Of a stretch of 64,000 bases of DNA, positions 1 to 64,000 are shown piece by piece; within the stretch, counting starts at the first letter, position 1, and every line of letters starts with the position of its first letter. The notes beneath the pieces were generated by a model, which was not told the DNA's origin, searched no databases, and saw only the letters and a list, made by a program, of their open reading frames with translations. A program made the position numbers and the translations under genes. The DNA lies in the NCBI GenBank assembly GCA_018818785.1, contig JAHIRF010000002.1, forward strand, positions 1 through 64,000. The letters run 5' to 3'. The stretch is from Thermoplasmatota archaeon. Its GTDB lineage: Archaea; Thermoplasmatota; Thermoplasmata; UBA10834.

Positions 1-189
1 GCATAAACCTGCTGCAGACAGCCTTCCCAGAAGGGATGGCAGGGGGCTTACGGTTCAGCCCCGGCGCGTTCCAGCATGACGTGGTGATGACCCTCTACGA
101 CCCAGAGATGGGCGCACGGTCGGAGCCGAATGGAACGAGTCGATCGGTGGGGCGGTCATTATGACCACCACCCGATAATTGACAGAACC
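1..189 (-). mobile_element. MITE-like element copy A, cut by the window edge
   Basis: This is the reverse complement of the 5' part of the elements at 20642-20917 and 35434-35768. It ends in CAGAACC at 183-189 and contains the shared core with a GGGGCT/AGCCCC hairpin and a CCTTCC-like palindrome. It keeps an internal segment of about 70 bp that copy C (35434) also has and copy B (20642) lacks. The other end and one target duplication lie outside the window, so insertion cannot be proved for this copy. Confidence 0.75.
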
Positions 190-500
190 TCAGTTAACGG
201 TTAGTACTTTCGCGACACCCCTGGACCAAATGGTATCTCCCTGAGATGTATTCTTGGATGCATGGAGAGGGAGGTATTCACAGCGAATCCGTCATATGCT
301 CGCTTTGGGCGCGTCAATGAGCCTCAGTGTTGTCCTGAATGCGGGGGTATATTAGTCAATCTATCTGGCTGCGTGTCCTGTTTGCTCTGTGGTCTATCCA
401 GATGCGGCAACTGAATTGCCTCCTGTAGCTTCGCCAGTCCAATCTTGAGCATTCAAAAGGCTTAAGGTGTTGTTGGCACTTGCAGAGTGTGGTGATTGTA
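190..500. other. Intergenic stretch, no gene recognised
   Basis: About 300 bases between the element copy and ornithine carbamoyltransferase. I see no convincing reading frame or RNA gene. The 3' end carries the GGTGAT ribosome-binding site at 491-496 for the next gene. Confidence 0.5.
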
Positions 501-1421
501 TTGAAGCGAGATATCATCTCTGTTCTCGACATGAAAGACGATTTCGAGAAGATCCTCGAGAACGCACTCAACATGAAATCAGGACCAAAGAAAGGTCAGA
601 AGAAGGACCCCCTCAAGGGCAAGATGCTTGGCATGGTCTTTGAGAAGCCGAGCCTCAGGACGCGAGTCTCCTTCGAGGTCGGAATGGCCCAACTGGGTGG
701 ACAGTCGATGTACATAGGCCCGGATGAGGTCGGAATCGGCAAGCGGGAGACGGTCTCTGATGTGGCGAATGTACTCAGCAGATACGTCGACGTCATAATG
801 TATAGGGCGTTCAGCAACAAGATTATGCGTGAGCTCGCCGAGTACGCCCAGGTCCCGGTCATAAACGGTCTGGATGACCTGGAACATCCCTGCCAGTGCG
901 CGGCTGATATGCTGACGATATTGGAGAAGAAGAAGAAATTCAAGGGCCTTCAACTGGCATATATCGGAGACGGCAACAATGTATGCAACTCGCTGCTATT
1001 GGGGTCTGCCCTATTGGGCATGAACATGCGCGCGGTCACTCCCAAAGACTACCGGCCGAACGCAGATATCGTCTCCAAGGCCGAGGAAATCGCAAATGGA
1101 ACCGGCTGCAAGATCGAACTGATGTCGAATCCGTTCCAAGGGACCGAGGGCGCGGACATAATCTACACGGACACCTGGATATACATGGGTCAGGAAGCTG
1201 AGAAATCTGCTCGTGAGAAGATATTCCTGCCTTATCAGGTAAACGAGAAGCTGGCCGAGAAAGCCAATAAGGACTGGATATTCATGCACTGTCTACCTGC
1301 ACATCGTGGATACGAGATGTCCGCCGAGATAATCGACGGACCTCACAGCGTCGTGTTCGACCAGGCGGAGAACAGGATGCATGCGCAGAAGGCTCTCCTC
1401 ATGGCCGCACTTTCGAAGTGA
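501..1421 (+). CDS. argF: Ornithine carbamoyltransferase
   Basis: Transfers the carbamoyl group of carbamoyl phosphate to ornithine to make citrulline, in the cytoplasmic arginine pathway. The 306-residue product has normal family length. Visible motifs are the carbamoyl-phosphate loop with S-L-R-T-R near residue 50 (S-T-R-T-R in most relatives), H-P-C-Q near 128 and H-C-L-P-A-H-R-G near 262, which carries the catalytic cysteine. The TTG start at 501 is chosen because GGTGAT lies 4 nt upstream and translation then begins K-R-D-I-I-S, as in archaeal relatives; an in-frame TTG at 480 lacks such a site. The gene converges on the DHH nuclease and overlaps its 3' end by 23 bp. No other arginine genes are adjacent, although arginine decarboxylase lies at 45 kb. 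Confidence 0.95.
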   Translation: MKRDIISVLDMKDDFEKILENALNMKSGPKKGQKKDPLKGKMLGMVFEKPSLRTRVSFEVGMAQLGGQSMYIGPDEVGIGKRETVSDVANVLSRYVDVIMYRAFSNKIMRELAEYAQVPVINGLDDLEHPCQCAADMLTILEKKKKFKGLQLAYIGDGNNVCNSLLLGSALLGMNMRAVTPKDYRPNADIVSKAEEIANGTGCKIELMSNPFQGTEGADIIYTDTWIYMGQEAEKSAREKIFLPYQVNEKLAEKANKDWIFMHCLPAHRGYEMSAEIIDGPHSVVFDQAENRMHAQKALLMAALSK

Positions 1422-2880
1422 GCTGCATCTCTACGATGGTGTCCAGCTCCTTCAAGAAATCCTCTTTCCTGGAGGCCGGGATCGTTGCGCCAGCAGCGAT
1501 ATTGTGCCCGCCTCCAACACCACCCACTTTTTCCGCTGCCGCTCTGATAGCCACCGAGAGGTCCATGCCCCTTGCAACCAGATCCTGAGTTCCTCTGGCG
1601 GACGCTTTGGTCTTTATTTCGTTTGCGGAGTCCATGGAATCCGCGAATGCGACCATTGGTGCGGTCCTGTCGGAGCCGGCGTCACCCAACAGCATGCCCG
1701 CCACAGTTCCGACGATGGTCTCCTCTATCTCGTCTCCCGCATCGAAGTACTGAATGTTCCTCAGTCTGACGATTCCAATGCTCTTCGCGTATTCTATCGC
1801 CTGGCTCAGTGCGGATCTGTGATCTCTGAGTAGCATCAGCCCCCGTGCCAGTACATCACCACGGTCTCCAAGGCAGATCTCAAGGCCCGTCTCCGCGCTT
1901 CCGTGCCGCCCACACGCGTTCAGGAGGGTCGCGAATTCCTTCGCGTCCCTGACAGGAGACCCGCCCGCCTCCTTCTTCAGAACATAGACTTCACCTGTCA
2001 ATCGTTGTATAGTCTCCATCTTGCGTCCCTTGAGACGCAGATGCTCTCGGAGGCCTGATATCAGCTTGTCCCTCTCGGCCTGAGTCAGCATGGACCATGA
2101 CTTCCAGGTCTCTCCTTCCTTCGGTTCGATATCATGTTCCAGTATGAATCCAATGGCTCCCTGCTCGTTCCCAGTTATGCCTGGAAGGAATGGGTCTGAG
2201 GCGTATTCCAGCATCCTGTAAACGGGTCTCGTCTCTCGTCCGAAGAGGCGGAGATCCTCGAAGGCATCGAGCATTCCAGCGGAGACCGCGGCTGATATCA
2301 TTGATCTATTGAGGCCAATCAATCTCCTGCTCTTCTGGTCCTGAAGGTCCCCGACACTGCCGACCACCGCGAGGTGCGCAAGGTCGATGTTTTTCTTGCT
2401 CAGTGCCAGAGCCACGAGGAATGTGGCTCCCGCTCCGCTCAGATCGTTTGCTCCAGACATGCCGTGTGACTGAGGGTTGACCTGTATCACACTGGAGAAA
2501 TCGAACAGTTTGGCCTGGCCGTTCTTGGAGCCCGTCGCGTGCCCTGGCTCAGGCACGTGATGGTCCGATATGACAGTGAGTATGTCTCCTAGTTTGGATA
2601 TCGACCCGCTTCCGAGATCAGTGTACCATACAAGATCCGGCTTCTCCGTCCTGATGGATTCGATGGCTTCTTCGTCGAGCTTCTTGAAGAAGAGGACCTT
2701 ATGCTCTCTCCCGAGTCGCCTAAGGGCACCGCTCGCGATTGCGCCGGCGGATATGCCGTCTGCGTCTATGTGCGTAGCCACGACGATGTCGGTGCTGGAT
2801 ATGATTGCTCTCGCCGCTTCCTCAGCAGAGCGCCATAAGTCCCTGTGCACCGTCTCGATGACTTCATCGGCAGCATCCAT
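1399..2880 (-). CDS. DHH-family phosphoesterase, archaeal RecJ-like nuclease
   Basis: Predicted single-strand nuclease or nucleotide phosphoesterase of the DHH/DHHA1 superfamily, 493 residues. The metal-binding motifs are in order: D-A-D-G at 39-42, an aspartate at 88 in Y-T-D-L-G, D-H-H at 106-108, then G-S-V-G-D. A C-terminal DHHA1 domain carries V-G-G-G-H. Archaeal members of this family (GAN, HAN and RecJ-like proteins) act with the replication and repair machinery; the exact subtype cannot be fixed here. The ATG at 2880 is preferred because an in-frame upstream extension would read through a separate small membrane-protein gene in another frame. That gene stops 2 nt before this start, so the two are probably co-translated. 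Confidence 0.9.
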   Translation of the reverse strand: MDAADEVIETVHRDLWRSAEEAARAIISSTDIVVATHIDADGISAGAIASGALRRLGREHKVLFFKKLDEEAIESIRTEKPDLVWYTDLGSGSISKLGDILTVISDHHVPEPGHATGSKNGQAKLFDFSSVIQVNPQSHGMSGANDLSGAGATFLVALALSKKNIDLAHLAVVGSVGDLQDQKSRRLIGLNRSMISAAVSAGMLDAFEDLRLFGRETRPVYRMLEYASDPFLPGITGNEQGAIGFILEHDIEPKEGETWKSWSMLTQAERDKLISGLREHLRLKGRKMETIQRLTGEVYVLKKEAGGSPVRDAKEFATLLNACGRHGSAETGLEICLGDRGDVLARGLMLLRDHRSALSQAIEYAKSIGIVRLRNIQYFDAGDEIEETIVGTVAGMLLGDAGSDRTAPMVAFADSMDSANEIKTKASARGTQDLVARGMDLSVAIRAAAEKVGGVGGGHNIAAGATIPASRKEDFLKELDTIVEMQLTSKVRP

Positions 2881-2882
2881 CG

Positions 2883-3029
2883 TCAACCCAAGACCCCCAT
2901 GTATGCCAGTACCAGGAACACGCCTATGCATACGCCAAGCAGTATTATAGTCTTGATCGAACGGCTCACGAGCAGTATGATTACCACGAACACGAGGATC
3001 GCCAAGATAAGTCCTAGAAGCCCATCCAT
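2883..3029 (-). CDS. Small two-helix membrane protein (48 residues)
   Basis: A short frame that begins M-D-G-L-L-G and is almost wholly hydrophobic. A first membrane segment spans residues 3-19, a short S-R-S-I-K loop follows, and a second segment spans about 26-47. Its TGA ends 2 nt before the ATG of the DHH nuclease, the spacing expected of a coupled operon. I do not recognise a family. Two clean helices and tight spacing make a real gene likely, but only homologues with the same arrangement would prove it. Confidence 0.6.
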   Translation of the reverse strand: MDGLLGLILAILVFVVIILLVSRSIKTIILLGVCIGVFLVLAYMGVLG

Positions 3030-3058
3030 TCAATCTACCCCAAGACCTCATCCGATAA

Positions 3059-3832
3059 TCAATCTTTCATGAATGCGATGCGTTCGAATGTGGCATGTTT
3101 GAGTTTGCCATATGCATATTCCGATAGCGATTTCAGGTTCACGCAGTCAGCGGCATTGTATTCGATCAGTAAGTCCAGTGCGTTCCTCTTTCCCTGTCTC
3201 TCCCAAAGCCGCCAGAGATACACCGCTTCCGATCCTGTCATGTACTCGACTCGCTGGTCCCTTGCTATTCCAAGCTGCCTCTCTATCGCTTTGAGCCCGC
3301 CACTTAGGCCTAACTTGCGCAAGACATTCCTGAGGTCAACATGGGGCACATCGGGTATGGCTCCTGGGAATCGTGTTCTGAGGACGGGGAGATCGAAACA
3401 GGCGCCATTGAATGTCACGATCATATCCGCAGAGCCCAGGATCGCATTGAGCGAGCTGCCTGACAGGTTCTGGCCCTTGATGAGAGTGTGCATCCTCCTC
3501 CCATCGTATATGCCGACGACCGTTACCGGGGACATTATGGATATCCCCGTAGTCTCTATGTCAAGATAGATCGCATTGCCTGAGAAATCGGATAGGCATC
3601 TCCACAGCTCTCTCGAGGGTAGGTTGGATGCGAAGTATCGTGAATCCCGATCCTTGAGCCTCGTCTGTGCCTCCATTAGGGCGAGATCCATGTATTCCTT
3701 GCGGACGTCAGCGATGCCCCTCACTTTCTCTGTGGATACGAAATCCTTCCATGTGTGGATGCCTGACCTCCACAGCATAGTCTCCCTCGAAGCGCCTATG
3801 CCTTTGAGGAGAACGAAGCTATTCTCGAGCAT
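3059..3832 (-). CDS. YprB-type RNase H-fold exonuclease
   Basis: A 257-residue protein with an N-terminal helix-hairpin-helix-like stretch (L-L-K-G-I-G, residues 8-13) followed by a DEDD-type 3'-5' exonuclease fold. The catalytic acidic residues are visible in Y-L-D-I-E-T-T (D91, E93), in F-N-G-A-C-F-D (D147) and in N-A-A-D-C near residue 235. This matches the predicted exonuclease YprB family (COG3359). The ATG at 3832 is chosen over a TTG at 3844 because a TATA-like box centred near 3861 would place transcription start at about this ATG, giving a leaderless message. The gene is divergent from the metallophosphoesterase at 3900. Confidence 0.85.
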   Translation of the reverse strand: MLENSFVLLKGIGASRETMLWRSGIHTWKDFVSTEKVRGIADVRKEYMDLALMEAQTRLKDRDSRYFASNLPSRELWRCLSDFSGNAIYLDIETTGISIMSPVTVVGIYDGRRMHTLIKGQNLSGSSLNAILGSADMIVTFNGACFDLPVLRTRFPGAIPDVPHVDLRNVLRKLGLSGGLKAIERQLGIARDQRVEYMTGSEAVYLWRLWERQGKRNALDLLIEYNAADCVNLKSLSEYAYGKLKHATFERIAFMKD

Positions 3833-3856
3833 ATCGACTGCCAACTGCCTTTGACT

Positions 3857-3866
3857 GTATTTAAAC
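3857..3866 (-). promoter_or_regulatory. TATA-like box for the YprB-type nuclease
   Basis: On the minus strand the sequence reads TTTAAATA, about 27 nt before the ATG at 3832, the archaeal spacing for a leaderless start. Confidence 0.6.
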
Positions 3867-3899
3867 AGCTACCCAGGTGAGCAAAAATAGTCGCAAAGG

Positions 3900-4664
3900 T
3901 TGTTAAGTTGGCTACACTTGTCCTCAGATGTGAGAGACGGTTTCAGACTTAACGATTCGATAAGACTGCTTCCTGGTGGAGCCGTGCTGCTGCCCGAAGC
4001 CAAAGCCCTCCTTATATCTGACTTACACCTCGGTTGCGAAGCGGCGCTTGAATACGAAGGCCTGAGCATTCCGAGGATACAGACTCGTCGTATCAGAGAG
4101 TATCTTACCGGGCTCATCGATAATCTGGATGTCTCCCGGATGATCATAGTGGGGGATCTCAAACACAATTTCTCGCGCAACCTAGTGCAGGAATGGCAAG
4201 ATGTATCCAGTTTCTTATCCGACTTCTCCTCACGTCTGTCCATTGAGGTGGTCAAGGGTAACCACGACAATTACCTCGGGCTCATACTCCGAGAGCACTC
4301 GATACCTCTGGTGAATGAGATGGAGGTTTGCGGGATCCGTATCCTTCACGGACATCAGGGTTCGTTGGATGACCGGCCGACAATAATCGGTCATTTGCAT
4401 CCTTCGCTAGTTCTAAGGGATACAGCTGGGGCCTCGGTGAAAGACAATTGTTTTCTCTTCAACGAGCGTCAGTATATCCTGGTCCTGCCTGCCCAGAGCA
4501 TATTGGCGGGAGGCGTCGATGTCGTCAGACAGTCATCGTCGGACACGATATCCCCACTCATCGCGGAGGGTGGTCTTGGCGGTTTCGTCCCTATCGTATT
4601 CACTGGCAACAAAGCATTGAGATTCCCTGAGATAAGAAAAATAAGGGAAAAGGGAAGGGTTTAG
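3900..4664 (+). CDS. ICC-like calcineurin-type metallophosphoesterase
   Basis: A two-metal phosphoesterase of about 245-254 residues. The motif series is complete: S-D-L-H-L-G, G-D-L-K-H, K-G-N-H-D-N, a histidine in L-H-G-H-Q and G-H-L-H-P. This matches archaeal COG1407 proteins, whose substrate is unknown and which are often linked to DNA metabolism. The start is uncertain: a TTG at 3900 or a GTG at 3930 both fit, and no clear ribosome site decides. The gene converges on the MscS channel with a 4-bp overlap of stop codons. Confidence 0.85.
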   Translation: MLSWLHLSSDVRDGFRLNDSIRLLPGGAVLLPEAKALLISDLHLGCEAALEYEGLSIPRIQTRRIREYLTGLIDNLDVSRMIIVGDLKHNFSRNLVQEWQDVSSFLSDFSSRLSIEVVKGNHDNYLGLILREHSIPLVNEMEVCGIRILHGHQGSLDDRPTIIGHLHPSLVLRDTAGASVKDNCFLFNERQYILVLPAQSILAGGVDVVRQSSSDTISPLIAEGGLGGFVPIVFTGNKALRFPEIRKIREKGRV

Positions 4665-5230
4665 AATGCCTTCTTCTTGGTCTCTGCTGGTCTCTTGAAA
4701 ACCTTCCAGGTGGCTCCTTCCACTGCCTTGTTTGGTATGACGTAGTAGATGCCATCATCCCCCCTGATTCTGGTCTTCCGCATGTCAACATCAACCACGG
4801 TACCTTTCACTCCCGCTGCCTCTACCTCGAACCCCTCTCCGAAATCCTTCTCTCCCAAGAGGAATCCTCCCGCGACGAAATCGCCAAGGACATTGTTCAT
4901 CGCCAGGCCTATAGCCAATGCTATGAATGCAATCGCGGCGCCAAGGGCGAGTGCGATCTGTGACAGACCTATCATCTCAAGGAACGCGACGAGAATCGTA
5001 AAGAGCATGAGGGCATAGATCGATTTTACGATCAGGCCACCTATCTTCTTGTCCAGAGGGCTTCTCTGCATGACTGTCGTCAGCAGTCTTCGTATTAGCA
5101 TGATGATCGCCATCGCGACTACGAGGAATATCACCGCGCCGACCACTAGCACGATCGCATTCGGTATGCCTGCGAGAAGGTTATCTTTCAGATTCTCCCA
5201 TATCTGTTCGATGAACTCAATCACTCCCAT
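4661..5230 (-). CDS. mscS: Small MscS-family mechanosensitive channel
   Basis: A 189-residue membrane protein. It has two N-terminal transmembrane helices and a third, pore-lining helix rich in Gly and Ala (A-L-G-A-A-I-A-F near residue 85), then the L-G-D-F-V-A-G-G-F sequence and the beta domain ending in I-P-N-K-A-V. Known members open under membrane tension and release solutes. The protein is short and stops soon after the beta domain, so most of the usual C-terminal cage is missing. The ATG at 5230 is preferred to one at 5251 because GAGGT lies about 6 nt before it. Confidence 0.88.
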   Translation of the reverse strand: MGVIEFIEQIWENLKDNLLAGIPNAIVLVVGAVIFLVVAMAIIMLIRRLLTTVMQRSPLDKKIGGLIVKSIYALMLFTILVAFLEMIGLSQIALALGAAIAFIALAIGLAMNNVLGDFVAGGFLLGEKDFGEGFEVEAAGVKGTVVDVDMRKTRIRGDDGIYYVIPNKAVEGATWKVFKRPAETKKKAF

Positions 5231-5363
5231 TGACCAACCTCGAATCTGCATGGAAATGCCATCTCATAACTTTATCTGTGATGTCATGCGCATGCTGGCC
5301 TAGATTGACTAGCTCATTTGCCGAGCCCGAAAAGGCTTATGTATCCGCAGACTCATCATAAGG

Positions 5364-6593
5364 GTGCCAGGTGCTATAGTGACCAGAGCAATCTATGTCA
5401 GCGACGCTGATGTCGAGATGTCAAAGGATGTCGAGAGTCTTAGAATCGACAGGCATTTGGTGACTGACCTGTCATCCATTCTGCCTGGACGCAGGCGCAA
5501 GATGGTCGACAGGATCGAAGAGCACGGGAGGAAGGCTCCTCTCTCGATAGTGCCCATACTTCTCAGGCATTACAACGACGATAACCCCAAGGTTCGTGAG
5601 CAGCTGAAGACTACCATCGCGCGATTGACGCAGTCCGAGCCTGGTGAGCTGGCAATGGTAGAATGCCTGTTCAGTCGGGACCCCCTGATATCCGACACGG
5701 CTGCGAAGCTCCTTGAGGAGCGCAATTTCAATAGTGTCAACTTCATCGACACATTCAGGCAAGCGAAGAATCTCGTGGTGCAAGCCAGGAAGGCGGAGGT
5801 ATTCTGTCAGGATGTCGAGGATCTGATGGCCGATTCGATCGAGACCTACAAGGAAGGGCGGTTCGATCAGGCGATGACCAACATGATGATGGCGAAGGAT
5901 CTTCTGGAGGACCGACTGGAATGGCACGGCCATCTCAGAGGATACATCAAGGATGTGCTAAAGCTCACCCCGATGCTCGGACGAAGCGGTGTCCAGGTGG
6001 ATTCGATCCAAGACTCGATTCGAAATCTGTCGTCGGCCCTGCAATCGAGGGAATATTCAGATGCTACAAGTCTATTGGCGTTGCGACGCCAAGAGACGAG
6101 GTTATGGAAGCAGCTATGGAGCCTCGAGGAATACATCACCAAACGCATAAAGGCAAAGCCAATCGTCGAGTTGATGGTGCTCAAGGATTCCGATCGGAAT
6201 CTGCTGGATAATTTTGTGAGGGTCGCTCGGAAAGTGGATGATAATATCCAGGATGGCAGACCCGCGGATGCCCTTCGAACCGTCGAGGATTTCATCAGAA
6301 ACGATATCTCCGCCAGCTATCTCATGAATGATGGGAAGAGGCTCGATGCAAAGGACGAGGCTGCATGGTATACCATGTGGGCCACAGGGCTCGGTTTGCT
6401 CAAGATGATTTCTCCAGTGATACCGAATGTTGCTGAAGAGTTCTACCAACAATATTTCAGGGATAGGGAGGGCGCCCCTAGTATCCACGCAGTAGACTGG
6501 CCGGAACCCTTCGCCGTCCTGGGCAATCCGAAAGAGGAACCTCGACCCACGCCCTCAAAGAAGGGTGGACGAAAGAAGAAGGGGCCGTCTTAA
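5364..6593 (+). CDS. HEAT-like protein with orphan class I tRNA-synthetase anticodon-binding-like domain
   Basis: A 409-residue protein of unknown function. The N-terminal 120 residues look like helical HEAT-type repeats (I-V-P-I-L-L-R-H-Y near residue 62, then repeated acidic helices). Residues about 140-370 are helical. They contain a segment very like the anticodon-binding bundle of leucyl/methionyl/valyl-tRNA synthetases: L-L-K-M-I-S-P-V-I-P-N-V-A-E-E-F followed by S-I-H-A-V-D-W-P-E-P. No Rossmann catalytic domain, HIGH or KMSKS motif is present. The last 25 residues are basic and rich in Lys, Pro and Gly, suggesting RNA contact. A TATA-like box at 5335-5344 lies 24 nt before the GTG start, consistent with a leaderless message. 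The gene converges on uridine phosphorylase with a 4-bp overlap. Confidence 0.7.
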   Translation: MPGAIVTRAIYVSDADVEMSKDVESLRIDRHLVTDLSSILPGRRRKMVDRIEEHGRKAPLSIVPILLRHYNDDNPKVREQLKTTIARLTQSEPGELAMVECLFSRDPLISDTAAKLLEERNFNSVNFIDTFRQAKNLVVQARKAEVFCQDVEDLMADSIETYKEGRFDQAMTNMMMAKDLLEDRLEWHGHLRGYIKDVLKLTPMLGRSGVQVDSIQDSIRNLSSALQSREYSDATSLLALRRQETRLWKQLWSLEEYITKRIKAKPIVELMVLKDSDRNLLDNFVRVARKVDDNIQDGRPADALRTVEDFIRNDISASYLMNDGKRLDAKDEAAWYTMWATGLGLLKMISPVIPNVAEEFYQQYFRDREGAPSIHAVDWPEPFAVLGNPKEEPRPTPSKKGGRKKKGPS

Positions 6594-7411
6594 CCGAGTG
6601 ACGGTGCGTAGAATCTCTTTCCTTGCTTCTTTCGGTCCCACGAGATGAGGGTCTTCATCGCATCGACGCCAACTGCGATGCACTCGGACATGTTCTGCTC
6701 GAAATCCAGTATCTTCTCGGTAGGGTGCCAGGGGACGACGTCAGAAACGGTGCAGATCGCGCCAGCCCGGAGGCCGAATAAGGAACATACGGTGAAGATT
6801 GTCCCGTTCTCCATCTCTATGTTCTTCCCCTGCATCTTCTTGACATCTCCCAACCTGCTGATCATCGTCGATGTCATATAGTTCGAATGCGACATCGGTT
6901 GGATCTTCCCATCTGAGATGACTTTGTTCTCGCTGTAGAACCCGTCGACTGAGAAGCATATCCCGGCATCGAATCGCACCTTCTTCCTGGTCGCGGAGTC
7001 TATGAGTGCCATGACGACCTCGTGGTTTGCCAGGGCAGGATATTCCGTCCAGGCGTAACTCCTTGAAGTGCCATCGGCACGTATTGCCCCTGTAGCGATG
7101 ACGAAATCACCTTTCTCAAGGTCATCCGCTATTCCTCCGCTAGTGCCTATCCTTATGAATGTGTGCGCGCCGAGATTAGCGAGCTCCTCGACAAGTATTG
7201 CCGCCGAGGGTCCACCTATCCCTGTGGATGCGACTGTGATCTGGGTACCATCAAGCGTTCCACCATATACCAGGTATTCACGAGCCTGCCTGAGCTTCTT
7301 ACCATCTTCGAGAATAGATGCGATCTTCGGTACCCTCTCTGGCTCTCCACAGAGGAATACATATCCTGCCACTTCTCCGGGCTCAAGGCCTGTGATCATT
7401 TGCTTGCCCAA
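6590..7411 (-). CDS. udp: Uridine phosphorylase-family nucleoside phosphorylase
   Basis: Cleaves a nucleoside with phosphate to free base and pentose 1-phosphate in nucleoside salvage. The 273-residue product follows the PNP/UDP family. It has a phosphate-binding G-E-P-E-R near residue 22, S-T-G-I-G-G-P-S near 62, the R-I-G-T-S-G-G-I nucleoside loop near 86, and a late E-M-E-N-G-T segment that holds the ribose. Uridine is the most likely substrate by overall resemblance, but purine specificity is not excluded. The TTG at 7411 is preferred to an ATG at 7399 because GGAGGT ends 6 nt before the TTG. Confidence 0.88.
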   Translation of the reverse strand: MGKQMITGLEPGEVAGYVFLCGEPERVPKIASILEDGKKLRQAREYLVYGGTLDGTQITVASTGIGGPSAAILVEELANLGAHTFIRIGTSGGIADDLEKGDFVIATGAIRADGTSRSYAWTEYPALANHEVVMALIDSATRKKVRFDAGICFSVDGFYSENKVISDGKIQPMSHSNYMTSTMISRLGDVKKMQGKNIEMENGTIFTVCSLFGLRAGAICTVSDVVPWHPTEKILDFEQNMSECIAVGVDAMKTLISWDRKKQGKRFYAPSLG

Positions 7412-7792
7412 ACGGTCTACCTCCTCGGTTGAGATACGGATTAGATTAACCAGTAATTAAGCTGAATGGCTCTAGAGCACGGACAGCGATATGACTGCAA
7501 GCACCATTAATTTGGCAAGATTGGGCACCAAAACAATGGACATCCGATTTGCAGTTTGGAAGACAAATGAATGGGTGATTCATAAGCGCCCATCGTCTGG
7601 AGGACCGGGACGATGTATTGCCCTGGAGCGAGATCGCCGAGGGTTCAGGATCCCTAGATTGTCATTGCAGTTCATGCCTGATGTCGATGTAATGCGATTG
7701 CTCGCCATTATCGATGCCTATCGTAGGGACAACATTGGATACCTACACTCCCTAGATAGCATTTTATCGGATGTTGATGGTTATATATTCCG
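7412..7792. other. Intergenic region without a supported gene
   Basis: About 380 bases between a leftward and a rightward gene. One frame stays open here but runs out of frame into the next gene and resembles nothing I know. TATATATT at 7783-7790 is TATA-like but too close to the ATG at 7793 to serve it as a standard promoter. Confidence 0.4.
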
Positions 7793-8560
7793 ATGGCAGA
7801 GGGTTCGGATTATCTCTGGGTCGCAGTTGCGCTGGGTTCAGTTTTGTTATTGCTCTATTTGTATGTTGGCTCAATTGAGAAGGTCCTGGTATCGATGGGA
7901 TTCACCCATGGAGAGGCATCCACCATCCTCTTCGGCACGCTGTTCCTCGGATGGATAAGCATCCCATTGTTCCCATATGGTGATTGGTGGGTGGGCATTA
8001 GTCTAGGAGGAGCGCTGATACCGCTGCTGATATGTGTCAACATACTGTGGAAGCGTCGAATCGATCTCGCTGAGTCATTCATAGGCATTACCATAGTATC
8101 GTTCATTGCGTACAATATCACCCGTGCTGAGGAGGGGGTCGGCATTGTAGCGGAAGTTCCTATGGCATTTGCGCCAGCACTCGCGGCAGGATTGTATTCT
8201 CTATCTGTATTCTGGATGGATGTTCGGAAAGCGGCGCCTCTCGCCTACGTGTCGGGTATAATTGGCACATTGGTTGGAGCAGATGTGTTCCACTTGGGAG
8301 AGGTTCTGGCATTCCAAGCGCCGTCCGATGGCTTCGCCATGCTCAGCATCGGCGGTGCGAACATATTCGACATGGTGTACCTTACTGGAATTGCAGCCGT
8401 GATTGTGGCTCTCATCCTCACATGGGCTAGGCATCAGCAGAAGAAGAGGGGTTACCAATATCTGTCTGATGAGCTACCAACGGGATATGGTCCAACTTCT
8501 GGGCAAGAGAGTGTCGCTCCAAAACCGTCAATACTAGTGAATCGAGGACGAATCGAGTGA
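7793..8560 (+). CDS. DUF1614-like integral membrane protein
   Basis: A 255-residue protein with about seven hydrophobic segments and a hydrophilic tail of some 40 residues. Features typical of archaeal DUF1614 proteins are L-G-G-A-L-I-P near residue 72, G-T-L-V-G-A-D near 160 and an I-G-G-A-N-I-F-D loop near 187 before the last helix. The function of that family is unknown. The start at 7793 keeps the first membrane segment; a later start would remove it. The next gene (MFS transporter) converges 17 bp downstream. Confidence 0.65.
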   Translation: MAEGSDYLWVAVALGSVLLLLYLYVGSIEKVLVSMGFTHGEASTILFGTLFLGWISIPLFPYGDWWVGISLGGALIPLLICVNILWKRRIDLAESFIGITIVSFIAYNITRAEEGVGIVAEVPMAFAPALAAGLYSLSVFWMDVRKAAPLAYVSGIIGTLVGADVFHLGEVLAFQAPSDGFAMLSIGGANIFDMVYLTGIAAVIVALILTWARHQQKKRGYQYLSDELPTGYGPTSGQESVAPKPSILVNRGRIE

Positions 8561-8577
8561 ATCAAGGTGTCAATCCT

Positions 8578-9738
8578 TCACGATTTGTCGACTCCTCTCA
8601 TCCAGGTCGACAGAGCACCTATGGATGCCAGCCCCAGGATGAATACTATGAAGAACGAGTATGATGGGTCGTTGAAGTGGTCCGAGACGATTCCGCATAG
8701 ATAGACCACGACAGCGCCACCGCCGAGCTGGAATCCGAAAAGCAATCCAAACGCGGTTCCTCTCTCTTCCTGTCGTGTCGCCTTTGATATGAGCGAGAAG
8801 AGCGCGGGGTAAGTGACGAAGAGCATCGCTCCAAACAGGACAAGGACCGGTGTGATTGTGATCCAACTAGATAGGAATGGGAGCATTAACACGCAAATCG
8901 ATGAAACCGCATATCCGTAGATAAGCAGCCTTCCCCTCCCAAAACGATTGCTAAGTCGTCCGAAGTAATACGATGACACTGTCCCTATGCCAATCCAGAT
9001 TGCGAACACTAGATCTGCATCTCCGACACTCCACCCGTGCAATTCGGTGAGGTTCAGTGGTCCAAAATAGCTCGTAACCTGATAGAGTGCTCCACCCGCT
9101 GCTATCGGAATCGCCATTATTCCTATCCTTGTGAATGTGTCCTTGAATGAGGTCTCTATTTTGCTGACACTCTTTGTCTTGAGTGGCTCCTCGTTCCGCA
9201 TGAGTATGATGCCCGCAATGATTGCTATAATGTTGAGCACGGCCCAGATAATGCACGGTGTCCTCCATCCGTAGATCTCTCCCAGGAATCCCGATGACGC
9301 GAATGCGAGGATGACTCCCAGGTTTCCCACGCCACTCTGAATGCCAAGGGCCGTATCAAGATATGAGCCTTCATATCTCTTTGTTATCCAGCTGATTCCA
9401 ATCGGATGATAGAAACTCGCACCCACCCTCATGGAGATCACCGCGACGAATAGGCCCAGAAAATTCGATGCAAGTGGGATGAGGATGAACGACAATGCCA
9501 TGAGTCCTGCGCCCAGCTCCAGGAGATACTTCGAGAATATCCTGTCTGCAGCTTTGCCAACTACGAGCTGGATGATGACTGTGATCAGCAGACCGAAGCC
9601 GAGGAGGCCGATCTCCGAGTACGACAGGTCCATCTCCTGAACGAGTATCGGCAATATCGCAACCAATGCCATGAGGGCGCCATCGTTGCACGCGTGATGA
9701 TAGCTTATCACCCATAGCAGTCTCTTGTCACTTGACAT
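8578..9738 (-). CDS. MFS transporter, fosmidomycin-resistance-like
   Basis: A 386-residue, twelve-helix major facilitator protein. Features of the Fsr-like branch are the first-helix H-H-A-C-N-D-G stretch, G-K-A-A-D-R-I-F between helices 2 and 3, and Y-H-P-I-G near residue 115. Proteins of this branch export small acidic or drug-like molecules, but the substrate here cannot be inferred. The gene stands alone, between the DUF1614-like protein and the pair of tiny basic proteins. Confidence 0.8.
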   Translation of the reverse strand: MSSDKRLLWVISYHHACNDGALMALVAILPILVQEMDLSYSEIGLLGFGLLITVIIQLVVGKAADRIFSKYLLELGAGLMALSFILIPLASNFLGLFVAVISMRVGASFYHPIGISWITKRYEGSYLDTALGIQSGVGNLGVILAFASSGFLGEIYGWRTPCIIWAVLNIIAIIAGIILMRNEEPLKTKSVSKIETSFKDTFTRIGIMAIPIAAGGALYQVTSYFGPLNLTELHGWSVGDADLVFAIWIGIGTVSSYYFGRLSNRFGRGRLLIYGYAVSSICVLMLPFLSSWITITPVLVLFGAMLFVTYPALFSLISKATRQEERGTAFGLLFGFQLGGGAVVVYLCGIVSDHFNDPSYSFFIVFILGLASIGALSTWMRGVDKS

Positions 9739-9963
9739 CTCAAGCTTCTCTTGAGTGAATCGCGTTCCTGGTTATCTCACTTTGCTGAGAATGATTGATT
9801 CCAAGAATTCACTTTTTTATCTGATTGCGATGTCTCCTGAATCTGCGCGAAGAATGATAACCGTGTATCAAGTTGTGTCAAGAAAATAAGGAATTAAAGA
9901 AGAAGAAGTTTAATGAGATTTGATCCATGGACAGAATCCAAAGACCTTCCATCGCTACGGAAC

Positions 9964-10053
9964 TCACCTTGTCCTGCTAGCTCGAATTTCCTTGCCTCTG
10001 GACTCAGCCTTCTTGGCCTTGCCAGATTTGCTGGATTTCTTTTTTGCAGGCAT
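9964..10053 (-). CDS. Tiny basic protein (29 residues)
   Basis: A very short frame beginning M-P-A-K-K-K-S-S-K-S-G-K and rich in Lys, Arg and Ser. AGGAGGG lies about 9 nt before the ATG, a stronger ribosome site than most genes here have. It follows another tiny basic gene by 41 nt on the same strand, and both could share a promoter upstream of 10205. I do not recognise a family. Composition suggests nucleic-acid binding, which is inference only. Confidence 0.5.
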   Translation of the reverse strand: MPAKKKSSKSGKAKKAESRGKEIRASRTR

Positions 10054-10094
10054 TTAATGAACCCTCCTGACGGAAGTACATCTCACAAGAAAAA

Positions 10095-10205
10095 TTACTT
10101 CTTCTTCTTCTTTGCGGCCTTCTTCGCGACTTTCTTCGCGGGCTTCTTAACGGCCTTCTTCACTGCTTTCTTTTTCGTCTTCTTTCCACACTTTGCGCAC
10201 GACAT
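10095..10205 (-). CDS. Tiny Lys/Ala-rich protein with a CxxC knuckle (36 residues)
   Basis: The protein starts M-S-C-A-K-C-G and continues as K-K-A-V and K-K-P-A-K-K-V-A repeats; 19 of 36 residues are lysine. The C-x-x-C could bind a metal, and the tail resembles the lysine/alanine tails of histone H1-like proteins. GGAGG lies about 9 nt before the ATG. The opposite strand is open as a poly-Phe frame, a compositional shadow of the Lys codons. Chromatin or RNA binding is inference. About 210 bp of AT-rich DNA separates it from the divergent GTPase. Confidence 0.6.
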   Translation of the reverse strand: MSCAKCGKKTKKKAVKKAVKKPAKKVAKKAAKKKKK

Positions 10206-10417
10206 AGGTTTTTTTCCTCCTACCGCGTATTGATGCATCTTCCCCATCAAGCACCTGTTACCGTCAGGTTTTGCTCAACTTTCATGACGCATCTCTGAAC
10301 ATGTAAATGCGTTATGTATAATAATACTCTTTTGATTCTCTTTCGTATTTTGATAATGAACAATCATCATGCCCGCATCTTCCTTCTTCACAATGACAAT
10401 CGATGAGCACGAATTGA

Positions 10418-11044
10418 ATGGGAATACGAAGGGACTACGCGGTGCAAACGTTTTTTAGACTACTTACACATACATTAGATGCGCAAGGGGTCGTTGAGTC
10501 ATTGGCTGAAAGCAATGATACAAAGAAATTGAAGATATGCTTGGTCGGTGATGTTGGTGTCGGCAAGACAAGCATGATCCGAAGATACGTGCTCGATGTC
10601 TTCGACGACAAGTACATTGCCACGATCGGAACGAAGGTCACCAAGAAAGAGATCGAGGCAAAGAATGCGAAGACCGGCGAGACGCAGAAGATAGTCCTTT
10701 TAATCTGGGACATCATGGGTCAACCGAGTTTTAGAGAAGTATTACGCGAGGCCTACTTCTATGGTGCGGAGGGTGCACTGGCTGTCTGTGATCTTACGAG
10801 CAAGGAGAGTCTAGGCGAGCTCCGATATTGGGTCAAAGCTATGACATCAACTACCGGTGAGATACCGATTGTATTCCTTGGAAATAAGTATGATTTGAAG
10901 GACGATGTCAGAATCGATTCCAAAGACCTCGAGGTCTTTGCAATGAAACATGGTGCTCCTGCATTGTTGACATCTGCGAAGACCGGATACAACGTCGAGA
11001 ACGCTTTTGCCAACCTTGTTGATATGATACTCAATCCTGACTGA
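10418..11044 (+). CDS. Ras/Rab-like small GTPase
   Basis: A small GTP-binding protein of 208 residues, or 180 if the TTG at 10502 is used. All five G motifs are present: G-D-V-G-V-G-K-T at 44-51, a switch I threonine in A-T-I-G-T near 69-72, W-D-I-M-G-Q at 97-102, N-K-Y-D at 156-159 and S-A-K near 189. The Gln after the glycine of motif G3 is the residue used for GTP hydrolysis in Ras. There is no C-terminal cysteine, so lipid anchoring of the eukaryotic type is not expected. No GAP, exchange-factor or roadblock gene is adjacent. TATAATAATA at 10317-10326 may be part of its promoter. Confidence 0.88.
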   Translation: MGIRRDYAVQTFFRLLTHTLDAQGVVESLAESNDTKKLKICLVGDVGVGKTSMIRRYVLDVFDDKYIATIGTKVTKKEIEAKNAKTGETQKIVLLIWDIMGQPSFREVLREAYFYGAEGALAVCDLTSKESLGELRYWVKAMTSTTGEIPIVFLGNKYDLKDDVRIDSKDLEVFAMKHGAPALLTSAKTGYNVENAFANLVDMILNPD

Positions 11045-11106
11045 ACCCGCACAGTTGAATGAGGTCAGCGCCTCTTGATTGTCATCCTTTGAGTTCGAGG
11101 GAGTAG

Positions 11107-12687
11107 ATGCAGATGGTTGCACGAAAGGCAGATGCGATATTCTATAATGGCCGAGTGTACAGTCTCGATCCCGAGGTTAGAGTCGCGAGAGCAATTGCTG
11201 TAGATGATGGCAGAATCATAGCTGTCGGGACGGATGCCGAGATCAAGAGTTCTGCTCCCCGTGGTTGTGACAAGTATGACCTGGGCGGCAAGATAGTGAT
11301 ACCCGGCTTCATCGATTCACATACCCATTTCGTGAACATGGGTATCGATTCCATGAATGTCGATCTGTTCGGCTGCAAATCTATGGACGATGCGATGTCA
11401 CGCATGAAATCTGGTGCGAAGAAGACGCCCGAGGGCGAATGGGTACTAGGCGCTGGATGGATGGAGAGTCGATGGGATCAGGGCAGATTCATCACTAAAG
11501 ATGACCTCGACTCCTGCTGTCCGAATCATCCTGCGGTTGCCCATCGCATATGTGGTCATCTGTCGACGGTCAACACGAGAGCGATATCCGTCTTGGAAAT
11601 CAATGCTGACATGCCCGGTGTAGAAAAGAGCGCGTCGGGTGCATTGACTGGCGTACTCAAAGAATCCGCGGTGGCACTTGTCAGAGATGCCACTGCGCCA
11701 GATGCAAACCGGAAGATGAAGGGTTTAGTTGCTGCGACGCGGAAGGCGCATTCCCTCGGTGTGACCTCGGTCCAGGACAATGGTGAGACAGAACATCTCT
11801 CCATATACCAGACAGCTGAGAGAGCGGATAAGCTCGGAATTCGTATATGGTTCAATGTGCCAGTGTCCAATCTGGATGCCATGCGGAGTCTGAATTTGTC
11901 CACTGGGCTCGGTTCGGAGAGATTGAAGATCGGTGGACTGAAGATTTTCTGTGATGGCGCATTGGGTGCTCGAACCGCATCGCTGTCTGAGGCATACAAT
12001 GATGACTCGGAGAACACAGGCATGTTCGTGCTTCCTGTGGATCAGCTCGATGATATGATTCACAAGGCCAATGATGCTTCCATACAATTAGTCGTGCACG
12101 CGATAGGTGACAAAGCCATCGAAACCGTGATTGATTCGATGGAAGATGCACTTGAGTGTACCCCACGGAAGAATCACAGACACAGGATAGAACACTTGGA
12201 GCTGCCGACTGCGAATCAGCTAAAAAGAATGAGGTTACTGGGAATCATCGCATCCATGCAGCCGAACTTTGTGGGCGAATGGGGTGGCATCAACGGCATG
12301 TATTATGAGCGTCTTGGTCCGGACAGGGCGATAATGAACAATCCTTTCAAGGATGTTCTGAAGTCTCGCGTGAAGTTGGTTTTCGGGTCAGATTGCATGC
12401 CACTCTCCCCGATGTATGGGATTATTTCTGCAGTCAATGCTCCTCATGATTCCCAGAGGATTACCGCGGAAGAGGCGACTGCCGCATATACGAGAGATGC
12501 TGCCTATGCATCCTTCGAGGAGAATATCAAAGGAACCATAACTGAAGACAAGTTTGCTGATTTTGTTGTTCTCTCAGGAGATCCTTTCAGTAATCCCTCT
12601 CTCGTGCGTGACGTGTCCGTGTTAAAAACGATAATGGACGGTGAAGTTGTCTATGACGGCACAAGAATCGGGAAGAAACGATCCTGA
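11107..12687 (+). CDS. YtcJ-like metal-dependent amidohydrolase
   Basis: A 526-residue amidohydrolase of the Amidohydro_3 type. Metal-site motifs are H-T-H-F after F-I-D-S near residue 73, a V-V-H-A-I-G-D histidine near 332, H-R-I-E-H near 358 and a G-S-D-C-M-P aspartate near 427. Relatives remove formyl or acyl groups from N-substituted amides, and the natural substrate is usually unknown. Two ATGs six bases apart (11107, 11113) are possible; GAGGGAG is better spaced for the second. The gene overlaps RidA by about 35 bp, so the two are probably co-transcribed, with RidA perhaps clearing reactive enamine/imine products. Confidence 0.85.
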   Translation: MQMVARKADAIFYNGRVYSLDPEVRVARAIAVDDGRIIAVGTDAEIKSSAPRGCDKYDLGGKIVIPGFIDSHTHFVNMGIDSMNVDLFGCKSMDDAMSRMKSGAKKTPEGEWVLGAGWMESRWDQGRFITKDDLDSCCPNHPAVAHRICGHLSTVNTRAISVLEINADMPGVEKSASGALTGVLKESAVALVRDATAPDANRKMKGLVAATRKAHSLGVTSVQDNGETEHLSIYQTAERADKLGIRIWFNVPVSNLDAMRSLNLSTGLGSERLKIGGLKIFCDGALGARTASLSEAYNDDSENTGMFVLPVDQLDDMIHKANDASIQLVVHAIGDKAIETVIDSMEDALECTPRKNHRHRIEHLELPTANQLKRMRLLGIIASMQPNFVGEWGGINGMYYERLGPDRAIMNNPFKDVLKSRVKLVFGSDCMPLSPMYGIISAVNAPHDSQRITAEEATAAYTRDAAYASFEENIKGTITEDKFADFVVLSGDPFSNPSLVRDVSVLKTIMDGEVVYDGTRIGKKRS

Positions 12688-13069
12688 AGATAGTCCTCAG
12701 ATTGTCCAGACATCCGATGCGCCAAAACCGATTGGACCATACTCCCAAGCGGTGATGTCTGGAGACCTGATATTCTGTTCCGGTCAACTTGGCATCGACC
12801 CTGTCAGTGGGACTATTGTTCAGGGCGATGTTGCGGATCAGGCTCGTCGGGCACTACGGAACCTATCGGAGATTCTAGACGCGTCGGGATCGAGAGTCGC
12901 AAATGTGCTGAAGGTCACGATATACGTTAGAAACATCAAAGATTTCGCCCTGGTCAACCAAGTGTACGCTGACTTCTTTGGCGAGTACAGACCTTCACGT
13001 TCAGTGGTAGAGGTCTCAGGTCTACCGAAAGATGCCTTGGTCGAGATAGATCTTATTGCGAAACGATGA
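12653..13069 (+). CDS. ridA: RidA/YjgF/UK114 enamine-imine deaminase
   Basis: Hydrolyses reactive 2-aminoacrylate-type enamines to keto acids and ammonia. The 138-residue product includes a family core of normal size behind an extra N-terminal stretch of about 18 polar residues. Characteristic features are I-G-P-Y-S-Q-A near residue 27, F-C-S-G-Q-L-G, the substrate-binding arginine in S-R-S-V-V-E-V and the glutamate in L-V-E-I-D-L-I-A. The ATG at 12653 has GGTGA 9 nt upstream, inside the end of the amidohydrolase gene. A GTG at 12641 is the alternative. Confidence 0.9.
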   Translation: MTAQESGRNDPEDSPQIVQTSDAPKPIGPYSQAVMSGDLIFCSGQLGIDPVSGTIVQGDVADQARRALRNLSEILDASGSRVANVLKVTIYVRNIKDFALVNQVYADFFGEYRPSRSVVEVSGLPKDALVEIDLIAKR

Positions 13070-13118
13070 ATGCAGCGTTTCGATTCACCATTCTATCCGA
13101 TGAATTGCTTTATCCGAG

Positions 13119-13128
13119 AATATTTAAG
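13119..13128 (+). promoter_or_regulatory. TATA-like box before the saccharopine-dehydrogenase-like gene
   Basis: ATATTTAA at about 13120-13127 would place a transcript start near 13150, with a leader of some 50 nt that contains the GGAGGTG at 13190-13196 before the ATG at 13201. Confidence 0.45.
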
Positions 13129-13200
13129 TAGATGGTTATTGTAATGAGGTGGGGAGCTGGAAGAGCATTTTTGTTGAGGAATGATGATGGAGGTGGATGT

Positions 13201-14388
13201 ATGAAGACGTTGATTCTTGGTGCTTCTGGGCAAATAGGCGCTTATACGGTGCAGGACCTCGTTGAGATGTGTGGCGTGAAGGATGTCATTGCATCTAGTT
13301 TGAGATTGGATGATGTCAAGAACGCTATGACGGCTCTGAAACTGGACAAGAAGGTTCAGATGGTCGAACTTAATGCATACGATGTGGACATAGTTGCCAA
13401 GACCATAAAGAAAGAGAAAGTCGATGCGGTCGTCAACTGCGCATGGTATCAGACCAATCTGGCGGCGATGGACGCATGTCTGAAAGGTGGAGCAGCATAT
13501 ACCGATCTTGGAGGTTTCTTTGACACTTGCCTGAAGCAGCTCAAGCTTCACAAGAAGTGGAAGGATGCTGGAATAAATGCGACTATAGGCCTTGGAAGCA
13601 CACCCGGAATGACGAACATAGCTGGTGCGGCCGGAGCTAAGCGGTTGGACAGAATCGACTCGATTGATATCGTCTGCGCTTGGGGTAACACACTTCCTGT
13701 CAAGGAGGCTGGATGGCCTGGCTATTCAATTCGCACGGTTCTTGACGAGTTCACTCAACAATCTGTACAATGGATAAGAAACAAGTATCAGAAACAGGAG
13801 ATTCTGGGTGGCGAGAAGGAAGTTATGATGCCCGATCCTATCGGCAAGATCAAGACTTACTATGTCAAGCATTCAGAACCTGCTACGATGGGCAAATACC
13901 TGAAGGCTAAGAACGTGACATTCAGAATCGGGTTCCCTCCGAATGACATGAGCACATTTCAGACGCTGCGCGCACTAGGATTCGCTGATGAGACTCCTCT
14001 TGATATCTCTGGATGTAAAATCTCTCCACTTGATTTCCTGACCGGCATGCATCAGAGAGGGATAGAACAGGGACGCACTGCTATCCCCAAAGAGGAATAC
14101 GAATATGACATGTTCAGAATTGATTGTATGGGCGAGAAGGATGGCATGCCATCGACCGTGACTTACTCCATAGTGACCTGGAACGACCCTGTGAGGGGCG
14201 TATCATCTGCGAGAGACACCGCCGTCCCACCTGCGATAGTATCGCTCTGGCAGATGAAACGAAAGATAAAGGCGCCTGGTGTGTTCCCTGCGGAAGCAAC
14301 GGTGGATCCCGAGCCATTCTTTGAGGAGCTCGGAAAGAGGAAGATCAAGGTCGAGGAGAGGACAACGACATCAACCAAGTACTACTGA
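13201..14388 (+). CDS. Saccharopine dehydrogenase-like oxidoreductase
   Basis: A 395-residue NAD(P)-dependent protein of the Lys9/LysDH-like superfamily. It starts directly with a Rossmann dinucleotide loop, I-L-G-A-S-G-Q-I-G at residues 5-13. V-V-N-C-A-W-Y near 77 and L-G-S-T-P-G-M-T-N near 135 are typical of the family. Relatives act on saccharopine, lysine or carboxynorspermidine. With polyamine genes elsewhere in the window carboxynorspermidine chemistry is possible, but nothing adjacent supports it. A strong GGAGGTG site fixes the ATG at 13201; an in-frame start at 13132 would add 23 residues before the Rossmann fold. Confidence 0.8.
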   Translation: MKTLILGASGQIGAYTVQDLVEMCGVKDVIASSLRLDDVKNAMTALKLDKKVQMVELNAYDVDIVAKTIKKEKVDAVVNCAWYQTNLAAMDACLKGGAAYTDLGGFFDTCLKQLKLHKKWKDAGINATIGLGSTPGMTNIAGAAGAKRLDRIDSIDIVCAWGNTLPVKEAGWPGYSIRTVLDEFTQQSVQWIRNKYQKQEILGGEKEVMMPDPIGKIKTYYVKHSEPATMGKYLKAKNVTFRIGFPPNDMSTFQTLRALGFADETPLDISGCKISPLDFLTGMHQRGIEQGRTAIPKEEYEYDMFRIDCMGEKDGMPSTVTYSIVTWNDPVRGVSSARDTAVPPAIVSLWQMKRKIKAPGVFPAEATVDPEPFFEELGKRKIKVEERTTTSTKYY

Positions 14389-14418
14389 CCTGCTCCATGA
14401 ACGGGACAAACCATTTCC

Positions 14419-16092
14419 TTAATCCTTCTTCTCATTCTTCGTATCGGGTCTCTCATCTTCCTCTTTATCGTCGTCGTTCACAAGCCCGAACGCCTTCGCG
14501 ATTGCGACGGTGTAATCCTCCACTTCCACATCGACCTCTGACTTTTCCACCGGTATCTTGTCTTGTACTGCGCATCGCATATGTATCTGGCATTTGGGAC
14601 AGAATAGGAGCATCTTATCTGCTCCGGTCTTCTTGGCCTCTATCATCCTCTCGATCTGCATCCTCTTTGTGTTGCTGTTGCAGCTGGACCACCCACTCAC
14701 TCCACAGCATATGGCCTTGTCCTTCGTGTTGGGCATCTCGATGAAGTCGCATCCCTGGAACACCGTTGCGAGATCTCTCGGCGAATCATAAATTCCAGAA
14801 TGTCTGCCGAGACGACACGAGTCGTGATATGTGAATTTGAACTTCTCATTCTGCGTATCATCCGACTTCAACGTTCCTGTCTCGATCAGCTCCTTCAGGT
14901 AGTCCGATATGTGCTGGACCTCGAATCCCAGCTCGCCAACGAAGTCCCGATAGTCCATGTTGAATGTCCTGTAGCATTCAGGGCACGTGAACACCACTTT
15001 CTTGGCGCCGGACTTCTTTATCAAGTCAACATTGAAATCCATCAGTTTCTCGAATTCATCCTCCTCGCCGACCCAATTGAGGTCATGGCCGCAGCATTTC
15101 TCATCGTTGCTTACGACGGGAACGACACCTGCCCGGTTCATCAACCTGACAGCTGATTCGCATATCTTGGTGAGCGCGAGACCTTCCCTGTCCCAGAATA
15201 TCGCATCATAATGCGGTAAGCACCCAACGAAGTAGAATACGTCACCCTTTTCTGCGACCTTCATGTCGTCTTTGACCCATTCCAATCTATTCTGTTTCAG
15301 GTCTGAGGATGCCATGATCCTCTGCACCGAGTGGATCAGACCTCCTTGCGAGCATAGTGGGGCAGCGCCGAAGTGCAGCGCCTCCTCTCGCATGCCCCGT
15401 ATGAACCCCGAGTAGTCCACTTTGTATGGACACATCACATTGCATTGCTCGCATGTTGTACATGTCCAGATGTCCTTATCATTGGCGATATTCTCGACGA
15501 TTCCTTCCATCGCTTTCAGAACGATCGTACGCGGGGCGAATTCGCTGTCGAACTTGGGAATGGGGCAAACGGTGGTGCATTTGCCGCATTCAACACAGTC
15601 AAATGCGCCAGTGTCTTCTATCAGCTGCTTGATCGAGGTGGCGGTCTGCTCCTTGGACCTCTCTCCCTTCCGTTTCCTCTTCTGTATTGGAAGCGGCCCC
15701 AGATCACGTACCTCTCCCACGAAATCATTCATTGATTTGGCGAATCTGTATCGCTCAGACGCATTGATCCATTCGGTCCGCAACCTTCGTGAGTCCAGAC
15801 CTAAGATGTCCATGAGGTCCTTGAAGGCATCCACTCTTTCCTGGGCTCTCTTATTTCCCGAGACATAATGACAATTGTCTATGAGACATCCTATGATGAT
15901 TACGCCGTCCGCTCCATGCTCGAAAGAGTCCATAATGATCGCAGGTTCGACGCTCCCGCTGCACATCACCCTCACTATCTTCACATTGGGTGGATACTCT
16001 ATCTTATTGACACCTGCCAGGTTAGCGGATGGATACCCGCACCATGTGCAAGTGAATGCGATTATCTTCGGCTCGAACCCTGATTCGTTCAT
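14419..16092 (-). CDS. MvhD-HdrC-HdrB fusion: heterodisulfide reductase-like electron-transfer subunit
   Basis: A 557-residue three-part fusion. Residues 1-140 match the MvhD/FlpD iron-sulfur subunit (C-T-W-C-G-Y, V-M-C-S-G-S-V-E-P, I-G-C-L-I-D-N-C-H-Y). Residues about 165-240 hold two HdrC-type 4Fe-4S motifs, C-V-E-C-G-K-C and C-T-T-C-E-Q-C. The C-terminal half is HdrB/HdrD-like with two CCG domains (C-C-G-H-D-L near 345, C-C-G-V-S-G near 472) that in HdrB hold the noncubane clusters. In Hdr complexes MvhD passes electrons from a donor to HdrA, and HdrB reduces a disulfide. The gene begins 1 nt after hdrA ends, so both form one unit. The tail is acidic. No hydrogenase or formate dehydrogenase partner is visible here. 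Confidence 0.85.
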   Translation of the reverse strand: MNESGFEPKIIAFTCTWCGYPSANLAGVNKIEYPPNVKIVRVMCSGSVEPAIIMDSFEHGADGVIIIGCLIDNCHYVSGNKRAQERVDAFKDLMDILGLDSRRLRTEWINASERYRFAKSMNDFVGEVRDLGPLPIQKRKRKGERSKEQTATSIKQLIEDTGAFDCVECGKCTTVCPIPKFDSEFAPRTIVLKAMEGIVENIANDKDIWTCTTCEQCNVMCPYKVDYSGFIRGMREEALHFGAAPLCSQGGLIHSVQRIMASSDLKQNRLEWVKDDMKVAEKGDVFYFVGCLPHYDAIFWDREGLALTKICESAVRLMNRAGVVPVVSNDEKCCGHDLNWVGEEDEFEKLMDFNVDLIKKSGAKKVVFTCPECYRTFNMDYRDFVGELGFEVQHISDYLKELIETGTLKSDDTQNEKFKFTYHDSCRLGRHSGIYDSPRDLATVFQGCDFIEMPNTKDKAICCGVSGWSSCNSNTKRMQIERMIEAKKTGADKMLLFCPKCQIHMRCAVQDKIPVEKSEVDVEVEDYTVAIAKAFGLVNDDDKEEDERPDTKNEKKD

Positions 16093-16093
16093 G

Positions 16094-17866
16094 TCAGGGC
16101 ACCTCCTCGATGATTGCTCGTATCTGCGCCTCGACCTGGTCCTTCATGAAGTTGTAGACGGTTATTGCCTTGTTGCAGCAGACTACGGCGCAGGTCCCAC
16201 ATCCCTCGCACCGGATCTCGTCCACCTTGGATATGAGAATACCCTTTTCGGTGTCTTCCGTCACTTTGATCGCATCATACTCGCAGATGTCTTCACATCT
16301 GCCACAGCCCCTGCACCTAGATTCGTCGACGAATGCGACTATCCGTGGGAATTGTACCTTCCCCTCCTTCATGATCCCAATAGCACTTGCAGCAGCTGAC
16401 CGTGCGTCTTCTATGGAGTATCTGATCCCCTTGGGGCCTTGGGCAGTGCCCGCCACATATATCCCCCTTCGGAATTCAGACGGAAACATCGGATTGATGT
16501 CCTTCATGAACTTGTCGATGTCCATCTGGATGTGAAGCAGCTTGGCGATCCTGTCGCTGTCCTCGGACGGTTCCTGACCCACCGCGAGGACTACTAGGTC
16601 TGAATCGATATTGAGCAATGTGTCCATGTCTGTATCAAGGGCCCTCACGAACATCTTGTCATTGTCGACTACCACCTCGGCGACCCGTCCTCTGACGAAG
16701 TTGATCCCTTCCTGCCTAGCGTCTTCGTAGAATTCCTCAAAACCCCTGTACGGTCCACGAAGGTCGATGTAATGTACATAGACATCTGCGCCTGGATCCA
16801 GTTTCTTTATCTCCCTCGCCTGACCGATGGCATATGTGCAGCAGACGAGCGAGCAATGCAGATTGCCCTTCACCTTGTCGCGTGAACCGACGCATTGGAC
16901 GAAATTCACGGTCTTCGGGTTCTTACCATCCGACGGCCTCTTCAGACCGCCTCCTTGCTCGCGCTGTTTGACTATTAGCTGCTCCAACTCGGTCGTTGTG
17001 ATGACGTTCGGGATCTCATAGTGCAGTTCGGGGATTCTTGTCGGATCGAAAGTCTTGCTTCCAGTGGCGACGATTACTGTCCCGACATCGAATTCCCTGC
17101 ACCCCTCCAGCGTCTTCACTTTGACATGTCTATTACCGAAACCACCGGTCATGTCCTCGACATTCGAATTCAGTAAGACTTCGATGTTCTTGTTCTGGAG
17201 GACATCCTCGATCTTAGGGGTGAACACGCACTCCTTGCAGTATTGCATGCAGCAGATGCCACAGTTGTGGGTGGGGAATGTCATGCTCAGCTTGTAGGCT
17301 CTCCCACCGAGCTCATTGCTCCTTTCGACAATATATACCTTGAATCCGCTGGATGCAATATCGAGAGCAGCGGCCATGCCCGTGACTCCTCCTCCTATCA
17401 CTAGGGTAGATCCGAGTATGGGGACTTCGATATCCTCTAATGGCATCAGCTTCTCTACCTTTGCCAATGCGCCTAGCAACAGGCCCTTGGCCTTGCTAGT
17501 TGCCCGTTCTCGATCTGCATGTACCCATGCGCATTGTTCGCGAATGTTCACCTGGTCGAAGAGGTACTTGTTCATACCTTCAGCTTCGAGGAATCTGCTG
17601 ATTATCAGCCCTTGTATATTGGGGGAACATGCCGAAACGGCAACCTTATCGAACCCTTTGTTCGCATATTCGCCCTTCAGAAATTGTTGTCCTTCCCTTG
17701 AACATAGCGATTCGTGGATGCCAACGGTCACGACTTCAGGATGTTCCTTGATTGCGGAGGCAATTGATTCAAGGTCGATCTTATTGGATATCTCTCCCCT
17801 GCATCCGCATAGGAAGACTGCGATTCCTTTCCGCTGGCCCACATCGTCAGTCTCTGAATCACTCAT
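16094..17866 (-). CDS. hdrA: HdrA-like flavin electron-bifurcating subunit
   Basis: A 590-residue FAD and iron-sulfur protein. The N-terminal domain carries F-L-C-G-C-R-G, S-L-C-S, S-A-C-S-P-N and R-E-Q-C-A-W, cysteines of the HdrA N-terminal cluster. The FAD loop V-I-G-G-G-V-T-G-M is near residue 150. A Cys-rich stretch (C-G-I-C-C-M-Q-Y-C-K-E-C) follows near 210. Two C-terminal 4Fe-4S motifs, C-R-G-C-G-R-C-E-D-I-C and C-E-G-C-G-T-C-A-V-V-C, end the protein, both lacking the usual proline after the fourth cysteine. In known complexes HdrA splits electron pairs between ferredoxin and a disulfide. GGAGGACGG lies just before the ATG. Confidence 0.9.
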   Translation of the reverse strand: MSDSETDDVGQRKGIAVFLCGCRGEISNKIDLESIASAIKEHPEVVTVGIHESLCSREGQQFLKGEYANKGFDKVAVSACSPNIQGLIISRFLEAEGMNKYLFDQVNIREQCAWVHADRERATSKAKGLLLGALAKVEKLMPLEDIEVPILGSTLVIGGGVTGMAAALDIASSGFKVYIVERSNELGGRAYKLSMTFPTHNCGICCMQYCKECVFTPKIEDVLQNKNIEVLLNSNVEDMTGGFGNRHVKVKTLEGCREFDVGTVIVATGSKTFDPTRIPELHYEIPNVITTTELEQLIVKQREQGGGLKRPSDGKNPKTVNFVQCVGSRDKVKGNLHCSLVCCTYAIGQAREIKKLDPGADVYVHYIDLRGPYRGFEEFYEDARQEGINFVRGRVAEVVVDNDKMFVRALDTDMDTLLNIDSDLVVLAVGQEPSEDSDRIAKLLHIQMDIDKFMKDINPMFPSEFRRGIYVAGTAQGPKGIRYSIEDARSAAASAIGIMKEGKVQFPRIVAFVDESRCRGCGRCEDICEYDAIKVTEDTEKGILISKVDEIRCEGCGTCAVVCCNKAITVYNFMKDQVEAQIRAIIEEVP

Positions 17867-17896
17867 AATCCGTCCTCCAGAGTATCACTAGTGAGG

Positions 17897-18343
17897 TCAG
17901 CAGGATACGAACTCTACGCCCTGCTCGAGCTTTGCACGTCTCATCGCATTATAGACACCATCGAGGACGCAAGCCTCCGTCACATACCCATAGAAATCCC
18001 CTCGGTCAAATACCGCAATAGTGGAGACCTGGGAATTCGCCATGGCCTTGGCGACCCATCTGATGTCGAGCGAAAGATTGGTCAATATGACCAATGGCTT
18101 AGACATAATGTCCTTCACCTTCACCTTGGACGGATTCTTACCTTCGGCGAGCACCTTGGATATTATGTCCTTCTTCGTGACGATCCCATAGGCATCGTTC
18201 TTGTTCTTTCTGGGGACTAGGAGTGAATAGTTATTGAGTTCGATCATGCGTTCGATCGCATTCTTTATCGTCGAGTTCATGTCGATCGTCGGCATCTCGA
18301 AAGTCTTCACGATGTCTCTGAGAATCAGTCTCTCAGAAGTCAT
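17897..18343 (-). CDS. CBS-pair protein 2 of the Hdr operon
   Basis: A 148-residue stand-alone CBS-domain pair. Each CBS half shows the usual strand-helix pattern, with G-I-V-T-K-K-D-I-I near residue 52 and D-R-G-D-F-Y-G-Y-V near 112. It is clearly paralogous to the preceding gene (shared D-A-Y-G-I-V-T, K-P-L-V, L-D-I-R-W and I/L-A-V-F-D-R). CBS pairs bind adenosine nucleotides such as AMP, ATP or SAM. Its start overlaps the upstream paralogue's stop by 1 nt, and hdrA starts 30 nt downstream. A role in sensing energy state for the Hdr complex is inference from this order. Confidence 0.85.
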   Translation of the reverse strand: MTSERLILRDIVKTFEMPTIDMNSTIKNAIERMIELNNYSLLVPRKNKNDAYGIVTKKDIISKVLAEGKNPSKVKVKDIMSKPLVILTNLSLDIRWVAKAMANSQVSTIAVFDRGDFYGYVTEACVLDGVYNAMRRAKLEQGVEFVSC

Positions 18344-18759
18344 CAGTTCGCCTCCTTTGCTGGTTGCTCATGGGTGTCCATTATCGCAGCCATGAGTAGA
18401 TCGATGTCGGAGACGAAGCCCATGAAGTTGTCGCGATCGAAGACAGCGAGTTTTGATACGTTCTCATCGGCCATCTTCTTGGCAATCCATCGGATATCCA
18501 AGTCAAGATTATTGGTAACGACCAGAGGCTTCCTGGCGATATCGGTTATGGGTACTTCCGAAAGGTCGTTTCCCTCCGCAACGGCCTTCTCGACTATGTC
18601 CCTTTGCGTTACGATTCCATATGCATCATCGATACTCGTTCTCTCCACGAGCAGAAAGTCTGTCTTGCTTTCCATCATTGCAATCAGCGCATCTGCGGCA
18701 GTCGATTCTACTGATATCTTGACAGGCATTATTCCTTTGACAACGTCTCTAAGTTCCAT
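18343..18759 (-). CDS. CBS-pair protein 1 of the Hdr operon
   Basis: A 138-residue CBS pair and the first gene of the leftward operon CBS-CBS-hdrA-hdrCB. The motif G-I-V-T-Q-R-D-I-V lies near residue 50 and D-R-D-N-F-M-G-F-V near 104. The protein is a tandem-duplication paralogue of its neighbour. The ATG is preceded by GTTGAGGGA, and a TATA-like box lies about 50 nt upstream. No DNA-binding or channel domain is attached, so regulation by protein contact is more likely than direct transcription control. Confidence 0.85.
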   Translation of the reverse strand: MELRDVVKGIMPVKISVESTAADALIAMMESKTDFLLVERTSIDDAYGIVTQRDIVEKAVAEGNDLSEVPITDIARKPLVVTNNLDLDIRWIAKKMADENVSKLAVFDRDNFMGFVSDIDLLMAAIMDTHEQPAKEAN

Positions 18760-18803
18760 TCCCTCAACTCCCCCATAAGCGTATCACTCTGTTATCGTAT
18801 AGA

Positions 18804-18814
18804 CCATATAAGTA
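18804..18814 (-). promoter_or_regulatory. TATA-like box of the CBS-Hdr operon
   Basis: The minus strand reads ACTTATATGG here. A transcript start near 18783 would give a leader of roughly 24 nt before the ATG at 18759. Confidence 0.55.
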
Positions 18815-18903
18815 AGTTCTCGGAAGATGTCCAATCTTCGGATAACATTGTTATCCGAGTTGACGAAACACAATAATAATGGGCCAAACCAATCAAGAGA
18901 CTG

Positions 18904-20298
18904 ATGAAAGGGTCTTTGAGTCCACTCTTCAGTCCACGGTCGATCGCCTTGGTAGGCGCCTCTGCCAGCGCGGGCAAGATCAGCAATGTTGTCTTGAAGA
19001 ATCTCTTGGATTCCTCATTCAAGGTATATCCAGTCAATCCAAAGGAAGATGAGATCCTTGGCGCGCGCTGCTATCCATCTGTATCCTCGATTCCTTATGA
19101 AATCGACCTTGCTCTCATTGCATTGCCGGCGATGCTATCCATCCGGGCCGTTGAGGAATGCATACGCAAAGGCGTGAGGATTGTGATTGTGACATCCTCC
19201 GGATTCGCCGAGAGTGGGCAGAACGGAAAGATCCTTCAGGATGGATTGAGGGATTTGATCGGGGTCAGTGGAACGCGACTCCTTGGCCCGAACACCATGG
19301 GGTTGATGGTCCCCTCTCACGGTCTTGATACATTATTCATCCCTGTTGAGAAGAGTCGTAGACCTCCTGCGGGTTCGATCGCAATCATCTCCCAGAGCGG
19401 AGCAGTCGCCGTCTCATTCCTTGAGAAGGCAGAATCATTCGGGATGGGCATATCTGCATGTATTGGGCTCGGGAACAGGGTGGATATCAATGAGAATGAA
19501 TTGTTGGAATTCTTTGCCGACGATCCCAATACTGACTGCGTCGCCTTGTATCTCGAATCATTTGCTGACGGTAGGAGCTTCGTGGATATCGCTCGAAGGA
19601 TCTCTAAAAGAAAGCCTATCGTTGTCCTGAAAGCGGGTCGTACTAATTCTGGCTCTAGGGCCGCGAGTTCCCATACTGGCGCACTGGCCTCGGATTCTGA
19701 CGAGCTCGTGGCAGGGGCACTCAGACAGGCTGGCGTCATAAGAGTCTACGACGATGAGGAATTGGTGGATGTTGCAAGGGTGCTCGCATACAAGGGGAAG
19801 ATAGACGGCGACAGGGTCTGCGTCGTTGCGAGCGCAGGTGGTTTCGGAGTTATTGCGTCCGACTTTGTGGAATCGAAGGAGCATGGAGTCGGAATGAATA
19901 TGGCTGATCTATCGGAAGAGACGCGTGTTCGCTTGTCAAAGACGATGCCGATATTCTCTTCCGTGAACAATCCTGTGGACCTGACTGCAGAGGTCACGGA
20001 CCTTATGTATGAGCAAGTATTGGAGACGCTCCAAGAGGATCCGGGAGTCGATGTGATAATGATGTCTCTGGAGCTTCAACCACCTCATGTGACGCAAGGA
20101 TTGGTCGATGTTGCGGCTCGAAGGTCGTCACAGGGTAGGATCCCGATAATCATCAGCGCATTCGGAGGAAGCAGGACCCAGGAGACACTTAGAGCACTCG
20201 AAAGCCGAAAGATTCCTTCATATCCGACTATCTGGCGGGCGATAAGGGCGATAGCTGCCCTGCATCAGCGCGGAAGCTACTTGATGAAACAGAAATAA
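18904..20298 (+). CDS. acdA: ADP-forming acyl-CoA synthetase, alpha-type subunit
   Basis: Converts acyl-CoA, ADP and phosphate to acid, CoA and ATP, the archaeal route from acetyl-CoA and other acyl-CoAs to ATP. The 464-residue protein has a CoA-binding Rossmann domain (L-V-G-A-S-A-S-A-G-K near residue 16), then two succinyl-CoA-ligase-like domains. S-Q-S-G-A-V-A lies near 164, and S-S-H-T-G-A-L-A near 255 carries the phosphorylated histidine. The ATP-grasp beta part is absent, so a separate beta subunit must be encoded outside this neighbourhood. ACAATAATAA near 18871 is TATA-like and would give an almost leaderless message. Confidence 0.9.
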   Translation: MKGSLSPLFSPRSIALVGASASAGKISNVVLKNLLDSSFKVYPVNPKEDEILGARCYPSVSSIPYEIDLALIALPAMLSIRAVEECIRKGVRIVIVTSSGFAESGQNGKILQDGLRDLIGVSGTRLLGPNTMGLMVPSHGLDTLFIPVEKSRRPPAGSIAIISQSGAVAVSFLEKAESFGMGISACIGLGNRVDINENELLEFFADDPNTDCVALYLESFADGRSFVDIARRISKRKPIVVLKAGRTNSGSRAASSHTGALASDSDELVAGALRQAGVIRVYDDEELVDVARVLAYKGKIDGDRVCVVASAGGFGVIASDFVESKEHGVGMNMADLSEETRVRLSKTMPIFSSVNNPVDLTAEVTDLMYEQVLETLQEDPGVDVIMMSLELQPPHVTQGLVDVAARRSSQGRIPIIISAFGGSRTQETLRALESRKIPSYPTIWRAIRAIAALHQRGSYLMKQK

Positions 20299-20310
20299 AC
20301 ATCCAGGGAT

Positions 20311-20347
20311 GCCCCGCTTGAACAGCACCCAGTGCAGTTAGCGGGGC
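20311..20347. terminator. Hairpin between convergent genes
   Basis: A perfect 8-bp inverted repeat, GCCCCGCT at 20311-20318 and AGCGGGGC at 20340-20347, with a 21-nt loop. It lies between the convergent acdA and the DUF5679 gene, where a transcription end is expected. The T-richness after it is weak. Confidence 0.45.
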
Positions 20348-20378
20348 CCTTGATATCTGATTCTTGAAAGGTTTGCGC

Positions 20379-20519
20379 TTATCCACCGATTCTGAATACC
20401 TTTGTGCCACACTTCGGGCAGGTGCCCTTCGTAGCAGGTTTGTCGTTCTTGAGCTTGACTTTCTTGGCATCCTTCATCTCGACGGATTTCTTGCATTTGA
20501 CGCAGTAGGCTTTAACCAA
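20379..20519 (-). CDS. DUF5679-type small zinc-ribbon protein
   Basis: A 46-residue protein with two C-x-x-C knuckles, Y-C-V-K-C-K-K at the start and T-C-P-K-C-G-T near the end, separated by a basic stretch containing V-E-M-K-D-A. This is the pattern of archaeal and bacterial DUF5679 proteins, of unknown role and probably zinc binding. The TTG at 20519 is chosen because GGTGGG lies about 5 nt before it and translation then starts just ahead of the first knuckle. A TATA-like box at 20551-20560 supports a short leader. Confidence 0.75.
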   Translation of the reverse strand: MVKAYCVKCKKSVEMKDAKKVKLKNDKPATKGTCPKCGTKVFRIGG

Positions 20520-20550
20520 TGTTCCCACCGCCCCTATATCGACTAGTGTT

Positions 20551-20560
20551 AATATATAGT
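20551..20560 (-). promoter_or_regulatory. TATA-like box of the DUF5679 gene
   Basis: The minus strand reads ACTATATATT. Its distance of about 36 nt to the TTG at 20519 leaves room for a leader of about 10 nt with the ribosome site. Confidence 0.6.
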
Positions 20561-20641
20561 CTTTTGTATGATTTCCAGATTGGCGACGCTGCCCCCACAT
20601 TTTATCTATCTGGCATAGGGAAATTGTCGATTCACATCTAA

Positions 20642-20917
20642 GGTTCTGTCAATTATCGGGTCGTTGTCATCACAGAGTCATGCTGGAACGCACCGGGGCT
20701 GAACCGTAAGCCCCCCTTCCATCCCTTCCGGGAAGGCTGTCTGCAGCAGGCTTATGTCAGCTGGAACACGACTGCTCTGTGGAACATCGAAAGACGCAGC
20801 TGGTCGTGGACATATACCCCAAGCGGCTACACGCACATTACACATGCGATCGATGAGACACTCGTGGCGTCGGAAAGAGGCACCATCAACAACACCACCC
20901 GATAACTATGCAGAACC
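20642..20917 (+). mobile_element. MITE-like element copy B (276 bp) with 9-bp target duplication
   Basis: A complete short element. The left end GGTTCTGTCAATTATCGGGT matches the complement of the right end, GGTTCTGCATAGTTATCGGGT, with few differences. It is flanked by the perfect direct repeat CACATCTAA at 20633-20641 and 20918-20926, as expected of a target-site duplication. Inside are a GGGGCT/AGCCCC hairpin (20695-20714) and a 13-nt palindrome around G20730. It has no transposase, so it must have been moved in trans. Compared with copies A and C it lacks about 70 bp near the left end. Family assignment is open; IS1- and IS4-type enzymes make duplications of about this length. Confidence 0.88.
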
Positions 20918-20971
20918 CACATCTAAGAAGATAGATATATCTCATCTGCACGATGCAGGGTGTGGGAAGGG

Positions 20972-22315
20972 ATGCCCTTAGGCGATACAGACAACGATCC
21001 AACAGGTGCTGCAAAAGGCGGGAATCCTGACGCACATGGATTGATGTATTCCAACCAGGTCGCTGTCAATTTCGGAAAGGGCATGGCCGATCCATTCGTA
21101 CCCGCACTTGCAATCCATCTCAGCGCCACGCCCGCCCAACTCGGCTGGCTTCAGGCCTTCGTGAATCTTTTCCCTGCAGTCATGCAGGTTCCCTGGGGGA
21201 AGCTGAGCGATTTCTTGGGCAGGCGTGTTCCATTTCTCGTCGTAGGAGGTGTCCTCTCATTCTCCATGTATTTCTTCATGCTCGGGGTCGTAAACGCGTC
21301 GCAGCTCATATTCCTCGTTGCTATCCAGATGTTCATCGGATCGATGATGATCCCTACCTGGTCTGCATTGGTCGGGGACATGACAACGACTCGCAATCGC
21401 GGTTCGATAATGAGTAGATTCTTTGCGATTTCATCCCTCGCTAGCCTCGCAGCGACACTCGTGGCAGGCGCAATAATGCCGGAGGGAGGCGGCTCGGTCT
21501 TGAGCATATATGCAATACCGTTCCTGATTGCTGGCGGAAGCGGCATCATCGGCTCCATCGTCCTTTTTCAGATGAGAGAAAGCAAGAGAAGGTTGTACGC
21601 CTCACCAAAGACGATATTCTCCTTCAGCTTACGTTCGTTCATATTCATATCAGACCTCACAGAGAACATCTATTTCAGGAACCTCGTGGCCCTACAGTGC
21701 GTATTCAATTTCATAATGTCGCTCATCTGGCCTCTTCTATATCTGACATACATTGACGTCCTTGGCGCAACGCTCTTCGATATCGCATTGATGACTGTAA
21801 TCTCGACTGGTTCAGCTCTTTTCTTCCAGACCAGGGTTGGCCGATGGTTGGATCTGACTGGTCCAATGCCTCATATCCTGATCTCCAGGTTCGCATTCAT
21901 CTCGGTCCCTATTGTCTATGCTCTAGCAACGCAAATGTGGCACATATACGTGATAAACGCTGCTCTCGGGTTCGCCACCGCGATGTCAAATGTTGCGTTC
22001 TTCGCTTACATATTGGATGTCGCCCCTGAGGCGAAGAAGGGCGAATATTTCGCAGTATATAATACGATGATAGGACTCGTGACATTCGCTGGATCCATCA
22101 TTGGCGGATACCTTGCTTTGTTCTTCCTCGACATATATCTTCAGAATCTGGTAATCGCACTGGGTGCGGTCTATGCTATCTCAGCTTTTGGCAGAGGAAT
22201 ATGCGCAGTCTGGTTTTTCAAACTCAAGGATCCCGTAAAATACCCATTCACTCTCCGACAGCTTGCGGGAAAATGGTACAGGGGTCTGAGGAGTGGTGAT
22301 AGACGTCCGAGCTAA
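20972..22315 (+). CDS. MFS transporter
   Basis: A 447-residue major facilitator protein with about twelve membrane segments. The family signature between helices 2 and 3 is present as W-G-K-L-S-D-F-L-G-R-R-V near residue 76. The first 30 residues are hydrophilic and rich in Asp, Gly and Asn. The substrate is unknown. ATAGATATAT at 20931-20940 is TATA-like and sits only 14 bp beyond the transposon-like element, so the insertion lies right at this gene's promoter. The ATG at 20972 is preferred; a GTG at 20960 is in frame. Confidence 0.8.
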   Translation: MPLGDTDNDPTGAAKGGNPDAHGLMYSNQVAVNFGKGMADPFVPALAIHLSATPAQLGWLQAFVNLFPAVMQVPWGKLSDFLGRRVPFLVVGGVLSFSMYFFMLGVVNASQLIFLVAIQMFIGSMMIPTWSALVGDMTTTRNRGSIMSRFFAISSLASLAATLVAGAIMPEGGGSVLSIYAIPFLIAGGSGIIGSIVLFQMRESKRRLYASPKTIFSFSLRSFIFISDLTENIYFRNLVALQCVFNFIMSLIWPLLYLTYIDVLGATLFDIALMTVISTGSALFFQTRVGRWLDLTGPMPHILISRFAFISVPIVYALATQMWHIYVINAALGFATAMSNVAFFAYILDVAPEAKKGEYFAVYNTMIGLVTFAGSIIGGYLALFFLDIYLQNLVIALGAVYAISAFGRGICAVWFFKLKDPVKYPFTLRQLAGKWYRGLRSGDRRPS

Positions 22316-22394
22316 ATGAGGTGATCATTGAATCGGATATCATCATTGGGCGAAGACTAGATTGCATATACGCTAAAAATAAGAGGTTTGTTGC

Positions 22395-22517
22395 CTAATC
22401 GTTCCGCTTGCCGGCGATATAGGCTTTGAGCGCAGCTCGCTGTGCTCTCGGGACTTGCATGAGCTGCCTCTGCAGCTGCACCTGCTTGACTGTTGTCCAG
22501 ACTCCTATCGGTCGCAC
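22395..22517 (-). CDS. Small basic Gln/Arg-rich protein (40 residues)
   Basis: An unrecognised short protein with Q-L-Q-R-Q-L-M-Q and Q-R-A-A-L-K-A stretches that look helical, ending K-R-N-D. The GTG at 22517 is chosen because GGAGGTG lies 7 nt upstream, an excellent ribosome site. A longer in-frame reading to 22595 has no comparable site. It is about 80 bp downstream of the convergent MFS gene. Confidence 0.5.
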   Translation of the reverse strand: MRPIGVWTTVKQVQLQRQLMQVPRAQRAALKAYIAGKRND

Positions 22518-22943
22518 TTTTAACACCTCCAAGAACTTAGGATCGTTCGGCCCTGCATCCCTGTTGGACGGAACTATCCCTAGCATTGAGCACAAGTGAG
22601 TCCGCTATCTAGGGGGGATGAATCCATTGTTGCGGACTTGTTTGTGTACATGCTATCGTCACTCCCTACATCGATGCGATATATGATGCTTTCCTCGTTA
22701 CTAATGATTACATAAAATAAATATTATAAAAGCCAGAGTATGGATAAAATTCGTAAGGGAATGTCGTTGTTAGGAGCAGACTTTCTGCACGCTGGATACA
22801 AACTTGGAATAAGCAATATTATATAAAATTAATTGTAATGAAGCTACAATATAAATATGTGATGACTCAAATCTACATGTGCTGATTTCGTACGTGTGCT
22901 GTATAATTTCGTCAATGATGCCCTCGCCTCGATGATGAGGTGC
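22518..22943. other. AT-rich intergenic region
   Basis: About 425 bases with several TATA-like runs (22721-22733, 22818-22830, 22848-22856) but no recognised gene. A 28-codon frame from 22741 (M-D-K-I-R-K-G-M) lies just after one TATA-like run, too weak to call. This is the most AT-rich stretch in the window. Confidence 0.4.
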
Positions 22944-23036
22944 TCACATCCCGCTTATCAGGATTATGAGCGCAATAGCTGCAAAAGCTGCCATGAGCAC
23001 GACGAATAGAAATTGCAATGCTCTCCGATCGATCAT
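22944..23036 (-). CDS. Tiny single-helix membrane protein (30 residues)
   Basis: A frame starting M-I-D-R-R-A-L-Q and ending in one continuous hydrophobic helix of about 20 residues (A-A-F-A-A-I-A-L-I-I-L-I). AGGGA lies about 5 nt before the ATG. An in-frame extension upstream, for example from a TTG at 23108, would add a polar stretch with Y-E-K-G-L-R-P-N-P. It is divergent from the wHTH-TerB gene. The family is not recognised. Confidence 0.4.
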   Translation of the reverse strand: MIDRRALQFLFVVLMAAFAAIALIILISGM

Positions 23037-23134
23037 TCCGTTCCCTGTTATCCGCGGATTCGGCCTTAATCCTTTCTCATACGACCCTGTGGGTCTAGCA
23101 ACCTGCAAATATGGGTTAACCTGATTCCATTCGC

Positions 23135-23995
23135 ATGGCAATAGACGATTTGGTTTCAATCACGAGCAAGGAGCGTATTCTCCTCTACCTCTCTGAATTC
23201 AATCATATGGATGACCGGTACGAACTGCCCGCCGACCTGATCCAGGAGAACATCTCATTCTGCACTGGTATCCAGAGGAAGCATCTGTCGAAGTATCTCA
23301 AGGACTTGATTTCCGAGCTTCTTGTGGCTGAGAGAAAGGCTCATATCCAGAGTATGAAGCAGAGAATGAACGGGTATTATCTTACCCAGAATGGCTATGC
23401 GAAATCAGACATTCTTCGCTCTAGGTTGGGTGCGGTCGTCGTCGATGTTGTTGATGATGGAAATACAACGCGGATGAGACTATCTGAGATCGATGACTGC
23501 ACTCCTGTCCATATAACCTATTGTGACATCGTGAGGGAAGCTATCAAGAACGGACGTGTAGACATGGCCGATCTCAGGAGCATCGAATCAAAGAAGAGGG
23601 ATGCGTTGGAGCGCAAGGAACAGACCACGGAAACCTATCGCAGAGCATTGAAGACTGCATGGCGCGATGGGCGGGTTACGGCAACTGAACGGTTCTTGAT
23701 TGAAGAGTTGCGGAAGCACCTGAAAGTCACTGATGAACAGCACAAGGCGCTGGAAACTGAGATACTGAAACAACTGGTTCAAGACAGAATGGAATTCATC
23801 CGCATATACAGGAGTGTGCTCGAGATTGCGTTGGCCGACGGAGTCCTATTAGGTCCTGAGGTCGAGATAATCGAGAATCTGAGGAAGACATTCATGATAT
23901 CTCGGCAAGAGCATGATGAGTTGCTCGTAGAGGTCGAGACGATTGTGTGCGGCCCTTCGCCCTGCCTAAGCAACAAGGACAATCTTACATACTGA
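23135..23995 (+). CDS. Winged-helix protein with TerB-like C-terminal domains
   Basis: A 286-residue protein. Residues 1-90 look like an archaeal winged helix: an E-R-I-L-L-Y-L-S-E-F start helix, R-K-H-L-S-K-Y-L-K-D-L as recognition helix and Y-Y-L-T-Q-N-G as wing. Residues about 165-275 contain two related helical units, A-W-R-D-G-R-V-T-A-T-E and A-L-A-D-G-V-L-L-G-P-E, both with the A-x-x-D-G-x-(V/L)-x-x-x-E pattern of TerB-like domains, which bind metals and act in membrane-stress systems. The combination suggests a transcription regulator sensing a metal or stress state, an inference. No ter genes are near. Confidence 0.7.
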   Translation: MAIDDLVSITSKERILLYLSEFNHMDDRYELPADLIQENISFCTGIQRKHLSKYLKDLISELLVAERKAHIQSMKQRMNGYYLTQNGYAKSDILRSRLGAVVVDVVDDGNTTRMRLSEIDDCTPVHITYCDIVREAIKNGRVDMADLRSIESKKRDALERKEQTTETYRRALKTAWRDGRVTATERFLIEELRKHLKVTDEQHKALETEILKQLVQDRMEFIRIYRSVLEIALADGVLLGPEVEIIENLRKTFMISRQEHDELLVEVETIVCGPSPCLSNKDNLTY

Positions 23996-24001
23996 GAATC
24001 A

Positions 24002-24904
24002 TCAGAGACTGATTCCCGTCTTCGAGGAACCTGATATTCCTTCCGCGAATGCGAAAGCCATTCTCGGTGTATTATGGAAATAGCCAACCTTCCCCGATTT
24101 GCTGATTATTATCAGGCCTCCCAGACCTTCTACCCTTGTCTTGAGGATATTGATGGCCCTTTCCGAGGCTGCTCGAGGATCGTCGTTACCTGCTAGCATG
24201 TCTATCGCGGTCTTCGCGAGCACGACTGCCATTATCTTTTCTCCCCAGCCAGTGCTCGACGCCGCTCCGAGAGTATCGTCTGCGTATGCCCCGCTTCCAA
24301 TAATCGGAGAGTCGCCGACCCTTCCGGCCATCTTTCTCGGGGTGCCTCCGGTGGAGGTTGCACATGCCAGATGTCCTTCACTATCGATGGCGCACGCGCC
24401 CACAGTATCCGCACCTGAAAAGAATCGTCTTGTCCTGAGTACTCCTGTCTTGAGAAACTCCCTATAATCGTCGAGTTCCCGTCCGACTAGGAGGTCCTCT
24501 TCGTTACATTCCGCAAAACCGCACTTCATCGCAAAATCAAAAGCCCCCTCTCCCGCGAGCATTGAGAATTGTGTTGTATCAAGCAGCCTCCGAGCGACAT
24601 GGATGGGGTTCTTGATGTTTCTCACAGCCGCTACAGCTCCTGACCTAAGAGTGGACCCGTCCATTATGATCGCGTCCATTTCCACCTTTCCTACCTGATT
24701 CAGGACGGACCCGACACCTGCATCGAATGTGGGGTCATCTTCCATCGATGCAATGGCCGCTTCGACAGCATCCAGCGCAGTGCCACCTCTGGATAATAAG
24801 TCATATCCATATTCCGAAGCCTTCCTGCATCCAGAAATGTGAGCGTCGACGAGTGCATCTGGAATGTCCCATGCGCCACCGTGGACTATTATTGAGGGCT
24901 TCAT
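24002..24904 (-). CDS. iaaA: Isoaspartyl peptidase / L-asparaginase, Ntn-hydrolase type
   Basis: A self-cleaving threonine hydrolase that removes isoaspartyl residues from peptides and hydrolyses asparagine. The 300-residue product starts K-P-S-I-I-V-H-G-G-A-W, typical of the family. The catalytic threonine is the T of D-T-V-G-A-C-A-I-D, where autoproteolysis frees it as the new N terminus. A-T-S-T-G-G and G-R-V-G-D-S-P-I-I-G-S-G form the substrate loop. The ATG at 24904 is preferred to one at 24931 because it starts on the conserved motif. The translation-factor-like gene lies 33 bp upstream on the same strand and may share its transcript. Confidence 0.92.
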   Translation of the reverse strand: MKPSIIVHGGAWDIPDALVDAHISGCRKASEYGYDLLSRGGTALDAVEAAIASMEDDPTFDAGVGSVLNQVGKVEMDAIIMDGSTLRSGAVAAVRNIKNPIHVARRLLDTTQFSMLAGEGAFDFAMKCGFAECNEEDLLVGRELDDYREFLKTGVLRTRRFFSGADTVGACAIDSEGHLACATSTGGTPRKMAGRVGDSPIIGSGAYADDTLGAASSTGWGEKIMAVVLAKTAIDMLAGNDDPRAASERAINILKTRVEGLGGLIIISKSGKVGYFHNTPRMAFAFAEGISGSSKTGISL

Positions 24905-24937
24905 GTTTCGGAGAACCTCATCTCTCTGCACTTATAG

Positions 24938-25198
24938 CTACACATTCAACTTGAAAATCTTGTCATGAGGTCTCACGCGGTCGTTGACTCTTATCCCGAC
25001 GGATTGACCTACATTCGCTATCGTGACTGGCTGTCTGTCGATTTCCATGGATTCGACCTTCTGCTCAAAATCGGTGGTAGATCCTTTTATGCGAATCACT
25101 TCACCGAGCGAAAGGCTGCCTGAAATAATCTCCACCGCAGCCACGCTGGGCTTGGCGAAGAATATTGTCACTTTCCCAATCTCAATCTCTTCGACCAT
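24938..25198 (-). CDS. EF-Tu/EF-1A domain-II-like small protein
   Basis: An 86-residue stand-alone beta-barrel resembling domain II of translation GTPases. I-G-K-V-T lies at the start, and S-L-G-E-V-I-R-I-K-G-S-T-T-D-F and V-E-S-M-E-I follow in the middle. It carries no GTPase domain. Archaea encode similar proteins annotated as elongation-factor-like, of unknown role. The ATG at 25198 has GAGGGGGAT directly before it; a longer in-frame start at 25291 has no such support. The asparaginase follows 33 bp downstream. Confidence 0.75.
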   Translation of the reverse strand: MVEEIEIGKVTIFFAKPSVAAVEIISGSLSLGEVIRIKGSTTDFEQKVESMEIDRQPVTIANVGQSVGIRVNDRVRPHDKIFKLNV

Positions 25199-25354
25199 GA
25201 TCCCCCTCTTGCGTGAATCTTTGTACGGATATTTAGGTTGTTTGTACTCCAAATCGATGCACAGATCCAGGATTTGGGATAGATTCATCAAGCGTGCCAG
25301 AGGGAATTGAAATAGAACTGATGGTGTTGAAGAATTGCCACGCCCTTCACGAAA

Positions 25355-25362
25355 GTTATAAT
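25355..25362 (+). promoter_or_regulatory. TATA-like box before sensor kinase 1
   Basis: GTTATAAT, with an expected transcript start near 25385 and a leader of about 30 nt containing GGGGAT before the ATG at 25415. Confidence 0.5.
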
Positions 25363-25414
25363 AGGCGGGAGTGTTTCACTCAATATAGCCTAAGGGACCG
25401 TCTGGGGATGCGTG

Positions 25415-26737
25415 ATGGGGAATACTGATAGGGTCAAGCGGAAGCCCGTGGTGAAGCGCGGGTCAACTCCCCCTAGGTTTGCAGGGGAGATGCTTAGCGT
25501 AGTTTCCGACGTCATGTCCGTCGAGCATCTCGACTCCGTTCTCCAGAAGATTGTATCAACTGTTGCTGATCTATTCTCAATTCGGGCATTGTTCATCTCC
25601 GTATTGGATGAGAATGAGCGAGTCTTCAGGATTAGGGCGACTCATGGTTATGATGATGCAAAGGTCGAGAAGATAAAGAAGATCACGCACAGCATCGAAA
25701 GGATGAGGAAGGATTTGGATGAGAAGTACAAGATACTCGACGGTGTCTATTTCATCCGACCTGGCCCAGAGGAATTCGCAAAATCCGACGAACCATTCTA
25801 CTTCAATATTCAGGATATCACCAAGCCAAGGACTAGTCCCGATGAATGGCACGAACTGGACTATCTCAAACTGGTGTTCACTGACAAAGATGGCTCCCCC
25901 AAGGGATACATTGAGATTGTCGAGCCATTATCACGAAATGTATTCGATAAGGAGACTCTCGAGGCGATGCAGATATTCTCGCAGCTCGCGGGAGTCGCCA
26001 TCGAGAATGCTAAGATGTTCCAGGCGCAGGTGGAGATCGCCAAGCGTTCCAGATTCTTGGCAGATATAATCGCTCACGACATCAACAATTTCAACCAAGC
26101 AGTGACAAGCTACCTTGCGATGGCGCAGAACGAGGAGCCAATCCCTAATCGCGCGATGAAATATCTCGACCGTGCATCCTCATCCGCATGGTCCATCAGT
26201 GAGCTGATTCAGAGAGCCAGCAAACTCGCGCGGATAGAAGAGGAAGGCGCCAGGAACATGGGTCCTGTAGACCTCGGCGAGGTTTTGAAGGAGAGCTCAT
26301 CTGAAATACTCCGTGAACCATTCGAATCCAAGGTCGCTATCGACCTCGCCCTGGGCAATCATCGATACTTCGTTCAAGGCAACGACCTCGCGAAAGAGAT
26401 ATTCGTGAACCTGTTGCACAATGCGGTAGAATACGATCCGCATGAGGATTTGAAGGTGGACGTGAGCATAGGAGAGTTCTCCGTCGATTATAGGAGATAC
26501 TGGTGTGTTTCGATTGCCGATAACGGTATAGGGATACCGGATTCGAAGAAGAACCTGGTTTTCGGAAGGTTCAATCGCGAAGATGACAGTATGCCTGCCA
26601 GTGGCCTTGGCCTATCTATCGTCAGAGCGATTGTCGAGGCCTACCATGGACTGGTATGGGTCGAAGACCGGGTCCCTGGAGATCATTCCAAGGGGTGCAT
26701 ATTCCGGGTGGCACTGCCCATGACTTCTGCAAAGTGA
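25415..26737 (+). CDS. Soluble GAF-like sensor histidine kinase 1
   Basis: A 440-residue cytoplasmic kinase. Residues about 25-210 form a GAF-like sensor containing P-D-E-W-H-E-L-D and ending G-V-A-I-E-N-A. The phosphoacceptor box is I-A-H-D-I-N-N-F near residue 226, with the H-D-x-x-N pattern instead of H-E-x-R. Then come the N box (N-L-L-H-N-A-V-E-Y), G1 (A-D-N-G-I-G-I-P-D) and G2 (G-L-G-L-S-I-V). There is no membrane segment, receiver domain or adjacent response regulator. It belongs to the same family as the kinases at 38174-39547 and 41566-43500. GTG at 25412 is an alternative start. Confidence 0.88.
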   Translation: MGNTDRVKRKPVVKRGSTPPRFAGEMLSVVSDVMSVEHLDSVLQKIVSTVADLFSIRALFISVLDENERVFRIRATHGYDDAKVEKIKKITHSIERMRKDLDEKYKILDGVYFIRPGPEEFAKSDEPFYFNIQDITKPRTSPDEWHELDYLKLVFTDKDGSPKGYIEIVEPLSRNVFDKETLEAMQIFSQLAGVAIENAKMFQAQVEIAKRSRFLADIIAHDINNFNQAVTSYLAMAQNEEPIPNRAMKYLDRASSSAWSISELIQRASKLARIEEEGARNMGPVDLGEVLKESSSEILREPFESKVAIDLALGNHRYFVQGNDLAKEIFVNLLHNAVEYDPHEDLKVDVSIGEFSVDYRRYWCVSIADNGIGIPDSKKNLVFGRFNREDDSMPASGLGLSIVRAIVEAYHGLVWVEDRVPGDHSKGCIFRVALPMTSAK

Positions 26738-26802
26738 GCAATCTAGCATGATTTTTTATCCTCATCCCAGAACGTTTATTTTGTAGCTTGTCGGTTCATC
26801 AT

Positions 26803-27570
26803 ATGAGTACAATGAAACTGGCGAAGAGGGTCGCGCTGATAACTGGTGGTTCTGAGGGGATCGGTTACGCAACCGCTAGATTGTTCCTTCAAGAGGGAGC
26901 TCGAGTCGTGATCACTGGCCGATCGCATCGGAAGGGAAACCGCGCAATAAATGAGCTGAATGATCTTGGTGATGTGATTTTCCTGAAGGGTGATGTATCC
27001 AAAAGCAGCGACGCGCGTGAAATAGTGAAGGCGACAATTGAAAGATATGGCCACATCGACATTCTCTTCAACAACGCTGGCGTGTATGTCGAGAAGCTTG
27101 CGGAGGATACGACCGAGCGTGAATGGGATCGGGTGATTGATACGAATCTGAAGGGCGTGTTCCTCATGGTGAAACACGCAGTGCCATACATGAAGAGGGA
27201 CGGTGGCGGGGTCATCATCAACAACTCTTCAGATGCGGGTCTCGTGGGCAACCGTAATTGTCCTGCATACTGCGCTTCAAAGGGTGGTGTGACAATCATG
27301 ACGAAGGCGATGGCACTTGACTATGCCTCGTATAATATCCGCGTCAATTCTGTCAACCCTGGCACGATTGACACTCCTATGCTGGCATATGAAGCGAAAT
27401 CATCCGGTGACTCGGGAGAGTATCTGAAGCGGATGGATGAGGAGCATCCCATGGGGCGTGTAGGCAGAGCCGAGGAGGTAGCCAGGGCGGTTCTGTTCTT
27501 GGCTTCTGATGATTCATCCTTCGTGACCGGAGCGGCATTGTCTGTGGATGGCGGCCTTACAGCGCAGTGA
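26803..27570 (+). CDS. Short-chain dehydrogenase/reductase 1
   Basis: A 255-residue classical SDR. The cofactor loop is T-G-G-S-E-G-I-G, followed by N-N-A-G, the catalytic serine in N-N-S-S-D, Y-x-x-x-K as Y-C-A-S-K, and V-N-P-G-T. It ends T-G-A-A-L-S-V-D-G-G, as many beta-ketoacyl reductase-like SDRs do. The substrate is unknown. A TATA-like TTTATTTT near 26775 lies about 25 nt before the ATG at 26803, pointing to a leaderless start there rather than at the TTG at 26788. It is similar to the SDR at 34587-35393. Confidence 0.85.
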   Translation: MSTMKLAKRVALITGGSEGIGYATARLFLQEGARVVITGRSHRKGNRAINELNDLGDVIFLKGDVSKSSDAREIVKATIERYGHIDILFNNAGVYVEKLAEDTTEREWDRVIDTNLKGVFLMVKHAVPYMKRDGGGVIINNSSDAGLVGNRNCPAYCASKGGVTIMTKAMALDYASYNIRVNSVNPGTIDTPMLAYEAKSSGDSGEYLKRMDEEHPMGRVGRAEEVARAVLFLASDDSSFVTGAALSVDGGLTAQ

Positions 27571-27575
27571 GATTG

Positions 27576-28046
27576 TCATAGCAAATAGTATCCGACATAC
27601 ACTGCCTCTCCTGAGAGGAACGCCATGAACCATACAATGTAGAGGTATGGCGAGAGTTTGATATGCAATGCGTTGAATTCTATCTTTCTCCGTGAGTAGG
27701 CTCCCGTGATGAGCATTGTAATCTCGAGTCCTATCACGACGATAGCTATGATTCCATGAATCACGAAGTATGCAATCATCAGTCCCTCGATATTCAACTT
27801 GCTGCCTTCGATCTCTCCGCCAAAGCTCCTGTATGCCATGTAGAAGATAGAGAGCGTCAGGTCCCATAGTATTCCGATCATGCCCGTCCATCTGTGATAT
27901 GGCAGATTCTTGCGTCCCGAGATATATGCATGCGTGAACAGTATTGCGACCGGAATCAATGCTATGGCAATGAAGGTGCTGATCCATGGAGCGTCTGTCA
28001 TGGGCTGGGTCGAGTAGGAATCCCCTACTCTAATCTTTCTCTTCAT
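27576..28046 (-). CDS. Four-helix membrane protein, possibly DUF420-like
   Basis: A 156-residue protein with four hydrophobic segments near residues 20-40, 55-75, 85-110 and 130-150. Conserved-looking histidines occur at the ends of helices (T-H-A-Y, Y-H-R-W, I-H-G-I-I, L-H-I-K-L), a pattern that in some membrane families holds heme or metals. DUF420 is my best guess from general layout, not from a decisive motif. The ATG at 28046 leaves room for the divergent ferritin-like gene; an in-frame extension to 28136 would overlap it. The gene converges on SDR 1, 5 bp away. Confidence 0.5.
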   Translation of the reverse strand: MKRKIRVGDSYSTQPMTDAPWISTFIAIALIPVAILFTHAYISGRKNLPYHRWTGMIGILWDLTLSIFYMAYRSFGGEIEGSKLNIEGLMIAYFVIHGIIAIVVIGLEITMLITGAYSRRKIEFNALHIKLSPYLYIVWFMAFLSGEAVYVGYYLL

Positions 28047-28121
28047 CAACTTTTCTTTCTTCCGAAGTTCGTGGAAAGTAATATGGGTCCCCAATGAGAA
28101 TTTGGAATCGGTGGTTAGGGC

Positions 28122-28652
28122 ATGATAGGGACTCAATCAATGGCGGCGGATATCCTGCGAACCGCGATTGAAATGGAACTCGAAGGGCAGAGACTTTTCG
28201 AGGATGCGTCTGAAAGGATGAATCATCCTCATACCAAGGAGATGTTTCTTAGTCTGGTGAAGCAGGAGATGCGCCACGTGCAGGTAATTGGCCATGAGCT
28301 GCACCGGATTGAGAGTGGCCTCGGGTGGTCGTCTCTGGAATCTGTGAAATCCGTTCGGGATGGATACCCGCACATTTCTGTTTTCGATGATAAGGGAGTC
28401 CCTGTCACGGGGTTGGACCCGAACATTGGCGAATTGGATGTGATCAGTCTTGGTATAGAAGTTGAGAAGAAATCGATTGATTATTATCGCGACGCTGGAT
28501 CGAAGGTCGACGATCCGAAGGCGCGCGAGATATTCAACTGGCTAGTAGGCGAGGAGGCTGGACATCTTCTGATTCTGAAGGCCGAGTATGATAACCGATC
28601 CGGATCCGGGTTCTACTTTGATAGCAGAGAATTCAGCCTCGAGGTCGAGTAG
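28122..28652 (+). CDS. Rubrerythrin/ferritin-like diiron protein
   Basis: A 176-residue four-helix protein without a rubredoxin domain. Iron ligands of the ferritin-like fold are visible as E-M-E-L-E-G-Q near residue 18, E-M-R-H near 49, a glutamate in E-V-E-K-K-S near 113 and E-E-A-G-H near 144. Relatives reduce peroxide or handle iron in anaerobes. A long loop between helices 2 and 3 is rich in Gly, Pro and Asp. Homoserine dehydrogenase converges 7 bp downstream. Rubredoxin, a possible electron donor, is about 1.1 kb away. Confidence 0.78.
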   Translation: MIGTQSMAADILRTAIEMELEGQRLFEDASERMNHPHTKEMFLSLVKQEMRHVQVIGHELHRIESGLGWSSLESVKSVRDGYPHISVFDDKGVPVTGLDPNIGELDVISLGIEVEKKSIDYYRDAGSKVDDPKAREIFNWLVGEEAGHLLILKAEYDNRSGSGFYFDSREFSLEVE

Positions 28653-28659
28653 AGGATAA

Positions 28660-29706
28660 TCATAGTGTTCCAGATCTTATCGATTCCACGATATGAAGCA
28701 TGTCAGAGAACACGGCATAAGCAGTCTGAGTCAGTTCAGGATTTGTCTCGAGGATGGTCAACTCCCCCATGAGATCAGTTCTTATTGTAATGGCACTTGA
28801 AGTACCGTTCACGGACCAAAATGGGCTTCTCGACGAAACTGACTCCGGCTTCACTTGCAGCACGACACCATCGTTATTCCTGGAGGCGCTCGCAACGAGT
28901 CTGATCCTATTATCCTGCCTAGCCGCTTCATTCATGGTTTCCGCTGTGATGCCATTTATGCCGATTCTATCGACATCTCGGGGGGTCATCCTGGCATCCA
29001 TGAGCACATTAGCGAGTGCGGTTATCTTTGCAGCGGCGTCCCATCCATCCAGATCCAGCGTGGGATCGGCCTCGGCGATACCTTTTGCCTGAGCCTCCAT
29101 CACTGCATCCTTCATACACCGTCCATTCGTCATCGCAGTGAGGACATAATTCGAAGTGCTGTTCAGTATACCTCTGATATCAATCACTTCACATCCTGGT
29201 AGGGTCTTCTCAATCAGGCTGAAGATCGGGGTTCCATCCATGACCGTACCCTCGAATCTGAACCTTGATCCCATCGATCTTGAAGTGGTCCTTAGGTCAT
29301 GATATGCGAATGCTATTGGCCCTTTGTTCGCCGTCACGACATCCATCCCCTCAGACAGGGCATGGGAGATATGGTCTATCGCCGGTTGACCGTCCTCGAT
29401 ATTTAGCGTCGTCAGTTCGATCATCATGTCCGCGATCGTGCGGTCGATGATCTGCCTCGCCGTGCATTCCGTGGCCTCATCGCCATACTCATCGAGCGAT
29501 TTTCCATTGGCGAGAAGGTCGAGGACCCGTTCAATATCCAATCCTCTATCCGATATCAGAGACCCTCTGCTGCGCGTGGATATTGCCACGACCTCCACAT
29601 CTAGTCCCTTGGTCTTGAGGAGCCAATCCCTCTTATCAACGAGCATCCTAGCGAATCCTTGACCGACGTTTCCGAACCCGATTATCGCCAGACGTAGAAT
29701 CATCAC
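28660..29706 (-). CDS. hom: Homoserine dehydrogenase
   Basis: Reduces aspartate semialdehyde to homoserine on the path to threonine and methionine. The 348-residue product has the NAD(P) loop I-I-G-F-G-N-V-G-Q near residue 8, A-N-K-G-P-I-A near 130, G-T-V-M-D-G-T-P near 156, and the active-site region E-A-D-P-T-L-D-L-D-G-W-D-A-A-A-K near 215. It ends without an ACT domain, so feedback control through that module is not expected. ATGs at 29706 and 29703 are both possible. Confidence 0.93.
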   Translation of the reverse strand: MMILRLAIIGFGNVGQGFARMLVDKRDWLLKTKGLDVEVVAISTRSRGSLISDRGLDIERVLDLLANGKSLDEYGDEATECTARQIIDRTIADMMIELTTLNIEDGQPAIDHISHALSEGMDVVTANKGPIAFAYHDLRTTSRSMGSRFRFEGTVMDGTPIFSLIEKTLPGCEVIDIRGILNSTSNYVLTAMTNGRCMKDAVMEAQAKGIAEADPTLDLDGWDAAAKITALANVLMDARMTPRDVDRIGINGITAETMNEAARQDNRIRLVASASRNNDGVVLQVKPESVSSRSPFWSVNGTSSAITIRTDLMGELTILETNPELTQTAYAVFSDMLHIVESIRSGTL

Positions 29707-29750
29707 TCAACCTCGGTTTCTTCGTGAATAGCAGGTGAGGTCAGATGCAC

Positions 29751-29918
29751 TCACAGCTGCACGAACTCGTCCTTCGTGACACCGCACTCCGGGCATGTCC
29801 AGTCTTCAGGTAGTTTCTCGAAAGGAGTTCCTGGGGCAATTGACTGGGTCGGGTCTCCCTGCTCTGGGTCGTATATATACCCGCAAACACTGCATTGATA
29901 CTTGGCCATTTCTGCCAT
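29751..29918 (-). CDS. Rubredoxin
   Basis: A 52-55 residue iron protein and one-electron carrier. Both knuckles are intact, C-S-V-C-G-Y at the N terminus and C-P-E-C-G-V near residue 45, with the usual Y-D-P-E-x-G-D-P between them. ATG codons at 29918 and 29909 both fit; the second gives the classic length. GTATATGC near 29934-29941 could be a TATA box for a nearly leaderless message. Diiron and ferritin genes nearby suggest an oxygen-defence role, which is inference. Confidence 0.93.
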
Positions 29919-30135
29919 GTACCAGTATCTCCATGCATATACTTGACATTGTTCGTTTGCATTGGTTCGATGCAGCGCTATCGATTCCATATTCGTCATG
30001 CGCTCAACCGCATCTTCTTGACATGAACAATCCTCGACAAGAATAGACGAAATTCGTAATTTATTTGACGATAATGCAGAGGAAATTGAAGCATGGGGTA
30101 TGAAAATCGCTCATATTTTGTTCGATTAGATACTC

Positions 30136-30147
30136 TTAAGTATATTC
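30136..30147 (+). promoter_or_regulatory. TATA-like box of the sdh operon
   Basis: CTTAAGTATATT. The predicted transcript start near 30168 would begin the message at the folded leader described below. Confidence 0.5.
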
Positions 30148-30167
30148 TTGCTGGTCTAGGCGACCCG

Positions 30168-30217
30168 GGGACTCAGCAGAAGAAAGTCTGATCGCAGGTT
30201 TAGAACCTGCCAGTCCC
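30168..30217 (+). promoter_or_regulatory. Structured, tRNA-like leader before sdhC
   Basis: GGGACT at 30168-30173 can pair with AGTCCC at 30212-30217, enclosing a hairpin with a stem of up to 7 bp (GCAGGTT/AACCTGC, 30194-30210). Read as a 5-bp stem with a 7-nt loop, that hairpin resembles a tRNA T-arm beside an acceptor-like stem, but D and anticodon arms are missing. It may be a leader fold or a decayed tRNA. Confidence 0.35.
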
Positions 30218-30258
30218 GCGTGACAAGATTGAATATGGAGTTTGGGCAAGGTGTTTGA

Positions 30259-30675
30259 ATGAAAGTAAGCAGCTTCAAATGGTTGTTCGGCAGGAACTCT
30301 GAGTTCTGGCCGACGAACATGAAGACTGGGATGTGGGCATGGGTCGGGCACAGACTCACGGGGTTGGTCCTCGTGGCATATGTGTTCTTGCACCTGGCGT
30401 TCATATCTACGGCATCTATTGGAGAGGGCGGTTCGAGCTTCGACGCACTCATGGAGACCACCTCTAAGCCGTTGTTCGTCGCAATGGACTTCCTGCTTGT
30501 TATCGTGGTCATATACCACGCTATGAATGGATTCAGGGTCGTACTCTTCGACTTGGGAGTGGGGATCAGGCGCCAGAAGTTGGTCTTCTTGGCTGCCATG
30601 GCTGTCTCCGCAGTGCTCATCGTCGGCGGTCTGCTGGCCATTTGGCACTTGGTGTTCCCTAATGGAGGTGCATGA
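30259..30675 (+). CDS. sdhC: Succinate dehydrogenase/fumarate reductase cytochrome b subunit C
   Basis: A 138-residue membrane anchor of complex II with three transmembrane helices. W-V-G-H-R-L-T-G near residue 29 is the quinone-side signature of SdhC proteins, and Y-H-A-M-N-G-F-R near 93 carries a likely heme-b histidine. GGTG lies 6 nt before the ATG. It is the first gene of sdhCDAB. The next gene starts 1 nt after its stop. Confidence 0.88.
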   Translation: MKVSSFKWLFGRNSEFWPTNMKTGMWAWVGHRLTGLVLVAYVFLHLAFISTASIGEGGSSFDALMETTSKPLFVAMDFLLVIVVIYHAMNGFRVVLFDLGVGIRRQKLVFLAAMAVSAVLIVGGLLAIWHLVFPNGGA

Positions 30676-30676
30676 G

Positions 30677-31063
30677 ATGTCTGAACAGATTGTTGCGACA
30701 TCCAAGGTAGCGGGGACTTGGGCCTGGTTCCTGCAGAGACTGTCCGCGATATTGCTGGTGATATTCCTTGGAATACACCTGTACGCTGCCCACTTCATGG
30801 GCGTGAGCGCCGAGACTGGGGACGAACCACTGCTCTCGTATGAGGAAGTGAGCCTCAGGTTGGACCAGGTGTTGTACATCGTCGTCGACTACGGTATGCT
30901 GTCGATGGTGCTGCTCCACGGTCTGAATGGCCTGAGGACAGTCATGCTTGATTTCGACATGTTCGTCAGGAGAAGGAAGCTGGTCGATGTTGGTCTCTGG
31001 GTCGTTGGTATAGCTACTATGATCTGGGGAATCGTCATCCTATGGCCCTTCATAACTGGATAA
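30677..31063 (+). CDS. sdhD: Succinate dehydrogenase/fumarate reductase membrane anchor subunit D
   Basis: A 128-residue partner of SdhC with three helices. F-L-Q-R-L-S-A near residue 18 parallels the H-R-L-T-G of SdhC, G-I-H-L-Y-A-A follows, and L-L-H-G-L-N-G-L-R near 85 holds a candidate heme ligand. The ATG at 30677 is fixed by GGAGGTG 6 nt upstream at the end of sdhC. An in-frame reading further upstream overlaps sdhC and is not credible. Confidence 0.85.
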   Translation: MSEQIVATSKVAGTWAWFLQRLSAILLVIFLGIHLYAAHFMGVSAETGDEPLLSYEEVSLRLDQVLYIVVDYGMLSMVLLHGLNGLRTVMLDFDMFVRRRKLVDVGLWVVGIATMIWGIVILWPFITG

Positions 31064-31076
31064 GGAGGTTTCCAAG

Positions 31077-32777
31077 ATGCACTACCACAAGATACTGGTT
31101 ATAGGTGGCGGCTTGGCAGGTCTCAGGGCCGCCATAGAGTGTGCTCCCAAGGCGGATACTGCGATCATATCGCAAGTACACCCTGTGAGATCCCACTCCG
31201 GGGCTGCGCAAGGTGGTGTCAACGCACCCTTAGCGAACAACCCTGAAGCCAAGGACGACACATGGGAGAAGCACGCATTCGACACTATCAAGGGAAGCGA
31301 TTACCTCGCCGACCAGGACTCCGTCGAATATATGACGAAGGAGGCTGGCCCCTGCATATACGAGATCGAACACTGGGGCTGTCCATTCTCGAGGACCGAT
31401 GAGGGCAAGATCGCCCAGAGGCCCTTCGGAGGGGCTGGATACCCTAGAACCTGCTTCGCTGCGGATAAGACTGGAATGTTCATGCTTCACACGCTCTGGG
31501 AAGTGTCCGTGAAGATGAACATACCGCTCTACGAGGACAGGGTAATGGTCGACCTGGTACTGGATGGGGACACATGCCGCGGAGTCATATGCCTCAACCT
31601 CAGGACGGGGGAACTCGAACCGTTCATGGCCGAGGCAGTCATAATCGCCAGCGGCGGAAGCGGCCAGATATATGGACGGTCGACCAATGCGTTGATCTCC
31701 ACCGGTTCTGCACAGTCCACATGCTTCAGGCGCGGGGTGCCTCTGAAGGACATGGAGTTCGTTCAGTTCCACCCGACCTCGCTCTTCGGGACTAACATCC
31801 TGATGACCGAGGGCGCGAGAGGCGAGGGCGGATACCTTGTGAACTCCCTTGGAGAGAGGTTCATGTCCAAATACGCCTCCAAGGCCATGGAACTGGCGCC
31901 GCGAGATATCGTGTCCCGATCGATCCAGACTGAGATCAACGAGGGCAGAGGCATCGATGGCAAGGACTTTGTCCATCTCGATCTGAGACATCTCGGTAGG
32001 GAGAAGATACTAGAGAGGCTTCCCGGCATCCGTGACCTTGCTATAAACTTCGTGGATGTGGACCCAATAGAGAAGCCGGTTCCGATCCAGCCTGGGCAGC
32101 ACTATTCTATGGGCGGCATAGACACCGATGTCCACGGGGCAACAAAGTTCAAAGGTCTCTATGCGGCCGGAGAATGCGGCTGCGTGAGCGTCCACGGTGC
32201 TAACAGACTCGGGGGCAACTCCCTGCTGGATACGGTCGTCTTCGGCAAGATGTCCGGAAGGGCAGCCGCTGAGCACGTGCTCGGAAAGGCGAAGCTCAAG
32301 GAAGGCGAGGGTGCGATGAACAAGTGCCTCCGCGAGGCAAAGGCGAAGATAGATTCGCTCCTTGCAAGATCTGGCACCGAGAATCATGCTGACATAAGGG
32401 CAGAGATGAAGGAGACTATGATCAAGAAAGTCGGCATATACAGGGACAAGGCACCGATGGAGGAGGCGCTTCAGAAGATCCGCGAGCTGAAGGAGCGTTA
32501 CCAGAGGATTACAGTGCAGAACAAGGGCAAGAGCTACAACGTGGACCTCTTCCGGGCATTCGAACTGGAAGGCATGCTCGATGTCGCCGAGGCCATTGTC
32601 GTAGGCGCTCTCAATAGGGAGGAGAGCAGGGGTGCACACTCCAGGCTCGACTTCAAGGAGAGGGACGACGCGAAGTTCCTGAGACACACGATTGCCACCT
32701 ATACTGCGAAGGGGATCGAGATCAGCTACTCGCCGGTCAAGATAACCAAGTACAAGCCTGAGGCAAGGAGGTACTGA
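31077..32777 (+). CDS. sdhA: Succinate dehydrogenase/fumarate reductase flavoprotein subunit
   Basis: Oxidises succinate to fumarate, or the reverse, at a covalently bound FAD. The 566-residue product has the FAD loop V-I-G-G-G-L-A-G-L at residue 8, S-H-S-G-A-A-Q-G-G with the FAD-linking histidine near 41, Q-F-H-P-T near 232 and T-E-G-A-R-G-E-G-G near 246 at the active site, and H-Y-S-M-G-G near 341. AAGGAGG lies before the ATG. Sequence alone does not show the direction of the reaction; the paired b-type anchors suit a quinone-linked enzyme. Confidence 0.95.
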   Translation: MHYHKILVIGGGLAGLRAAIECAPKADTAIISQVHPVRSHSGAAQGGVNAPLANNPEAKDDTWEKHAFDTIKGSDYLADQDSVEYMTKEAGPCIYEIEHWGCPFSRTDEGKIAQRPFGGAGYPRTCFAADKTGMFMLHTLWEVSVKMNIPLYEDRVMVDLVLDGDTCRGVICLNLRTGELEPFMAEAVIIASGGSGQIYGRSTNALISTGSAQSTCFRRGVPLKDMEFVQFHPTSLFGTNILMTEGARGEGGYLVNSLGERFMSKYASKAMELAPRDIVSRSIQTEINEGRGIDGKDFVHLDLRHLGREKILERLPGIRDLAINFVDVDPIEKPVPIQPGQHYSMGGIDTDVHGATKFKGLYAAGECGCVSVHGANRLGGNSLLDTVVFGKMSGRAAAEHVLGKAKLKEGEGAMNKCLREAKAKIDSLLARSGTENHADIRAEMKETMIKKVGIYRDKAPMEEALQKIRELKERYQRITVQNKGKSYNVDLFRAFELEGMLDVAEAIVVGALNREESRGAHSRLDFKERDDAKFLRHTIATYTAKGIEISYSPVKITKYKPEARRY

Positions 32778-32778
32778 G

Positions 32779-33516
32779 ATGACCGAAGGTGAGATTCCGA
32801 TAAAGGTACAGAGATTCGACCCGACGGCCGACAAACTGCCCTACTGGCAGACCTTCAATGTGAAGCTCAAGCCAGGGATGACGGTGCTTGATGCCTTGTT
32901 CGAAGTCCTGAACCATCAGGACGGGACATTGGGGTTCAGATTCTGTTGCAGGGCCGGTGTCTGCGGTTCATGCGCGATGGTCATAGGCGGGAAGACCCGA
33001 TTGGCCTGTGAGACCCAGATGAGCCAGTTCATGGGCAAGGGCGACCTGATGATCAGCCCTCTGCCGCACCAGAAGGTCGTCAAGGACCTGGCGGTCGACT
33101 ACACGCACTTCTTCGACAGGATCAAGAAGGTGAAACCCTACTTGGTGGGCAAGGAGCCCTATCCAGAGAAGGAGTTCATCCAGCTGCCGAAGGAGAGGAC
33201 GCCCATAAACGAGCCGATCGACTGCATTTTGTGCGGCTCCTGCACGAGCGCGTGTACGATGGCCTGGACGAACAGTGATTACCTGGGTCCCGCAGCGTTG
33301 ATGAAGTCCTACAGGTTCCTGGTCGATACGCGTGATTCGATACCTGAGCAGCGCATGGACATCGTCGAGAGCGAGAGCGGAGTATGGAGATGCCACACCC
33401 AGTTCAACTGCGTGGAGGTATGTCCGAAGAAGCTCAACCCTACCGAGGCCATACAGAGGATGAAGATCAAGGCCGTGAAGCGGAAGCTGTTCGGAAAGCG
33501 TGCGCTGAAGAAGTAG
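32779..33516 (+). CDS. sdhB: Succinate dehydrogenase/fumarate reductase iron-sulfur subunit
   Basis: A 245-residue subunit that carries electrons from FAD to quinone. The plant-type 2Fe-2S motif C-C-R-A-G-V-C-G-S-C lies near residue 55 with a further C at L-A-C-E. The 4Fe-4S motif is C-I-L-C-G-S-C-T-S-A-C near 152, where the residues after it are T-M rather than the usual proline. The last cluster motif is C-H-T-Q-F-N-C-V-E-V-C-P-K near 207. The ATG starts 1 nt after the sdhA stop. A strong hairpin follows. Confidence 0.94.
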   Translation: MTEGEIPIKVQRFDPTADKLPYWQTFNVKLKPGMTVLDALFEVLNHQDGTLGFRFCCRAGVCGSCAMVIGGKTRLACETQMSQFMGKGDLMISPLPHQKVVKDLAVDYTHFFDRIKKVKPYLVGKEPYPEKEFIQLPKERTPINEPIDCILCGSCTSACTMAWTNSDYLGPAALMKSYRFLVDTRDSIPEQRMDIVESESGVWRCHTQFNCVEVCPKKLNPTEAIQRMKIKAVKRKLFGKRALKK

Positions 33517-33538
33517 ACAATTCAAACCCGAGAAATAG

Positions 33539-33563
33539 CGAAGAGGCTCAAAGAGCCTCTTCG
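33539..33563. terminator. Strong hairpin terminator between sdhB and bacterioferritin
   Basis: A perfect 11-bp stem, CGAAGAGGCTC (33539-33549) and GAGCCTCTTCG (33553-33563), with an AAA loop, followed by a T-rich run ending TCGTTTT. It lies between convergent genes and could serve both. Confidence 0.75.
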
Positions 33564-33580
33564 GTTCTTTCGTTTTATAA

Positions 33581-34015
33581 TCACTTTTTCTTCTTCATCG
33601 GCTTCTCCTTGAGCGATGTGAAGAAGTCGTGATGATTCTCTTCATCTTCGAGTATAGCCTCGAAGATGAATCGAGTCGTCGGGTCTCCTTCCGCCTCGGC
33701 AACCTTCTGGATCTTCTTGTAGAGTTCGATCGCGTCTTCTTCGGCCTTTATATCGAAATCTATCATCTGCCAAAGTTCGTCGCCGACACTGATCTGCGTG
33801 GGTTTCGTCGTAGGGACGCCTCCGAGGTACCACAACCTCTCGGCTATCTTCTCTGCATGCTTCATCTCTGCGATAGCTACCTGCTTCATGTTATCTGTCA
33901 CAGCGAAGTGATCCACACCCATCCATTGCACGTGTTGCCACATATACTGTATGGAGACTTGGATCTCCCTCGCAATAGCCTTGTTCAACAATTCCTTCAA
34001 TTTCTCCGATGCCAT
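33581..34015 (-). CDS. bfr: Bacterioferritin-like ferritin
   Basis: A 144-residue iron-storage or detoxification protein of the bacterioferritin/DPS-like branch. Diiron ligands are visible as R-E-I-Q near residue 16, E-M-K-H-A-E near 50, E-E-D-A-I near 92 and E-D-E-E-N-H-H near 127. The protein ends in a Lys run. The ATG at 34015 is fixed by AGGAGGAAT before it; an upstream in-frame ATG at 34063 adds 16 residues without a family match. It follows the sdh terminator in the opposite direction. Confidence 0.88.
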   Translation of the reverse strand: MASEKLKELLNKAIAREIQVSIQYMWQHVQWMGVDHFAVTDNMKQVAIAEMKHAEKIAERLWYLGGVPTTKPTQISVGDELWQMIDFDIKAEEDAIELYKKIQKVAEAEGDPTTRFIFEAILEDEENHHDFFTSLKEKPMKKKK

Positions 34016-34200
34016 CTGATTCCTCCTTTCCTCAGGGCCGGATACCCAATTTGGGCTGACCACCCTGCCCTTGATGCCTGTCGATTGCTATCTTGACTGA
34101 TATAGATACTACCGAAGACAGAGGTGCATTGTAAACGAATGTATGCGCCGCGAACGAAAGATGTAATATGTTTGTCGTCGTCTCATCAAGGGGGCGGAAG

Positions 34201-34578
34201 ATGGATATTCTATGCGATATCGAAGGCGGCTTGTCGCTTAAGATAGAACTGAGGGAGGACGCGACCCCTACGACGGAGGCATTCATGTCAGCTCTTCCTT
34301 TTGAAGGAAGAGCCAGCCGATGGGGGGATGAGGTATATTTCGGAGCGCCATTCCATACGGGCTTGGAAAGCGATGCGCGTGCCGATATGGACGTGGGCGA
34401 GGTAGCATACTGGCCGGATGGTGATGCACTCGCCTTATTCTTCGGCAAGACTCCCGCGAGCATAGATGACCGGCCCAGAGCATATTCGAAGTGTAATGTC
34501 GTCGGAAGGGTGGTCAGCGATCCGACGATACTCAGAACTGTCCTGCCAGGGACCAGGGTCCGCCTTAGTCGAATATGA
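34201..34578 (+). CDS. Cyclophilin-like fold protein (TM1367/Cyclophil_like family)
   Basis: A 125-residue protein of the archaeal and bacterial family with a cyclophilin-like fold but without a proven prolyl isomerase activity. Family features are P-F-E-G-R near residue 37, W-G-D-E-V-Y-F near 43, and the hallmark V-A-Y-W-P-D-G-D-A-L-A-L-F-F-G near 67. The ATG at 34201 has GGGGGCGGA before it; an ATG at 34168 is in frame but unsupported. It converges on SDR 2, 8 bp downstream. Confidence 0.78.
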   Translation: MDILCDIEGGLSLKIELREDATPTTEAFMSALPFEGRASRWGDEVYFGAPFHTGLESDARADMDVGEVAYWPDGDALALFFGKTPASIDDRPRAYSKCNVVGRVVSDPTILRTVLPGTRVRLSRI

Positions 34579-34586
34579 TGCGCTTC

Positions 34587-35393
34587 TCATTGGCACGTAT
34601 ACCCGCCGTCGACTGAGAATGCGGCACCTGTTATGAAACTCGCATCGTCCGATGCGAGGAACAAGACCGCGTCAGCCACCTCCCTTGGCCTACCCAATCG
34701 GCCAATAGGATGGCACGCAGAGAGTTGTGAACGATACTTATTGAGAGACATTCCTCTCGACCTCGCTTCCTGTCTGAACATCGGGGTCTCTATCTCTCCT
34801 GGGCATACGCAATTGACTCGAATGCCCTGATCCGCGTAGTCCAGCGCTAGGCATTTTGTCATTAAGACAACGGCGCCTTTTGATGTGTTGTACGCTATGG
34901 CTCCCCTGTCCCCCACAAGACCACTGCAAGATGCGTTGTTGACAATGGCGCCGTGACCGTTTGATAGCATCAGAGGGACGACCTCCTTGCACATCAGGAA
35001 TACTCCCTTGACATTGATCGCCATTATCCTGTCCCAATCTTCCTCGGTGACCTGCTCGACTGTCCCTTCCACCAGGATACCCGCATTGTTGAACAGTACG
35101 TCGATAGCTCCAAGGTGTTTGACTGCAGCTTTCACCATTCTCTTTACTTGGGTTTGGCTACTCACATCTCCAGCTGCAGTGAATATCTGGTGCCCCTTCT
35201 TATCGAATTCATTTGCCACTCTGAGACATCCCTCTTCTGAGACGTCAAATATTGCGACTCTGGCACCTTCTTCGAGAAATCTCTCAGCAGTAGCCTTGCC
35301 TATGCCCGAGGCTCCGCCTGTTACGATTACAGACTTGCCATGGAATCTTGTAGGAATCACCCTATCAATCCCCGTAGAGAGAGGGTAGGCCAT
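34587..35393 (-). CDS. Short-chain dehydrogenase/reductase 2
   Basis: A 268-residue classical SDR close to the one at 26803-27570. T-G-G-A-S-G-I-G-K is the cofactor loop, followed by N-N-A-G-I, the serine in N-N-A-S-C-S-G, Y-N-T-S-K and V-C-P-G-E. It ends F-S-V-D-G-G. The substrate is unknown. A TATA-like stretch lies at 35404-35411, only about 15 nt before the ATG at 35393; a GTG at 35360 would fit that promoter better, so the start is uncertain. Confidence 0.85.
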   Translation of the reverse strand: MAYPLSTGIDRVIPTRFHGKSVIVTGGASGIGKATAERFLEEGARVAIFDVSEEGCLRVANEFDKKGHQIFTAAGDVSSQTQVKRMVKAAVKHLGAIDVLFNNAGILVEGTVEQVTEEDWDRIMAINVKGVFLMCKEVVPLMLSNGHGAIVNNASCSGLVGDRGAIAYNTSKGAVVLMTKCLALDYADQGIRVNCVCPGEIETPMFRQEARSRGMSLNKYRSQLSACHPIGRLGRPREVADAVLFLASDDASFITGAAFSVDGGYTCQ

Positions 35394-35433
35394 TATGTTA
35401 AGCCTTTATACGCCCTCTTATGTGCATTAGCTA

Positions 35434-35768
35434 GGTTCTTTCAATTTATTGGGTGGTGGTCATAACGACCGCACCACCGATCGACTCGTCCCATTCGGCT
35501 CCGACCTTGCGCCCGTCGGTGGGTCGCAAAAGGTCATCGCAAAGTCATGCTGGAACGCGCCGGGGCTGAACCGTAAGCCCCCTGCCATCCCTTCCGGGAA
35601 GGCTTATGCCGGCTGGAACACGACTGCTCTGTGGAGCATCGACGGACGCATCTAGCCAGGGGCATATTCCCCAGCGACTACAGTGCACATCACACATGCA
35701 ATCGGCGAGATATGTGTGGCATCGGAAGAGGCACCATCAACAACACCACCCGATAACTATACAGAACC
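35434..35768 (+). mobile_element. MITE-like element copy C (335 bp) with 9-bp target duplication
   Basis: This is the longest complete copy. It starts GGTTCTTTCAATTTATTGGG and ends CCCGATAACTATACAGAACC, inverted ends shared with copies A and B. It is flanked by the perfect direct repeat CATTAGCTA at 35425-35433 and 35769-35777. The core hairpin GGGGCT/AGCCCC lies at 35562-35581. It keeps the left segment missing from copy B but lacks about 15 bp next to the central palindrome. A frame reading N-R-K-P-P-A-I-P-S-G-K and W-N-T-T-A-L ends at a TAG at 35653; it looks like a relic rather than a gene. Confidence 0.88.
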
Positions 35769-35829
35769 CATTAGCTACAAATAATGGACAAGCCCTCTTT
35801 TGACCGCGCCCTGTAACGGATTTGAGAAA

Positions 35830-36429
35830 ATGTCTTCGAAAATACTGGGAATACTCGGAAGTCCGCGTAAGGATGGCAACACAGCGGACTTATTAGACGC
35901 AGCTCTTCTGGGCGCTCGTAGCTCTGGAGCGACTACCGAGCGTTTGGATCTAGCTGATATGGATTTGAACCCCTGCAAGGAGTGCAGGGCGTGCGATGCT
36001 GGTGCAACGTGTGCGTTCGCCGACGATGACGACATGGGCGAGATCTATTCAAGGATACGGAACGTCGACGGAATCATCCTAGCATCTCCCATCTTCTTCA
36101 TGGGTGTCTCAGCCCAGACGAAGGCGATGGTGGATAGATGCCAGTGCTATTGGGTGGAACGCTATGTTCTCAAAAGACGCGCTTATGAAGGCAAGGTCCG
36201 TCCCAAGGGTTTATTCGTATCATGCGCAGGATCTCCGAAGCCCAATATCTTCGAACCCGCGCTCCATGTTGTCAAAGCATTCTTTGCTGCTATCGACTAC
36301 CAATATGTCGGCGAGGTGCTCTTGGGTCATACAGACGACCCTGCGATGGGACCGAGAAAGCAAGCGGCTATCGTATCTGCAGAGGCTGCGGGCAGAAAGC
36401 TCGTGCCCGGGTCTCCCTCCTCAGAGTAG
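35830..36429 (+). CDS. Iron-sulfur flavoprotein / NADPH-dependent FMN reductase family
   Basis: A 199-residue flavodoxin-fold protein. I-L-G-S-P-R-K-D-G-N-T near residue 8 binds the FMN phosphate. The compact cluster C-K-E-C-R-A-C-D-A-G-A-T-C near 48 is the 4Fe-4S motif of archaeal iron-sulfur flavoproteins, which reduce oxygen or peroxide with ferredoxin. S-P-I-F-F-M-G-V-S near 86 is also typical. The ATG at 35830 is preferred to one at 35800. The element copy ends 60 bp upstream, so the promoter lies in or beside the insertion. The gene overlaps the convergent aminopeptidase by 9 bp. Confidence 0.87.
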   Translation: MSSKILGILGSPRKDGNTADLLDAALLGARSSGATTERLDLADMDLNPCKECRACDAGATCAFADDDDMGEIYSRIRNVDGIILASPIFFMGVSAQTKAMVDRCQCYWVERYVLKRRAYEGKVRPKGLFVSCAGSPKPNIFEPALHVVKAFFAAIDYQYVGEVLLGHTDDPAMGPRKQAAIVSAEAAGRKLVPGSPSSE

Positions 36430-37581
36430 TTTGCCTTTTGTCATGACCTGTGTGACCTTGCCATCCAGTCTCTGAACCTCTATGTTCACTCCTGGGGCGC
36501 TGACGAAGTCCCAATGCATGGTTGATTCAGAAGTCCCGCCGTATGAATTGTTCGAGCCAAAGGCTACGTGGACGGTTCCTGCGACCTTCTCATCCGTCAA
36601 TATGTATCCCACTGCCTTCTTTATTTTAGGGTTGTATCCTATCCCCAACTCACCGACGTTCATCGTCCTGACTGGCTTGTATTTCTTCTTGTCCACTGCT
36701 TGACATTCCTTGAAGCTGGAGATGAGCGCATCGAGGTTCTTATCCGCGGTAGTCTTATTCAGGAGGAGCTTGCCGTCCTTGAAAGCGAGTCTGACATTGG
36801 TGACCAGTTTATCGGTCATCCGGTCTCTTGTGATGGGGCTGAATATGGTACCCTCTCCTTGAGTCTCATGGGGAGCGATGAATAGTTCGCCTGCGGGAAG
36901 ATTCGCCCCCCTATCGCCGACTCTGTAATCCTCATCGCTGGTGAATCCGTCGTCAATGTTCAGCCGCCTTCCATCGACCTTCACCCTGAAGTCTGTCCCC
37001 TTCTTGTCCCATACGTGGACCCATTCGGCGTTCTTGAAGCCTTTTGCCATCTTCATGCCTATCTTCATCAATTCCTGACCAGGGACACCTATTCCTCCGA
37101 TGATGATGTTCTCGAGCTCCTTGTATGGTATGCCGAAGCTCTTCGCAGATGCTTCCGTTGGCCAGCCCGCATATAGCCACTTCTTTCCGTCAGTGGGATG
37201 GAATATTATGTCATAAATGGGAAGGCTCGCCTTCTGCCTGGCTGTCAACTTGTCTATGGGGAACGTTTCAGCGATCTTGGGGTCGTCGAACTCCTCTACG
37301 GAGATTAGGATATCCGCTGCCTGAATCATGCCGACATATTGTTTCGGGACAGTTTCGAGAGTCTTAGCGGGTATCTCCTTGTAGATTTTCTTGGCATACC
37401 TGTCTGAGCTGCAGATTATGGTCGGGGTAGCACCTTTCCTGTAGCATTCCAGCGCAATCTCTTCGAGAAGCATCTGCGTATGAGCTCCTCCTTTGACCAC
37501 GACTCCATCGCCTTTCTTTACATTGCAGGTCTTGACCATATTCTTAGCGCATTCGATCATTCTCTTTTCGGTTATGCCCAT
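36421..37581 (-). CDS. M29-family aminopeptidase
   Basis: A 386-residue metallopeptidase of the thermophilic aminopeptidase T/S family, which removes N-terminal residues using two metal ions. Visible ligands are the glutamate in L-P-A-G-E-L-F near residue 226, E-L-G-I-G near 313, the histidine in G-T-V-H-V-A-F-G near 340, a tyrosine in N-S-Y-G-G and H-W-D near 361. The start M-G-I-T-E-K at 37581 fits the usual length. It is the only peptidase of this type in the window and appears cytoplasmic. Confidence 0.88.
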   Translation of the reverse strand: MGITEKRMIECAKNMVKTCNVKKGDGVVVKGGAHTQMLLEEIALECYRKGATPTIICSSDRYAKKIYKEIPAKTLETVPKQYVGMIQAADILISVEEFDDPKIAETFPIDKLTARQKASLPIYDIIFHPTDGKKWLYAGWPTEASAKSFGIPYKELENIIIGGIGVPGQELMKIGMKMAKGFKNAEWVHVWDKKGTDFRVKVDGRRLNIDDGFTSDEDYRVGDRGANLPAGELFIAPHETQGEGTIFSPITRDRMTDKLVTNVRLAFKDGKLLLNKTTADKNLDALISSFKECQAVDKKKYKPVRTMNVGELGIGYNPKIKKAVGYILTDEKVAGTVHVAFGSNNSYGGTSESTMHWDFVSAPGVNIEVQRLDGKVTQVMTKGKLL

Positions 37582-37654
37582 TGAGCCAGTCCCCTTGATT
37601 GGCTGGTGTCAGGACATGAGGATACTTATAGATGCCGAATAACGTTCATTGCGA

Positions 37655-38104
37655 TTAGATATTCTTCGACACTATGGATGGGAAACAATTCTTCTGGTAT
37701 TGTCTACAGAGGAGACAATTGCTCATGGAAGGCCCTCCCGCCTCATCAAGCGAAGTCATTCTGAACCCGATCTTCTCGAAGAACTTCGGGGCGCGGGCAA
37801 GCGCCCACAGAGTGCTCGCCCCTCGGGCCTTCGCTTCGGATTCGATTCTACTGACCAGCATGCCACCGATTCCCTTTCCTCGGAGGGACTCCGAAACGGA
37901 TAACCATTCGATTGAGTATCTGTCTCCATCTTTCTTGAGCGCCACAGTCCCCATCATCTGGTTACCTATGAAGAACCCAACGGCAGATATTATGTTCTCG
38001 AAAGTGCCATCCTCGAGACCAGCTTCCAAGGCTAATCTCCTGATCGTTTCGAAGTCGTCAGTCTTTCTGATGACTGGCTGTCCTCCGATTTCATCACCTG
38101 GCAT
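37655..38104 (-). CDS. GNAT-family N-acetyltransferase
   Basis: A 149-residue single-domain acetyltransferase. The acetyl-CoA loop is L-R-G-K-G-I-G-G near residue 72. The terminal segment holds F-F-E-K-I-G-F-R and then C-L-L-C-R-Q-Y-Q-K-N-C, three cysteines that resemble the tail of ArgA-like N-acetylglutamate synthases. An arginine or lysine biosynthetic role is possible but unproved. Kinase 2 lies 69 bp upstream on the same strand, so the two may be co-transcribed. Confidence 0.78.
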   Translation of the reverse strand: MPGDEIGGQPVIRKTDDFETIRRLALEAGLEDGTFENIISAVGFFIGNQMMGTVALKKDGDRYSIEWLSVSESLRGKGIGGMLVSRIESEAKARGASTLWALARAPKFFEKIGFRMTSLDEAGGPSMSNCLLCRQYQKNCFPSIVSKNI

Positions 38105-38173
38105 GATTCATAGGACTGACTCTGGCTTAGATATTTCTTTCGGAGGTGGCTGTTATGATCAGGACCTCGGCAT

Positions 38174-39547
38174 TCAGCTGTCAAAAGCATACTCGCCAGT
38201 CATAGCGAGTTGGTTCCCTGAGGTCTTGCCATTGTTAGTTGACGCGTTTTTCGGGAAGGCTACTTCGAAGGAGGCTCCTTCATGGGGGCTGCCCGGAACG
38301 CGGTCTCTCACGCTGATCACGCCATTGTATCTCTCAACCAGCAAAGATACTATGGATAATCCCATGCCTGTGCCCGAGACACCGTCCGGGCGTTTGGCGA
38401 ATCGATTGAACACTCCGTTCTTTTTTTCGTCTGGGATTCCGATTCCATGATCCTCAATCAAGACCGTCCAGACACCTTGACCATTGCTTATTCCAATCTC
38501 TACCTCTGCGGTCTGGTTCGGGTTGTATTTGACCGCATTGCTCAAGATATTCATGAATAGGTCATGGATGAGTGAATCAACCTTGATCATGCATTCATTC
38601 TCGGGACAATCGAGACCGATGATGATATCCTTTGAAGGGAAATCTCTCTTCAGCGCCGAGATGCATTTGACCAGGACTTCTCTGAGATCCATGTCCTCTT
38701 TGATCAGAGCATCGGAGGATTTCGCCTCAGAGACCTTCCTTACATTGTCCACGAGGCCTTTGGCTGCTTTGGATGCCGCGATTGCCCGGTCGAGATATTC
38801 TCGGTTCTTATCATCGAGAGCACCGCTTGCCTCGATCTTCTCTTGATAGTATATGAGCGGGTTCACGATGTTGCCGATATCATGCACTATCAGGTCAAGG
38901 TAGCCCTGTGATTCGTTCATAGCAGCTATGGCGTCCTCATATACCCTTGAATTCTCTATGGCGATTCCGGTGAGGTCTGCAAGCAGCTGAATCCTTCCTA
39001 TGACATCCTGTGGCGGGACCTTCCCATCGATGGTATCATCGATCTCAATCCAACCTATCCAGTTCCCAAGGCGGTCAACCATCAGGAATGATATGGAATC
39101 CAATGGATGCCATTCATCTGGAGATGCGCGCTTTTTCGAGATCGTGGAGGGGTCGACTACATAGTCCATGTCATCGTTTGTGAGCCTGTGTTCCACTTCC
39201 GGACGCATGTAGTATGTCCGTTCACCTATGCGCAGCTCATCTCTGAACTCCTGTTTCTTGCGATCGAGCGTATACGTGTGCCGTCTGATTGCATTCACAC
39301 TATCCTGGGGAAATCCCTTGATCGCCCTAGGACCGAACACACCTGCCCCGTCATCAAGTGTGCATATCACAAGCGATTTGATTTCGAACGCCGATGAGAT
39401 CGTGGTGGAGACCTTATCAAGGAGCACTCCGAGAGGCTCGACGCGAGAAATTATCTTGAGTATCTCTAGAAGATTATTGATTGGGATAGTTCTGGTGGGC
39501 CTGGTCCCCACAACATCATCATCGCTATGGTTCACACTGCTCTGCAT
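38174..39547 (-). CDS. Soluble GAF-like sensor histidine kinase 2
   Basis: A 457-residue cytoplasmic kinase of the same family as those at 25415 and 41566. Its sensor domain has Y-Y-M-R-P-E and S-P-D-E-W-H-P-L-D and ends G-I-A-I-E-N-S-R. The phosphoacceptor is I-V-H-D-I-G-N-I, followed by N-I-L-S-N-A-V-K-Y, E-D-H-G-I-G-I-P-D and G-M-G-L-S-I-V. No membrane helix, receiver or adjacent regulator is present. GAGGG before 39547 supports that ATG, and a TATA-like box lies near 39597. It is divergent from the tandem GNAT at 39801. Confidence 0.86.
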   Translation of the reverse strand: MQSSVNHSDDDVVGTRPTRTIPINNLLEILKIISRVEPLGVLLDKVSTTISSAFEIKSLVICTLDDGAGVFGPRAIKGFPQDSVNAIRRHTYTLDRKKQEFRDELRIGERTYYMRPEVEHRLTNDDMDYVVDPSTISKKRASPDEWHPLDSISFLMVDRLGNWIGWIEIDDTIDGKVPPQDVIGRIQLLADLTGIAIENSRVYEDAIAAMNESQGYLDLIVHDIGNIVNPLIYYQEKIEASGALDDKNREYLDRAIAASKAAKGLVDNVRKVSEAKSSDALIKEDMDLREVLVKCISALKRDFPSKDIIIGLDCPENECMIKVDSLIHDLFMNILSNAVKYNPNQTAEVEIGISNGQGVWTVLIEDHGIGIPDEKKNGVFNRFAKRPDGVSGTGMGLSIVSLLVERYNGVISVRDRVPGSPHEGASFEVAFPKNASTNNGKTSGNQLAMTGEYAFDS

Positions 39548-39593
39548 CCCAATCCCTCTGGCGGAAATCCCGCGCCTTGTCATTTACACCCCG

Positions 39594-39603
39594 TTATAAA
39601 AAC
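39594..39603 (-). promoter_or_regulatory. TATA-like box of sensor kinase 2
   Basis: The minus strand reads TTTTTATAAC, predicting a transcript start near 39573 and a leader of about 25 nt before the ATG at 39547. Confidence 0.55.
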
Positions 39604-39800
39604 ATGTCGAAGTGATTGCTCCACATCGGGATTGGTCTCACTGGCAAGGTAATCATTATGCGATATGTTGCTGATCACGTCTTGCTATGCAGGACCGAAT
39701 CTTCATGCTAGACATCGTTGATAGGCCTGGACGGTCTGATCGATTTCATGCATGTTCCGGTCAACTGTCATGATGTCATCTCCTCTGGAGGATGAGCTTG

Positions 39801-40634
39801 ATGATACGGACCATGAGAAGTAGTGATATGGACTTCGTCCTGAAAGCCACCAATGAGATGCAGTGGGCGTATTCACGGGTCGAGATAGAACGAGTCACCA
39901 GCTTGTCGAACGGTGTGAGCTATGTGTGGGAAGACGAGGAACTCCGCGGTTTTATCACGAGCCTGACATACTCGTCAACAGCGATCATCGGCCACCTGCT
40001 CGTCACTGCGGGATATAGAGGCATAGGGATCGGAAAGAGTCTCCTCGAGCACACATTATCCGTTCTAGATTCTTCTGGAGTCGAGTCCGTGATCGTATTC
40101 TCGACGGAGGACGGTTCTGGCTTATATGAACGGATGGGCTTCTCAAAGGGTCCAAAGGTGGTCTCATGTGGTATGAATGTGACTGGCCCCATTTCCGGAC
40201 TGCCCGGAGCAGAGTCAGTCCTACCTGAGGACCTTGATGAGATTGCGGCGTTCGATGAACGAATATTCGGAGATTCGAGAATCAATCTCATGGAACGACT
40301 CTATGCTGAGCACCCTGATCTTTGTCGGAAGATTGTCAATGACGGGACGATAGATGGATACATCTTCGCGAGAAGAACCCCTCTTGGTGGGGATATCGGT
40401 CCCTGGATATGCAGGGCGCCCGATGCCTCTCATCTGCTATCGTCTGTGATGTCATCCTTCGAATGTTCGAGGGTTGACATCGGCTATTTTGAAGATAATC
40501 CGTGGATCAAGCCTCTCATTGACTCACATGCTCAGGTCAAGAATTTCAATGTCAGGTTGATGACTCGGGGTCTTCCGCGTTACACGGGGGATCGGACCAA
40601 GGTCTTCGGAATAGCAGGATTCGAATTGGGTTGA
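39801..40634 (+). CDS. Tandem GNAT acetyltransferase 1
   Basis: A 277-residue protein. The N-terminal half is a good GNAT domain with Y-R-G-I-G-I-G-K-S near residue 73 and Y-E-R-M-G-F near 110. The C-terminal half resembles the GNAT-like domain of Acetyltransf_18 proteins and lacks a clear acetyl-CoA loop. The substrate is unknown. The ATG at 39801 lies 9 nt after GGAGG; the ATG at 39792 would overlap that site. It is divergent from kinase 2. Confidence 0.78.
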   Translation: MIRTMRSSDMDFVLKATNEMQWAYSRVEIERVTSLSNGVSYVWEDEELRGFITSLTYSSTAIIGHLLVTAGYRGIGIGKSLLEHTLSVLDSSGVESVIVFSTEDGSGLYERMGFSKGPKVVSCGMNVTGPISGLPGAESVLPEDLDEIAAFDERIFGDSRINLMERLYAEHPDLCRKIVNDGTIDGYIFARRTPLGGDIGPWICRAPDASHLLSSVMSSFECSRVDIGYFEDNPWIKPLIDSHAQVKNFNVRLMTRGLPRYTGDRTKVFGIAGFELG

Positions 40635-40645
40635 GCGTAGTTCAT

Positions 40646-41095
40646 TCAGAACGCTTCATCATCCCTTTTGACATAGTATATGATGTCATCTTCCCTTTTG
40701 TAGCCCGCACCGACGAACAGGTCTTCTGAAGCCCTGTTATCTCCTTCGATCAGTATGGCGAACACCTTTCTCTCTCGCTTCCGAAGTACCTTCTCGGACT
40801 CTTCCACGAGGTCGATTCCCACGCCCTTTCTCCTGAAAGCAGGCAGAACTGCGAGTCTGTTGATCCAGCCTTTCCTTCCATCGTCACTGGCTATCACGGC
40901 TCCGATCATCGTACCTTTCTCAAATGCACCAATGAAGAGGTCGGGGTCGTCTTTCCTCTGTTGTGACAGTCTGTCCATGCGATCCCTCCCTTCCGGCCTA
41001 AATGGGAGGCCGGAATCCTTCCAGAGGTTCACCAATGTGCCAAGTTCCTCTTCTCTTATCGGTCTTATAACCATGTCCTTTTGTAGGTCTCTCAA
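40646..41095 (-). CDS. GNAT-family N-acetyltransferase
   Basis: A 149-residue acetyltransferase. The acetyl-CoA loop is F-R-R-K-G-V-G-I-D near residue 89, followed by A-S-E-D-L-F-V-G-A-G-Y. The first lines include I-R-P-I-R-E-E-E-L, the usual GNAT opening. The substrate is unknown. It converges on the tandem GNAT gene, 11 bp away. Confidence 0.8.
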   Translation of the reverse strand: MRDLQKDMVIRPIREEELGTLVNLWKDSGLPFRPEGRDRMDRLSQQRKDDPDLFIGAFEKGTMIGAVIASDDGRKGWINRLAVLPAFRRKGVGIDLVEESEKVLRKRERKVFAILIEGDNRASEDLFVGAGYKREDDIIYYVKRDDEAF

Positions 41096-41205
41096 TCGCC
41101 CTCACCGATAGATGTCTCAAATGACTGCTGGCAATTAATCCTTTGCTTTCAGCAATGTTGCCCCAGATTGATGGGCGGTCTGTATATGCATGAATGCGTC
41201 ACTCA

Positions 41206-41364
41206 TCACTTCTTTGCCAGCTTCTTCGACTTGATCTTGCGGGTATCCCTCTTTTTCTCACAGCATACTATGTCATCAAGGGTACTGATACCGCACTCAG
41301 TGACTTGCAGAGTCGTTCCACAAACATCGCGCACATATCCAGTGTCCTTCTTCGTCTTCACCAA
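41206..41364 (-). CDS. Small Cys-containing basic protein, desulforedoxin-like
   Basis: A 52-residue protein with D-V-C-G-T-T-L-Q-V-T-E-C-G and I-V-C-C-E-K-K, then a run of Lys and Arg. The paired C-C after a hydrophobic strand recalls desulforedoxin-type metal sites, but the first C-x-x-C is not intact here, so the assignment is tentative. The TTG at 41364 lies 7 nt after GGAGG, which fixes the start better than an ATG at 41424. It stands alone between a GNAT and kinase 3. Confidence 0.55.
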   Translation of the reverse strand: MVKTKKDTGYVRDVCGTTLQVTECGISTLDDIVCCEKKRDTRKIKSKKLAKK

Positions 41365-41565
41365 ATTGTTCCCTCCTTGTTTGAATCGATCGACTAGCAA
41401 GGGTCCAAGTGGACCACCACGCAATCCAGCTCCGAGGTTCGCAAGGGATGTTCAATATGCCCTGATAGAGCCGAAGGCTGTCAATCAAGGGATGATGTGA
41501 TCAATCCCATTTCATGAAACCAGCCGCAAAGCCTTTTATCGGATGCAAGATGATTGACTGATTGG

Positions 41566-43500
41566 ATGGCCCACGCGGAAGATGAAAAAGCTGCGTTCCC
41601 CTTAAAAGATCAAGACAAGAGGATGAGGACGCTCTCCAGGATATTCGATATCACGACTAGTCTACTCAATGTGGAAGATATCGGAGTCCTGCTGCAGAGG
41701 ATTGTCGAGACGGTAAGGGAACAGTTCGAATTCGACCGCGTCAGCATATCCATAATCGACAACAAGAACAAGGTGTTTACTGACCATGCCCTTGCAGGGT
41801 ATTCTGTTGAGGACGTGGTGGAGATAAAAGAGCGAATAGATGCGTTCGATATGGACTCGATCCTGTCTGATTTCCGTGACGATTGCAGGATCTCTCGTAT
41901 AGCTTACTATATCCCCGCTGAAAAGCAGAAGACATCCGCAGATGACTTCATCGTCGTGAAGGACATGGATGCTGCACTGGCACCTCGGAGCGCTCCAGGT
42001 ATGTGGCATGAGCTCGATCTTCTGTATTTCGCGTTTCACGATCGGAAGGGCGAGATGATCGGATACATGCAGGTCGACTATCCCACGGACAATAGGATAC
42101 CAGACATGGAGACCGTGGCTGAGATAGAACTGTTCGCTACGATTGCCGCCATAGGGATTGAGAATTCGAGAATCTATCATCGCGCCAAGGACCTGCTGAA
42201 GGAGAACGAACTGAAGTCTGAGAACACCCTGAGACTCCTTGAGCTGTCCCGAAGTGTCCTCAGGGTAGATGACATCCATATAGTCTTGCAGAAAGTGGCC
42301 GATGCCATGAGTTCTGCATTTGGATACAGGCGTGTGGGGGTATCCTTGTACTCGAAGGATTCGGACACGGCACTCGTAGATGCGCTTACAGGTTACTCGA
42401 AGGACGAAGAGGAACTCATAAGATCGAGCGAGTTGTCAAAGGCCAAGACTCTCGAAGACCTAAGAGAGGAATTCAGGGTCACTACTACTGGCTACTTCAT
42501 TCCTGGCGAAAGTCAGAAGGCCGGGAGCAATGAATTCGTATTCATAGAGAATCCCGACAAGGTGATCGTACCGCGAGCCAATCCCGAGGCTTGGCATGAG
42601 CTGGATCTGCTATATTTCGGTCTCTATGATCGCGAAGGTCATCTTACAGGAATAATCCAATTGGACTATCCTATCGATGGTAGGATTCCAACAAAGGACG
42701 AAATAGAATCTATGGAGGCATATGCGAGCATCGCATCGATCGCGATCGGCAATTCGGTCATGTTTAATGATATGAACGATGCCAAGAGCAGAGTGAAGAT
42801 GTATCTCGATTTGCTCACACACGATGTCGGCAACTTCGTAAATCCGATCTCTGCATACCTCGAGCTCGTGCTCACCACTACTACCTTGACTCGCACGCAG
42901 CAGAAATACATCGCCTCTGCAATCGAAGGTACCAAGAGCATATCGCACATCATAAGGAATGTGCGACGCTCGTCGGAGATGTTGGATGACGATAACCTGG
43001 ATATAGTGCCGCGCGATCTGAAGAAGGCGCTGCTCCAAGTGGCCAATGATGTGCGTGGTGCATTCCTGAACCGTAATGTGGACATTCGACTCAATCTCCC
43101 CGAGACTGAGGTTTGGGTCATGTCGGATTCGTTCATGGACGAGGTATTCTACAACGTCCTGAGCAATTCGGTCAAGTATGATGATCACGATGATGTCGTG
43201 ATTGACATTCAGATGGATGTGATCGAATTCGAAGGCAGAATGTACGCCCGTACGAGAGTAGTGGACCGCGGAATTGGAATACCTGATGATATGAAGACGA
43301 AGGTGTTCTCTAGAGGATTCCGCGACACCAAGAGACTCGAAGCCCGAGGGATGGCTGCGAGAACAAAGGGCGCGGGCATGGGGCTATCTCTCGTGAAATC
43401 ATTGGTCGACCGCTACAAAGGGCTTGTTTGGGTCGAGAATAGGGTATATGCCGACCATTCAATGGGGAGCATATTCAATGTCCTGCTTCCGCTTCCTTGA
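41566..43500 (+). CDS. Double-sensor soluble histidine kinase 3
   Basis: A 644-residue cytoplasmic kinase with two GAF-like sensor domains in tandem (about 20-205 and 220-405). Each contains W-H-E-L-D-L-L-Y-F followed by an R-x-G-x-x-x-G stretch and a Q-x-D-Y-P strand. The kinase core has L-T-H-D-V-G-N-F, N-V-L-S-N-S-V-K-Y, V-D-R-G-I-G-I-P-D and G-A-G-M-G-L-S-L-V. TTTTAT at 41534-41539 suggests a leaderless start at the ATG at 41566; a TTG at 41554 is in frame. The repeated sensor implies internal duplication. Confidence 0.88.
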   Translation: MAHAEDEKAAFPLKDQDKRMRTLSRIFDITTSLLNVEDIGVLLQRIVETVREQFEFDRVSISIIDNKNKVFTDHALAGYSVEDVVEIKERIDAFDMDSILSDFRDDCRISRIAYYIPAEKQKTSADDFIVVKDMDAALAPRSAPGMWHELDLLYFAFHDRKGEMIGYMQVDYPTDNRIPDMETVAEIELFATIAAIGIENSRIYHRAKDLLKENELKSENTLRLLELSRSVLRVDDIHIVLQKVADAMSSAFGYRRVGVSLYSKDSDTALVDALTGYSKDEEELIRSSELSKAKTLEDLREEFRVTTTGYFIPGESQKAGSNEFVFIENPDKVIVPRANPEAWHELDLLYFGLYDREGHLTGIIQLDYPIDGRIPTKDEIESMEAYASIASIAIGNSVMFNDMNDAKSRVKMYLDLLTHDVGNFVNPISAYLELVLTTTTLTRTQQKYIASAIEGTKSISHIIRNVRRSSEMLDDDNLDIVPRDLKKALLQVANDVRGAFLNRNVDIRLNLPETEVWVMSDSFMDEVFYNVLSNSVKYDDHDDVVIDIQMDVIEFEGRMYARTRVVDRGIGIPDDMKTKVFSRGFRDTKRLEARGMAARTKGAGMGLSLVKSLVDRYKGLVWVENRVYADHSMGSIFNVLLPLP

Positions 43501-43706
43501 TGCTACGGGACAACCATCTAGAGTCACATTCCCATCCATTAGCGGAGCTGTCCATGAACTCTCGTGAGAATGTGGGATCCGTCAAGCGCGAGCATGGCCT
43601 AGCTGGAAGAGACCGTGAGGTTGAAAAGGATGCAACGGCGCTTAAGGTCAGGATACATCTGATGATAGAGCTTCCGAGGATGGGGTCGGACGAAGAGTAT
43701 CATTGA
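43500..43706 (+). CDS. Possible small protein overlapping the kinase 3 stop
   Basis: A 68-residue frame starting at the ATG that overlaps the kinase stop as TGATG, an arrangement common in coupled genes. The product is charged, with R-E-V-E-K-D and I-H-L-M-I-E-L-P-R-M. No family is recognised and no separate ribosome site is seen. It may be a chance frame. Confidence 0.3.
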   Translation: MLRDNHLESHSHPLAELSMNSRENVGSVKREHGLAGRDREVEKDATALKVRIHLMIELPRMGSDEEYH

Positions 43707-43758
43707 TTATATCAAAAGCGCATTAAAGTCCTATGGTGGTTGAGAATGTGCTGTGGTG

Positions 43759-43773
43759 TTGCACAATGTGCAA
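43759..43773. promoter_or_regulatory. 15-nt perfect palindrome, operator-like
   Basis: TTGCACAATGTGCAA is a perfect 7-1-7 inverted repeat ending 15 nt before a TATA-like GATATAAA at 43789-43796. Dyads at this place commonly bind dimeric regulators in archaea. Confidence 0.5.
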
Positions 43774-43788
43774 TTGGCAAAGCGTTAT

Positions 43789-43796
43789 GATATAAA
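43789..43796 (+). promoter_or_regulatory. TATA-like box downstream of the palindrome
   Basis: GATATAAA predicts a transcript start near 43818. The next supported gene starts about 200 nt later, and a T-rich run at 43884-43906 lies between. A second TATA-like TTTTATAT is at 43843-43850. Confidence 0.5.
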
Positions 43797-43810
43797 CATT
43801 TCGGCATAGA

Positions 43811-43910
43811 GATGCTTGAAAAAAATGCTCTCACCCTATACTTTTATATGCTCAGAACACGAAATATGTATTGAACTTCCCCCCTCTCTTTTTTATTATT
43901 TTTGAGGAAC
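43811..43910 (+). ncRNA. Candidate small RNA or short leader unit
   Basis: The stretch between the TATA-like box at 43789 and a C/T-then-T tract (CCCCCCTCTCTTTTTTATTA, about 43878-43897) could be a transcript of about 70-90 nt. A 20-codon frame from 43812 also fits. There is no direct evidence of expression. Confidence 0.25.
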
Positions 43911-44014
43911 TAGATGCATCCCTAATATTGTTCTGATCATGACTCCCATCGTGGAAACTTGGATGGCCTAGGACTCTTATCCTTGGTGGTGTCGAAGATG
44001 AATGAGGTGGGTCG

Positions 44015-44323
44015 ATGAATCCTGCGATCATCCTGTTGGCTCTTGCAGCGCTGCCTCTCGGATTATACAACCTGATTTTGCTGCATAAGGATAGTTCGTG
44101 GAAACATTACATCGGGATTACCGGCTCAGCATGGTCCTTTTCCGGAATTTTCTTAATATATTTCGGATTCCCAGGAATCGCATTCTTCCCCGTCTTATTG
44201 GGGATTCTACTTCTAGGCTATATCATGCGCATGAAGGTTGATAGGAGTCGCATTCTTGTCGGGAAGATTGCAGCGGTCCTCTCGTTGCTGATAATCATTT
44301 TGGTTGGGTTGCTGATATTATGA
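44015..44323 (+). CDS. Small integral membrane protein (102 residues)
   Basis: An unrecognised protein with three hydrophobic segments near residues 3-22, 40-66 and 82-102 and a short basic loop (R-M-K-V-D-R-S-R) between the last two. GAGGTGGG lies just before the ATG. The stop overlaps the next start as ATGA, so it is probably translated together with the secreted or anchored protein that follows. Confidence 0.65.
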   Translation: MNPAIILLALAALPLGLYNLILLHKDSSWKHYIGITGSAWSFSGIFLIYFGFPGIAFFPVLLGILLLGYIMRMKVDRSRILVGKIAAVLSLLIIILVGLLIL

Positions 44324-44919
44324 ATGCTAACCGTAGGAGAAGTCTCCTGATGCTCATTCTCTGCTATTCTGTGGTCGTGCTCTTGTATTTCTCCTTCTTT
44401 GCATACCCTGTCACTGAGGCAAGACCTTCGGGCTGGGCGAATTTTACGATGGAGGCGAAGCAATACCGCTCATTTCCCAATATTTTCGAATCGATATATA
44501 CGAACGGAAAGGCGCTCGTTGCGATTGCGACCATCAGGACGATCAGTACTCCGAGCACGGCATTCAGCATGGCCTTCGATCGTCTTGACAGTTATGCTGA
44601 GGACCACGTGCGCGAACAGTATGGGGTCGATGTGGATATTGTCATAGAGTCGAAGGCGACCGACTATCCATTTGCTGGTCATGTCGCTATAAAATACGTG
44701 TATGGCGTATTCAACGATGTCCTCATCGGATATCCCCCGTTCCAACACCTCGAACGAGTGAAGGTTGCCGAGATAGGTGCGCTCGCATGGTTCTGCAACG
44801 TCGATTTCGAATCCATCGTGGTGTTCTATGTATCTCCCTTCTACTTCGATGAAGATCCAGCTCTCGAGGCATTATCTGGCCTGACGATCGATCTTGTCGA
44901 TGACATATCCTGTCATTGA
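44320..44919 (+). CDS. Membrane-anchored or secreted protein of unknown function
   Basis: A 199-residue protein with an N-terminal membrane segment after M-N-A-N-R-R-R-S (residues about 9-30), which could be an uncleaved anchor or signal. The rest is soluble-looking, mixed helix and strand, with aromatic-rich strands such as V-V-F-Y-V-S-P-F-Y-F near 167. No family or catalytic motif is recognised. The 4-bp overlap with the preceding small membrane gene suggests that the two work together at the membrane. Confidence 0.65.
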   Translation: MNANRRRSLLMLILCYSVVVLLYFSFFAYPVTEARPSGWANFTMEAKQYRSFPNIFESIYTNGKALVAIATIRTISTPSTAFSMAFDRLDSYAEDHVREQYGVDVDIVIESKATDYPFAGHVAIKYVYGVFNDVLIGYPPFQHLERVKVAEIGALAWFCNVDFESIVVFYVSPFYFDEDPALEALSGLTIDLVDDISCH

Positions 44920-45070
44920 ATCTTGAGAATGCGATTGAGCAGGAAGTCGAGGTGATTCTCTCGTATCGATGTCCATTTTTTCGCATCCGAAAATCGTTCG
45001 AACATTTCGCATTTAGAACCACACTGCCAGTGTTTGGTCTGACATGATTGGGAATCTGGTCCGAGAAATA

Positions 45071-45078
45071 GGTTTAAG
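45071..45078 (+). promoter_or_regulatory. TATA-like box of the arginine decarboxylase gene
   Basis: GGTTTAAG, about 31 nt before the ATG at 45106, consistent with a nearly leaderless message. Confidence 0.5.
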
Positions 45079-45105
45079 AACGTGATTTCATAATAGGTTC
45101 GAATT

Positions 45106-45705
45106 ATGCCTATAGTGCCGAAGAAGATGTTCACCACTAAGGGTGTAGGACGTCATAAGCACGAGTTGCAATCTTTCGAGATGGCGCTTAGAGATGCTGG
45201 TATAGAGAAATTCAACCTGGTATCCGTCTCAAGCATCCTTCCCCCAGGATGCAAGATAGTGACGAGGGAAGAAGGTCTGAAAGATATGAAGCCAGGACAG
45301 ATAGCTTTCGTGGTCATGTCGAGGAACTCGACGAACGAGCCCAACAGGATGGTCGCTGCTTCAGTTGGTTGTGCAGTTCCTGCAGATGAGACTCAATATG
45401 GCTACATCTCCGAATATCATGCATTTGGTTCGAATTCCGCAACTGCTGGGGAAATCGGGGAAGATCTCGCTGCGACAATGCTCGCAACCACTTTGGGCAT
45501 TCCATTTGATGCAGACTTGGATTGGGACGAGCGTGAGAATCAATACAAGATTAGCGGAAAGATAGTTAGATCATTCAATGTGACCAAGACCGCCGAGGGC
45601 GATAAATCCGGCGGATACACGACCGTGCTCGCAGCTGCAGTGTTCGTCTACGACAGCGAGGATGTGCTCTCTGGGGCCGGCGGTCCTTCAGCAGCACCAA
45701 TGTAG
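45106..45705 (+). CDS. pdaD: Pyruvoyl-dependent arginine decarboxylase
   Basis: Converts arginine to agmatine, the first step of archaeal polyamine synthesis. The proenzyme cleaves itself between two serines to make a pyruvoyl cofactor; here [11 protein letters not shown] lies near residues 40-50. Y-G-Y-I-S-E-Y-H-A and a glutamate in the following region match active-site segments. The 199-residue length is somewhat above the average for the family because of an Asp/Gly/Ala-rich tail. Deoxyhypusine synthase follows 39 bp downstream, which joins polyamine synthesis to its use. Confidence 0.93.
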
Positions 45706-45744
45706 ATCGGACGGCGGTCTCCGATGCGAGATGGAGGTTGACCA

Positions 45745-46812
45745 ATGTCACGAACGGGGAAGAAGATTCGCAAGACTGGTGATTTGAGCGACGGCGCGAG
45801 CGATAAGCTGGAGCCGTTGGCCTCATTGGATCTATCCAGCATCCACACGATTTCCGATCTTGTCTATGCGATGGGGAAGTGCAGCTTCGGGGCGAGGAGT
45901 GTTGGCGAAGCTGCCGAAGTCGTCCAAGATATGGTCGAGGATGAAGATTGTTTCAAGGTCCTCACTCTGTCTGGGGCGATGACGCCAGCCAAGATGGGAC
46001 TCATAGTTTGCGATATGATCGACCGCGGAATGACCGATGCGGTCGTCACAACGGGAGCTATCATGGCCCATGGAATGGTCGAATCAACGGGTCGCGCGCA
46101 CTTCAAGCACAGCGAGTTCATGAATGATGTGCAGCTCTATCACAAGGGCTACAATCGAATATATGACACGATTGAGCTTGAGAGAAGTCTCGATGACATG
46201 GAACTCATCTTTCGGGATGTCATGGAGAAAGCAACCGGAGAGTCAGAATCTCTCGGGAGTTATGCACTCAACTGGTTGATCGGCAAGCATCTGGCTGAAA
46301 ACACGACTAAGGACCAGAGGGGCATCTTGAAGTCTGCGTATCTGAAGAAAGTGCCGGTTTATGTACCCTCATTCACAGATTCGGAATTGGGGTTGGACTT
46401 CGGCGTCTACATGAGACGCATGAAACTCGCGGGGAAGACCCCTATCCGGTATGATGCATTCGCAGACCTTGAAGACTATACCGATAGGGTGCTCGCATCC
46501 AAGAAACTGGGGATCCTCACGATCGGAGGAGGTGTGCCCAGGAATTGGGCCCAGCAGGTTGGACCCTATCTGGACATCATCAATAAGCGTGTGGGCAGTG
46601 GTGGCGGATTCAAGAGGTTCGACTATGCCGTCCGTATCTGCCCTGAGCCTGTCCATTGGGGCGGTCTTTCCGGATGCACGTACTCTGAAGGGGTTTCGTG
46701 GGGCAAGATCGTCCCTCGGTCAGAGGGCGGCAGATACGCAGAGGTCTTCTCGGATGCCACAATCGCGTGGCCTTTGATCATCAAGGCCGTAATGGAGCGA
46801 TTGTCACGATAG
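45745..46812 (+). CDS. dys: Deoxyhypusine synthase
   Basis: Transfers the aminobutyl group of spermidine to a lysine of aIF5A, needed for translation. The 355-residue product has G-A-I-M-A-H near residue 110, the NAD-binding G-G-G-V-P near 253, H-W-G-G-L-S-G near 309 and the catalytic lysine in G-V-S-W-G-K near 321-326. GGAGGTT before the ATG is a good ribosome site. It probably shares a transcript with pdaD, 39 bp upstream. Agmatinase, spermidine synthase and aIF5A itself are not in this window. Confidence 0.95.
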   Translation: MSRTGKKIRKTGDLSDGASDKLEPLASLDLSSIHTISDLVYAMGKCSFGARSVGEAAEVVQDMVEDEDCFKVLTLSGAMTPAKMGLIVCDMIDRGMTDAVVTTGAIMAHGMVESTGRAHFKHSEFMNDVQLYHKGYNRIYDTIELERSLDDMELIFRDVMEKATGESESLGSYALNWLIGKHLAENTTKDQRGILKSAYLKKVPVYVPSFTDSELGLDFGVYMRRMKLAGKTPIRYDAFADLEDYTDRVLASKKLGILTIGGGVPRNWAQQVGPYLDIINKRVGSGGGFKRFDYAVRICPEPVHWGGLSGCTYSEGVSWGKIVPRSEGGRYAEVFSDATIAWPLIIKAVMERLSR

Positions 46813-47088
46813 GAGCTTCGAGACAGGATGACTGCTTCTGATCGATGTGTCAAGTTACTCGAATAGCATAATCCTCGATACGGTGCCTCGGAAAAGGGCA
46901 ACCGTTATCGTGCGGATGTGTGCGGATGCAGAATCATCGAATGGTATAGTGTCTGGATGTGAATTGTCGATATCCATCAGTTCATGCCAGCATGCCAAAC
47001 GACCAGCAATCTTGATATCCATTGTGCGCAGTACGCACCCGTGAGGAGTGCGGCCATTTGGCGCCAATCTCCTCGGATCGGGGATTTC

Positions 47089-48465
47089 ATGGATCTTAGT
47101 CTTCCAGAATGGGTTGCTGATTGGGCGAGGGATGTACCGAGGCTCGTTATTCCACCGCCTGGTCCGGCAAGCAAGGCAATCATTGAAAAGGACCGAGAAT
47201 TCGTATCACACGCATACGATCGTCTGTTTCAGTTCACGATGAAGCGTTCATCCGGCGCGGCCATAATGGATGCCGATGGCAACGCGTACCTCGATTTCTC
47301 TGCAGGCATCTCTGTGATGAATGCAGGGTGGTCCAATCCTCGAGTCGTCGAGGCGATAAGGGAGCAGGCAGGGGACCTGGTTCATTCATTGGCAAACGAC
47401 GCCTATTTTGACAAAGAGGCCGAGTTCGCTGAACTCTTGGCAAAGATATCTCCCGGAGGCGCCCTTACTAACACTTTCTTCGGCAATAGTGGAGCGGAGG
47501 GTGTCGAGGCCGCGATCAAACTGTCGAGATACTATTCGAAATCTGGCGAACATATCGCATTCATGGGGGCGTATCATGGCCGGATAGGCAACGCGTTGGC
47601 GCTCGCTAGCAGGGTGAAGTACAAGTTCGGCCACGGTCCTTACACGCCTGGCGTGCATTTTGCCCCATACCCATATTGCTACAGGTGCTGGTTCAAGCAG
47701 GAATATCCGTCATGCGGTATGGCCTGTATGGATTATCTTGAGAACGGAATACTAGAATACGGTGGACCAAGTGGAGCAGTCGCATCGATCTTCGTAGAGC
47801 CGTTGCAGGGAGAGGGCGGTTACATCGTCCCGCCGCCAGAATTCATGCCGCGGCTGAGGCGACTGTGTGATCAGAAGAAGATACTCTTGGTCGCAGATGA
47901 GATTCAGAGCGGGCTCGGGCGAACCGGCGAGCTATGGGAGTGCGATTCTACATCGACCATACCCGATATTCTTATCACTGGGAAGGCGCTTGGCGGCGGA
48001 ATCCCTCTCGGAGGAATAATTGCGAGGAAGGAGATAATGGGAGTCTGGAGACCCGGCTCACATTCATCCACATTCGGCGGTAATGGAATAAGCATGGCAG
48101 CCGGATTGGCACATGTCAGGGAGATCATAGAACAGGACCTGCCGACCCGAGCAAAGATTTTGGGTGCACATGCACTCAAGAGATTGAACGAGATGAAGGA
48201 TAAATATGAAATCATCGGGGATGTGCGCGGAAAAGGCCTGATGATCGGCGTCGAGATGGTCAAGAGCAAGAGCACAAAGGAACCGATGCTCGTGCCCAGA
48301 ATGCAGGGTCAGGTCTGGCGGAAAGGCCTGATGATGATAACTGCCGGTATGTACGGGAACGTATTCAGGATCGCCCCACCCATAATAATATCTGATGAGC
48401 AGCTCGATCTTGGCCTGGATATCTTCGAGTCTACTGTACAGGAGACCCAGAAAGAGCTAGTTTGA
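47089..48465 (+). CDS. Class III PLP-dependent aminotransferase
   Basis: A 458-residue enzyme of the 4-aminobutyrate/ornithine aminotransferase group. Features are N-S-G-A-E-G-V-E-A-A near residue 127, V-A-D-E-I-Q-S-G near 270, which holds the PLP-binding aspartate, and the Schiff-base lysine in I-T-G-K-A-L-G-G near 298. A Cys-rich insert, C-Y-R-C-W-F-K near 196, is shared with archaeal relatives whose substrates range from ornithine to broad amino acids and include racemases. The ATG at 47089 starts the conserved region; upstream in-frame readings look unlike the family. The next gene, a regulator, may control it. Confidence 0.88.
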   Translation: MDLSLPEWVADWARDVPRLVIPPPGPASKAIIEKDREFVSHAYDRLFQFTMKRSSGAAIMDADGNAYLDFSAGISVMNAGWSNPRVVEAIREQAGDLVHSLANDAYFDKEAEFAELLAKISPGGALTNTFFGNSGAEGVEAAIKLSRYYSKSGEHIAFMGAYHGRIGNALALASRVKYKFGHGPYTPGVHFAPYPYCYRCWFKQEYPSCGMACMDYLENGILEYGGPSGAVASIFVEPLQGEGGYIVPPPEFMPRLRRLCDQKKILLVADEIQSGLGRTGELWECDSTSTIPDILITGKALGGGIPLGGIIARKEIMGVWRPGSHSSTFGGNGISMAAGLAHVREIIEQDLPTRAKILGAHALKRLNEMKDKYEIIGDVRGKGLMIGVEMVKSKSTKEPMLVPRMQGQVWRKGLMMITAGMYGNVFRIAPPIIISDEQLDLGLDIFESTVQETQKELV

Positions 48466-48557
48466 GAGGTTATACGCCGTTTCTGATGGTTCCTTGGCGG
48501 ATGCTTGTGCCTGTTTCCAAGGCAACATTCTCTTATCTGAGTGACCATCAGGTTACC

Positions 48558-49655
48558 ATGGAAAAGCCGCTTAGAGACTCTGAGATGCTCGTCATTTACT
48601 GGCTCATGCGAGATGCCAACCTCACGGATGCGGCTTTGGCTCGGCGGTCCGGGATGAAGGAGAGCACGGCGTCATCCATCCGAAGAAGGCTGATGGATTC
48701 GAGACACATATACTTCACAAACACTCCCGCATTTCATAAGCTGGGCTGCACTGTCTTCGTCCAATTATATGGATCAACCAACCCTGCGGTGCCAAAAGAT
48801 GTGAAGGATTCTGCGCATCTCCGATTCCTCGATAGGACGCCTGAGATATTCGACAGCGCGTCGGGCGAGGGATTCATCATGATGAGTGGAGTATACCGGA
48901 ACTTCTCTGACTATCTACTCTCCATCGATCGCTACGAGCGATGCTTTTCGGACATTCAATCGAGCGAGAAAGCTGATCTCAGGGCTGCATTCTTCCCGCT
49001 TGAGATTTCCCATGTCTGCTATACCTATAATTTTGCGCCAGCGCTACATCGGATATTCGGAATGGATGCGCCCAGACCAGAGCCGAACCTTCCGCTGAAA
49101 TTGGATGTTCACACGACTGAGCTATCCCTGGTCGAGAAGCGGACCCTCGTGAACCTTGTAGAGTACCCACATGCTAGCGATGCCCAATTGGGCCATCTAA
49201 TGGGTCGTTCTAGACAGACTGTCACGAATGTGCGCAAGAGGCTCGAAAGGAAAGGGCTGTACAAGAGGGTCTGCATAATCCCGTTGGTTCTATGGAACAT
49301 CGATCTCATAGCTTATGTCCATCTACGTTTTAAATCAGATATTGACCCGGATGTCCGAAGAGAGCTCTCGTGCGGTGATTGGATCAACCTTTCATGGTAC
49401 ACTCTGGAGCGAGAATCTGAGGCCCATGCTACATACATGTTCAAGGATTACCGCGACTACCTTTCTGAGATGCAGCGCATGATGAAGCCACTGATTGACG
49501 CGGATGTGTTGAAAGGCGACCCGGTCATCTCGTTGGTCTCGACGGCGGCGGCAAAGGAGCTTAGGGACGGTCATTATGGCGCGCTTCTCCGCAAGATCTT
49601 AGGGATGGCCGACCCGGTGGCAGGCCGTCCATTGGATCGCCGCTCCGATGTATGA
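48558..49655 (+). CDS. Double winged-helix transcription regulator
   Basis: A 365-residue protein with two Lrp/AsnC-like helix-turn-helix units. One lies near residue 20-50 (L-A-R-R-S-G-M-K-E-S-T-A-S-S-I-R-R-R-L). The other lies near 205-240 (Q-L-G-H-L-M-G-R-S-R-Q-T-V-T-N-V-R-K-R-L). Each is followed by an alpha-beta region. This looks like a fused pair rather than a classic Lrp, which has one HTH and one RAM domain. AGGTT precedes the ATG at 48558. Control of the upstream aminotransferase is a reasonable inference. Confidence 0.75.
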   Translation: MEKPLRDSEMLVIYWLMRDANLTDAALARRSGMKESTASSIRRRLMDSRHIYFTNTPAFHKLGCTVFVQLYGSTNPAVPKDVKDSAHLRFLDRTPEIFDSASGEGFIMMSGVYRNFSDYLLSIDRYERCFSDIQSSEKADLRAAFFPLEISHVCYTYNFAPALHRIFGMDAPRPEPNLPLKLDVHTTELSLVEKRTLVNLVEYPHASDAQLGHLMGRSRQTVTNVRKRLERKGLYKRVCIIPLVLWNIDLIAYVHLRFKSDIDPDVRRELSCGDWINLSWYTLERESEAHATYMFKDYRDYLSEMQRMMKPLIDADVLKGDPVISLVSTAAAKELRDGHYGALLRKILGMADPVAGRPLDRRSDV

Positions 49656-49721
49656 ACTGGGCAATTGAGAAAGGGTAATCTATGTGTTCCGCTCATCATC
49701 AATTAGTGGAGATCTGCCTAG

Positions 49722-50240
49722 ATGCCCGGAGATTTGGACCGGATTCGCTACATGAGCGTCCAGAATGTGATGAATGTGAATGTCATCTCGGTGAGGGCGT
49801 CAGACCGTGTTCTCGAATGCTGGCTAAAACTCATGGAGCATGAGATCTCTGGCGCGCCTGTATTGAATGATGACGGAGCCTTTGTTGGAATACTAAGCAC
49901 GACGGATATACTCAAATGGATTTTTGAGAGATACAGTAAGGCCGATGCATTGCGGAAGGCAACCAGCGCTGACGGCGATTCGTCCGCGACTGACATGGAA
50001 TCCCTGAGGGAGATCACGTCAAGCATCCGTGCCGTCGCTGAGAGTCAAGTCTCGTCCCTGCAAGAGACAGGACGACCACTATATTCGTTGGGGGCAAATG
50101 ATTCTCTCGATCGAGCATTGAAATTGATGGCCGAATTCGGGGTTAATAGACTTCCAGTTGTGAAGGAGGAGAAGGTCATAGGCATAATCACTCGACAGGA
50201 CATCATACATATGCTTGCCGGACGGTCTAAGATGAGATGA
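49722..50240 (+). CDS. CBS-domain pair protein
   Basis: A 172-residue stand-alone CBS pair. The first CBS contains V-M-N-V-N-V-I-S-V and G-I-L-S-T-T-D-I-L. The second contains G-V-N-R-L-P-V-V and G-I-I-T-R-Q-D-I-I. A polar linker of about 50 residues joins them, longer than usual. It probably binds adenine nucleotides. An ATG at 49752 (M-S-V-Q-N-V-M) is an alternative start. Nothing ties it to a particular partner. Confidence 0.85.
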   Translation: MPGDLDRIRYMSVQNVMNVNVISVRASDRVLECWLKLMEHEISGAPVLNDDGAFVGILSTTDILKWIFERYSKADALRKATSADGDSSATDMESLREITSSIRAVAESQVSSLQETGRPLYSLGANDSLDRALKLMAEFGVNRLPVVKEEKVIGIITRQDIIHMLAGRSKMR

Positions 50241-50534
50241 CGTCCTGTGCGCTCCCAGGTAGCCGATGGATGTCCTAGATTCAAATAGTGCTCGTCATAA
50301 CTATTCATTCGGCGAGGCCGTGGAAACCGAACGGGCTTCACTATTGATTCAGCAATCTGTCTGAGCGATAAGCCTTTGCCCAATGTCTCAGTTCTCGCGA
50401 TGATGAGCCTGGATATAACTGATCTTGATATTCTCTCATTACGTAGACTCCCCCGGTCCGTTCTCTGAATTCGATAGGCTGCGAGGATCATCCTGATACT
50501 CACATCCGCGGTGGAGATCCTCGAAGAGCAATGA
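50241..50534. other. Intergenic region, no gene recognised
   Basis: About 295 bases between the CBS gene and the convergent cupin gene. Open frames here are antisense extensions with no support, and no clear terminator is visible. Confidence 0.4.
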
Positions 50535-50876
50535 TCAAGTGGATTTCTGCTTCGGGACCACGCATATCATTCGCATGAGGGTAGTCCCATCGTTGAGGAA
50601 TTGGTGCAACTCGTTCGGCTCCACATAGATGGCATCTCCCTCTGATATGGTCTCATCTCTATCACTCAACGAAATCTTCCCAGTGCCTTTCACCACAAAG
50701 ATTTCATGCTCCCAATCGTGAGTATGCCTGGGTGTGAATCCACCTGGCGAGATATCGAACACTCTGAGATAGAAATTCGGTGGGTTGATATTCTGGGCAA
50801 GCAGTGGTCTGAACTCAACACCCTTGGTCCCTTCTGGCATAGAGGCTTCAAATTCGGCGAGGCTTACCTTCTTCAT
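50535..50876 (-). CDS. Small cupin-domain protein
   Basis: A 113-residue single-cupin protein. The metal-binding first motif is visible as P-R-H-T-H-D-W-E-H-E near residue 53 (ligands H, H, E, H-like) and the second as H-Q-F-L-N near 95. Small cupins of this type bind metal and act as sugar or thiol enzymes or as sensors; the substrate is unknown. The ATG at 50876 begins at M-K-K-V-S. A TTTAAT-type box about 30 nt upstream suggests a leaderless message. It is divergent from the flavodoxin gene. Confidence 0.82.
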   Translation of the reverse strand: MKKVSLAEFEASMPEGTKGVEFRPLLAQNINPPNFYLRVFDISPGGFTPRHTHDWEHEIFVVKGTGKISLSDRDETISEGDAIYVEPNELHQFLNDGTTLMRMICVVPKQKST

Positions 50877-51027
50877 TGGTCTGGTAATCTCAATATTAGG
50901 ATTAAATGATTCACATGCATCGATGCGAAATAATATGTGCGAAGACAACCGTCCATTTATGGGATTGACAGGTTGTTCAATTACTAGCCTGTTGATCAAA
51001 GCATGCGTTTGAGCGGTGGTGATTGAC

Positions 51028-51507
51028 ATGGTGAAGATATTAGTCGTGTATGACTCTCGAACTGGGAACACCGAGAAGATGGCCCTGGCCGTGGCAGAAG
51101 GTGCCAAAGAAGTCGCGGATGTTGAAGTGACCGTCAAAAAGACAGGCAAGGTGCGTCTGAATGATCTATTAGATGCAGACGGTATCCTACTGGGATCGCC
51201 GACATACTACGGTGGGATGTCTGGGAAGCTCAAGGAGTTCATCGACACATCTTTCAAGATACATGGCAAACTGGTCGGAAAGGCGGGCGGAGCATTTACC
51301 AGCTCCGGCGGCACCGCGTGTGGTGCAGAGACGACCCTGCTATCGATGACACATGCTCTCCTGATCCATGGAATGGTTGTCCAGGGCAGATACGACAACA
51401 AGCACTATGGTGCGACGGCTGTTGAGTCTCCAAAGAATGCGGAGATTAAATCATGCAAAGCTCTCGGGATGAGGGTAGCGACTCTGGCAAAGAAGCTCTG
51501 CTCTTGA
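51028..51507 (+). CDS. Flavodoxin-like FMN protein
   Basis: A 159-residue flavodoxin fold. The FMN phosphate loop is S-R-T-G-N-T-E near residue 10, followed by G-S-P-T-Y-Y-G-G near 55 and S-S-G-G-T near 93. The layout is closest to WrbA-type NAD(P)H:quinone oxidoreductases, which are small flavin reductases, but an electron-carrier role is equally possible. GGTGGTGAT before the ATG at 51028 supports that start. Confidence 0.85.
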   Translation: MVKILVVYDSRTGNTEKMALAVAEGAKEVADVEVTVKKTGKVRLNDLLDADGILLGSPTYYGGMSGKLKEFIDTSFKIHGKLVGKAGGAFTSSGGTACGAETTLLSMTHALLIHGMVVQGRYDNKHYGATAVESPKNAEIKSCKALGMRVATLAKKLCS

Positions 51508-51584
51508 AGATACATGACTTTCGCAGAGCTCCTGACTGTACGACCAAGAGAAGACAAATACTCACTCGGCGATTACATCACTAT

Positions 51585-52148
51585 ATGGTCAGTTACTCTC
51601 TAAAGGCCAAGGATGGCACGGAGATCGTTCTTAGAGAACCGAAGCCGAATGATGCGAAGCAGTTGATGATGTTCATAAACCCGATAATCCGAGAGCCGAT
51701 GTCCGGTCTTCTTTTCACTAGCCCGATGACTCTGAAAGCGGAGGAAGCTTGGTTAGAAGCTATGCTCGAACAGATACGAAAACGGTCCATTGTATTGCTC
51801 ATTCTTGAGATAGAAGGCAGAATAGTAGGCACATGCAGCGTGCAGCGACGCATGTGGAAGGAGAAGCACAGAGCCCAAATCGGAATTGCACTCAGCAGGT
51901 GTGCAAGGGGGAGAGGCATCGGAGAGGTGATGATGAGGATGACGGTCGCTCTTGCTCGAAGACGAATGCCCGGTTTGGAATTGATCGACCTGGCGACCTA
52001 TAGCTATAACACTCGCGCACTCGCATTGTATAGGAAATTGGGTTTTAAGTCAGTGGGTTGCCTCCCTCACGGGGTGAAGGAAGGTCATCGTTACTATGAT
52101 GATGTGTTCATGGTGATTCGGACCGACGACCTCGTCGATACGAATTGA
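51585..52148 (+). CDS. GNAT-family acetyltransferase, RimL/RimJ-like
   Basis: A 187-residue acetyltransferase. It has L-R-E-P-K-P-N-D-A near residue 17, the acetyl-CoA loop C-A-R-G-R-G-I-G-E near 106 and Y-N-T-R-A-L-A-L-Y-R-K-L-G-F near 143. The form resembles enzymes that acetylate protein N termini or small amines. The ATG at 51585 lies about 25 nt after an AT-rich AAATAC, consistent with a leaderless message; earlier in-frame starts lie inside the flavodoxin gene. Confidence 0.8.
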   Translation: MVSYSLKAKDGTEIVLREPKPNDAKQLMMFINPIIREPMSGLLFTSPMTLKAEEAWLEAMLEQIRKRSIVLLILEIEGRIVGTCSVQRRMWKEKHRAQIGIALSRCARGRGIGEVMMRMTVALARRRMPGLELIDLATYSYNTRALALYRKLGFKSVGCLPHGVKEGHRYYDDVFMVIRTDDLVDTN

Positions 52149-52241
52149 TTCAGATTGAGTACTGGCTTCGCTGCAATCCACTCACTCATGTTGCATGCAA
52201 GATCTCTCAAAGGCATATAAATGGTGTATTTGAGTGAATGT

Positions 52242-52571
52242 CTATCCGATATGTCTCATTACTTTGACATCATTCACTGTGATCAGGCCACCCTTGACCA
52301 TCTCGCTGACTCTTGGAATTACCCCTAGTATCTTCTTTTCGGAATCCATCGCTTCGATCATGATCGGAAGGTCTTCGCTGAGTCTGAGTGGACTGGCCGC
52401 ATGTAGTTTGCTGCGTTTCCCGAACCCATATATCCCTCTCGTGACCGTCGCCCCCCAAATGCCGCATTCTCTTAGATGATGGACGACCGCCTTGTAGGCC
52501 GGGATACCATCATAATGGTCGGATTCACCAACATATATCTTGAGACACAACGCCATCTCGTCTATCTCCAT
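52242..52571 (-). CDS. DUF190 family protein
   Basis: A 109-residue protein of the DUF190 family, related to the PII-like ferredoxin fold. L-K-I-Y-V-G-E-S-D near residue 10, G-I-W-G-A-T-V-T-R-G-I-Y-G-F-G near 37 and a terminal G-L-I-T-V-N-D-V are typical. The family is often found beside crcB and is thought to help in fluoride response. Its ATG directly follows the crcB stop codon, so the two are coupled. The ribosome site GGAGGT lies at the end of crcB. Confidence 0.88.
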   Translation of the reverse strand: MEIDEMALCLKIYVGESDHYDGIPAYKAVVHHLRECGIWGATVTRGIYGFGKRSKLHAASPLRLSEDLPIMIEAMDSEKKILGVIPRVSEMVKGGLITVNDVKVMRHIG

Positions 52572-52961
52572 CTAACCTCCCTCCATCAGAAGTCCGGCAG
52601 CCCTTCCAATGACCGCCGCAACGATGCATACCCCACCGTTGAGGATAATGTTTCCGAATGCCCACCCCCACTGCGATTCTGAGATCATCGATACGGTCTC
52701 CAGGCTGAAGGCCGATGTGGTCGTATACCCACCGAAGACACCGACGAATACCGCGACTCTGAGTTCTGGCTGCAGGAAGCCTGCGTTGAGCCCCCAGAAG
52801 TAAAGGAACGCAATCATGAAACTGCCTGTTGCATTGACGAAGAAGGTACCCCATGGGAAATCGCCCGTGGTGAAATAGCCTGAGAATAGGTATCGGGCGA
52901 TACTGCCCGAAGCACCTCCTATGCCCACAAGGAGCACGAGCCAGAGTTGGTCACTATCCAT
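52572..52961 (-). CDS. crcB: Fluoride channel CrcB/Fluc
   Basis: A 129-residue membrane protein of four helices that forms a dimeric fluoride export channel. G-G-A-S-G-S-I-A-R-Y near residue 15, G-T-F-F-V-N-A-T-G-S-F near 38, and G-G-Y-T-T-T-S-A-F-S near 76 match the family signatures, with T-T-T-S where T-T-F-S is commoner. The ATG at 52961 has GAGGGAG before it. TTATAAC near 53047-53053 is a probable TATA box, giving a leader of about 60 nt. I saw no fluoride riboswitch in that leader. Confidence 0.88.
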   Translation of the reverse strand: MDSDQLWLVLLVGIGGASGSIARYLFSGYFTTGDFPWGTFFVNATGSFMIAFLYFWGLNAGFLQPELRVAVFVGVFGGYTTTSAFSLETVSMISESQWGWAFGNIILNGGVCIVAAVIGRAAGLLMEGG

Positions 52962-53104
52962 GATCTCCCTCACGTTAGGGTCCCTGCATCGGATTCTGGG
53001 ATAAGACGTTTTCCATCATACGTGCTCTGCATGATCGGGCGTCCGTTATAACCCCGTCTATGATGCTAGTCCAGACATTATGGTGACCATACAAAGGAAT
53101 ATTC

Positions 53105-54091
53105 ATGATGACGTCAATGAGTGGAACGATGAATGACCTGGAACTCGTTCCTCTATCGGAGGATAATCTCAACGACCTGATCGAGATCGCGGCGAGATCT
53201 AGAGCCATTGATCCATACCAGACGAGGTTGACGCGAGAAGAGGCAAGAGCATACTCAATACTGGACCCTGACTTCGATTTGAATGGGTTATGGCTGGTCC
53301 ATCTTGAGGGCAAAGCTGTCGGATTCGGCGGTGCCCTGATCGAGAAGAACAGATTGGACGCTGGACTCGATGATGGATTCGTGGAAGTGGATGTGCTTCC
53401 TGAATACAGAGGTCGGGGGATCGAGCAGTTCCTGTTGACGCGATCCTTAGACCACCTCAGATCGAAAGGCATTAGGATGGCCCGTGCACGGTCATTGGCG
53501 ATAGATGAATGGAGGAACAACTTCCTGATTGCCGGAGCTTTTCATGAAGCACACAGAGTTTATTCACTCGTTAGAGCAGGCAATTCAAAGCCTCTTCATG
53601 TTGCTGCTCCCGACGGGTTCGAGATCGAAAGGAAGAACTTGACAGATTGTTCTGACGACGATATCATCGCGATCAATGATGCATACAACGATTCATTCCG
53701 AGATCATTTCAGGTCTGGACCTGAGAATTATGAGCGAATGATCAATCAAAGGAACTCGGGTTCAGAGAAGATCGTAATCAGTCTGGGTATGGATGGAAAG
53801 AAAATTGCTGGTATATGCATTACGGAAGTTAGCCCGGTACGGACTCGCTCAGGGTTCATGGATGCTGGTTGGATTGAGTTTCTAGGCATCAGACCTGTAT
53901 ACCGTGGTCGAGGTCTTGGGACGGCGTTATTGGTGGATGGCATAGAGTGCTTGCTCGATATGGGTATGAACTCACTGTACATGTTTGTCTATGCGGAGAA
54001 TAGTAGAGCGCTGGGAATGTATCGTTCACTAGGGTTCATAAATGACCTAGATAGCATCTGGTGGCACCGGAAACTCCAGAATGAAGATTGA
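53105..54091 (+). CDS. Tandem GNAT acetyltransferase 2
   Basis: A 328-residue protein with two GNAT domains. The first (about 10-150) has Y-R-G-R-G-I-E near residue 102. The second (about 175-320) has Y-R-G-R-G-L-G-T near 267 and A-L-G-M-Y-R-S-L-G-F near 300. Tandem GNATs of this size include mycothiol synthase-like enzymes; whether this acts on a thiol or amine is unknown. It is paralogous to the gene at 57970 (shared D-F-D-L/P-x-G-x-W-L and P-E-Y-R-G-R/K-G). No ribosome site decides between the first ATGs. Confidence 0.82.
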   Translation: MMTSMSGTMNDLELVPLSEDNLNDLIEIAARSRAIDPYQTRLTREEARAYSILDPDFDLNGLWLVHLEGKAVGFGGALIEKNRLDAGLDDGFVEVDVLPEYRGRGIEQFLLTRSLDHLRSKGIRMARARSLAIDEWRNNFLIAGAFHEAHRVYSLVRAGNSKPLHVAAPDGFEIERKNLTDCSDDDIIAINDAYNDSFRDHFRSGPENYERMINQRNSGSEKIVISLGMDGKKIAGICITEVSPVRTRSGFMDAGWIEFLGIRPVYRGRGLGTALLVDGIECLLDMGMNSLYMFVYAENSRALGMYRSLGFINDLDSIWWHRKLQNED

Positions 54092-54313
54092 TATGAAGCA
54101 TTCTATGACGGGCATGCGAGATGACCCTTAACTTGATGCTAGATCCCTTCCGAAATAGTTTTGAGGTTTGTGCTAACCTTTGATTCTTGTCCCACAAATG
54201 ACTTAGGTAGTCATTCGGGTTGGCCATGATAGAGCCAAATATGAGCCTGATAGCCAGGAGACTGCAATCGGCGGTTCTCATCGGCCGTAGGCTCCCTTAG
54301 GAGAGGTGAAAGA

Positions 54314-54679
54314 ATGAGGAAGGAGTTCGAGAGCGACCTTGCCAAGAGTGTCGCTGAGAAGGGACAGAAGAAGGTCAGAGGAAAGGCATGGCTAGTAATG
54401 GCCCTTGGTGCTGCTCTTCTGGTCAGTGGATTCGCAGCTGTCACCGCTGTAAGCGCGGCTGATCAGGATCAGATAAAGCTGCAATTGAAGGACGGATCTT
54501 GTGAAGATGGTGACGACTGCGTGCCGATCAATGATGGTGACGACTGCGTGCCGATCAATGATGGTGACGACTGCGTGCCGATCAATGACGGTGACGACTG
54601 CGTACCGATCAATGATGGTGACGACTGCGTGCCAATCAATGACGGTGACGACTGCGTACCAATCAACGAAGGCGGCTGA
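54314..54679 (+). CDS. Secreted or anchored Asp/Cys repeat protein
   Basis: A 121-residue protein in three parts. There is a basic cytoplasmic start (R-K-E-F-E-S-D-L, K-K-V-R-G-K), one hydrophobic helix (W-L-V-M-A-L-G-A-A-L-L-V), and an acidic exterior made of six copies of G-D-D-C-V-P-I-N-D. The repeat has one cysteine and three or four aspartates per nine residues, which suggests calcium binding with disulfides, or a metal-holding coat. That role is inference. GGAGAGGTG lies before the ATG. No neighbour shares its orientation closely. Repeat number may vary between strains. Confidence 0.8.
   Translation: MRKEFESDLAKSVAEKGQKKVRGKAWLVMALGAALLVSGFAAVTAVSAADQDQIKLQLKDGSCEDGDDCVPINDGDDCVPINDGDDCVPINDGDDCVPINDGDDCVPINDGDDCVPINEGG
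54509..54670 (+). repeat. Six tandem 27-bp coding repeats
   Basis: The unit GGTGACGACTGCGTGCCGAT plus seven more bases repeats six times in frame with only silent or near-silent changes, the last being degenerate (ending in AACGAA). Near-identity at DNA level points to recent expansion. Confidence 0.95.
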
Positions 54680-55036
54680 ATCTCTGACTGCATAAACCCG
54701 TGATTCGAGGACCTCAGTAATGAGCGTTCACGCTTATGTTTCAGGACGATATCGCGGTTGGGCGCGAATGTGATGATATCCGATGCGCTTGAACGCAGAG
54801 CATATCATTAGGGGTCCCTGAAAACCCATTAAACGCCTGCCGGTGAGAGCGATTTCCCGGCGGGTCGTTACTTGCTTCTATTTTTGCGTGATCATGGTTG
54901 AGATGATTCTGCTGTTTCATATGTAGAATGCAAGTCCCTGTCAAGAAAGAGTCATAGTGTATGAATGCGCTCAGCTATTCTGTAACGGGGGATACACACC
55001 CTGAGTCAAGATGACATTAAACGATATGCACTGGCC
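54680..55036. other. Intergenic region with a hairpin
   Basis: About 357 bases. CCTGCCGG at 54836-54843 pairs with CCGGCGGG at 54857-54864 (one G-T pair), followed by a T-rich stretch around 54873-54885, a possible terminator. No gene is recognised. Confidence 0.4.
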
Positions 55037-56377
55037 ATGGCGATGCTGAGCTCGTTCCTGACACCGTTCATGGGCTCATCGATCAATGTGGCATTGCCGA
55101 CCATCGGTGATGAATTCAACATGAGTGCCATCATGTTGAGCTGGGTCGCCACATCATACCTCCTAGCAGCTGCTACCTTCTTGGTGCCATTGGGTCGGCT
55201 CGCAGATATCCGTGGCCGAAAGAAGATATTCATTATCGGTATGTGGGTGTTCGCTGCCGCATCCGTCCTTTGTGCATTTGCTACGTCTTCGACCATGCTC
55301 ATCGCGTTCAGATGGTTCCAAGGGATTGGGGCCGCAATGATATTCGGAACATCGATTGCTCTACTGACTTCTGTCTATCCCGCACAGGAGAGAGGAAAGG
55401 CATTGGGTATGACGGTATCCGTCGTTTATATCGGAGGTGCGCTGGGGCCCGTACTAGGGGGTTTCCTGACCTCCTATCTCGGGTGGAGGAGCATATTCTT
55501 GGTCATAATCCCAGGAATAGCCGCGGTCATCTGGATTGGCTCAAAGAGATTAGTCGGGGACTGGTATGAGGCTCGCGGAGAGGAGTTCGACCATGTGGGT
55601 TCTCTATTCTATGTGCTTGCCATTACAGCGGTGATAATCGGATTTACCTTCTTGAGGGAACCTCTGGGACTTGCTCTGACAATAGCAGGCACGGTCATCT
55701 TGATGATATTCATTGCATGGGAGATGCGGCATGCAAGTCCCGTGTTCGACATGCGGCTTTTCAGCCGAAACAGGGTGTTTGCATTCTCCAACCTTGCCGC
55801 ATTGATCAACTATTCCGCGACATTCGGTGTCAGTTTTCTTGTCAGTCTCTATCTACAGTATGTGAGAGGTTACAGTCCTGAACAGACCGGGATGGTACTA
55901 GTGTCTCAGATGGTCGTGATGGCTCTATTCTCCCCTCTAGCAGGACGCCTGTCAGATGTGATCGAGCCCCGCATAATCGCGTCCACTGGAATGTGTATTA
56001 CGGCCATAGGCCTTGCCTTGATCTCATTCTTTGATGATGGCACTGCCGTATGGATGATGGTCGTCGTTCTGGGTTTCTTGGGATTCGGGTTCGCTCTGTT
56101 CTCATCTCCGAACACGAACGCAATAATGAGTTCTGTAGACAGGCGACAGTTTGGGACTGCCTCGGCTTCTGTAGGCACTATGAGGCTGGTCGGTCAGGTT
56201 CTTAGCCTTGGCATTGCCACGATATTCATATCCATCTATCTTGGCAGCCAAGAACTGACATCGGAACTCGCGCCTCAATTCCTGGATGCCTTCCAGCCGG
56301 CTTTTATCACGTTCTCCATTCTATGTCTCATAGGGACGTTGGCATCATTGAGTCGTGGGCGGGTAAGGGCCAGTTAG
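55037..56377 (+). CDS. DHA2/EmrB-type MFS multidrug transporter
   Basis: A 446-residue membrane protein. P-F-M-G-S-S-I-N-V-A-L-P near residue 10 is the helix-1 motif of EmrB/QacA-type exporters, and G-R-L-A-D-I-R-G-R-K near 53 is the MFS loop. Several more helices than in a 12-helix MFS are likely. The true start may be 12 codons earlier. The frame stays open back to a TAA at 54983 and reads L-S-Q-D-D-I-K-R-Y-A-L-A from a CTG at 55001, preceded by GGGGG, and that extension looks like real family sequence. No ATG, GTG or TTG exists there. Confidence 0.85.
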   Translation: MAMLSSFLTPFMGSSINVALPTIGDEFNMSAIMLSWVATSYLLAAATFLVPLGRLADIRGRKKIFIIGMWVFAAASVLCAFATSSTMLIAFRWFQGIGAAMIFGTSIALLTSVYPAQERGKALGMTVSVVYIGGALGPVLGGFLTSYLGWRSIFLVIIPGIAAVIWIGSKRLVGDWYEARGEEFDHVGSLFYVLAITAVIIGFTFLREPLGLALTIAGTVILMIFIAWEMRHASPVFDMRLFSRNRVFAFSNLAALINYSATFGVSFLVSLYLQYVRGYSPEQTGMVLVSQMVVMALFSPLAGRLSDVIEPRIIASTGMCITAIGLALISFFDDGTAVWMMVVVLGFLGFGFALFSSPNTNAIMSSVDRRQFGTASASVGTMRLVGQVLSLGIATIFISIYLGSQELTSELAPQFLDAFQPAFITFSILCLIGTLASLSRGRVRAS

Positions 56378-56604
56378 ACCGCTTGATTGAAGTTCGCAAT
56401 CCTGATTATTGCGCTATGACCTTATGATGGCTCTGTAATTTCTCAGTGGTTCGGTGATGGTTGATGATGGGCACATTTGGGTGAGTCAGTATGCATCATT
56501 CATTGGAAGATGCCACTGGTATTCTAATACAATGAGAACCATTATCATGGTAGCATGGCCCGGCATGCACTCGATGATCCGGGCTCGAACGGGGGAAGAA
56601 CGGC

Positions 56605-57771
56605 ATGCAAAGACGCTGCGCGGTTTGGTGTGTTAGTATAGCCTTGGTTGGAATCATGATTATGCCTGGCGTGTGCCTGGCGAATCATACGGGGCAGAAG
56701 TGGGCTGCGACAGAATCGTGGACATATGCCGTGTACGTGAGTGGGGATAACAGTCTGGAGCGATTCTGGGATGACAGTAGCCTTCCGTTACTCCTTAACC
56801 TGCCGGCCAACGATATGTTCCATATCGTTGCTATAATGGATCGGTTGAGCACTGATGGGACGGAGGTCATTGAGATATCTGGGAGCACTTGGGAAGTGGT
56901 GGCGAACTATCCTGAGATGGATTTCGGCGATGGCGCGACTTTCGAATGGTTCCTCGAAGAGGTCTCATATCGATATCCTTCCGATAAGCTTGCAGTGACA
57001 GCGTGGGACCATGGCTATGCCTGGAGATACATAAGCGATGATACCACATCTGGTAGCAGGATATCGATGCCTGAGCTTCAGAGGGCAATCGAGAACGCAG
57101 GCGTCTATATCGACGTGCTTGCGTTCGACGCCTGCAACATGGCTGCTGTTGAGGTCGCCTATCAGTTGTCTCTGACCGGGCTTGTTGGGATAATGGTTGG
57201 CTCGGAGGAATCCGTTCCGACGACCGGGTTCCCTTATGACCTGATGTTGATGCCCACAGCGTTGGACACGACTCGGACGCCGGCACAGATGGCAGTCGAT
57301 ATGGTTCAAGGATTCGAAGCATATTATGCTCCACAGACCTGGGCGACAACGGTTGCGTTATCCGCAGTGAATATCTCAGCGATCTCAGAATCCTCATCCG
57401 TGTTCTACGAGTGGGTGGATGCAATGCGTTCATATCTGCCAGTGTATGAGACCAATTACAAGCAGGCATTGAATGATGCATACTGCGCGTGGGCCACGCA
57501 CTACCATGTCGATATGGCGGATCTTGGGGATGCATTACTTGCGGATTCGTTGGTCACTGATACTGACTTCAGAGGCGCGACATCAGAAATGGTGTCTGCG
57601 ATCGATGGTTCCATCCTTGACGCATGGGGTGGAAAATATGCTGAGGACAGCCGTGGTCTGACCCTTTGGTGGGGTTGGGGCGGAGATTGGAATTACTATG
57701 CGGATGCATACACGGAAGTCGCATTCGCGACGGACACCGGCTGGTGGTCGTTCCTGGATGAGTACAACTAG
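56605..57771 (+). CDS. Secreted clostripain-family (C11) cysteine protease
   Basis: A 388-residue exported protein. Residues 1-27 form a signal peptide with a basic start (M-Q-R-R-C), a hydrophobic core and a small-residue cut after C-L-A. The mature part is a caspase-fold C11 peptidase. The catalytic histidine is in A-W-D-H-G-Y-A-W near residue 135 and the cysteine in A-F-D-A-C-N-M near 176. E-S-V-P-T-T-G-F-P-Y near 205 is a typical C11 stretch. The protein probably acts outside the cell on peptides or proteins. It stands alone. Confidence 0.88.
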   Translation: MQRRCAVWCVSIALVGIMIMPGVCLANHTGQKWAATESWTYAVYVSGDNSLERFWDDSSLPLLLNLPANDMFHIVAIMDRLSTDGTEVIEISGSTWEVVANYPEMDFGDGATFEWFLEEVSYRYPSDKLAVTAWDHGYAWRYISDDTTSGSRISMPELQRAIENAGVYIDVLAFDACNMAAVEVAYQLSLTGLVGIMVGSEESVPTTGFPYDLMLMPTALDTTRTPAQMAVDMVQGFEAYYAPQTWATTVALSAVNISAISESSSVFYEWVDAMRSYLPVYETNYKQALNDAYCAWATHYHVDMADLGDALLADSLVTDTDFRGATSEMVSAIDGSILDAWGGKYAEDSRGLTLWWGWGGDWNYYADAYTEVAFATDTGWWSFLDEYN

Positions 57772-57969
57772 TCTATTCTAGGATCGGTCAGTGCGATTCT
57801 CCCAGTGGTACCCTTGGAGATCGTCATCCTCTTTTGTAGAAGACATAGTTGATTCTAGTGTCAGTAGTCGATGATGTCGCAGGGTTCCCCATTTGCGACA
57901 TTGTAGACAGACTTATGACTCAAACGGTGCTTTGATGACCTGCCCATATTCGTGGGTTGGGGCGAATCG

Positions 57970-58920
57970 ATGGTTGAGTATAGGAATGTCAGCAGAGCCG
58001 ATATTCAGAGGATTACTAGTGTCCTGAACCGGTCTCGGAAAGACATCCCTTTCCAGAGGGAGATGACGGTAGATGAAGTTGCAGCGGAGACCATGGATGA
58101 TGAGGATTTCGATCCCTCTGGAGCATGGCTAGCGCTCTCTGGTGGCAAAGCGATTGCGTATGGTGAGGCTTTCATAGCCCATGGTAAGCTCGCATTGGGG
58201 AAGAATGAGGGATATGCGAAGATAGAGGTCTCTCCAGAGTATCGCGGAAAAGGTGTGGAAGAGGAACTCGTGCGGCGGGCTGAGAGTTACATGCTCAACA
58301 AGGGTATCATGTTCGCTAGGGCATCTTCGACTGAGGATGATGATTGGAGGATTAACTTACTTCAAGGTTCTGGATACCAGATGGTGCGTGTATTCAATTC
58401 GATGCTCGCCAAAAATGTAGAGAATCTCCCGAGGATATCTCCACCTAAAGGATGCACGCTTGATGGACGACTGCTTACCGATTGCTCTGACGAAGACATC
58501 GAGCTCTTTGCCTATATTGTGACAGAGACTTTCAAAGGACAATTCAACTACGAGCCATATCCACCACGCAGGTTGATGAATATCCGCGATACTTCGCAGG
58601 ACGCTTTCCGTGTAACCTATGCCTCTGTTGACGGGAATTGTGTTGGTGCATTTCTCACGGAAGAAAGTATGGTCCTGAACAGGGAGAGAGCGAAAAAGGA
58701 GGGTTGGATACTACTCGGTGGCGTTCGCGAAGATCACAGGCGGCGAGGAATTGGAGGGGCATTGATTGCCGATGGCGTTCATTGGCTTGTGACCAGGGGC
58801 ATTGAGAACGTCTACATCGGCGTAGATACTGAAAACCCGACGGCCTTCGACCTATACCAGTCGTTGGGGTTCGAGGTTCAGTATCGCAACATGGCATACG
58901 GCAAGAATCTCAGATGCTAA
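57970..58920 (+). CDS. Tandem GNAT acetyltransferase 3
   Basis: A 316-residue paralogue of the gene at 53105. The first GNAT domain has Y-R-G-K-G-V-E-E near residue 94. The second has H-R-R-R-G-I-G-G near 257 and A-F-D-L-Y-Q-S-L-G-F near 294. The shared layout, lengths and loop positions show duplication and spread within this genome. The substrate is unknown. The ATG at 57970 is used; an in-frame GTG at 57952 is possible. Confidence 0.82.
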   Translation: MVEYRNVSRADIQRITSVLNRSRKDIPFQREMTVDEVAAETMDDEDFDPSGAWLALSGGKAIAYGEAFIAHGKLALGKNEGYAKIEVSPEYRGKGVEEELVRRAESYMLNKGIMFARASSTEDDDWRINLLQGSGYQMVRVFNSMLAKNVENLPRISPPKGCTLDGRLLTDCSDEDIELFAYIVTETFKGQFNYEPYPPRRLMNIRDTSQDAFRVTYASVDGNCVGAFLTEESMVLNRERAKKEGWILLGGVREDHRRRGIGGALIADGVHWLVTRGIENVYIGVDTENPTAFDLYQSLGFEVQYRNMAYGKNLRC

Positions 58921-59069
58921 AGCTATCCAAGCCGCCGTGCTGTCGCCGGGTTCAATTGCGATGCCCTGCGGTCTTACTCCTCTAACCTATGTCTCTTGGT
59001 CAAGAGATTCCCTATAATACGATGGCTATGCCAATCTTGACCGCAAAGTTGATTCATATGTAGGCACAT

Positions 59070-60140
59070 TTGATTGTTGTGGTGGGGCTAAAGAACGATA
59101 TTGACAGGATAATTGAGGAATCGTCTCGCAAGTTGCACCAGATTTCTATACCTCCTGTACGGTGTTGGCTTCTGGACGGCGTATTGAACAAGAGCCGAGA
59201 AGATGCTGCGTTTCAGAATGCCCTTGCGGAATGCGAGCGCTATCCTCCTAGGGTCAAGCTCCTGAAGACTCTCAGGGAGGACGGTACTTGGCCGATATCT
59301 AAACAGCGGATGGCTGAAGAAGATGCGGGGCCTGGTCCTCCATTTGGTTGGACGTCCACTGCGATATTGCGTAACCTGTACCTTTTATACGAATACTTCA
59401 CGCCTCCAGGGACGGGTTACACAGACGAAGCAATAGAGAAGATATTTGAATGGCAGCATGAGGATGGCTATATAATGGGCTCGGAGCAGGACATGCTTCC
59501 TCGCCCAGCGCGCAACGGCCTCGCCATGTGTGTGTTGTATAGGTTCAAGAAGGAACGCGATCCACGCGTCGACAGACTTGTCCAGTGGATTATAAATGGC
59601 CAGAGGCATGACGGAGGATGGAACATTCCGTACCTTCAGGATGCGAGGTACCGCGACGAGTATAAGCACATGCCCGTTGATGATTTCATCACGAAGGTCA
59701 AGAGTGGCGAGGTCGCACCTTGCACCGCGGATGAATCCCGAAGAATACCGAGCTGCATCTGGAGCACGCTGGGTGCTCTGAGGGGGCTGAATTGGAGTGA
59801 TTCGCATCGTCAGGACATGAAATTCAAGCCTGGTGGTGATTTCGTGCTGGATAATTTCTTCAAGCGCAACTATCACACCAACTTCTACTATTCTGAGAAG
59901 AACTGGACCATGCTGAAATTCCCAGTTTACTATGGAAGCGGATTGACGGCGATAGACTGCCTTGAGTATATGGGATTCGGCCCTGATGACCCCAGGATGG
60001 AGAAGGCTGTCAGATGGCTCATTAGCATGAGGCGAAACGACGGGTTCTGGTACAGGTCGATGAGACCTCACATGATCGATGATCAATGGATCACAGTAAC
60101 TGCACTGATGATATTGGCTTTCTACTCGAGGATGTACTAG
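59070..60140 (+). CDS. Squalene-cyclase/prenyltransferase-like alpha-alpha toroid protein
   Basis: A protein of about 350 residues built from alpha-hairpin repeats of the terpene-cyclase and prenyltransferase beta-subunit fold. Repeats of the D-G-x-W type recur (D-G-T-W-P near 72, H-E-D-G-Y near 130, H-D-G-G-W-N near 179, N-D-G-F-W near 331). A D-x-D-D protonation motif is not seen, so cyclase activity is doubtful; binding or another lyase role is possible. The start is uncertain among a TTG at 59070 and GTGs at 59079 and 59082. Confidence 0.65.
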   Translation: MIVVVGLKNDIDRIIEESSRKLHQISIPPVRCWLLDGVLNKSREDAAFQNALAECERYPPRVKLLKTLREDGTWPISKQRMAEEDAGPGPPFGWTSTAILRNLYLLYEYFTPPGTGYTDEAIEKIFEWQHEDGYIMGSEQDMLPRPARNGLAMCVLYRFKKERDPRVDRLVQWIINGQRHDGGWNIPYLQDARYRDEYKHMPVDDFITKVKSGEVAPCTADESRRIPSCIWSTLGALRGLNWSDSHRQDMKFKPGGDFVLDNFFKRNYHTNFYYSEKNWTMLKFPVYYGSGLTAIDCLEYMGFGPDDPRMEKAVRWLISMRRNDGFWYRSMRPHMIDDQWITVTALMILAFYSRMY

Positions 60141-60353
60141 CTATATGATCATCAACGCCAGCATGAGACGATGCTGCTGATGGGGAACTCATTTGATTAA
60201 TAGGGGCTGAAAATGTGGCGATATTGCAGGAGCACTCACCAGGTTTCGTGCTCCGGGGTGAGAATCATTGGACCATGTATCGAATTATGATCTATTGCCC
60301 ATCATGAACGGGCATTGTTCTCCCTCTTGGCACATGTGTCATTCTTGTTGAGT

Positions 60354-63300
60354 TCATGCGGGGTTGACATTTCTCCATTTACCTTGAGGAACGGAGATGA
60401 CAAACTTCGCTCCAACACCCATCTCTCCGCATTCCTTGATCTCAAGGCCCGTAATAGAACAGATTTCTGCGGAGTAAAATAGGCCGAGGCCAGTGTGTTT
60501 GCCATAGCCCCGTTCAAATATCTTAGCCTTTTCTTCTACGGGGATTCCAGCACCATCGTCCTCACAGGAGATCTTCAAATCATTACCGTCATTCTCGGAT
60601 TTGAATCTGATGACCGTTGTCCGTTCACCATGAGAGACGCTATTCATGGCCAAATTGTAGAATACCTTCGGGAGGAGTGGGTCAGCGAAGATTTCGACAT
60701 TAGGGACATCAACCTCGATTCTGATACCATGCTCCGTCATCTTCGCAATCGCGTCCTGAAGGTTCGAACGCAAGCTCTGCCAAGTTGGTTCCTTACATCC
60801 TATGTCTTGGTATTCTCTCGTGAATTCAATCATTGCATCCATCTTGCGGACAGCCTCGATTGCATTATTGATGAGTCTTGCAGCCTTGTTTCGGTCATTG
60901 ACTGTTCGTGATAGTTCCAGGTTGCCTTCAACGATTGTCAACTGACCCTTGATATCGTGGCGAGTGATGCCTGTCATCAATTGCAGTTTCCGGTTCGTCT
61001 CATTCAGTGCCTGCTCCATCATTTTCTTCTCGGTGATATCCTCTGCAGCGACGAGGATATTTCGATCTGTTCCTGATTCCTCAACGATGCGTCGTAAGTT
61101 CAATAGCATTCTTCTTTGGCCTTCGGATGGTGTATCAATCTCAACCTCCACCCCCTCGATGGCCTCTTGGCCGGGGAGGACTTCTTCCAGCAATTCCTTG
61201 ATTTCGGGAATATTCCAATGGCCATCGCCGATCGCGTAAATTGGATTCCCGACGACAGCCTCGTTCGTGGTCTTGAATGTCCTGCAATATGCGTCATTGA
61301 CCGACATTACGCGGAGGTTGCTATCCAGTACGATGAGGGATTCGCGCAGAGTGTTCACTATACCCTCTGCATATATTCGCGATTCTTCGCTCAGTTCTTT
61401 TGCATGTCTCAGATCCGTTATATCGGTGAGTGTAAGGACCACTCCTCCAATGCTATCTTCCAGCGTGCGATATGGCCTGATCCGCGCCAGAAGCCATTGA
61501 CCTTCAACTGTCTCGACTTCCTTGTCCATCGGCTCAAGTGATTGGAGGACTCTCCGCGCATCCAATACGAGATCCTCAGACTTTAGGATCGATTTTATGT
61601 TTGCCAGTGGTCGTCCAGTATCTGAGGGAACGAGTCGAAACGCGCTCTGGGCGCCCTGATTGAACCATTTAAGGATGAGTCTATCGTCGAGGAAGATAGT
61701 CCCGATGTATGTATTGTCGAAGAGATTCTTCAAATCATTCTGTGTATCCCTCAGATTCTCGTTCGTCGCTGCCAGTTCTGAATTGACCATGACGAGTTCT
61801 TCATTGACTGACTGAAGTTCTTCCTGTGATGTCTGCAGTTCCTCGTTCGTCGACTGCAGTTCCTCATTCGTGGACAGGTACTCTTCGTTCGTTGACATTA
61901 GTTCCTCGTTGGATGCCTGGTACCGTTCGATCGTTTCCTGAAGGTTGATTCGGGTCTGACTTAGCTCCTGCTGCAATTCCTCGATTTGCTTATATCGTTT
62001 GGTGCTGTCAATGGGCTCTGGTGGAGTTTTCTTGCTCTGAATTATTGGCTGAGTGCTCTGAAATGTAATCATCAACATGATCGGAGCGCCTTCGTGCTCG
62101 GTTATGGGTCTGACTGTGATGTCAACCAGTTCCGTGCGGTCCTGCAGTTTCACCTTGCGGTCCCTCATGACCACAATCTTCTTCAGAGACACGGAATCCT
62201 TGATGGCTTTCCTGAGTTCATGCTGGATCCCTTCACATGCCATATCCGAAACGTTGAGATTCAAATGGCCCGGTGGTGGTCGCAGGTACTTCCCAGTCTC
62301 ACCGTAGACGTAGATGATGTTCCCACTCTCGTCCGTCAAAACTGCGGGAGGGGCGAATGATTTGAGCAGAGTCGTCCTAGTGAGTTCAGCAATATTCGAT
62401 TCCTTTGGTGGGCTCTCTGTATTGTAGGCCGGAGCCGCTGATTTGAACGCAGTCCAATGGCGGATATGTGCTGGCATGGTCTTGAAGGAAGGTGGTATCG
62501 CCTTGGTCTGATAGAGCTTCCACCTTTTATTGATTGGAGTCAGAAGATTGGATAGGTTCCCGATGCCTTCGGAGGGACCGAGGAACAATACGCCCCCAGG
62601 CCTGGTTGCATAATGAAGCGCAGATATGAGCCAACTCTGCGTATCGGGTTCGAGGTAGATTAGTAGGTTTCTACAGCTCGTCAAATCGAGTCTTGTGAAA
62701 GGCGGGTCCTTGAGGATATCTTGAACTGCGAAAACGACCATGTCTCTGATATCTCTCCGAATCCTGTAACCTTCATCATCTTTAACGAAGAATCGCTGGA
62801 GTCTATCTGGTGACACGTCGATGGCTATGTTAGGCAGGTAGAGTCCTTTGCGAGCGGTGGCGATCGATTGTTCGTTTATATCCGTCCCGTATATCTTCAT
62901 GTTGAAGTTCCTGTTGTTTTCCTCCATATATTCCTTCAGCACGATCGCGATTGAATAGGCTTCTTCTCCAGTTGCGCATCCCACTACCCAAACTCTGAAT
63001 TCGTAGCCCTCTGGCTTCGCATCGAGCAGGCGTGGTAAAATATCCTTTTTCAGTACGTCAAACGCATTTGGATTGCGGAAGAAGTTGGTAACGTTGATTA
63101 GCAGATCTCCAACAAGAGTCCCAATCTCATCTGGTTTCTTCTTGAGATACTCATGATATTCCCCTATCTTCTTGATGCCACGCATGTCCATCCGACGCTT
63201 TATCCGACGGAGGATCATCTTGCTCTTGTACATCGAGAAATCATGGCCCGTCTGATCTTTCAGATGCGCAATGATGCCATCATATTCTGTCCTGTCAGTC

Positions 63301-63992
63301 CTGGATTTGGCAGGTATTGGTCGAGCCTTCGGTTGTCCGAAAACATCCCTTGAATATGCCATGACCTGCTCAGCCATCTGATCAATTGGCACGACGAATG
63401 TGGCAAGTCCACTGCTGATTGCGCTCATGGGCATACTCTCGTATTTTGCAGTGGAAGGATCCTGAACGAAAGACGCTCCTCCAGCGCCGTGAATTGCCTG
63501 CAGACCAAATGTCCCATCGCTGCCGCCTCCTGAGAATATTATGCAGATTGCGTCTTCACCTTGTTCTTGTGCAAGAGAGCGGAAAAAGAGGTCGATCGGC
63601 ATTCGTTGTCCATGGCGTTCATCCGGTGTTCGGATTTGGAGCGTACCTTTGAAGACCGTGATGTGCCTGCCCGGAGGAATCAGGTAGACATGATTCGGCA
63701 TTACCGTTACACCATCATCCGCTTCAAGAACCGGCATTGGGGTGACCCTTTGCAGGATCTCTGGCATGCCGCTTGCGTGACTTGGGTCAAGATGTGTGAC
63801 GAGAACGAAGGCCATCCCAGTGTCTGGAGTAATGTGCTTGAAAAATGTCGTAACTGCCTCAAGTCCCCCAGCTGATGCACCCATGCCGACGATAGGAAAG
63901 CTTGCACCACTCTCATTCTCGTCTGTGGTGATGCTTGCCTTCGCTATTTTCTTCTGAATCTTCTTGCCGCCGTCTTTCTTTCTTGGCGTCAT
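60354..63992 (-). CDS. CheB-CheR-PAS-PAS hybrid histidine kinase
   Basis: A 1212-residue fusion. Residues about 30-215 form a CheB-type methylesterase (G-A-S-A-G-G serine near 39, T-H-L-D-P-S-H, and G-G-S-D-G-T aspartate). Residues about 235-500 form a CheR-type methyltransferase (W-V-V-G-C-A-T-G-E-E SAM loop). A coiled coil of repeated S/T-N-E-E-L-Q units spans about 660-740, followed by two PAS domains. The kinase has T-R-H-D-I-K-G-Q, N-L-A-M-N-S-V-S and C-E-D-D-G-A-G-I-P. No receptor, CheA, CheY or flagellin gene is here, so it is probably a stand-alone sensor. The first 30 residues are Lys-rich. The gene ends 8 bp before the window edge. Confidence 0.9.
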   Translation of the reverse strand: MTPRKKDGGKKIQKKIAKASITTDENESGASFPIVGMGASAGGLEAVTTFFKHITPDTGMAFVLVTHLDPSHASGMPEILQRVTPMPVLEADDGVTVMPNHVYLIPPGRHITVFKGTLQIRTPDERHGQRMPIDLFFRSLAQEQGEDAICIIFSGGGSDGTFGLQAIHGAGGASFVQDPSTAKYESMPMSAISSGLATFVVPIDQMAEQVMAYSRDVFGQPKARPIPAKSRTDRTEYDGIIAHLKDQTGHDFSMYKSKMILRRIKRRMDMRGIKKIGEYHEYLKKKPDEIGTLVGDLLINVTNFFRNPNAFDVLKKDILPRLLDAKPEGYEFRVWVVGCATGEEAYSIAIVLKEYMEENNRNFNMKIYGTDINEQSIATARKGLYLPNIAIDVSPDRLQRFFVKDDEGYRIRRDIRDMVVFAVQDILKDPPFTRLDLTSCRNLLIYLEPDTQSWLISALHYATRPGGVLFLGPSEGIGNLSNLLTPINKRWKLYQTKAIPPSFKTMPAHIRHWTAFKSAAPAYNTESPPKESNIAELTRTTLLKSFAPPAVLTDESGNIIYVYGETGKYLRPPPGHLNLNVSDMACEGIQHELRKAIKDSVSLKKIVVMRDRKVKLQDRTELVDITVRPITEHEGAPIMLMITFQSTQPIIQSKKTPPEPIDSTKRYKQIEELQQELSQTRINLQETIERYQASNEELMSTNEEYLSTNEELQSTNEELQTSQEELQSVNEELVMVNSELAATNENLRDTQNDLKNLFDNTYIGTIFLDDRLILKWFNQGAQSAFRLVPSDTGRPLANIKSILKSEDLVLDARRVLQSLEPMDKEVETVEGQWLLARIRPYRTLEDSIGGVVLTLTDITDLRHAKELSEESRIYAEGIVNTLRESLIVLDSNLRVMSVNDAYCRTFKTTNEAVVGNPIYAIGDGHWNIPEIKELLEEVLPGQEAIEGVEVEIDTPSEGQRRMLLNLRRIVEESGTDRNILVAAEDITEKKMMEQALNETNRKLQLMTGITRHDIKGQLTIVEGNLELSRTVNDRNKAARLINNAIEAVRKMDAMIEFTREYQDIGCKEPTWQSLRSNLQDAIAKMTEHGIRIEVDVPNVEIFADPLLPKVFYNLAMNSVSHGERTTVIRFKSENDGNDLKISCEDDGAGIPVEEKAKIFERGYGKHTGLGLFYSAEICSITGLEIKECGEMGVGAKFVISVPQGKWRNVNPA

Positions 63993-64000
63993 GCTATTGG

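Follow-up and report, generated by a model that had tools for sequence, protein, structure and literature searches.

The gene at 5364–6593 and its domain layout

The window analysed here is a 64-kb stretch of DNA from a Thermoplasmatota archaeon, and neither RNA features nor tRNA genes were found in it. On its + strand, an open reading frame at 5364–6593 encodes 409 amino acids from a GTG at 5364; an alignment of relatives points to the GTG at 5379 as a possible true start, which would give 404 amino acids. A putative TATA-like element, CTTATGTAT, lies upstream (5336–5344, + strand) and is conserved in nearly all relatives from the organism's own family. From the N-terminus, and all on the + strand, the protein comprises a HEAT-repeat region of seven helices (residues 14–119; 5403–5720), a middle helical domain (residues 122–243; 5727–6092), a ValRS-type anticodon-binding domain (residues ~243–387; 6093–6524) and a lysine/arginine-rich tail (residues 388–409; 6525–6590). 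The structure model, built with 51 sequences, is entirely helical, with a mean pLDDT of 90.5 and a pTM of 0.77.

Relative to a near-saturated dS, dN was 0.13–0.28 across the three domains, lowest in the middle domain, next in the HEAT region and highest of the three in the anticodon-binding domain. Together with the open frame and its relatives, these values identify 5364–6593 as a real gene under purifying selection. The tail behaves differently, with a dN of 0.67–1.8 against that of the rest of the protein. An earlier note on this DNA, made from the letters alone, had counted a basic tail among the working parts of the protein; the tail is real in the 5364–6593 protein, but it is not a feature of the family and is missing in most members. 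A lysine-rich tail occurs only in genera g1 and g2 and in some of g3, and it is lacking from the second order described below, from family f2 and from the majority of one genus. Being patchy and fast-evolving, it cannot be a core element of the mechanism.

Residues 14–119 are HEAT repeats. When the N-terminal and middle parts were searched as a family profile, the alphaRep HEAT proteins were matched with E=2e-21, in agreement with the HEAT-like N-terminus described in the earlier note, and Pfam HEAT and HEAT_2 were matched in 21 and 23 of the 51 family members, respectively (E≤1). The 5364–6593 protein alone scored 18.6 with Pfam HEAT, below the cut-off of 23.5. This part is made of paired helices in the predicted structure, and a basic stretch, PGRRRKM/ERRRM, is conserved within it.

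D150, R184, Y194, L199, P203 and G209 of the middle domain are invariant across the family. Searches with this domain as part of a larger protein matched no known family to residues 122–243, and hhalign found it unrelated to the HEAT or anticodon parts. An internal duplication of the helical parts was ruled out, at an hhalign probability of about 1% or less. The middle helical domain is therefore strongly conserved and unplaced by any search in this analysis.

A class Ia anticodon-binding domain without a catalytic domain

The domain at residues ~243–387 is truly of the class Ia anticodon-binding type. Pfam Anticodon_1 (PF08264) matched residues 277–386 with E=1.9e-14 and 54.2 bits, compared to a gathering cut-off of 25.1, and was matched in 47 of the 51 family members (E≤1). 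The motifs I-P-N-V-A-E-E-F and H-A-V-D-W-P-E-P, which had been picked out as very like the end of such a domain, are present and form part of it. The best NCBIfam match was to the valine–tRNA ligase models, in which residues 232–384 were aligned to the anticodon-binding part of ValRS (E=1.3e-11), and T. thermophilus IleRS ranked first in a sequence search of the PDB (profile E=3.8e-12). When the model was compared with known structures by VIA-align, the ValRS anticodon domain 4xkz came first (Z 16.6, rmsd 2.5, 140 residues, 243–386), and the other rows listed were Ile, Met, Leu and Val synthetases, all class Ia; Foldseek alone also returned synthetases as first matches, with weak E-values. Profile and structure comparison of the C-terminal part both gave a class Ia anticodon-binding fold, and not an unrelated helical fold. 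In the 5364–6593 protein, Pfam found no catalytic domain and a scan for HIGH and KMSKS found neither motif, so the domain is an orphan, as had been claimed.

The family and the Thermoplasmata ValRS have in common GLLKM, then a conserved P, E, YQ and F up to SIH...WPE, including the shared stretch YQxxFxxxExxxSIHxxxWPE. In a tree of 53 domains (145 columns), the family formed one group with support of 83/86. In this tree, whose root is uncertain, the group clusters with the ValRS and MetRS of Thermoplasmata and is separate from IleRS and LeuRS; branch support for the ValRS affinity was moderate on this 145-column alignment. ValRS is most likely the source of the domain.

The same genome encodes a separate ValRS, two IleRS-like proteins, one LeuRS-like and one MetRS-like protein, as assigned by length, sequence and tree position. 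Because each of these class Ia synthetases carries its own anticodon domain, a spare one is not needed by the genome. Rescue of an incomplete synthetase by supply of a missing domain was not supported, the five other Anticodon_1 proteins having their domains in place. Genomes of the organism's own family have two IleRS-like open reading frames (1398 and 1050 amino acids; G000:C9:136814 and G000:C12:150656), and those of the methanogen order have one.

Retention of the fold and loss of putative anticodon contacts

Forty-four alignment columns were invariant in five Thermoplasmata ValRS, and 20 of these 44 were retained by 50% or more of the family members. The kept columns are mainly those of the fold core, i.e., D277, R326, K347, P354, E358, Y361, W379 and P380, each kept in >90% of members; R326, a ValRS-conserved arginine that ends the third helix, was kept in 97%. 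We take K581, N584, K654 and E651 of T. thermophilus ValRS to be anticodon contacts or to lie beside them, with K581 and the 650–651 region presumably facing the anticodon in the T. thermophilus ValRS-tRNA structure. In the family, the equivalent of K581 is replaced by Q, E or H (0% kept), that of N584 by S or A (3%) and that of K654 by G or Q (9%); the equivalent of E651 was kept in 22%, and the equivalents of W642 and D647 were within the 0–9% range. Along the sequence, the spacing of the lost positions 250/253 and 317/321/324 is that of a helix, which hints at a rebuilt surface. Judged on sequence, the protein would carry neither hallmark of the ValRS enzyme, i.e., neither a Rossmann catalytic domain with HIGH and KMSKS nor the residues taken to contact the anticodon. 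The proposal that the bundle reads tRNA is weakened by these replacements, although it is conceivable that tRNA is bound in a different mode.

Distribution and gene neighbourhood

The gene was found in single copy in all 21 genomes analysed from its own Thermoplasmata order, using the N-terminal and middle part as query, and a search of relatives recovered full-length homologues across this order, whose named genomes are Thermoplasmata metagenome-assembled genomes. A second order was found with a class-wide profile, 36 of 101 sampled genomes giving a match, and the 35 second-order loci that were read held open frames of 357–435 amino acids matching the whole-family profile. Since the tested second-order genomes carry mcrA, these are methanogens of the same class, probably Methanomassiliicoccales. 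The full domain architecture is conserved in both orders. In the rest of the phylum, the matches were weak and short (E about 1e-4 to 1e-5), mostly to proteins of other lengths. A contig labelled Proteobacteria (L062, JAHJKV010000204.1) holds a family fragment of 74% identity and is probably mis-binned archaeal DNA. A defence or phage origin was rejected: PADLOC matches were weak (E 0.02–0.04), and there was no relative in viral contigs.

The gene block of the own order reads OTC, RecJ-like, RNaseH-like, metallophosphoesterase, (MscS), the 5364–6593 homologue, uridine-phosphorylase-like, membrane protein and MFS. That of the methanogen order reads metG, PHP, roadblock (opposite strand), the family gene, ftsZ and PAPS reductase (opposite strand). 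Because the neighbourhoods of the two orders are unrelated, no consistent partner emerges from context.

Two further open reading frames of the window were noted. A Ras-family small GTPase is encoded at 10418–11044 (+ strand; Pfam Ras E=2.5e-35) and is retained by several relatives within the syntenic block. A 51-amino-acid open reading frame at 10095–10250 (− strand) contains a CxxC pair together with a tail rich in lysine and alanine (KKAVKKAVKKPAKKVAKKAAKKKKK) that looks histone-H1-like.

A proposed repurposed docking module and its alternatives

Because the fold residues are kept in >90% of members while the counterparts of K581, N584, W642, D647 and K654 of T. thermophilus ValRS are kept in 0–9%, we interpret the domain as repurposed, i.e., as a part of the translation apparatus that seems to have been put to a different use. 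The reading that we prefer, and on which we are evenly divided, is that the protein is a non-catalytic adaptor that uses a repurposed ValRS anticodon-binding bundle as a docking module. The HEAT array and the family-specific helical domain would together form a helical platform, and on it would sit a bundle taken over from the valyl-tRNA synthetase of an archaeon. This bundle would no longer read valine anticodons, and its rebuilt surface may dock another partner, most likely a translation or cell-division protein. The core function would reside in the middle domain, where constraint is strongest.

It is also conceivable, though in our view unlikely, that the protein binds RNA, the bundle still holding an anticodon stem-loop or an RNA that resembles one, so that it would serve as a tRNA chaperone, a synthetase partner or a translation sensor. 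The genuine anticodon-binding homology, the PGRRRKM/ERRRM stretch of the HEAT part, the lysine-rich tail of several genera and the near-universal R326 are all points in favour of RNA binding. However, the ValRS-conserved positions that putatively contact the anticodon are lost, and the tail is that of a minority of the family and evolves fast. The anticodon domain is, moreover, acidic in most members, as are most of the synthetase fragments with which it was compared.

The neighbourhood in the methanogen order raises a further reading, by analogy and quite improbable, in which the protein would be an adaptor of cell division or of the cytoskeleton, with FtsZ or regulators of FtsZ as its binding partners. 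At the methanogen-order loci read, the family gene sits immediately upstream of ftsZ and next to the roadblock/LC7 gene; FtsZ is a tubulin homologue, and the HEAT array would be somewhat TOG-like or PomY-HEAT-like. PomY of Myxococcus xanthus is a HEAT-repeat protein; it interacts with FtsZ, whose polymerisation it stimulates (PMC13170346). The likeness lies in HEAT repeats joined to extra domains and, on the side of PomY, in its work on FtsZ (PMC13170346), whereas the other domains differ; the comparison is one of description, and no sequence relation is claimed. Against this reading, the gene of the own order is not near ftsZ. In addition, five methanogen-order genomes (G083, G159, G231, G294 and G305) are without the family gene and retain ftsZ and the PAPS reductase with a short gap instead, so the adjacency could be mere synteny. 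The absence of the gene from these five genomes also indicates that it is dispensable in some lineages.

About eight FtsZ-superfamily matches were found in one archaeal genome (G000:C4:184271 and C4:185705; C12:164614, 165875, 185806 and 241878; C9:193208 and 319294), and relatives have a similar number. Several of those in G000 are 55–72% identical to the methanogen FtsZ that adjoins the family gene. Methanogen-order family f6 gave only short, weak FtsZ-superfamily matches.

That the protein is a ValRS decoy or feedback regulator, competing for tRNA-Val or valS mRNA, would fit a domain most likely derived from ValRS but is very improbable, since the putative anticodon-contacting residues are not kept and valS is not adjacent in the loci read.

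Comparison with known systems and significance

The ValRS anticodon domain (PF08264; 4xkz, 1gax) and the family domain are alike in fold, length, helix order, buried residues and the terminal SIHxxxWPE. Unlike ValRS, the family protein is without the catalytic, editing and C-terminal parts and is fused to HEAT repeats and a new helical domain, and the invariant residues of the likely tRNA face are lost. HisZ, YadB, AlaX and GCN2 are non-synthetase proteins built from synthetase domains, and stand-alone synthetase pieces with new jobs are in this sense already known. These proteins resemble the family in keeping a synthetase piece for a role other than aminoacylation, but what they retain is a fold of catalytic or editing type, or else class II elements. 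Arc1p, Trbp111 and the scaffolds of multi-synthetase complexes are likewise non-catalytic proteins of the synthetase world, which could act as partners; they differ in using an OB-fold tRNA-binding domain, and Pfam found none in the 5364–6593 protein. No protein is known to us in which a HEAT scaffold bears the anticodon bundle of a class Ia synthetase and no other part of the enzyme, and our literature search found neither a paper joining these domains nor any description of such a solitary bundle on this kind of scaffold.

More specifically, an exapted synthetase anticodon-binding domain might serve as the protein-docking module of an archaeal adaptor of FtsZ or of translation state; in the methanogens, where it is encoded with ftsZ, such an adaptor would couple division to translation, with the middle domain as the active part. 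We regard this extension as decidedly improbable. All 21 genomes analysed from the order, and some of the methanogenic Thermoplasmata, have retained the family, so the protein must have an activity that is under selection. The family provides a clear case for studying how a domain that reads RNA is turned to another use.
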